Source: a virus. Taken from it: 22,615 nucleotides of DNA. This document shows positions 1-22,615 of the stretch, piece by piece. Both the position numbers and the translations under genes were made by a program. Each line of letters opens with the position of its first letter. The stretch's first letter is position 1. The stretch is from positions 1-22,615 of IMG/VR virus record IMGVR_UViG_3300035145_001929. One strand, written 5' to 3'. Under the pieces are notes generated by a model. The model was not told the DNA's origin, ran no database searches, and was given only the letters and a program-made list of their open reading frames with translations.

Positions 1-198
1 ACACGTTTTATGGGAATGTTGATTGGAAAAAATCATTTAGGATTTGGTATGCGTTCATGGAGATACATGGCTGTAATCAACGACGGTGTTGTTGAACAGT
101 GGTGGCAAGAACCGGGTATCAATAACGAAGGTGAAGACGATGATCCATATATCGAAACTACACCAGAAAATGTATTGGCTTATTTGAAATCGGTGTAA
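1..198 (+). CDS. Peroxiredoxin (Prx5-like), C-terminal part
   Basis: The reading frame is open from base 1, so the 5' end lies outside the window and only the last 65 residues are visible. The segment GFGMRSWRYMAVINDGVVEQWW followed by an EPG motif and a late DDPY segment matches the C-terminal part of thioredoxin-fold peroxiredoxins of the Prx5/AhpC-TSA type, which reduce peroxides with a cysteine thiol. The conserved Arg of RSWRY is the part of the active-site pocket supplied by this region. The peroxidatic Cys would lie upstream and cannot be checked. The internal ATG at 10 is not a credible start because the fold would be lost. With the SodC and IscA-like genes downstream it suggests a redox-protective gene set. 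Family assignment rests on recognised motifs, not on a search. Confidence 0.8.
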   Translation, partial: TRFMGMLIGKNHLGFGMRSWRYMAVINDGVVEQWWQEPGINNEGEDDDPYIETTPENVLAYLKSV

Positions 199-205
199 AT
201 ATAAT

Positions 206-760
206 ATGCACCATCAAACAGATACATTATCAGATAGCGAATACTTTCAAATTTTTCCAACCCTTGTAGGTTTATATAATCTACAAGGGTATCACCCTGC
301 TGAAGAGCCAAAAGTTAAAAAGTATATTCAACACAGTATTAAAAGCACAAGAAGATTCTTAGATGACATGAATCTTTTACTGCTTAAAAATCATTTGAAC
401 GACTGTGTAAAAGCATATTCAAACGAATATGGTACAAAGTATTATGAAGTTGATGAAAGTTGGTATGTAAAGTTAGATGTTGAACAAGGATTGGCAACAA
501 AACGTTATGACAGCGATCGTTTTATCGGCTATTACATTATCAACTGTTTACCAAATTCTACAGACTTAATTTTAAATCCTCCATTTAAATCAGAAACCCA
601 TGAAACTGATTTGGAAAGAAGTGTTAGTATCTATACTGCTCCAAATGAGAAATTCATAATAGAAGGTGGCAGACTTATTCTTACTCCAGGACACTGCGAA
701 AGGTATTTTACCGATGTTCAAAAAAGTCCTGTGGATATGATTATGTTCAATGTCAAGTAA
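206..760 (+). CDS. Degenerate 2OG-Fe(II) oxygenase-like protein
   Basis: This 184-residue protein appears to be a diverged paralogue of the 2OG-Fe(II) oxygenase encoded at 12826-13470. Shared landmarks are the N-terminal FPTLV motif, a central SW(Y/F) strand, a PPF/ESP turn and a C-terminal GGRLILTPG strand followed by MIMFNV. The expected iron ligands are not seen: where the paralogue has KHRHEG this one has KRYDSD, and where the paralogue has WLEHRTD this one has HCERYFTD. It is therefore probably a non-catalytic member, or binds metal differently. The gene starts 7 nt after the peroxiredoxin stop and has no clear Shine-Dalgarno; a GTAAATA box at 195-201 ends 4 nt before the ATG and could be a weak late promoter. 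The relationship is a by-eye alignment and moderately supported. Confidence 0.55.
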   Translation: MHHQTDTLSDSEYFQIFPTLVGLYNLQGYHPAEEPKVKKYIQHSIKSTRRFLDDMNLLLLKNHLNDCVKAYSNEYGTKYYEVDESWYVKLDVEQGLATKRYDSDRFIGYYIINCLPNSTDLILNPPFKSETHETDLERSVSIYTAPNEKFIIEGGRLILTPGHCERYFTDVQKSPVDMIMFNVK

Positions 761-762
761 GA

Positions 763-1062
763 ATGAAAAGAGACATTCGACACGGTCTGATACGTTTCTT
801 CCGAGAAGACTTTCAAAATAACAAAACAAGATTTTTTGCAGAATTTCTTGGACTAATACTTGGAATTGGTGCAACCATTGTAATGGCTGTAACTATGCCT
901 ACGCCAAACCTGCTTGTTTCTTATGTTATGTGGGAATTGAGTGCGTTGTGTTTGATATATGGTGGTATCAGTAGAGGAAGTGTAGGACTAACCCTATTAT
1001 ACATTTTGTATTTCACTATTGATGGTATAGGTTTATATAGATACCTAACCATTCCTATGTAA
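763..1062 (+). CDS. Small three-TM membrane protein, unknown function
   Basis: The protein has 99 residues with a basic, positively charged N-terminus (residues 1-24). Three hydrophobic segments follow at about 27-45, 50-69 and 73-94. The positive N-terminal region suggests it stays in the cytoplasm. No enzymatic motif is visible. The start codon lies 2 nt after the preceding stop and has no strong ribosome binding site, so translational coupling is likely. It is followed by a promoter and a new transcription unit. A holin-like or transporter-like role is possible, but nothing in the sequence decides it. Confidence 0.7.
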   Translation: MKRDIRHGLIRFFREDFQNNKTRFFAEFLGLILGIGATIVMAVTMPTPNLLVSYVMWELSALCLIYGGISRGSVGLTLLYILYFTIDGIGLYRYLTIPM

Positions 1063-1088
1063 TTGGTAAACAAACTCTTAATAAACTG

Positions 1089-1117
1089 TTGACTTTCTTA
1101 GAATTTTAGTGTATATT
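1089..1117 (+). promoter_or_regulatory. Sigma70-like promoter for the HTH gene
   Basis: TTGACT (1089-1094) and TATATT (1112-1117) are separated by exactly 17 nt. The expected transcription start is near 1124, about 48 nt before the ATG at 1172. Confidence 0.8.
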
Positions 1118-1126
1118 AGTATTATT

Positions 1127-1146
1127 GAATGAGAATTTTCTCGTTC
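1127..1146 (+). promoter_or_regulatory. Leader hairpin / inverted repeat before HTH gene
   Basis: GAATGAGAA is followed by TT and then TTCTCGTTC, an inverted repeat of 9-nt arms with one T-G wobble. It starts about 3 nt after the predicted transcription start, so the mRNA would begin with a hairpin. It could stabilise the transcript or be an operator for the HTH protein encoded just downstream. Confidence 0.5.
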
Positions 1147-1171
1147 ATAAATTTAATAGGAGAAATAGTCA

Positions 1172-1441
1172 ATGGCTACAACTACAATTCAAAACAAAGT
1201 CCTATCTGCTTTAACAGAAGGCAAAGCACTTACAAGTGCAGACATTAAAAACAGATACAAAGCAGGTAACCCACAAGCGGTTATCCAAGCACTAAGATTT
1301 GCTGGCTACCCTGTGTTCTTAAACACAAGAAAAAACAGCAGAGGTGTTGCAGTATCAAGATACGTAATGGGTACTAAAGCAACTAAACAAGTTATTGGTG
1401 CTGGTTACAAAGCATTAGCAAAAGGTTTATTAGACAACTAA
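1172..1441 (+). CDS. Small winged-helix / HTH protein
   Basis: This 89-residue basic protein resembles a small DNA-binding family common in marine T4-like phages. Residues 5-45 read as an HTH: a first helix (IQNKVLSALTEG), LTSADIKNRYKAGNPQAVIQ as the helix-turn-helix, then a wing-like strand pair (GYPVFLNTRKN through SRYVMG). The C-terminus (QVIGAGYKALAKGLL) is an amphipathic helix. The start is set by AGGAGA at 1158-1163, 8 nt before the ATG. It is monocistronic, with its own strong promoter upstream and an intrinsic terminator at 1466-1497. A regulator or nucleoid-type role fits this layout; the target is unknown. The HTH call is pattern recognition. Confidence 0.7.
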   Translation: MATTTIQNKVLSALTEGKALTSADIKNRYKAGNPQAVIQALRFAGYPVFLNTRKNSRGVAVSRYVMGTKATKQVIGAGYKALAKGLLDN

Positions 1442-1465
1442 TAGGTCTGACGTTATTTTCTTTTT

Positions 1466-1497
1466 AAAATAGGCGGCTTTATGTCGCCTATTTTTTT
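1466..1497 (+). terminator. Rho-independent terminator
   Basis: The stem AATAGGCGGC / GTCGCCTATT has one G-T wobble and a TTTAT loop, and is followed by seven T residues. It ends the HTH transcript just ahead of the tRNA promoter. Confidence 0.9.
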
Positions 1498-1500
1498 CTC

Positions 1501-1529
1501 TTGACATTTACCAAATAATTTTGTATATT
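1501..1529 (+). promoter_or_regulatory. Sigma70-like promoter for tRNA-Arg
   Basis: TTGACA (1501-1506), a 17-nt spacer and TATATT (1524-1529). The predicted start, near 1536, coincides with the first base of the tRNA, so almost no 5' leader would need trimming. Confidence 0.85.
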
Positions 1530-1536
1530 AACACTA

Positions 1537-1613
1537 CGGCCCGTAGTTCAGTTGGATAGAACGCAGGTTTGCGGAACCTGAGGTCAGGAGTTCGAATCTC
1601 TTCGGGCCGGCCA
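1537..1613 (+). tRNA. tRNA-Arg (anticodon GCG)
   Basis: A complete 77-nt cloverleaf. The acceptor stem CGGCCCG (1537-1543) pairs with CGGGCCG (1603-1609), followed by discriminator G1610 and an encoded CCA. The D stem is GTTC/GAAC with loop AGTTGGATA. The anticodon stem is CAGGT/ACCTG with loop TTGCGGA, giving GCG at 1571-1573. The T arm is AGGAG-TTCGAAT-CTCTT. C35, G36 and the A at position 20 in the D loop are arginine identity elements. It would read CGC and CGT, and CGT is common in these genes. The GCG anticodon is unusual because most bacteria read this box with an ACG (inosine) tRNA. The C1-G72 first pair is also uncommon. Confidence 0.93.
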
Positions 1614-1614
1614 A

Positions 1615-1621
1615 ATAAATA
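1615..1621 (+). promoter_or_regulatory. Late-promoter-like ATAAATA box
   Basis: ATAAATA lies directly downstream of the tRNA CCA. Five nt later (GTCGT) an A at 1627 is the expected +1, leaving an 18-nt leader with AAAGGTGA before the ATG at 1645. The wider context AAATAAATAGTCGTAT resembles the boxes at 6161 and 17033. Confidence 0.6.
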
Positions 1622-1644
1622 GTCGTATAAGCAAAGGTGACAGC

Positions 1645-1833
1645 ATGACTTATCCAAAACGTTTGTCCAACAGTCGTTGGATTATTGAGGTCAAAGAAAA
1701 CTCTCAAACTAAAGAATTGTACATTGAATTCCCGCCAGGTTGTATTAATCAAGTAGGCTGGGATATTGGTGATGAAATAGAATGGCATGATGAAGGGGAC
1801 GGGTCGTGGATGATGTCAAAAAAGGAAAAATGA
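1645..1833 (+). CDS. Small AbrB-like conserved phage protein
   Basis: The protein has 62 residues. The segment LYIEFPPGCINQVGWDIGDE, then a WHDEGDGSW turn and a final MMSKK strand, resembles the swapped-hairpin pattern of SpoVT/AbrB-type domains (a strand, 'L...GW..GDE', a strand, then a short DGSW strand). Such domains bind DNA or act as antitoxins in bacteria; small single-domain relatives occur in marine phages with unknown function. The start is supported by AAAGGTGA at 1633-1640. A late-type promoter box at 1615 lies just after the tRNA. The AbrB link is tentative. Confidence 0.6.
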   Translation: MTYPKRLSNSRWIIEVKENSQTKELYIEFPPGCINQVGWDIGDEIEWHDEGDGSWMMSKKEK

Positions 1834-1837
1834 ATTT

Positions 1838-1999
1838 ATGTGGGAAACATGGTGTAAAGCAATAGGGAGTAAAGCATATGAAGAAGATAACAATCGTTCT
1901 GACAGAGTGGCAATCCTTCGTACTTTTTGGGTGGTGTTGCACATTCTTACTTGCACTTTTATTATCATAGGAAATGGCAGATTATTAGGATTTTGGTAA
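1838..1999 (+). CDS. 53-aa single-TM conserved phage protein
   Basis: This short protein begins MWETWCKAIG, has a charged middle (EEDNNRSDR), then a hydrophobic stretch at about residues 28-45 (FWVVLHILTCTFIII) and ends NGRLLGFW. The pattern, with a tryptophan-rich amphipathic N-terminus and a final GFW, resembles a very small membrane protein I recall from cyanophage and pelagiphage genomes. The ATG follows AAAGGA at 1821-1826, inside the end of the preceding gene, and starts 4 nt after that gene's stop codon. Function is unknown. Confidence 0.7.
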   Translation: MWETWCKAIGSKAYEEDNNRSDRVAILRTFWVVLHILTCTFIIIGNGRLLGFW

Positions 2000-2007
2000 A
2001 ATAATGG

Positions 2008-2036
2008 TTGACATTTAGTCTCAGATATACTATATT
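2008..2036 (+). promoter_or_regulatory. Sigma70-like promoter for DNA ligase
   Basis: TTGACA (2008-2013), a 17-nt spacer and TATATT (2031-2036). The expected start near 2043 leaves a leader of about 27 nt to the ATG at 2070. Confidence 0.85.
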
Positions 2037-2069
2037 AATATTAATAATAAGGCATATATAGAGGCATAA

Positions 2070-3404
2070 ATGAGAACACAACCACAACAAATTATTGCAC
2101 AACTTGAAGCAGATAATTCAAGACTTGCAAAAGAACAAATTATTTTAAACGCAATGAACGAAGGACTTGACGAGTTCTTTGAAGGTGTTAAAATGGCACT
2201 TGATCCATTATACACATTTGGCGTTAAGCAGGTTCCTACCAAAGCAGAAAACGAAGTACTGTCAGCACAAGGTTGTTCATGGACAGTATTCAAAGATCTT
2301 GCAGAGAAACTAAACAAAAGAGAATTAACTGGTCATGCGGCCAGAGATGCTATCGAACTTACAATGGGAGTTGCGACAGCAGAACAATGGAATGGTTTTT
2401 ACAGACGTATCTTAATTAAAGATTTACGTTGTGGTGTAAGTGAAAAGACTGTTAACAATGTTGCTAAAAAGAATAAGTTTCCGCAATATTCTATTCCAGT
2501 ATTCACTTGCCAACTTGCACATGATTCAGCAAAACACGAAAAGAAAGTGTTTGGCAAAAAGATGTTAGAAGTTAAACTTGATGGTGTTAGAGTTATTACT
2601 ATTGTAAGAACAGATGGTAACGTAGAACAGTTTTCAAGAAATGGTAAGCAGTTTCATAACTTTGGACACATCTGTGATGAGATTGCAGAAGTTGTAAAAC
2701 AAACACCTCCACCATATGATTTGGTTTTGGACGGTGAAGTAATGAGTGACAACTTCCAAGACCTTATGAAACAGGTACATAGGAAAGATAATGTGAATGC
2801 CGGTGATGCCGTATTGCACCTTTTCGATTTTGTGCCTTTGGATAGTTTTTTGAAAGGTGGTTGGGACAAACCACAGTCATTTAGAACAGAAGCACTTAAG
2901 GCTTGGTACGATATGAATAAAAGCATTTTAAAGCACGTACAAGTGCTGGAACATGAAATCGTAGACTTAGACACCCAAGAGGGGCAAAAGACGTACACAG
3001 ACGTTAATAAAGCGGCTGTAGACGGTGGTTATGAAGGGATCATGATCAAAGATCTTGATGCACCGTATGAATGTAAAAGATCTACTGCATGGTTAAAACT
3101 AAAACCATTTATTGAAGTGAGTTTGGAAGTCAAAGCAACAGAAGAAGGCACAGGCAGAAATGTTGGCAAATTGGGTGCTTTGATTTGCGAAGGTGTAGAC
3201 GATGGTAAACATATCAAAGTTAATGTTGGTAGTGGACTGTCAGATGCACAGAGAGATGAATTTTGGACAGACAAAGATAAACTGATTGGTATGGTTGCAG
3301 AAGTAAGAGCAGATGCAGTCACACAGAACCAAGATGGTTCATACAGTTTACGTTTTCCAAGATTCAAAACATTTAGAGGATTTGCAGAAGGAGAAAAGAT
3401 CTAA
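2070..3404 (+). CDS. ATP-dependent DNA ligase (T4 gp30 type)
   Basis: This 444-residue protein seals nicks in duplex DNA using ATP through a lysyl-AMP intermediate. The nucleotidyltransferase motifs are visible in order: motif I KLDGVR with catalytic Lys169, motif III LVLDGEVM around Glu223, motif IV EGIMIK near residue 325 and motif V WLKLKP. An all-helical N-terminal domain (about 1-140) precedes them, and a C-terminal OB-fold (about 345-440) ends in LRFPRFKTFRG, typical of ATP ligases. Its length is slightly below T4 ligase (487). GAGG at 2061-2064 sits 5 nt before the ATG. It leads a long operon of small genes and overlaps the next start codon (TAATG). Confidence 0.95.
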   Translation: MRTQPQQIIAQLEADNSRLAKEQIILNAMNEGLDEFFEGVKMALDPLYTFGVKQVPTKAENEVLSAQGCSWTVFKDLAEKLNKRELTGHAARDAIELTMGVATAEQWNGFYRRILIKDLRCGVSEKTVNNVAKKNKFPQYSIPVFTCQLAHDSAKHEKKVFGKKMLEVKLDGVRVITIVRTDGNVEQFSRNGKQFHNFGHICDEIAEVVKQTPPPYDLVLDGEVMSDNFQDLMKQVHRKDNVNAGDAVLHLFDFVPLDSFLKGGWDKPQSFRTEALKAWYDMNKSILKHVQVLEHEIVDLDTQEGQKTYTDVNKAAVDGGYEGIMIKDLDAPYECKRSTAWLKLKPFIEVSLEVKATEEGTGRNVGKLGALICEGVDDGKHIKVNVGSGLSDAQRDEFWTDKDKLIGMVAEVRADAVTQNQDGSYSLRFPRFKTFRGFAEGEKI

Positions 3405-3535
3405 TGAAAACTCTAAAACAAAAATTTTGGGACGATTTGGATAGTATTGAAATTGTAGGTGGCCTTGTGTTACTATCAGTTTTTGGATACGGACTTTACA
3501 TCACTATTGAAGCAGTTATAGAAAGGTTTATGTAA
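3404..3535 (+). CDS. 43-aa single-TM protein
   Basis: The ATG shares its A with the ligase TAA stop (TAATG), and its own stop shares an A with the next start. The protein starts MKTLKQKFWDDLDSIE, followed by one hydrophobic segment at about 17-36 (IVGGLVLLSVFGYGLYITI). No motif identifies it. The double overlap argues for translational coupling and that the gene is real. Confidence 0.6.
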   Translation: MKTLKQKFWDDLDSIEIVGGLVLLSVFGYGLYITIEAVIERFM

Positions 3536-3906
3536 TGAGAAATTTTGTTGTAAATTGTTGGGATCATATTATGAACGCAGAAGTTAATCCGCTTCGTAAT
3601 ATTCCAGACCTACACGTTAGGCATATGATTATGCAAGTATTAGCATTTATGTGGTCAGCAGTATTTTCTATTGCTATCGCAGAAAGTGTATATGCATTTG
3701 GTATTAGTGCTATTGTACACGTTCTTTTTATTGCCGCAGTTGTAGTAACTGTTGGTACATTTAAGATGGCAGAACGTAGACCGTGGGCATTTGGTTCATA
3801 TCATTCATATGGACGATCAAGGGGTTATACCATATATCATGATAAGCATGGTAACCCACGTAAAGTGTATTATGATAAGAATGATCCAGGCGGGGAGCAC
3901 GAATGA
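3535..3906 (+). CDS. Two-TM membrane protein with basic tail
   Basis: This 123-residue protein has hydrophobic segments at about 31-51 and 54-76. They are followed by a polar, Tyr/His/Gly-rich tail (residues 85-123: SYHSYGRSRGYTIYHDKHG, then KVYYDKNDPG). The N-terminal 30 residues are amphipathic. No known domain is recognised. It starts with a TAATG overlap on the preceding 43-aa gene and overlaps the following one by 4 bases. It is part of the ligase-led operon. Confidence 0.65.
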   Translation: MRNFVVNCWDHIMNAEVNPLRNIPDLHVRHMIMQVLAFMWSAVFSIAIAESVYAFGISAIVHVLFIAAVVVTVGTFKMAERRPWAFGSYHSYGRSRGYTIYHDKHGNPRKVYYDKNDPGGEHE

Positions 3907-4010
3907 TAGGATTATTTTTTATCGGAATGGTAGCAACCGTAATCTTTTTCATGGTATGGTTTCATGTTATGGAAAAGGAAATGGAATCAAAGGAGGACAA
4001 TGACAAATAA
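3903..4010 (+). CDS. 35-aa single-TM peptide
   Basis: The ATG overlaps the preceding stop (ATGA) and follows GGGGAG at 3892-3897. The peptide is a hydrophobic N-terminal segment (residues 1-22, GLFFIGMVATVIFFMVWF) with a charged tail (EKEMESKEDNDK). It overlaps the next gene by 11 bases. It is a plausible small membrane peptide with no known function, supported by its ribosome binding site and the overlap pattern. Confidence 0.5.
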   Translation: MIGLFFIGMVATVIFFMVWFHVMEKEMESKEDNDK

Positions 4011-4179
4011 AGAACCTGCATATTTCAATCTAAAATTCAAGTATGATGGTCCTCCATATATGTTCAAAGCACTTGTCAACGGCAAATGGCGTAAGATGAT
4101 GGGTTTTGATGAGGACCATATACAAAATCAATTAGCACCAAAGAAGGCTAAAAAAATAATAAAGTTAAAAGATGATTAA
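4000..4179 (+). CDS. 59-aa basic protein, unknown
   Basis: The chosen start at 4000 gives MTNKEPAYFNL and is preceded by a full AGGAGG at 3991-3996; an in-frame ATG at 3964 lies inside the previous gene and is less likely. The first 35 residues look like a beta-rich element (YFNLKFKYDGPPYMFKALV, then GKWRKMMG) and the end is lysine-rich (APKKAKKIIKLK). No family is recognised. It belongs to the chain of overlapping small genes behind the ligase. Confidence 0.6.
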   Translation: MTNKEPAYFNLKFKYDGPPYMFKALVNGKWRKMMGFDEDHIQNQLAPKKAKKIIKLKDD

Positions 4180-4321
4180 TATAGACAAACTAAAAATGGA
4201 AGAACTAATAAAACTGCACCAGCAGTTAGAAAGAAAAAAGAAGTTAAGTGGATTAACAAAGGAAGAGGCCCAAAAATTTGAGCAAATCAAAGATGTACTA
4301 TGGGCAGATTATAGGCTATGA
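4172..4321 (+). CDS. 49-aa helical/coiled-coil protein
   Basis: The start overlaps the preceding stop by 8 bases and the stop overlaps the next ATG (ATGA). The protein is almost wholly charged helix: LKMEELIKLHQQLERKKK, then a turn at LSGLTKEEAQKFEQIKDVL. No strong ribosome binding site is seen, so coupled translation is expected. Function is unknown. Confidence 0.5.
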   Translation: MINIDKLKMEELIKLHQQLERKKKLSGLTKEEAQKFEQIKDVLWADYRL

Positions 4322-4539
4322 AGAAATTTACTGTCGAAATTAAAATAGGCGATGAAATAGAAGTTGGAAGATTCCGTAATGTCAAAGCAAAGATCAAGGA
4401 CATTGTTACGGATGAATATGGACAACCTGTAATAGTAACAACCAAAGGACCTAAAAAACTCTTTAGTTGTAGGTTGTCTAAACTTGATAAAGGCAATAAA
4501 ACACCTAAACAAATCATGAAGGAGGTAAAAGGCAAATGA
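4318..4539 (+). CDS. 73-aa beta-rich protein, unknown
   Basis: The sequence alternates short strands and turns (FTVEIKIGDEIEVGRF, KAKIKDIVTDEYGQPVIV, KLFSCRLSKL) in a way that suggests a small SH3-like or OB-like barrel, ending in a basic tail. Domain identity is inferred from pattern only. The start overlaps the preceding stop (ATGA), and the final codons overlap the start of the next gene. It is the penultimate gene of the ligase-led operon. Confidence 0.6.
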   Translation: MKKFTVEIKIGDEIEVGRFRNVKAKIKDIVTDEYGQPVIVTTKGPKKLFSCRLSKLDKGNKTPKQIMKEVKGK

Positions 4540-4787
4540 CAACAAAGACAGCAATAGGAATCTTTGTAGCAATCACAACATTGTTTGTAGTAGCAGTATG
4601 GTCTACAGATTCATTAAGTGAAGAAGTTACAATCGATACAAAGGTTAAGAACTTTGTAGTGAGTGAATGGAACGAGATTAAAGAGTTTCAGAAAGATAAC
4701 TGGCAAGATGGCAAAGACCAACTTGCAAGAAACAAAGAGCAGATCAGTAATTTGTTTCTAAAAGTACAAAATATCTTCAAAAACTAA
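4536..4787 (+). CDS. 83-aa N-terminally anchored protein
   Basis: An N-terminal hydrophobic segment at residues 5-23 (TAIGIFVAITTLFVVAVWS) is followed by a charged helical domain (about 30-83: EWNEIKEFQKDNWQDGKDQL and onward). This may be a signal anchor, with the rest in the periplasm. AAGGAGG at 4519-4525 precedes the ATG by 10 nt, and the start overlaps the previous stop (ATGA). A membrane-surface or lysis-related role is possible but not supported by any motif. Confidence 0.65.
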   Translation: MTTKTAIGIFVAITTLFVVAVWSTDSLSEEVTIDTKVKNFVVSEWNEIKEFQKDNWQDGKDQLARNKEQISNLFLKVQNIFKN

Positions 4788-4807
4788 ATGTTTAAAGCCA
4801 TTTTTGC

Positions 4808-4835
4808 TTGACTTTAATTTTTTTTAATATATAAT
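4808..4835 (+). promoter_or_regulatory. Sigma70-like promoter before the 434-aa gene
   Basis: TTGACT (4808-4813), a 16-nt T-rich spacer and a perfect TATAAT (4830-4835). The expected start near 4842 leaves a leader of about 18 nt containing AGGAGA. Confidence 0.8.
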
Positions 4836-4859
4836 AAAAAAAACTTCAGGAGAGTGAGA

Positions 4860-6164
4860 ATGGCTTTAACCGCCTTAAAAGGTAAAACAACAAAACGTAA
4901 AAAACCCCGCACCTATTATAAAAGTCAGAATACCGAACCTACTTGGGAAGAGTGGGAAAAGTTGGAGCCAAGGCAATATGGTAATAGGATTTCATCAGCA
5001 TTAGATTATTATAGGCTTGACTGTAAGAATGCAGACTACAAGCGATGGACTTTGGAATGGGTTGAAACATCTGAAAAGTGGAAAGAACACTTACCTAAGT
5101 TTAAAAAAGTTCCTGAAAGTAAATTTCATAGCACGTTAGCCGCTTGTTGCAGGACATCTTCATTAGGACGTCCAGATATAAATGAAAAGTATAATGAGTA
5201 TTGGGAAAGCCTGCCAGGAACAAGTGGCAAAGTAAAACCTGTATCAGAATCAATTGATAAGTGGCTTACAGAACTTCAAACAAAAGCAGACGAACACGCA
5301 GAAGCAGAACGAGTTCAAAAGGAAGAAGAAAAGAAAAAGGAAGATGCTAAAAAGAATCAACCCTCTATACAAGAACGTATTACTGCTCAAGCAGTAGTAA
5401 TGGACGAGATTCCTGCTACATGGTTAGATACGTGGTTAGAAGATGCCAACAGTTTTAATCCAAAAGGATTTGATTTTAAAAAACACTTCTATGATTATAA
5501 AGTTACACAGGCTCATGCACGTAAGATAAAAAGTTTTTATGAAGGTGAAATGCAGGAGATCGCAGATGCTATTGATCCTCCTAAAGTACCTGCAGATGCT
5601 ACAGAAAGAGAAAAAGACTGGGCATTACAGTTAAAAGAAGCATACAGTATTTTTAGCAAAAGCGATCTTAAAAAGAAGATGCAAGGCTTGGAATTATATA
5701 TGGGTGCATTAGATGTTCTTATTGATACTGCCAAAGCACAGAGAAAACCACGTAAACGTAAATCAAGATCAAAAGAAAAGATTATTGCAAAACTTAAATT
5801 TGCAATCAATAACGACAAGTTCCAATTAGCAAGTATTAATCCTATTGAAATACCAGGATGTAATGAACTATGGGTATTCAATGTTAAGACTCGTAAGATT
5901 GGAAGATACGTTGCACAGACTATTGATCCGTTAGGTGCTGAAAGAGAAGGCACAGGATTAAGTGTGAAAGGTACTACAATTACACAATTCAATGAAGAAA
6001 AGAGTGTACAAAAAACACTGCGTAAACCTGAAGAAAAACTAAAAGAATTTAAAGAAGCAGGTAAACGTAAACTGGCCACTTATTTAGACGATATCAATGC
6101 AGTAGATATAAAACTTAACGGTAGGATTAATCCGGATACTATTCTTCTTAAGGTCGTAAGATAA
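4860..6164 (+). CDS. 434-aa basic conserved phage protein, unknown function
   Basis: The protein is highly charged. Regions visible are a Trp-rich N-terminal part (about 20-90: WEEWEKLEPRQYG and similar), a Lys/Glu coiled-coil linker (about 150-175), a helical middle, a strongly basic patch (KAQRKPRKRKSRSKEK, about 295-310) and a C-terminal domain ending AVDIKLNGRINPDTILLKV. The basic patch suggests nucleic-acid binding, but no catalytic motif is recognised. I chose ATG 4860 over GTG 4854 because AGGAGA (4848-4853) lies 6 nt before it. It has its own strong promoter, suggesting early or middle expression. I believe related proteins occur in marine T4-like phages without an assigned role. Confidence 0.8.
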   Translation: MALTALKGKTTKRKKPRTYYKSQNTEPTWEEWEKLEPRQYGNRISSALDYYRLDCKNADYKRWTLEWVETSEKWKEHLPKFKKVPESKFHSTLAACCRTSSLGRPDINEKYNEYWESLPGTSGKVKPVSESIDKWLTELQTKADEHAEAERVQKEEEKKKEDAKKNQPSIQERITAQAVVMDEIPATWLDTWLEDANSFNPKGFDFKKHFYDYKVTQAHARKIKSFYEGEMQEIADAIDPPKVPADATEREKDWALQLKEAYSIFSKSDLKKKMQGLELYMGALDVLIDTAKAQRKPRKRKSRSKEKIIAKLKFAINNDKFQLASINPIEIPGCNELWVFNVKTRKIGRYVAQTIDPLGAEREGTGLSVKGTTITQFNEEKSVQKTLRKPEEKLKEFKEAGKRKLATYLDDINAVDIKLNGRINPDTILLKVVR

Positions 6165-6167
6165 ATA
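6161..6167 (+). promoter_or_regulatory. Late-promoter-like ATAAATA box, leaderless geometry
   Basis: ATAAATA is followed by GTTGT and then the ATG at 6173. In T4-type late promoters the start lies about 6 nt after the box, which puts +1 on the A of ATG. No Shine-Dalgarno is seen. The box overlaps the stop of the upstream gene. Confidence 0.65.
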
Positions 6168-6172
6168 GTTGT

Positions 6173-7300
6173 ATGCAGTACAATGATATCGACAACAACG
6201 AAATAGTCAAAATTAAGCAGGGTTTAATAGAACTTGGCAACAGCCTTGAAACTATTGCAAACCGTGTTGTTCCTCAACAGCCTATACAAGAAAGGCAGTT
6301 GACTGGTAACCACATACAGGGTGGTAAAATCACACAGTTTAGAAGCACTGGTATTACTGACCAAGCAAACAGAACTGTGCTATTAGTTGACAACGAAGGT
6401 ATTACTGTTGACACTATTAATGCTTCAAACATTACAGGTGACACAACAGTAACAGGTGATTTAACTGTAACTGGTCATATTGAATGTGCCACGTTACGTG
6501 TTAATGAACTGACTGCAGACGTAAGGCAAGAAAGAACAGAGTCGTTAACATTCGACACTGATAACGGTAACAACCCAATAGGCAAAGGCTTGGTATGGAG
6601 AACTGATGGAAACATTGAGTCTTTCATACTACAAACAAATCCATCAAGGCTTTGGAGCAGTGCATCAATTGATTTACATAGAGATAAAAGTTTTCAAATT
6701 GATAATGTTCCTGTATTAACAGCAACTACATTAGGCGAAACTATTACGAATTCAAGTTTACGTTCAGTAGGCACACTACAAGGACTTACAGTTGACGGAA
6801 GTGTTAACATAGACAACTTTGTATTTTGGGATGGCGATGCTATGCGTATGTCCATTGGTACAGAAGCACCAAACGGACAGTTAAGTATCAGTAGCGAAGT
6901 AACAGAATTTATTGTTGATCCAGAAGGTGAGTCAATTAAACTTGGAACGTATTCTACAAGTGAATTACAAATAATCACAGATAACACTCCGCGAATAAGA
7001 ATTTCATCCTATGGTCACGTTACTATAGGTCAACAGGCTAACAGTGAAACTAAAGTTAGTGTGTTTGGCAAAGTAGGTTTTGGAGTCAGCAACCCATCAG
7101 AAAATTTTGAAGTTGCTGGTCCTATGAAGTTTGAAGGTAAGAAGTTTAGCACAGGAAGTACTGCTCCTAACACAGGGTTATGGAGAAAAGGCGACATTGT
7201 GTGGAATAACGAACCAATTCCAGGGGGTTGGATAGGCTGGATCTGTATCAGAGAAGGACAGCCAGGAGAATGGAAACCCTTTGGTCACATAGAGGGGTAG
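6173..7300 (+). CDS. Fibre-like virion structural protein
   Basis: This 375-residue protein has a short helical N-terminus (IVKIKQGLIELGNSLETIA, a likely trimerisation coil). Next comes a threonine/valine repeat region (ITGDTTVTGDLTVTGHIECA, about 90-115) typical of phage fibre shafts. The C-terminus carries GKVGFGVSNPSENFEVAG and a Trp/Gly-rich tip (GLWRKGDIVWNN, PGGWIGWICIREGQPGEW). These features match tail-fibre and virion proteins of marine T4-like phages. It follows a late-type promoter at 6161 whose spacing predicts a leaderless mRNA, consistent with late expression. The exact place in the particle is unknown. Confidence 0.75.
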   Translation: MQYNDIDNNEIVKIKQGLIELGNSLETIANRVVPQQPIQERQLTGNHIQGGKITQFRSTGITDQANRTVLLVDNEGITVDTINASNITGDTTVTGDLTVTGHIECATLRVNELTADVRQERTESLTFDTDNGNNPIGKGLVWRTDGNIESFILQTNPSRLWSSASIDLHRDKSFQIDNVPVLTATTLGETITNSSLRSVGTLQGLTVDGSVNIDNFVFWDGDAMRMSIGTEAPNGQLSISSEVTEFIVDPEGESIKLGTYSTSELQIITDNTPRIRISSYGHVTIGQQANSETKVSVFGKVGFGVSNPSENFEVAGPMKFEGKKFSTGSTAPNTGLWRKGDIVWNNEPIPGGWIGWICIREGQPGEWKPFGHIEG

Positions 7301-7304
7301 TCCA

Positions 7305-7604
7305 TTGTTTTTAAAAAGTAAAATAGATCTCATACGTCAGGTAAGCATATGGTCTTGGTTAGGCAGAGTAGCACCACTTTCTGCTTTGACTATATTGTGT
7401 TTTGTAATATTCTTAGATTTTAGCGGTTGGGTAGATTATTTAATCTGTGCAGTTGCAGTAGCATTTGCTATTGTGGCATTCACTTGGTGGTGGTGGGTAA
7501 TTTATGCTGTTCGTGAACTTAATAAGATGTTAGATAGAACTACTGAAAAGTTTGAAGTAGTAATTAGAGAAATAAAAGATCTCAAAAAAGATATTAAGAA
7601 GTAG
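7305..7604 (+). CDS. Two-TM membrane protein with C-terminal coiled coil (TTG start)
   Basis: The frame has no ATG before the first membrane segment, but TTG at 7305 follows AGAGGGG (7291-7297) by 7 nt, so TTG is the likely start. This gives 99 residues. Hydrophobic segments lie at about 20-38 and 43-67, the second ending in a striking WWWW. A charged helix follows (72-99: LNKMLDRTTEKFEVVIREIK), apparently a coiled coil facing the cytoplasm. It sits right behind a fibre gene and overlaps the end of a minus-strand gene by 11 bases. A holin-like role is possible but unproven. Confidence 0.7.
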   Translation: MFLKSKIDLIRQVSIWSWLGRVAPLSALTILCFVIFLDFSGWVDYLICAVAVAFAIVAFTWWWWVIYAVRELNKMLDRTTEKFEVVIREIKDLKKDIKK

Positions 7605-7752
7605 TCGGATTCATATCAACAGTTGGTGCTGATGGTGGTTTCTCGAATTCTTGTTCCTGTGGAACAATAGGAGCGCCGTTATCAACTGGTTGATCCAAAT
7701 CCCATTTTACTTGTTGTTTTTTACTAATTGGTAATTCTTGTTCTACTGTCAT
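7594..7752 (-). CDS. 52-aa proline-rich acidic protein
   Basis: The start at 7752 is set by AGGGG at 7762-7758, 5 nt upstream, and lies one base after the stop of the 394-aa gene, so the two are coupled. The protein is polar, disordered-looking and rich in Pro, Gln and Glu (ISKKQQVKWDLDQPVDNGAP, then EFEKPPSAPTVDMNP). It is the last gene of the minus-strand fibre cassette, where many phages carry a small fibre-assembly helper. That role is only suggested by position. Its 3' end overlaps the convergent plus-strand gene. Confidence 0.6.
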   Translation of the reverse strand: MTVEQELPISKKQQVKWDLDQPVDNGAPIVPQEQEFEKPPSAPTVDMNPTTS

Positions 7753-7753
7753 G

Positions 7754-8938
7754 TTATCCCCTATATTCTGCTGAGTCCATACCACAATACACCAACTGTT
7801 GACTTCCTGGTAGTACATCTACAGGCGTTGGTAGTGTACCAGCCTGCCAGTTACCTCCACCGTGATTAGGACCGTTTAGATAGATGTAATTAGTAGTAGG
7901 TCCAAATGTAGTGTTAGCATTGTCCCATCCTCTGCCTACTCCTATGATATTACCTTCATCATCACCTGCAAAGTCCATTAAAAATAAATTAAGATCATCA
8001 GTAGCACTTGATGACGCAATAAACATAGATGTACCATTGTGATATCTAATCAAAGGTTTATACCAAGTATCTGAACCTCCCCAGACACCTGATGGCAAAT
8101 ATAATAGATCAACACCTTTTAGGTATCTTATATTGTAACTGTATTGTGCAAAATTGTTTCCTGGTATATTAGTAATTGCGTTGTCCCAAGCATTGGTAAC
8201 AGCACTATTATTTTTTTGACTGATAGTGTTTCCACGACAAAGATATAATCTATCGCTACCATCTGAGTTTTTTCCTGGCCAAACAGTCAATCCATATACA
8301 TTAGGTCCAAGAGATATTGAACCGCCTCCTGAACCTATACCGCTCATTGTGATATCACCGTCAGTAGCGACACTACGTTTATAATAGGCACCATCTAATC
8401 TCATTGCACCTGCTACTGCATTACCATTTGAATCTCTCACTTCTACAAAGTTTGTCCATGTACCTGTGTTTGCTCCAATATTTGTAAGTGTTTGAGTACT
8501 GAAAGTATATCCATCTTTGGTACTGTAGATCTCAAGTGCCGATGCACTGTTTACTGTATAAGCAGATGTCCTAATACCATGTGTAACTAAATGACCTTTG
8601 ACATAACTCCAATGCCAAGGATAATTATTTGTTATCGCATCAGATGACCCTGTAACAAATCTTCCAGGTAAAGCAGTAAAGTCAGGTTTAGGATTCCTTG
8701 AAGTGTATAAGACTGGATTGCTGGCATAATTTCCTACTACCGCTTTATCGCCCATCCAGTTTACACTACTGAGAAAACCATTGCCAAAAGTTTTTATTTG
8801 TGGATTTCCTAAATCCCCTATAGGAAAGTAAATCAGTTTACCAGTGGTATCTGTATCAACAACATTGTTAGCAGTACATAATAGAAAACCGTTCTTCCTA
8901 TCTACATTAAGTCCAAAAGTGTCTAAAGTAGCGGACAT
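7754..8938 (-). CDS. Probable tail-fibre tip / adhesin, 394 aa
   Basis: No family is recognised with confidence. The sequence is rich in Gly, Asn, Ser, Thr and aromatic residues. It has repeating blade-like units with local Asp/Gly turns (WMGDKAVVGNYASN, PWHWSYVKGHLVTHG, TWTNFVEVRDSNGNAVAG, NLFLMDFAGDDEGNIIGVG), which suggests a beta-propeller or beta-helical ligand-binding protein. It is directly downstream of the 1075-aa fibre, with AAGGA (8949-8945) overlapping that gene's stop and 6 nt before the ATG. Position and composition favour a receptor-binding tip or separate adhesin. The C-terminus ends GMDSAEYRG. Confidence 0.65.
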   Translation of the reverse strand: MSATLDTFGLNVDRKNGFLLCTANNVVDTDTTGKLIYFPIGDLGNPQIKTFGNGFLSSVNWMGDKAVVGNYASNPVLYTSRNPKPDFTALPGRFVTGSSDAITNNYPWHWSYVKGHLVTHGIRTSAYTVNSASALEIYSTKDGYTFSTQTLTNIGANTGTWTNFVEVRDSNGNAVAGAMRLDGAYYKRSVATDGDITMSGIGSGGGSISLGPNVYGLTVWPGKNSDGSDRLYLCRGNTISQKNNSAVTNAWDNAITNIPGNNFAQYSYNIRYLKGVDLLYLPSGVWGGSDTWYKPLIRYHNGTSMFIASSSATDDLNLFLMDFAGDDEGNIIGVGRGWDNANTTFGPTTNYIYLNGPNHGGGNWQAGTLPTPVDVLPGSQQLVYCGMDSAEYRG

Positions 8939-8947
8939 GATTTATCC

Positions 8948-11900
8948 TTATGAGTAACTGTTTGACTGACCAATAACAACATATGTAGGAGATACTCCAG
9001 AAACAGTTTGTATCACTGTGAGTTGTACAAAGTCAACTCCACTTGCAGTGCCTGTTGGTGTAACACCATTTTGCCATGAGATTGTTTGTGCAACTCCGTC
9101 AATTTGACATGAACTTGGAACATAAGGTGTAGCAGTTTGTATTACAAAAAATCTTATGTTTGTAACTCGTTGTGCTACGTTTGGAATATTTGTTATGTTT
9201 GGTGTCCAAGCCGCCGCTGGTTGATATACATAATGCGTATCAGTATCTGTAAAACTAAATGCTGTAATACCTGATGGTGTTGTAGTCTGAGGCATTTTCT
9301 GTGTTGTGCTTTTCCATTGAACGTATGCTGTTCCATCAGGATGTATAATGTTGTTAGATTCAAGACGTAAGTCGCCGTCTTTGAATGTAAAGGTTCCAAC
9401 TGCCGGCGTGGCTGTTGAAGTAAAGTTTCCATACACTGTACCACTTAAACTTACTTCAAGTTCGTTTGCATTAATCTTTCCATCTGTACCAAAGTCTTGG
9501 GCAGTTGTACTGCCATTTCCTAAAACATCATCTAAGTCGAAACTAAGGTTGCCAGCATCTAACTGTTGACGATATATTTCCCAGGTATTAGTGTGTGTTC
9601 TATAGAATGTGTATTCGTAAATGTTTAATGAATTAGTTTTACTTAAAACAGTACCTAAATCTGTTGGAGTCTGTGTAACACCATTTACTTCCATTGTAGG
9701 AATTACAGCAGTACTACTTGTATTAATGTATATTCTTACACGTCTTACTCTTTGTGTACTTGTTTCAAGTCCTGTAAAGTTGGCAACAAGAGCACCACTT
9801 GGTTGATTCCAATATACGTTCTGTGTGGCTGTTGTATCAATAGCATATGTTCCAGTTGATACGTTTGTGTACAACATAACTTCTTGTGCACCTGGGAAAC
9901 TACGTGCTTCTCTTTCAAACGTGACTGGACTGCCTATTGTAAATGGTTGTGCCACGTTGGCTACATTTACAAGTTTACCATTAGCATCAACACCAACACC
10001 ATTGTTAAATTTTATTGAAGTATCAGAATTAATATTTAATGGACCTACTCTACTTGTATCTGCATCAATAGTGCCAACGATACGTCCACGCATACCATCA
10101 ATTAACATTGTACTACCATCGTCAAAGAATGAACCTGTGTAGTTACCTGTAAAGTTAACTGCACTAACATTATTAAAGCCTGTGATGTTACCGTTGGTAA
10201 TTGTACCTATAGTGTCAGTAAAGTTGCCTGCTTCTAAGTTAGCAGTAGTAACTTGGGCATTGTTCACTTCACCCATTACAGTGCCATTGTTATCAATTAC
10301 GACTGATGAGTCTGGGCCAAACACTGATCCATATACATCACCAATAAACTCTGGCGCTCTCATTCTATCTGTTGCTCTGTGTTCACCTTTAGTTTCTGAA
10401 CCATAACCTGTTGTTACAAGTTTTTGGAATCCTGCGTAATTTAAACTTATTAAAGAATCAGGAACAATTTCTATTGCTGTCTTCGTTCCGTTATCAACTA
10501 ATAAACGTGTTGCCGCTCCAGGGCCTGTTCTCATGATAATATTAGCATTTGCATTTCCATTACCACCATGAATCCAATTATGGTTTCCATCATGATATAT
10601 TTCAAGATCGCTACCTGTGCCTAATTTTAATTTGTAATTGTCATCTAAATCAATATGTCCGCTTTCAACTGTAATATCACCTGCTACTGTTGGAGCAATA
10701 ATTTTTCCATTTGTAGCATCTATTAATATTGTTGAATCATCTGCAAAAATAGATCCTGTAAAGTCACCGTCAAGTGTACCTATAAAGTGTCCATGGAAAG
10801 TATTTGCATATACATTATCATATGGCTCACTGCCTCTACCAATATCATTTGTACCTAATGGTGCTAAATCTCTTGTTCTTACTGTGCCAGTTGCACTTTC
10901 AGTTCTAAGCACAGGATTTTGTGTAATCTCAACTACTTCATAATATGCTTGTAGTTCAAGTGTTATAGTTCCTGTGTTACCTGCAATGTTGTAAACTGCT
11001 CTGTACTGTCCACCTGTTGCACTTGTTTCGTTGTACATATTAGAAACTTCATAAGGAATACCGCCTGTACCACTTACTGTTCCTAATGTGTCCCAAGTAA
11101 GACCATTAAACCTTTGAATACTTGCTGTGACAGAAGTTGCTGTTGTACCACTGTCTAATTGGAAACCAACAGTATAATTTAATACACCTGCAGATGGTTT
11201 ACTGTTAAATGTAAATGTTCGTGTAATTGTATTTGATGTAACTTCTCGTTGATCAACTGCAAGTCTTAGTGCATTACCAAGTACACCTGTACCTAAAAAT
11301 TCTGCACTTGGTGAAGTAAAGCCATCTTCTGTTGCACTGGTTACATCACCTACTTCAATGTCTTCCATGTACAGTTTGTTAGTTGTAATTGCGTTTCTTG
11401 TTGTAACTGTATGCAGGGTATCTATTTCAGCAACAGCAAAAGAACTGATTTCAATTTCGTTTGCATTTTTTCTTGTAAGTGTAATACCACCAGCCGCACT
11501 AAGATCAACACCTGTTGTTGCCGCGTTTACATCTGTAAGTTCTACTCTGGTAGTTCCTGGTGGAACATCTAAACTGTAATCTACATCAATCATCATTACA
11601 TCATTACCTGCTGATGTAGTAATTGCACCACCTTGGTTTATGTTATCATGTGAATTATAATAAAAAGTATTTGGTGCTTCGTCTTGTACAAGTACTTTTA
11701 TTTTTCTGTTAGTTGATGTAGTAAAATTAAGTTTGTAATTTGCCTTAGATACAGGAGTATCGTCAATAAGATATGTTATGCCATCTGCGTATTCTACACC
11801 TGATATTGCACCACTGACTGAACCATCTACTGTGTTACTAAATGTAAGTGGGTGTAGGTAACCACCAAATGAAGCATTTGAACTATCACTTTGATCGAAA

Positions 11901-12175
11901 ATATATTCTCTGCCTTTTACAAGTGCAATTGAATTACGTTCTACGCCATCTAAGTAATAGGCGCCTTGTATCTGATTATTTCCTGTATGCGTACTTACTG
12001 TAACAGCAATAGTTGTGCTTGGTGAAACAGTTGCAAGATTCCAACTTACACCATCTCCTCTACGTATGCTTAATGTATCACTTACACTATCTGCTTCAAG
12101 TGTATGTTCAAGTGTAGTGCCGTCTGGCGAGTAGAGTTTTATAAACCTAAATATATCATGAATTGCTGTTGGCAT
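8948..12175 (-). CDS. Large tail-fibre protein, 1075 aa
   Basis: The start at 12175 gives MPTAIHDIFRFIKLYSPDG, preceded by AGGA (12190-12187) and a late-type box; an in-frame ATG at 12256 would lie upstream of that promoter and inside the divergent gene. The N-terminal third contains Thr/Val-rich beta structure. A repeated unit of the type GS(I/V/F)F-DS(T/S)-(I/V)LID occurs at about residues 462-492, 611-634 and 673-699. Between them lies a 'DLEIYHDGNHNWIHGG' element, a hallmark of marine phage fibres. The C-terminal part holds two related beta domains (about 745-870 and 942-1075). It heads a three-gene minus-strand operon and is probably a proximal or long fibre involved in host recognition. 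Confidence 0.85.
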   Translation of the reverse strand: MPTAIHDIFRFIKLYSPDGTTLEHTLEADSVSDTLSIRRGDGVSWNLATVSPSTTIAVTVSTHTGNNQIQGAYYLDGVERNSIALVKGREYIFDQSDSSNASFGGYLHPLTFSNTVDGSVSGAISGVEYADGITYLIDDTPVSKANYKLNFTTSTNRKIKVLVQDEAPNTFYYNSHDNINQGGAITTSAGNDVMMIDVDYSLDVPPGTTRVELTDVNAATTGVDLSAAGGITLTRKNANEIEISSFAVAEIDTLHTVTTRNAITTNKLYMEDIEVGDVTSATEDGFTSPSAEFLGTGVLGNALRLAVDQREVTSNTITRTFTFNSKPSAGVLNYTVGFQLDSGTTATSVTASIQRFNGLTWDTLGTVSGTGGIPYEVSNMYNETSATGGQYRAVYNIAGNTGTITLELQAYYEVVEITQNPVLRTESATGTVRTRDLAPLGTNDIGRGSEPYDNVYANTFHGHFIGTLDGDFTGSIFADDSTILIDATNGKIIAPTVAGDITVESGHIDLDDNYKLKLGTGSDLEIYHDGNHNWIHGGNGNANANIIMRTGPGAATRLLVDNGTKTAIEIVPDSLISLNYAGFQKLVTTGYGSETKGEHRATDRMRAPEFIGDVYGSVFGPDSSVVIDNNGTVMGEVNNAQVTTANLEAGNFTDTIGTITNGNITGFNNVSAVNFTGNYTGSFFDDGSTMLIDGMRGRIVGTIDADTSRVGPLNINSDTSIKFNNGVGVDANGKLVNVANVAQPFTIGSPVTFEREARSFPGAQEVMLYTNVSTGTYAIDTTATQNVYWNQPSGALVANFTGLETSTQRVRRVRIYINTSSTAVIPTMEVNGVTQTPTDLGTVLSKTNSLNIYEYTFYRTHTNTWEIYRQQLDAGNLSFDLDDVLGNGSTTAQDFGTDGKINANELEVSLSGTVYGNFTSTATPAVGTFTFKDGDLRLESNNIIHPDGTAYVQWKSTTQKMPQTTTPSGITAFSFTDTDTHYVYQPAAAWTPNITNIPNVAQRVTNIRFFVIQTATPYVPSSCQIDGVAQTISWQNGVTPTGTASGVDFVQLTVIQTVSGVSPTYVVIGQSNSYS
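10077..10790 (-). repeat. Three shaft repeats within the large fibre gene
   Basis: Three degenerate copies encode GSIFADDSTILIDATNGKI (10790-10699), GSVFGPDSSVVIDNNGTV (10342-10274) and GSFFDDGSTMLIDGMRGRI (10157-10077). The core is 'G-S-x-F-x-D-x-S-hydrophobic-hydrophobic-I-D'. They are probably repeating shaft units of the fibre trimer. Confidence 0.75.
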
Positions 12176-12201
12176 ACCAGTATTTTTCCTATCGTTGTAT
12201 G

Positions 12202-12208
12202 TATTTAT
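12202..12208 (-). promoter_or_regulatory. Late-promoter-like box for the fibre operon
   Basis: On the minus strand ATAAATA (12208-12202) is followed by CATAC and then A at 12196 as the expected +1. This leaves a leader of about 21 nt containing AGGA before the ATG at 12175. It lies back to back with a plus-strand TTAAATA box. Confidence 0.6.
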
Positions 12209-12214
12209 TAAATA
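12208..12214 (+). promoter_or_regulatory. Possible late-type box, divergent
   Basis: TTAAATA is followed by TAGT and the ATG at 12219, a 4-nt gap instead of 5. It shares its first base with the minus-strand box. No Shine-Dalgarno precedes the ATG, so a leaderless or near-leaderless transcript is possible. Weaker match than the other boxes. Confidence 0.4.
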
Positions 12215-12218
12215 TAGT

Positions 12219-12821
12219 ATGCTCGTAATTGGTAACGGAGAAAGCCGTAAAGGCATCAGAATAGATGATTTAAACTGCGTAAAGATAGGCTGTAATGCTA
12301 TCTTTCGTGAAGCAAAAGCACGACATATTGTCGCTTGTGATAGACGTATGGTGCAAGAGATTCTTAAAAAATATGTTAATCTAAAATCGGGAATTTGGAC
12401 ACGACCTGATTGGGCACCAGACTTTGGTGGCTATCATAATATAAATGCTGTTCCTGGTTTATGGTATTCTACAGATGAAAAACGTGATCAACCCTTTCAT
12501 TGGGGTAGTGGTCCTTATGCAGTCTATATTGCCTGTGTGTTAAGCAAGAAAGCAGAAAATATAGATTTATTAGGTTTTGATCTTTTTAGTAACAATAATA
12601 AAGTAAACAACATTTATAAAGGTACACCTAACTATGAAAAAGCAGATAGTAGACCAGTTGATCCAAGTTTTTGGATACATCAAATTGCAAAAGTAATAGA
12701 ACATTACCCACATAAACAGTTTAGAGTTTTTAATAAACCTGATTGGGAACTGCCTAATGCATGGCAACAACCAAATGTAATGAAAGTAGACTTGACAAAA
12801 GTAGAAGAGATGTTAAAATAA
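12219..12821 (+). CDS. GNG-motif protein, possible glycosyltransferase-like Rossmann fold
   Basis: I chose ATG 12219 (MLVIGNGESRKGIRIDDL) over the in-frame ATG at 12195 because the former puts the MLVIGNGES strand-loop at the N-terminus and follows a promoter-like box. The 200-residue protein starts like sialyltransferase-42 and DUF115-type folds: a 'VIGNGES' nucleotide-binding loop, then 'VKIGCNAIFRE' and 'HIVACDRRMV'. Later motifs are the GGYHNINAVPG and HWGSGPYAVYIACVLSK helix, and IDLLGFDLF. A nucleotide-sugar-dependent transferase is therefore plausible but not established. Neighbouring oxygenase and glycosyltransferase genes would fit a virion or cell-surface modification group. Confidence 0.6.
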   Translation: MLVIGNGESRKGIRIDDLNCVKIGCNAIFREAKARHIVACDRRMVQEILKKYVNLKSGIWTRPDWAPDFGGYHNINAVPGLWYSTDEKRDQPFHWGSGPYAVYIACVLSKKAENIDLLGFDLFSNNNKVNNIYKGTPNYEKADSRPVDPSFWIHQIAKVIEHYPHKQFRVFNKPDWELPNAWQQPNVMKVDLTKVEEMLK

Positions 12822-12825
12822 AATA

Positions 12826-13470
12826 ATGTACAACCAAGAAAACCTATCCTTATTCCCAACACTTGTAAGTGCTTTTGATTTAAGCGGTCATTCTGAAATA
12901 GAAAAATGTATTGATATCATAGAAAACTATGAGAATGTAGGTGACCACGGTTTAATTGCAAATGGCAAAAGCAGTTTCTTGCAAGGCGATGAAGAATTTT
13001 TATTTCATCCAGACCTTAAAAAATTAAGAACAGATATTCAAAATTGTATAGATTTATACTGCAAAGAAGCAGGACTTGAAGAAAGTATTTTAGGTACAAG
13101 TTGGTTCAATGTAATTGGTGAAGGTGGACAAGTAGATAAGCATAGACACGAAGGCAGTGTAGTAAGTGGTGCTTTCTATCCATATGTTGATGAAAACAGT
13201 TGTCCATTAATATTTGAATCTCCATTACGTCCATTAAGAATGAATGATGTATTTGAAGACCAAAATCCTTATAGCAGTTATTATGCAAGTTGCAGACCAA
13301 GAAATGGTTTGGTATTAATTTTTCCGAGTTGGTTAGAACATAGAACAGATCCAAACGAAACCAAAAAAAGAATTACAGTTAGTTTCAATACTATGCGTAA
13401 GAAATTGATTCCTTTAGTAGCCGCAAAAATGCACCATTATGGTCATTTACCGGTTGACAAAGAAAAATAA
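12826..13470 (+). CDS. 2OG-Fe(II) oxygenase
   Basis: This 214-residue enzyme belongs to the putative phage 2OG-Fe(II) oxygenase family (2OG-FeII_Oxy_5 type), which hydroxylates an unknown substrate using 2-oxoglutarate, O2 and iron. Diagnostic parts are N-terminal FPTLVSAFDL, the iron site around His106/His108/Glu109 (DKHRHEGSVVSGAFYP), the P-L-I-F-E-S-P strand, the distal iron ligand His172 in FPSWLEHRTDPN, and Arg182 in KKRITVSFN for binding 2-oxoglutarate. It starts 4 nt after the previous stop with no Shine-Dalgarno. A TTGACA at 12792-12797 with TAAAAT at 12814-12819 might serve it. The gene at 206 looks like a dead paralogue. Confidence 0.88.
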   Translation: MYNQENLSLFPTLVSAFDLSGHSEIEKCIDIIENYENVGDHGLIANGKSSFLQGDEEFLFHPDLKKLRTDIQNCIDLYCKEAGLEESILGTSWFNVIGEGGQVDKHRHEGSVVSGAFYPYVDENSCPLIFESPLRPLRMNDVFEDQNPYSSYYASCRPRNGLVLIFPSWLEHRTDPNETKKRITVSFNTMRKKLIPLVAAKMHHYGHLPVDKEK

Positions 13471-13482
13471 TTAAAGTATAAT
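13454..13482 (+). promoter_or_regulatory. Perfect-consensus sigma70 promoter before queD-like gene
   Basis: TTGACA (13454-13459), 17 nt, TATAAT (13477-13482). The -35 lies inside the end of the oxygenase gene. The -10 forms half of a perfect 12-bp palindrome, GTATAATTATAC, at 13476-13487, which could be an operator. Confidence 0.88.
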
Positions 13483-13488
13483 TATACA

Positions 13489-13549
13489 ATGTTTAAAGGT
13501 CTTAGCGTCAACCCTTCTAATTCTGCCGCTGTTTTGATAGGAGAAAAAT
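13489..13549 (+). ncRNA. Structured queD leader, preQ1-I riboswitch-like (candidate)
   Basis: The predicted 61-nt leader contains AAAGGTCTTAGCGTCAACCCTT (13495-13516). This has the shape of a class I preQ1 aptamer: AAGG pairing with CCTT, a U after the first arm, a loop with TTAG, and an extra C preceded by CAA before the second arm. The loop AGCG can pair with CGCT at 13527-13530 to give an H-type pseudoknot. The Shine-Dalgarno AGGAGA follows at 13539-13544. Against it, the 3' tail is not A-rich as in known preQ1-I RNAs. The gene downstream belongs to the queuosine-precursor enzyme family, which is why the match is worth noting. Confidence 0.3.
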
Positions 13550-13999
13550 ATGGCAAAACATTATAGTACAAAACATTACGGACACAACATTGGGTTGAGT
13601 GCAGTATTTAGACAACCAAATGCAGATCATTCACACTGTCATCTGCTTCATGGATATAGTCTTGCATTTACATTTACTTTTGGTTGTGATAAACTTGATA
13701 ACAAAAACTGGGCAGTAGACTTTGGTGGATTGAAACCACTTAAGGCTTGGCTTGAAGATATGTTTGATCACAAACTTTGTTTGGATATTAATGATCCACA
13801 CGTTGATAAATTTAGAGAGTTGCAGGAATTAGATCTTGCAGAACTAAGATTCTTTGATGGTGTAGGCGCAGAAAAGTTTGCCGAACACGCCTTTAAATTT
13901 GCAGACAAACTTATTAGAGAACAAACAGACAATCGTTGTTATGTTGTTAAAGTTGAGTGTGCAGAGCACGGAGCCAATTCAGCAATCTACGAGGGATAA
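13550..13999 (+). CDS. queD: 6-pyruvoyl-tetrahydropterin / 6-carboxy-tetrahydropterin synthase-like (QueD family)
   Basis: Members of this family convert 7,8-dihydroneopterin triphosphate to pterin products; QueD works in the pathway to preQ0/preQ1. The 149-residue protein has the zinc and active-site region HSHCHLLHGYSLAF (residues 27-40), VDFGGLKPLKAWLEDMFDHKL (56-75, with His74) and a C-terminal VECAEHGANSAIYE carrying the conserved Glu and His. The classical HGH zinc motif is HGY here, and an HSHC segment precedes it. I recall this variant from a bacterial and phage subfamily, so its exact product is uncertain. AGGAGA lies 5 nt before the ATG. It overlaps no gene but abuts the glycosyltransferase start. 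Other que genes are not in the window. Confidence 0.85.
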   Translation: MAKHYSTKHYGHNIGLSAVFRQPNADHSHCHLLHGYSLAFTFTFGCDKLDNKNWAVDFGGLKPLKAWLEDMFDHKLCLDINDPHVDKFRELQELDLAELRFFDGVGAEKFAEHAFKFADKLIREQTDNRCYVVKVECAEHGANSAIYEG

Positions 14000-14698
14000 A
14001 TGAAAAACTTTGTTGTCTGCCTTAAATGGGGTGACAAGTATAATTCAGATTATGTTAACACTCTTAAAAATATGGTTGACAGGAATACTACTGTTGACTA
14101 TGAATTTGTTTGCTTTACCGATAACGGCAATGGCATCGATCCTGGTATAAGAGTTTTACCTTTACCTAAACTGCCAATTCAAGGTTGGTGGTACAAACCT
14201 TGGTTCTTTAGTCCTGATCTACCTATTAATGGCAATATTTTGTATTTTGATCTTGACGTAATTATTTTTAAAAACATAGATCATCTTTGGACGTATGAAC
14301 CTGATAGGTTTGTGATCTGTCGTGACTTCAATAGGCACCTTAGACCAGACTGGAAGAAAATGAATTCAAGTGTATGGAGATTAAAATCTGGTACTAACCA
14401 TCATGTTTGGGAAGATTTCAAAGATCAAAACTTTATGGCAAAGAATCGTATGCACGGAGATCAAGATTGGATCTATAGTAAAATTACAAAAGACTTTTGT
14501 TTTTGGCCAGATGAATGGATACAAAGTTATAAATGGGAAATGCGTGGCAAACCAGAAATGACAAGAATTAATGGTGTAAGAAACTTTGCTATCCCAGGAG
14601 AACCAAAAATTAAAGACCAAACCAGTGTAGCAGTGTTCCATGGAGAACCACATCCGCATAATTGCGTAGATCCGTGGTGCAAGGAAAACTGGTATTGA
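14000..14698 (+). CDS. Glycosyltransferase with DxD motif
   Basis: This 232-residue protein looks like a GT-A fold glycosyltransferase of the GT8-like kind common in phages. An N-terminal strand (KNFVVCLKWG) is followed by YEFVCFTD, then ILYFDLDVIIF with the metal-binding DxD at Asp84/Asp86. Later motifs are MHGDQDWIYSKI (the conserved DQ of acceptor-side loops) and a C-terminal VAVFHGEPHPH with the last metal-binding His. The start codon immediately follows the queD stop, so the two are co-translated. The acceptor could be glucosylated or glycosylated DNA, protein or surface sugar; the sequence does not say. Confidence 0.82.
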   Translation: MKNFVVCLKWGDKYNSDYVNTLKNMVDRNTTVDYEFVCFTDNGNGIDPGIRVLPLPKLPIQGWWYKPWFFSPDLPINGNILYFDLDVIIFKNIDHLWTYEPDRFVICRDFNRHLRPDWKKMNSSVWRLKSGTNHHVWEDFKDQNFMAKNRMHGDQDWIYSKITKDFCFWPDEWIQSYKWEMRGKPEMTRINGVRNFAIPGEPKIKDQTSVAVFHGEPHPHNCVDPWCKENWY

Positions 14699-14723
14699 CA
14701 TTAACCATTTTATTTGTTATAAT
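14695..14723 (+). promoter_or_regulatory. Perfect-consensus sigma70 promoter for uvsE
   Basis: TTGACA (14695-14700), 17 nt, TATAAT (14718-14723). The ATG at 14729 begins 6 nt after the -10, so the expected start is at or within a base or two of the start codon. No Shine-Dalgarno is present. Confidence 0.88.
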
Positions 14724-14728
14724 AAACT

Positions 14729-15757
14729 ATGACTAAACGTATTGGCTTTGCTTGTAAATTTATGCACACCGATCAGACCCTTAAGAAAAAACTTCTTGAG
14801 GAGATAGAACGTCCATTGAATAATAGATGTACAACAGTTGCATGGTTGAATAGACAAACACGTGAAGTTGCTGAACAACGCCTGTGGGATCTTATGGTAC
14901 ACAATATCAAGGCGTTTGAAAATCTTATAGAGTATGTAGGAGGATTACCGAATGAACTTAGAATGGTTAGGTTGGGAAGTGACGTCTTACCTGTTTATAC
15001 TGAGCCTACTTGGTCTTACTTCTGGCGCAAGCCTGATGTACGACAATATTGTGAGAAGCACTTCGCTCACGTCGGCGCAACGGCTCGTGAACTTGATGTT
15101 AGGTTGTCTATGCACCCTGGTCAGTTTACTGTACTTGCGTCAGATAATCCTGATATTGTAAATAGAAGTATAGAGGAGTTTGAATATCATGTGGATATCG
15201 CAAGGTGGATGGGATACGGTAGACAATTCCAAGATTTTAAGATCAATGTACACATCGCAGGCCGCCAAGGTCCAGCCGGTATCATCAACGTACTCCCAAG
15301 ATTATCTGAAGAGGCGAGAAAAACTATTACAATTGAAAATGACGAAATGTCCTGGGGCATTGACGCCAGTTTGGAACTTGCCGAACACGTCGCACTCGTT
15401 CTTGACATACACCATCACTGGGTCAATAGTGGAGAATACATTTACCCCACCGACGATAGATTTACTCGCATAGTAGATAGTTGGCGTGGTGTAAGACCTG
15501 TTATACACTATTCTGTATCACGTGAAGATGTTCTTGTAGACTTTGATGCTAACAAAAAACCTACAATGGATTCACTGCTGGTTGAAGGTTACAAGAAACA
15601 AAAACTCAGAGCCCATAGTGATTATATGTGGAACAATGCAGTAAATGACTGGGCATTGACATTCTGGGACTATGCAGATATTATGGTAGAGTCTAAGGCA
15701 AAGAATTTAGCCAGCCATAAACTGCATAAATACTACTATGAGAATCAAAGAACTTAA
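14729..15757 (+). CDS. uvsE: UV-damage endonuclease
   Basis: This 342-residue TIM-barrel nuclease incises DNA 5' of UV photoproducts using a metal cluster. Family motifs are visible in order: RIGFACK at the N-terminus, VRLSMHPGQFTVLAS (His129), INVHIAGRQG (His175), ITIENDEMSWG (Glu203), VLDIHHHWVN (Asp226/His229), VIHYSVSRED (His260) and LRAHSDYMW (His297). All are typical metal or active-site positions of UvsE/UvdE. Length matches the bacterial family. The gene starts directly at the expected transcription start of a consensus promoter. It overlaps the start of sodC by 20 bases, and its last part also contains two sodC promoters. Repair of sunlight damage in surface water is the likely role. 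Confidence 0.93.
   Translation: MTKRIGFACKFMHTDQTLKKKLLEEIERPLNNRCTTVAWLNRQTREVAEQRLWDLMVHNIKAFENLIEYVGGLPNELRMVRLGSDVLPVYTEPTWSYFWRKPDVRQYCEKHFAHVGATARELDVRLSMHPGQFTVLASDNPDIVNRSIEEFEYHVDIARWMGYGRQFQDFKINVHIAGRQGPAGIINVLPRLSEEARKTITIENDEMSWGIDASLELAEHVALVLDIHHHWVNSGEYIYPTDDRFTRIVDSWRGVRPVIHYSVSREDVLVDFDANKKPTMDSLLVEGYKKQKLRAHSDYMWNNAVNDWALTFWDYADIMVESKAKNLASHKLHKYYYENQRT
15656..15684 (+). promoter_or_regulatory. Sigma70-like promoter inside uvsE, ahead of sodC
   Basis: TTGACA (15656-15661), 17 nt, TATTAT (15679-15684). The expected start near 15691 gives a leader of about 47 nt to the sodC ATG. It lies within coding sequence, so chance is not excluded. Confidence 0.5.
15726..15732 (+). promoter_or_regulatory. 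Late-promoter-like ATAAATA box for sodC, leaderless geometry
   Basis: ATAAATA is followed by CTACT and the ATG at 15738, the same 5-nt spacing as at 6161 and 17033. No Shine-Dalgarno precedes the ATG. Confidence 0.6.
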
Positions 15758-16286
15758 AAGTTGTGAAAGAACTCGTTCTAAAGTTTGTCAGTGCGAAAGC
15801 ATAACAAGATTACAAGAGTCAGAACAACCGGTTATAGCAGTGTGTGATCTAATCCATTCTGATACGGTTAAAGGGACTGTTCTGTTTATGCAAAAGCCAG
15901 GCACTGCTACTCTTATAAAGGGTAGAATAACTGGTTTAACAGAAGGAAAACATGGGTTTCACATTCACGAATACGGTGATCTATCCCAAGGATGTGAAAG
16001 TGCTGGCGCACATTATAACCCGGACGGGGTAGAGCATGGTGATCTCGAAAACGGCCATGTTGGTGATCTTGGTAACGTAGAAGCAGACTCAAACGGGATT
16101 GCGGAGTTTACAATCAAAGCAGAAAGAATTACTTTGATTGGCGAAAGAAGCGTTATTGGAAGAGCGATAGTGATTCACGAAAATGAAGATGACTTAGGAA
16201 AAGGCGGAGATGCAGAGTCATTAAAAACCGGAAACGCAGGTGATAGACTCGCTTGTGGAGTAATTACACTCACAAAAGGAGAATAA
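15738..16286 (+). CDS. sodC: Cu/Zn superoxide dismutase with N-terminal extension
   Basis: This enzyme dismutates superoxide to O2 and H2O2. All ligands are present: copper/zinc residues His75 and His77 (HGFHIHEYG), bridging His92 (GAHYNP), His100, His107, Asp110 (GHVGDLGNV) and His147 (VIHENEDD). The disulphide pair is Cys86/Cys173 and the active-site Arg is Arg170 (GDRLACGVI). The enzyme should therefore be active. About 30 extra residues precede the fold and hold Cys9, Cys17 and Cys19. No signal peptide is visible, whereas bacterial SodC is normally exported. It may act in the cytoplasm of the infected cell or be packaged in the virion, as shown for the chlorovirus enzyme. It overlaps uvsE and is followed at once by the 77-aa gene. 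Confidence 0.93.
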   Translation: MRIKELKSCERTRSKVCQCESITRLQESEQPVIAVCDLIHSDTVKGTVLFMQKPGTATLIKGRITGLTEGKHGFHIHEYGDLSQGCESAGAHYNPDGVEHGDLENGHVGDLGNVEADSNGIAEFTIKAERITLIGERSVIGRAIVIHENEDDLGKGGDAESLKTGNAGDRLACGVITLTKGE

Positions 16287-16520
16287 ATGTTTAATTTTAT
16301 TAAAAAGATTTTTGGTGTGGCTGAATCAAAACCATTGAAACTTTCGGACCATGTTAAAAATAAAAAACCGTTGCTATTAGTACCGTCAAAAAAAGATATG
16401 ACGAAAATGACTAAGGCTCAATTAGAGAAAATGGGCAGAAAGCATGGTATTGAGTTAGACAGGAGATTAACTAAACCAAAATTGGTTAATCAACTTTACA
16501 AACATATGAAGTCTAAATAA
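16287..16520 (+). CDS. 77-aa protein with HeH/SAP-like C-terminus
   Basis: The N-terminus is an amphipathic helix (MFNFIKKIFGVAES), then a basic linker. Residues 40-75 (MTKAQLEKMGRKHGIELDRR, then LTKPKLVNQL) fit the helix-extended-helix pattern of HeH/SAP/LEM-type modules, which bind DNA or protein. Several structural or replication proteins in T4-like phages carry such a module. The start directly follows the sodC stop and is preceded by AAAGGAG overlapping the end of sodC. The role is unknown; the module call is by pattern. Confidence 0.65.
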   Translation: MFNFIKKIFGVAESKPLKLSDHVKNKKPLLLVPSKKDMTKMTKAQLEKMGRKHGIELDRRLTKPKLVNQLYKHMKSK

Positions 16521-16529
16521 GGAGATCTT

Positions 16530-16703
16530 ATGATGGATAAATTTAAAAATTGGATGTCAAAACGTTTCAAAGAAAGAACATCTTGGGATGGCGCGGCATT
16601 AATCGGCTTTGGTATTATTGTACTAATAGCCAAACCTCTCGCAGGAATCTTAGCATACGCGGCAATTGCCTATGGTGCTTGGACCATTTATAAATCTGAA
16701 TAA
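16530..16703 (+). CDS. 57-aa single-TM conserved phage protein
   Basis: The start MMDKFKNWMSKRFKER is a basic amphipathic helix. It is followed by SWDGAALIGFGIIVLIAKPL and a second hydrophobic part (AGILAYAAIAYGAWTI), together one long or two short membrane segments. I recall similar tiny proteins with the 'SWDGAALIGFG' motif from marine phages. AAGGAGA at 16519-16525 serves ATG 16530 or the adjacent ATG 16533. Its stop TAA directly abuts the TTA that is the stop of the convergent zinc-ribbon gene. Confidence 0.7.
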   Translation: MMDKFKNWMSKRFKERTSWDGAALIGFGIIVLIAKPLAGILAYAAIAYGAWTIYKSE

Positions 16704-16991
16704 TTAGATATTATCGATAGTAACTAAACTATCTATTGTTGTGTTTAGTCTGCGTCTTTGTTCTACACCTTTTCTTTGTGCAAAACGTTTAGGATCGCAG
16801 GCTGGACACACATGAGTATAGGCATTATCAAGCCTTTTAGGATCTACTTTTCCTTTATCACGTTTAAATTCTTCACCACAATCGTCACATTCAAATACCG
16901 CAATAGTCTTTAGACGCTTGTATGGATGGGTTTTACCCTTCTTAGACTTCCTTACGTAAAACTTCACTTCTTGTTCTGTTCTAATAAACAT
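16704..16991 (-). CDS. Zinc-ribbon protein
   Basis: This 95-residue basic protein has two CxxC knuckles, Cys35/Cys38 (FECDDCGEEF) and Cys62/Cys65 (HVCPACDPKRF), consistent with one structural zinc. The N-terminal part (EVKFYVRKSKKGKTHPYKRL) and the tail (QRKGVEQRRRLN) are strongly basic, suggesting nucleic-acid binding. No endonuclease signature (such as HNH) is visible. It is transcribed opposite to its neighbours from a late-type box whose spacing predicts a leaderless mRNA. It may be a regulator or a recombination/packaging accessory; this is inference. Confidence 0.75.
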   Translation of the reverse strand: MFIRTEQEVKFYVRKSKKGKTHPYKRLKTIAVFECDDCGEEFKRDKGKVDPKRLDNAYTHVCPACDPKRFAQRKGVEQRRRLNTTIDSLVTIDNI

Positions 16992-16996
16992 ATCTA

Positions 16997-17003
16997 TATT
17001 TAT
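16997..17003 (-). promoter_or_regulatory. Late-promoter-like box for zinc-ribbon gene, leaderless geometry
   Basis: On the minus strand ATAAATA (17003-16997) is followed by TAGAT and the ATG at 16991-16989, again exactly 5 nt. No Shine-Dalgarno is visible. Confidence 0.65.
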
Positions 17004-17032
17004 CTGTTTACATTAGGATTTTAAAATTATTA

Positions 17033-17039
17033 ATAAATA
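17033..17039 (+). promoter_or_regulatory. Late-promoter-like box for IscA-like gene, leaderless geometry
   Basis: ATAAATA is followed by GTTGT and the ATG at 17045. The 14-nt context ATAAATAGTTGTAT is identical to that at 6161-6174. It diverges from the minus-strand box 29 nt away. Confidence 0.7.
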
Positions 17040-17044
17040 GTTGT

Positions 17045-17368
17045 ATGCAACAGATTGTTAACCTTACTGAATCAGCAAAGGAACGTATGAACGTTATGCT
17101 TGAAGAACACAAACAACCAGCAGTCAGACTGCAATTAAAAGGTGGTGGGTGTGCAGGATTCAAATATGATTGGCTGTTAGACGAAGTAAAAGCCGATGAT
17201 GAAGTAATAGATTTAAAGGTTGGTAAATTTGTTGTTGACCCAACAAGTGTAATGTATTTGTTAGGTAGTACAATAGATTATAAAAAGGAAGTATTTGGAT
17301 CATACTTCACAATAGAAAATCCAGCATCAACTTCAAGTTGCGGCTGTGGTGAGTCAATAGGATTTTAG
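17045..17368 (+). CDS. IscA/HesB/ErpA-like Fe-S cluster carrier
   Basis: A-type carriers accept Fe-S clusters or iron and pass them to target proteins. The 107-residue protein starts VNLTESAKERM like the family. It has the conserved first cysteine in LKGGGCAGFKY (Cys36) and the C-terminal CGCG (Cys99, Cys101), so all three cluster-binding cysteines are present. Such genes are found in T4-like cyanophages and pelagiphages. It sits under a late-type promoter and 9 nt before the start of the giant virion gene, so the two are likely co-transcribed. That suggests service late in infection, perhaps to a virion protein; no target can be named from the sequence. Confidence 0.92.
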   Translation: MQQIVNLTESAKERMNVMLEEHKQPAVRLQLKGGGCAGFKYDWLLDEVKADDEVIDLKVGKFVVDPTSVMYLLGSTIDYKKEVFGSYFTIENPASTSSCGCGESIGF

Positions 17369-17377
17369 GAATTAGAT

Positions 17378-20300
17378 ATGCCAAAAAAAGTAGTTAACAT
17401 TGGAGTTGAAGGTAACGACGCTACCGGTGATAGTATTAGAGACGCCTTTAGTAAAGTAAACGAAAACTTCTCAGAACTTTATGCAGTATTTGGACAGGGC
17501 GGTACAATTAGATTTACTGCACTTTCAGACACTCCAGATACATTAGGAGCAAATAAAATTCCTGTATCAGACGACACTGGTTCACAGTTGTTGATGAAAA
17601 ATGTTGTAGGCGGACCAGGTATCCTTATTGACAATACAGATCCAGCAGAACTTGTTATCACAAACAGTGGTGGACAGATTAGACAAGATTTACAGCCAGA
17701 ACTTGGTGGACACTTAGATGGTTCTGGAAACTTCACACTTGGTAATATTGCTACACCAAGTGATCAAGTTGCAACAGATTTTAATACTACTCACAGTACT
17801 TCTATTACTGTAAATGATTTAGTAGCAGATAAGAAATATAACGATGCGGCATATCAAAAGAGATTTATTGCAAACAGAATGAGATCAGAACCTGCTGATG
17901 CTTCTGAATACACATTAGCAATTGGCAGTTTTATAAACAACAATCTTATTATTGCAGGACACGGTTATGATCATAATGTTAATGGTACACCATTCAAATA
18001 TGGAGTAACTGGTGGTAGTGCGGCTCCTGAACTTACTGACCAAACAGTTTACTATGTAAGATATGTAAACAGTAATCAGTTTAGCCTACATCCTACTCAA
18101 GCAGACGCATTAGCAGGTACAAATAAAATTAGTGCTAACCAAGGTGCATCAGGTAACCCAGGTGGTACACATACTTTAACAGATAACGAATACAACAGTG
18201 CATTATACGGTACATGGTTAAGCACTGAAGCATTACCAAGAAGTGCTACTGTACGTAGACAAGGTGATGACATGACTGGTCCTCTATACCTACATGATCA
18301 TCCAGGTAACTTGGCAGGCAGTGGTACACCAAACGATGTAGATGATTTACAAGCGGCATCAAAGTTTTATGTTGACAATTCAAGTTTTACAAGTATTGTA
18401 GATTTATATGTTAGAACAAATGGAGATGACACACAACAGTTTTCACCAGTAGGTAAAGAAGGACGTTCATTACAGTTTGCATATAAAACAATTGGTAAAG
18501 CCTGTGAGAAAGCAGAAGAACTTGTAGAAACTGCTCCACTTGAGCCTGGTGCTTATACTCAAACAGTTACTTACAACGATGGTGCGGCAAATAGTACACT
18601 TGCAGTTGACAGTGTAACTTCTGCACACGCAGACGGAATACCTGCAAAAAATTTACTATTAGAAAACTTAGATTTTATTAAGAAAGAAATTGTACAATAT
18701 ATTAATGCAACATATCCTAACTTACAGTATAACCAAGCAACTTGTGAAAGAGACATGGGTCTTATTACACAGGGATTGGCAATTGATATCGAGAACGGAT
18801 TAAATGCAAACTTTCATTCAATTCAAGCAGGTAAAAGATACTTTAGTTCTGTGTCAGGACAGATTGCAAGAAAGACACAATTAACAGAAACACTTGCTGG
18901 TATCAATTACGGTAAAGATATTATTAACACAATTTTACAGAATGGTACAGTTACACCTGTAAGAAACACAGATGGCATATCACAGGTTATTGATACTAAT
19001 CAAACTGTTACTTCAACTGTAAGAAATGCTGTATTGGCTAAGATTGATATTACAACAAATATTATTCAAAACGGTTTAGGTGTTCTTGATAACACAGCCT
19101 TAGTTGAAGGTTCAACACACACATTTAATATTACTAATGGTGGACAAGGTTACGTTGACCAAGGACAGACAGGTAACGTAGATATTTTACCAGGTAAAAT
19201 TTTAAGAGGTAGAAGTTCAAAAGCATTAGGTAGAATTGTAAGATACACAAGAGGTGCTAACCAAGATGAACTTCGAGTATTTTTAATTGAACCAAAACAG
19301 TTTTTATTAGGTGAAGAACTTGAATTTGGTAATCAAACAAATACTACACAAATTTGTATTCATGTTGAGTCAGGTATATTTGAAGAAGACTATCCAATTA
19401 AACTTCCTGCAAACTGTTCTATTAAAGGCACAGACTTTAGACGTTGTTTAATTAGACCTAAGAAAAGAGGTTCACAGTCTAAATGGGTAAACACTTATTT
19501 CTTTAGAGATGCAGAATTTGACGGACTTGATTTATTACCAACAGGCAATCCTGGAGCAGTAGATTTAATCAGCAAGAACAAAGAATTTATTAAAGATGAA
19601 ACTATTGCTTGGATATCGGCACAGATTGCCGGCGGTACAGGAATTTGGTCAGGCTTTACTTATAATGAAGCAAAGTGTGAAAGAGATACTGGTATTATCA
19701 TTGACGGTATTATACATGATTTAAAATACAACGGTAATGCAAAAACTTATTTAAATGCAGGTAGATATTACGAAGGTACACAGAGTTTGATTAACGGCCA
19801 AGAACAGCAAACAGCGGCGGCTCTTAATCAAACAAAAACTATCGTTACAGATTACATTTTAACACAGGCACCATACACTGCATTACAGAGTGTTACTACA
19901 CAGTACACAGATAGCGATTCACAAGCAGAGGCTGGTACAGCAACTAAGGTTGGTACACTTATGGACAGTATTGTTACTGTTATTAACAACGGCCTTACAC
20001 AGATGCCTGACTTGGTTGATCCACGTTATGGTTACCATTACACACAAGATCCAACTCGTGCTACAAACATTGGAAGTGACGGTGCAAACAATCCAGGTAA
20101 CTTCCCTAATGCGGCAAAACTGATTGAACTTAACAAAGACTTTATCATTGAAGAATTAATTGCATACATCAATGCAACATATCCAAGTTTAACTTACAGC
20201 GAAGCAAAATGTAGAAGAGACACAGGATTTATTGTTGATGGATTAGTAAAAGATCTTAAGGTTGGTGGCAGAGCAGAATCATTAGCAAATCAAACTGCAT

Positions 20301-22615
20301 ACTATTCAGGTGCAGTAAGTGGACAAGAAACACAAACTGCTGACGCAATTAACTATCTAAAAACAATTGGTGCGGCAGTTGTAAGCAAGACAGCATTTGC
20401 AGACAGTAGACAAAGTACTGAAACACAAAATACATCAGCATCAGTTACAGCAGAGGCTAATGCACAAACAAATCATGATGCTCTTGTAGACTGTGTCAAA
20501 TTTGCATTTGATACAAATTATAACCCACCTAAGTCAAACGAAGATATTGATGTGTTCATGATGAACGATTCAAACAGAATCATGAACGTAACACACCAAG
20601 GACACGGAGGCTTTGCACAGGTACTTGATCCAGATGGACAGATTCTAATTAAATCTCCATATGTACAGGTTTGTGGATCATTCTCTAAGAGTGTAAACAA
20701 ACAAGCATTCAGAGGTGGAATGTATATTGATGCATTTACATCTAATTTAACAATGACTGTTAACAGCAAAGATGATGCTTTTACATTAAACGTATCAAGT
20801 TCAGCAGGTTCAGGACTAAGACAAAGACGTCCGCAAACACCTTGTCCATTCTTTATTGACGGAGTACGTTATCAAGTTGATGCTGTTACAAATTATGACC
20901 AAGCGGCAGGTACTGCCACACTATTCTTGAATCCAACTTCAGGTGGTGGAGCAGGTTTCCAATTTGCTGACAACACTGATATTGTATTACAAAGTGCAGG
21001 TAATACTTCTATGTTGGCAAACGACTATACACAGGTTAACGATTTAGGTTATGGTATTGTTGTTAACAATGGCGCACTAACAGAACAAGTTAGTACATTC
21101 TCATATTACTGTCATGCGGCATACATGGCAAATAATGGTTCACAGATTAGATCACTAAACGGATCTAATTCAAATGGTAACTACGGACTTGTATCAGCAG
21201 GTTCTGATCCTAATGAAGTAATTGATCAAATCACATTGCTTGAGCCAATGGTACAGACTGCAAGAGTATTTGACAATGGTTCAGATGCTATCAACGTTGC
21301 AGGTAAGAATATCGTTTATGTTTACGATACAGGTACAGTTCCAACAAATATTTCAGAAATTGAAATAGATCACGGTGGTTCAGACGGCACTGTAAGATAT
21401 GAAGTTGCAAGTATTCAAGCAACTACGTTTACAGCGGCAAGTTCAACAAGAAGCAATATAGTTTACAAATTAAACATCAGTGGTAATGATGGATTAGCGG
21501 CATCACTTTCAAACAATGACAAAGTTATAATCAGAGCATTACAAAACTTTATTTTTGATAACCTTGAAACCACAGCAGTAATTAGACCATCAACTGCTAT
21601 TGTGTTTGACGAACAAGATGACTTTACATACAGAACTATTGCTTTTGGTAGTGCAAACAGTATAGGTACTGCACTGTCAGGACCTAATCAACAGTTGGTT
21701 ACATTTGATTCTAATTACGATTACATCAGAATGGTTGTTAACCAAACAAACGTTACAGGTACTGCGTTTGCAGGCTCAGGTACAACACATGGTGCTACTG
21801 TTGGTGATACGGCTATTGCTATTGATACAATTACAGAACAAACAGAAATCAACAGACTTAACAATGGAGACATGATCTTTGGTTGGAAAGGTAAAACACA
21901 TAGGGTTTTAAGTTATGCACAAAAAACTGGATTTGCTATTATCACAATTGAAGATGTGACTAACATCAACACAGCAAGTTTAGGTGATGCAGTTGTAGCC
22001 AGTGGTTTACAAGAATCAGTACAAAGTTCGGACGCAGTTACTTTACGTGTTGGTTTGAACAATAACGAAAACGCAGGACTTACTGTAAACATTTCAGTAT
22101 GTAGAGCAACTGGACATGACTTTAACGACATCGGTACAGGTGGATTTAACAGTTCAAACTATCCAAGTAAAATTTATGGTGCTCCACAAGAGGCTGTACA
22201 AGCACACGAAGTACAAGAACGTGACAAAGGTAGAGTATTCTATGTAAGTACGGACCAAGATGGTTTCTTCCGTGTAGGTAGATTCTTTACAGTTGACCAA
22301 GGTACAGGTCGAGTTACATTTGCGGCAAGTATTGCATTAAGTAACTTAGATGGTATTGGATTTAAACGTGGGGTTGTTATTACAGAATTTTCATCAGATG
22401 ATGGAATGACAGATAATGCAGTTGACTCAGCACCAACTGAATCGGCAGTAAGAGGTTATGTAAACAGAAGACTTGGTGTTGATGAAAACTCACAATCAGT
22501 TTCAAACTTAATTGGCTCAGGTTTCTTAGCACTTGATGGATCAACTTCTCCAAGTGCAAACATCAGTATGTCCAATAACAACATTACTGCATTAGGTGAT
22601 CCTGGTAATCCATTT
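17378..22615 (+). CDS. Giant repeat-containing virion/tail-fibre protein, 5' part
   Basis: The frame is open for 1746 codons and runs off the right edge. ATG 17378 follows TTAGGA by 7 nt. The N-terminus (VVNIGVEGNDATGDSIRDAF, then KVNENFSELYA) and LSDTPDTLGANKIPVSDD are hallmarks of marine T4-like virion fibre proteins. Three copies of a helical repeat with 'INATYP..Y..AxCxRDxG.I.DGL..DL' follow at about residues 423-507, 730-817 and 912-990. Beta-rich linkers and a late module with VFYVSTDQDGFFRVGRFFTV and GVVITEFSSDDGM come next. It is probably a large baseplate-attached or whisker-like fibre. Expression is likely driven by the promoter at 17033. Confidence 0.85.
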   Translation, partial: MPKKVVNIGVEGNDATGDSIRDAFSKVNENFSELYAVFGQGGTIRFTALSDTPDTLGANKIPVSDDTGSQLLMKNVVGGPGILIDNTDPAELVITNSGGQIRQDLQPELGGHLDGSGNFTLGNIATPSDQVATDFNTTHSTSITVNDLVADKKYNDAAYQKRFIANRMRSEPADASEYTLAIGSFINNNLIIAGHGYDHNVNGTPFKYGVTGGSAAPELTDQTVYYVRYVNSNQFSLHPTQADALAGTNKISANQGASGNPGGTHTLTDNEYNSALYGTWLSTEALPRSATVRRQGDDMTGPLYLHDHPGNLAGSGTPNDVDDLQAASKFYVDNSSFTSIVDLYVRTNGDDTQQFSPVGKEGRSLQFAYKTIGKACEKAEELVETAPLEPGAYTQTVTYNDGAANSTLAVDSVTSAHADGIPAKNLLLENLDFIKKEIVQYINATYPNLQYNQATCERDMGLITQGLAIDIENGLNANFHSIQAGKRYFSSVSGQIARKTQLTETLAGINYGKDIINTILQNGTVTPVRNTDGISQVIDTNQTVTSTVRNAVLAKIDITTNIIQNGLGVLDNTALVEGSTHTFNITNGGQGYVDQGQTGNVDILPGKILRGRSSKALGRIVRYTRGANQDELRVFLIEPKQFLLGEELEFGNQTNTTQICIHVESGIFEEDYPIKLPANCSIKGTDFRRCLIRPKKRGSQSKWVNTYFFRDAEFDGLDLLPTGNPGAVDLISKNKEFIKDETIAWISAQIAGGTGIWSGFTYNEAKCERDTGIIIDGIIHDLKYNGNAKTYLNAGRYYEGTQSLINGQEQQTAAALNQTKTIVTDYILTQAPYTALQSVTTQYTDSDSQAEAGTATKVGTLMDSIVTVINNGLTQMPDLVDPRYGYHYTQDPTRATNIGSDGANNPGNFPNAAKLIELNKDFIIEELIAYINATYPSLTYSEAKCRRDTGFIVDGLVKDLKVGGRAESLANQTAYYSGAVSGQETQTADAINYLKTIGAAVVSKTAFADSRQSTETQNTSASVTAEANAQTNHDALVDCVKFAFDTNYNPPKSNEDIDVFMMNDSNRIMNVTHQGHGGFAQVLDPDGQILIKSPYVQVCGSFSKSVNKQAFRGGMYIDAFTSNLTMTVNSKDDAFTLNVSSSAGSGLRQRRPQTPCPFFIDGVRYQVDAVTNYDQAAGTATLFLNPTSGGGAGFQFADNTDIVLQSAGNTSMLANDYTQVNDLGYGIVVNNGALTEQVSTFSYYCHAAYMANNGSQIRSLNGSNSNGNYGLVSAGSDPNEVIDQITLLEPMVQTARVFDNGSDAINVAGKNIVYVYDTGTVPTNISEIEIDHGGSDGTVRYEVASIQATTFTAASSTRSNIVYKLNISGNDGLAASLSNNDKVIIRALQNFIFDNLETTAVIRPSTAIVFDEQDDFTYRTIAFGSANSIGTALSGPNQQLVTFDSNYDYIRMVVNQTNVTGTAFAGSGTTHGATVGDTAIAIDTITEQTEINRLNNGDMIFGWKGKTHRVLSYAQKTGFAIITIEDVTNINTASLGDAVVASGLQESVQSSDAVTLRVGLNNNENAGLTVNISVCRATGHDFNDIGTGGFNSSNYPSKIYGAPQEAVQAHEVQERDKGRVFYVSTDQDGFFRVGRFFTVDQGTGRVTFAASIALSNLDGIGFKRGVVITEFSSDDGMTDNAVDSAPTESAVRGYVNRRLGVDENSQSVSNLIGSGFLALDGSTSPSANISMSNNNITALGDPGNPF
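18644..20350 (+). repeat. Three repeated helical domains in the giant virion gene
   Basis: Copies start at 18644, 19565 and 20111. Each encodes an '(L)DFI-KE-I-YINATYP' type helix, then Y-x(2)-A-x-C-x-R-D-x-G with an invariant Cys, then DG-x(3)-DL-x(3)-G and an aromatic 'YY/YF' helix. The first and second copies are farther apart than the second and third. The second copy has a variant helix end (WISAQIAGGTGIW). Confidence 0.8.

Follow-up and report, generated by a model that had tools for sequence, protein, structure and literature searches.

The closest described systems are the preQ1-I riboswitches, types I–III, which according to the published account carry a C, preceded by U or A, directly before the 3' arm of the first helix (P1), have a G-C pair as floor, and hold their ligand at the helix junction (PMC11625349). 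In the E. coli aptamer a change from U to C at the ligand-reading U is reported to cost about 35,000-fold (PMC10622847). Riboswitches carried by phages are described as glutamine riboswitches plus one putative case at psbA (PMC9004378), and among open-licence PMC papers no description of a queD leader RNA of phages was found. The leader of a QueD-like gene described here is considered to be a cis-regulatory RNA specific to phages, which has a preQ1-I-like architecture and most likely acts as a translational riboswitch, and the probability of this reading is put at roughly 60%.

The leader element occupies positions 13495–13534 of the window, i.e., the whole stretch of 22,615 nucleotides of viral DNA that was analysed, and lies between a promoter and the Shine-Dalgarno (SD) sequence of the QueD-like gene; the full feature spans the promoter through codon 2 of this gene, and all parts are on the plus strand. 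The promoter (13454–13482) is TTGACA-17-TATAAT with 12/12 matches to the sigma-70-type consensus, and from its position the transcript should begin shortly 5' of P1. Because shuffled sequences yield as many promoter-like sites as the region itself (2.6 vs 2), the support for it comes from the perfect score and from its repetition in relatives. The original prediction had proposed the layout of a class I preQ1 aptamer, and the letters that it named are all present: AAGG (13496–13499) faces CCUU (13513–13516) as P1, a T follows the 5' arm at 13500, an extra C stands at 13512 after CAA, and AGCG (13504–13507) faces CGCU (13527–13530) as the loop-tail helix P2, 5' of the SD AGGAG (13539–13543). 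The connecting loops are L1 (13500–13503), L2 with the letters UCAAC (13508–13512), and L3 with CUAAUUCUGC (13517–13526). The gene itself (13550–13999, ATG at 13550) encodes a QueD-like/PTPS protein of 149 aa.

Relatives were taken as the best 80 of at least 596 IMG/VR loci found via the window QueD protein. The element was present 5' of queD in 69/80 of these loci and, together with the window, gave 45 distinct sequences, in which 88.0% of the P1 and P2 cells were paired compared to 65.8% (sd 1.5) in shuffled and 40.7–60.2% in slid versions. Changes on both sides were seen for 9/10 pairs, and the covariation score was 0.562 vs 0.174 for shuffled alignments and at most 0.190 for slid ones. P1, a stem of 4–5 bp, occurs as AAGG/CCUU, GAGG/CCUC, GCGG/CCGC, UCGG/CCGA, GUGG/CCAC, CCGG/CCGG, and GUCG/CGAC; although kinship among the sequences inflates counts of pair changes, these seven paired forms require repeated compensation. 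The covariation of both helices, strongly positive in the homologous leaders, shows P1 and P2 to form an H-type pseudoknot, and comparison of sequences confirms that the observation was real and that the window leader is one member of a phage RNA family.

On its own the window sequence would fit a chance resemblance in an ordinary leader, since it folds no better than shuffles (RNA fold z-score +0.44, with 140/200 shuffles folding equally well). Such a resemblance is ruled out by the covariation of P1 and P2 and by the linkage to QueD-like genes in relatives, which leaves it a negligible probability. An ATG just 5' of P1 in the window opens a frame through the element and could point to a conserved upstream reading frame or leader peptide. 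This is highly improbable and refuted as a general explanation: the distance from P1 to the conserved tail box is spread over the three frames (22, 12, and 11 of the 45 leaders, which thus have no frame in common), stops are found in every frame (15, 15, and 26 rows), and the helices covary by pairing.

Conservation extends to the unpaired bases. Beyond the P1 5' arm, positions two and three are C and U in 45/45 leaders, so that L1 reads N-C-U followed by a variable spacer, and the first base is A in 27, T in 14, and C in 4. L2, with the consensus UCAWC, begins with U and C and ends with C in 45/45, the base before this final C being A in 23, U in 21, and C in 1; the final C corresponds to the one that pairs with the ligand in preQ1-I. 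L3 ends in a tail box, A-Y-U-C-Y-G-C, immediately before P2, in which A, U, C, and G are invariant (45/45) and the last base, behind the invariant G, is C in 44/45; as the regular expression that picked the loci required [ACT]C[TC], a C ahead of the second P1 arm, and TC[TC]G[CT], part of the invariance at these positions reflects that selection. The 11/80 loci that failed the expression were judged by eye: nine are without the element, L060 is cut off, and L064 carries a divergent form (17.9 bits). It had been remarked at the outset that the window tail lacks A-richness, and this proves to be common ground in the relatives, which carry AYUCYGC next to P2 instead. In an a-b-a'-b' pseudoknot the NCU, UCAWC, and AYUCYGC stretches would be expected to meet at the P1-P2 junction. 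As a description that includes loci from the pattern scans, 111 distinct aptamers were counted and L1 measures 4–10 nt in relatives.

Three RNA-pattern scans used RNA letters only and no protein information; the loci that they return fix the pattern letters and were used for gene linkage, platform counts, and descriptive aptamer counts, and some contigs are present in more than one locus set. Among the 80 matches listed for the first scan were 31 strong model matches, all followed by a QueD-like ORF (31/31), while the other 49 lacked a strong model match and are chance matches to the pattern. The second scan repeated 17 of its 80 listed matches from the first; the remainder plus MAG contig L232 contained 64 strong model matches, and 58/64 of these had QueD within 250 nt. 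Of the six others, L259 carries two QueD-like genes in a row, the leading one coding for a QueD-type protein with the HGH motif and the next for a QueD of the phage subfamily, and in L258 a methyltransferase-like ORF comes first, with QueD 749 nt further on. The contigs L232 and L255 end too soon after the element to show a gene, L287 has another gene that is not QueD, and L265, whose start is broken, runs out after 91 nt. A scan for type B leaders gave 80 loci of 87 stretches, 80/80 with QueD. The element is thereby shown, as a matter of genomic neighbourhood, to be tied to QueD-like genes.

Whole records lead to the same view. Of 18 records of up to 356 kb, 15 contained a strong site, located directly 5' of the PTPS gene in those records that were also scanned for PTPS, and the next-best model matches came near E 0.002. 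There were 16 strong sites in all, one per record in 14/15 and two in L045 (= G029), and a general phage operator acting on many genes is therefore ruled out. The second copy in L045 (2134–2178) is perfect and precedes a 236-aa ORF with a sub-threshold methyltransferase match; in L148 a degenerate copy of the leader (8–53) likewise precedes a methyltransferase-like ORF. The copies before methyltransferase-like ORFs in L045, L258, and L148 may mark the same regulon.

The near-exclusive linkage to queD would also fit autogenous control, in which the leader is a protein-binding operator, bound by QueD itself or by a phage translational repressor. Phages use such operators, and gp32 binds a pseudoknot operator in T4. 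An operator is nevertheless improbable here, as the RNA core stays constant while the protein falls to 36–44% identity and changes subfamily, as the element also precedes methyltransferase-like genes (L045, L258), and as base conservation centres on the junction, the site of small-molecule pockets. Overall, the leader is kept before QueD-like proteins that are only 36–50% identical to that of the window.

The element is not needed for queD, since 9/80 queD loci (L006, L012, L014, L015, L050, L058, L067, L072, and L074) are without it and since in five named phage isolates that encode QueD relatives the leader is short or missing and the model finds no match. What separates the loci L006 and L007, whose promoters and gene starts nearly coincide, is a single block of about 45 nt, the element itself. 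Six of the nine leader-less loci (L006, L012, L014, L015, L072, and L074) start with TTG, compared with ATG in the leader-bearing ones shown; these six probably represent one lineage. The weak TTG start may stand in for the lost switch.

Outside phages the element is all but absent from what was scanned. A specific pattern run over 84,980 genomes returned only two contigs, L231, which has no model match, and L232, a contig end with phage-like genes that by eye resemble those of the window, and a bacterial origin is ruled out on this basis. When the L062 and window leaders were compared at the nucleotide level with 50,697 phage records, only short, non-significant matches came up. The candidate riboswitch is most likely phage-specific.

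That the downstream gene belongs to the queuosine-precursor enzyme family was borne out at the level of QueD-like proteins: the window protein scores 50.5 bits with PF01242, i.e., the wider PTPS family (cut-off 22.4), and 137.5 bits with phrog_2389, and it stays below the cut-off of the QueD equivalog TIGR03367 (33.8 bits, cut-off 89.25). QueD has His and C-x3-HGH. The window protein reads SAVFRQ... and C-x3-HGY, and given the different motif and the score below the TIGR03367 cut-off its zinc binding or activity may differ. In 16 long records, which may be fragments so that gene counts should be read accordingly, PTPS was found in 16, FolE in 8, QueE in 9, and QueC weakly in 3, and TGT in 0/16; with TGT lacking and QueC at 3/16, a full pathway for 7-deazaguanine insertion in these phages is ruled out. 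The presence of FolE, QueE, and PTPS suggests that conversion of GTP in the direction of CDG is within reach of many of these phages, in line with the pathway as described (PMC10622847). Elsewhere in the window a UV endonuclease UvdE (PF03851) is followed by an overlapping Cu/Zn superoxide dismutase (PF00080) at 14729–16286, an iron-sulphur cluster carrier (PF01521; 17045–17368) lies directly 5' of an open-ended ORF of 1746 aa (17378 to the window end), and a tRNA-Arg with anticodon gcg is found at 1537–1613.

In relatives, the P2 3' strand is extended by an arm whose letters complement the SD or the start codon, an observation made partly by eye. Examples of arm and start are CCAUUAUU/AAUAAUGG in L019, GUCAUUGUU/AACAAUGGC in L036, AAGUCAUC/GAUGACUU in L160, and GCCAUUG/CAAUGGC in L051, and CCUAUG/CAUAGG occurs in many leaders. 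When each distinct arm was represented by a single leader (n = 49), self duplexes averaged -7.30 kcal/mol, compared to a mean of -4.72 (sd 0.26) and a best value of -5.60 kcal/mol in 5000 permutations, the duplex tool picking the best of many pairings in each case. Individual leaders are less distinct: the non-self mean was -5.49, and 16/133 selfs beat 95% of the non-selfs while 123 beat the median, the low number being due to the AUGG/SD letters that all starts share. With GG/CC in common, some of the pairing at the start is to be expected anyway. Against shuffled arms 79/133 leaders passed the 5% level; L133, L265, and L287 were left out of the arm test because they have no recognised SD and ATG. 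Several type B leaders and the window (-4.0) have weak arm pairing, from -1.2 to -4.0. Among 132 distinct leaders, 126 have a base of the P2 3' strand paired in the start-region helix, 123 combine a P2 base with the SD or start there, and in 113 the helix reaches -6 kcal/mol.

In the window the equivalent hairpin, GCCG.UGUUUU/AAAAUAUGGC (13525–13554), has the SD in its loop and the start codon paired, takes the P2 3' strand as part of its 5' side and so excludes P2; it is predicted at -7.6 kcal/mol, vs -4.3 for P2 alone. The co-evolution of its equivalents in relatives shows that P2 of the pseudoknot and a predicted closed start site compete, a second layer that had gone unnoticed in the original prediction. 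The leader combines conserved structure with a competing expression platform, as riboswitches do. There is no terminator-like site at 13300–14050 of the window, which rules out transcription attenuation.

The likeness to preQ1-I has to be taken feature by feature. What stood of the proposed layout, in the 45 leaders, is the H-type pseudoknot of P1 and the loop-tail P2, the specificity C that immediately precedes the P1 3' arm (45/45), and the G-C pair as pocket floor (45/45). What did not stand is the U directly after the P1 5' arm (U6), which is present in 14/45 and is no feature of the family, and membership of RF00522; nor is there an A-rich L3 with a ligand-reading A adjoining P2. Two bases further on, the invariant U might replace U6. 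RF00522 gave no match at the window motif (E ≤ 10), and in 21 records of relatives it gave none over the cut-off and a single match at the motif, in L062, of 10.4 bits (cut-off 39). This silence does not decide the matter, because at the same E ≤ 10 the model also misses the validated type III leader of yhhQ in an E. coli record, used as control and carrying the type III linker GGUUAAUC as published (PMC10622847). Model R1 gave the E. coli yhhQ leader 1.8 bits. No other family explains the leader either: none of 4227 Rfam models, including preQ1-II, preQ1-III, SAM-II, and THF, was over its cut-off at the motif in the window, 10 relatives, and L062. The matches at E ≤ 10 were far below threshold, namely SNORD97 (minus strand) and Mu-gpT-DE in the window, and freshwater-2 and Thr_leader in L062.

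It is conceivable, if rather unlikely, that the leader is a divergent preQ1-I riboswitch, a fourth subtype with preQ1 or preQ0 as its ligand and repression of queD as the outcome. The helix order, the invariant C after A or U, and the invariant G-C floor are those of types I–III as described (PMC11625349), L2 with UCA(W)C resembles the UCAC reported for the E. coli type III leader (PMC10622847), QueD is an enzyme of the preQ0/preQ1 pathway, and RF00522 says little when it misses a type III leader too. Set against this, a U at the ligand edge is found in 14/45 only, when U-to-C at that place is what is reported to be so costly in E. coli (PMC10622847), L3 is not A-rich, P2 is made without the SD, and RF00522 is silent in the window with its one weak motif match in the relatives. 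The putative pocket letters speak against plain preQ1 recognition.

For the proposed translational riboswitch a simple mode of action can be envisaged. A small molecule at the P1-P2 junction would stabilise P2, which would free the start region and turn queD translation on, whereas without ligand the start hairpin would close. As P2 and the closed start are mutually exclusive, anything that stabilised the pseudoknot would be expected to open the start, and from this we infer that the pseudoknot state is ON. A pseudoknot about 20 nt before the start could instead hinder the ribosome, which would reverse the direction. The ligand is expected to be guanine-faced, because the position from which preQ1-I pairs with the guanine-like face of its ligand is occupied by a C, and by analogy it is probably a pathway metabolite of this kind, i.e., a pterin (QueD substrate or product), CDG, preQ0, or preQ1. 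The element is probably a new variant and possibly a new class. More specifically, and tentatively, it may be a phage-confined riboswitch class, either without common descent with the bacterial preQ1 aptamers or re-specialised from them, that senses an early intermediate, namely a pterin or CDG, and turns on synthesis of the phage QueD-like protein by drawing the anti-start strand into the pseudoknot.

If so, a class encountered almost exclusively in phages, generally in a single copy per record and beside a single enzyme family, would show that phages evolve metabolite sensors of their own for auxiliary metabolism or DNA hypermodification. It would also be a natural test of how an H-type pseudoknot changes its specificity, with the floor and the pairing C kept and the reading bases replaced. 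More than 100 natural variants (the 111 distinct aptamers) and the pair L007/L006, with and without the element, make it directly testable.

Among known RNAs, freshwater-2 (RF02980) matches weakly over the L062 leader, mostly in the SD region (16.4 bits, cut-off 49.9), and its model consists of two hairpins and no matching pseudoknot, whereas the phage element is a pseudoknot. The glutamine (glnA-type) riboswitches of marine phages such as Melnitz and Mosig are likewise riboswitch-like phage RNAs, but as presented they belong to another class and another gene and resemble glnA motifs of marine bacteria (PMC9004378). With preQ1-I types I–III, in the published description, the phage element has in common an H-type pseudoknot of about 35–45 nt in the leader of a queuosine-pathway gene, a P1 with a G-C floor, and, immediately ahead of the P1 3' arm, a C that follows A or U; it differs in that U6 is not conserved, in the tail box AYUCYGC in place of an A-rich L3, in a longer and variable L1, in a P2 that is not made with the SD, and in the extra start-codon hairpin that competes with P2 (PMC11625349). 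The E. coli yhhQ type III aptamer shares an L2 that ends in UCAC before the P1 3' arm, while only in yhhQ is the SD reported to be part of P2 and to touch the ligand there; translational control is established for yhhQ and predicted for the phage element (PMC10622847).
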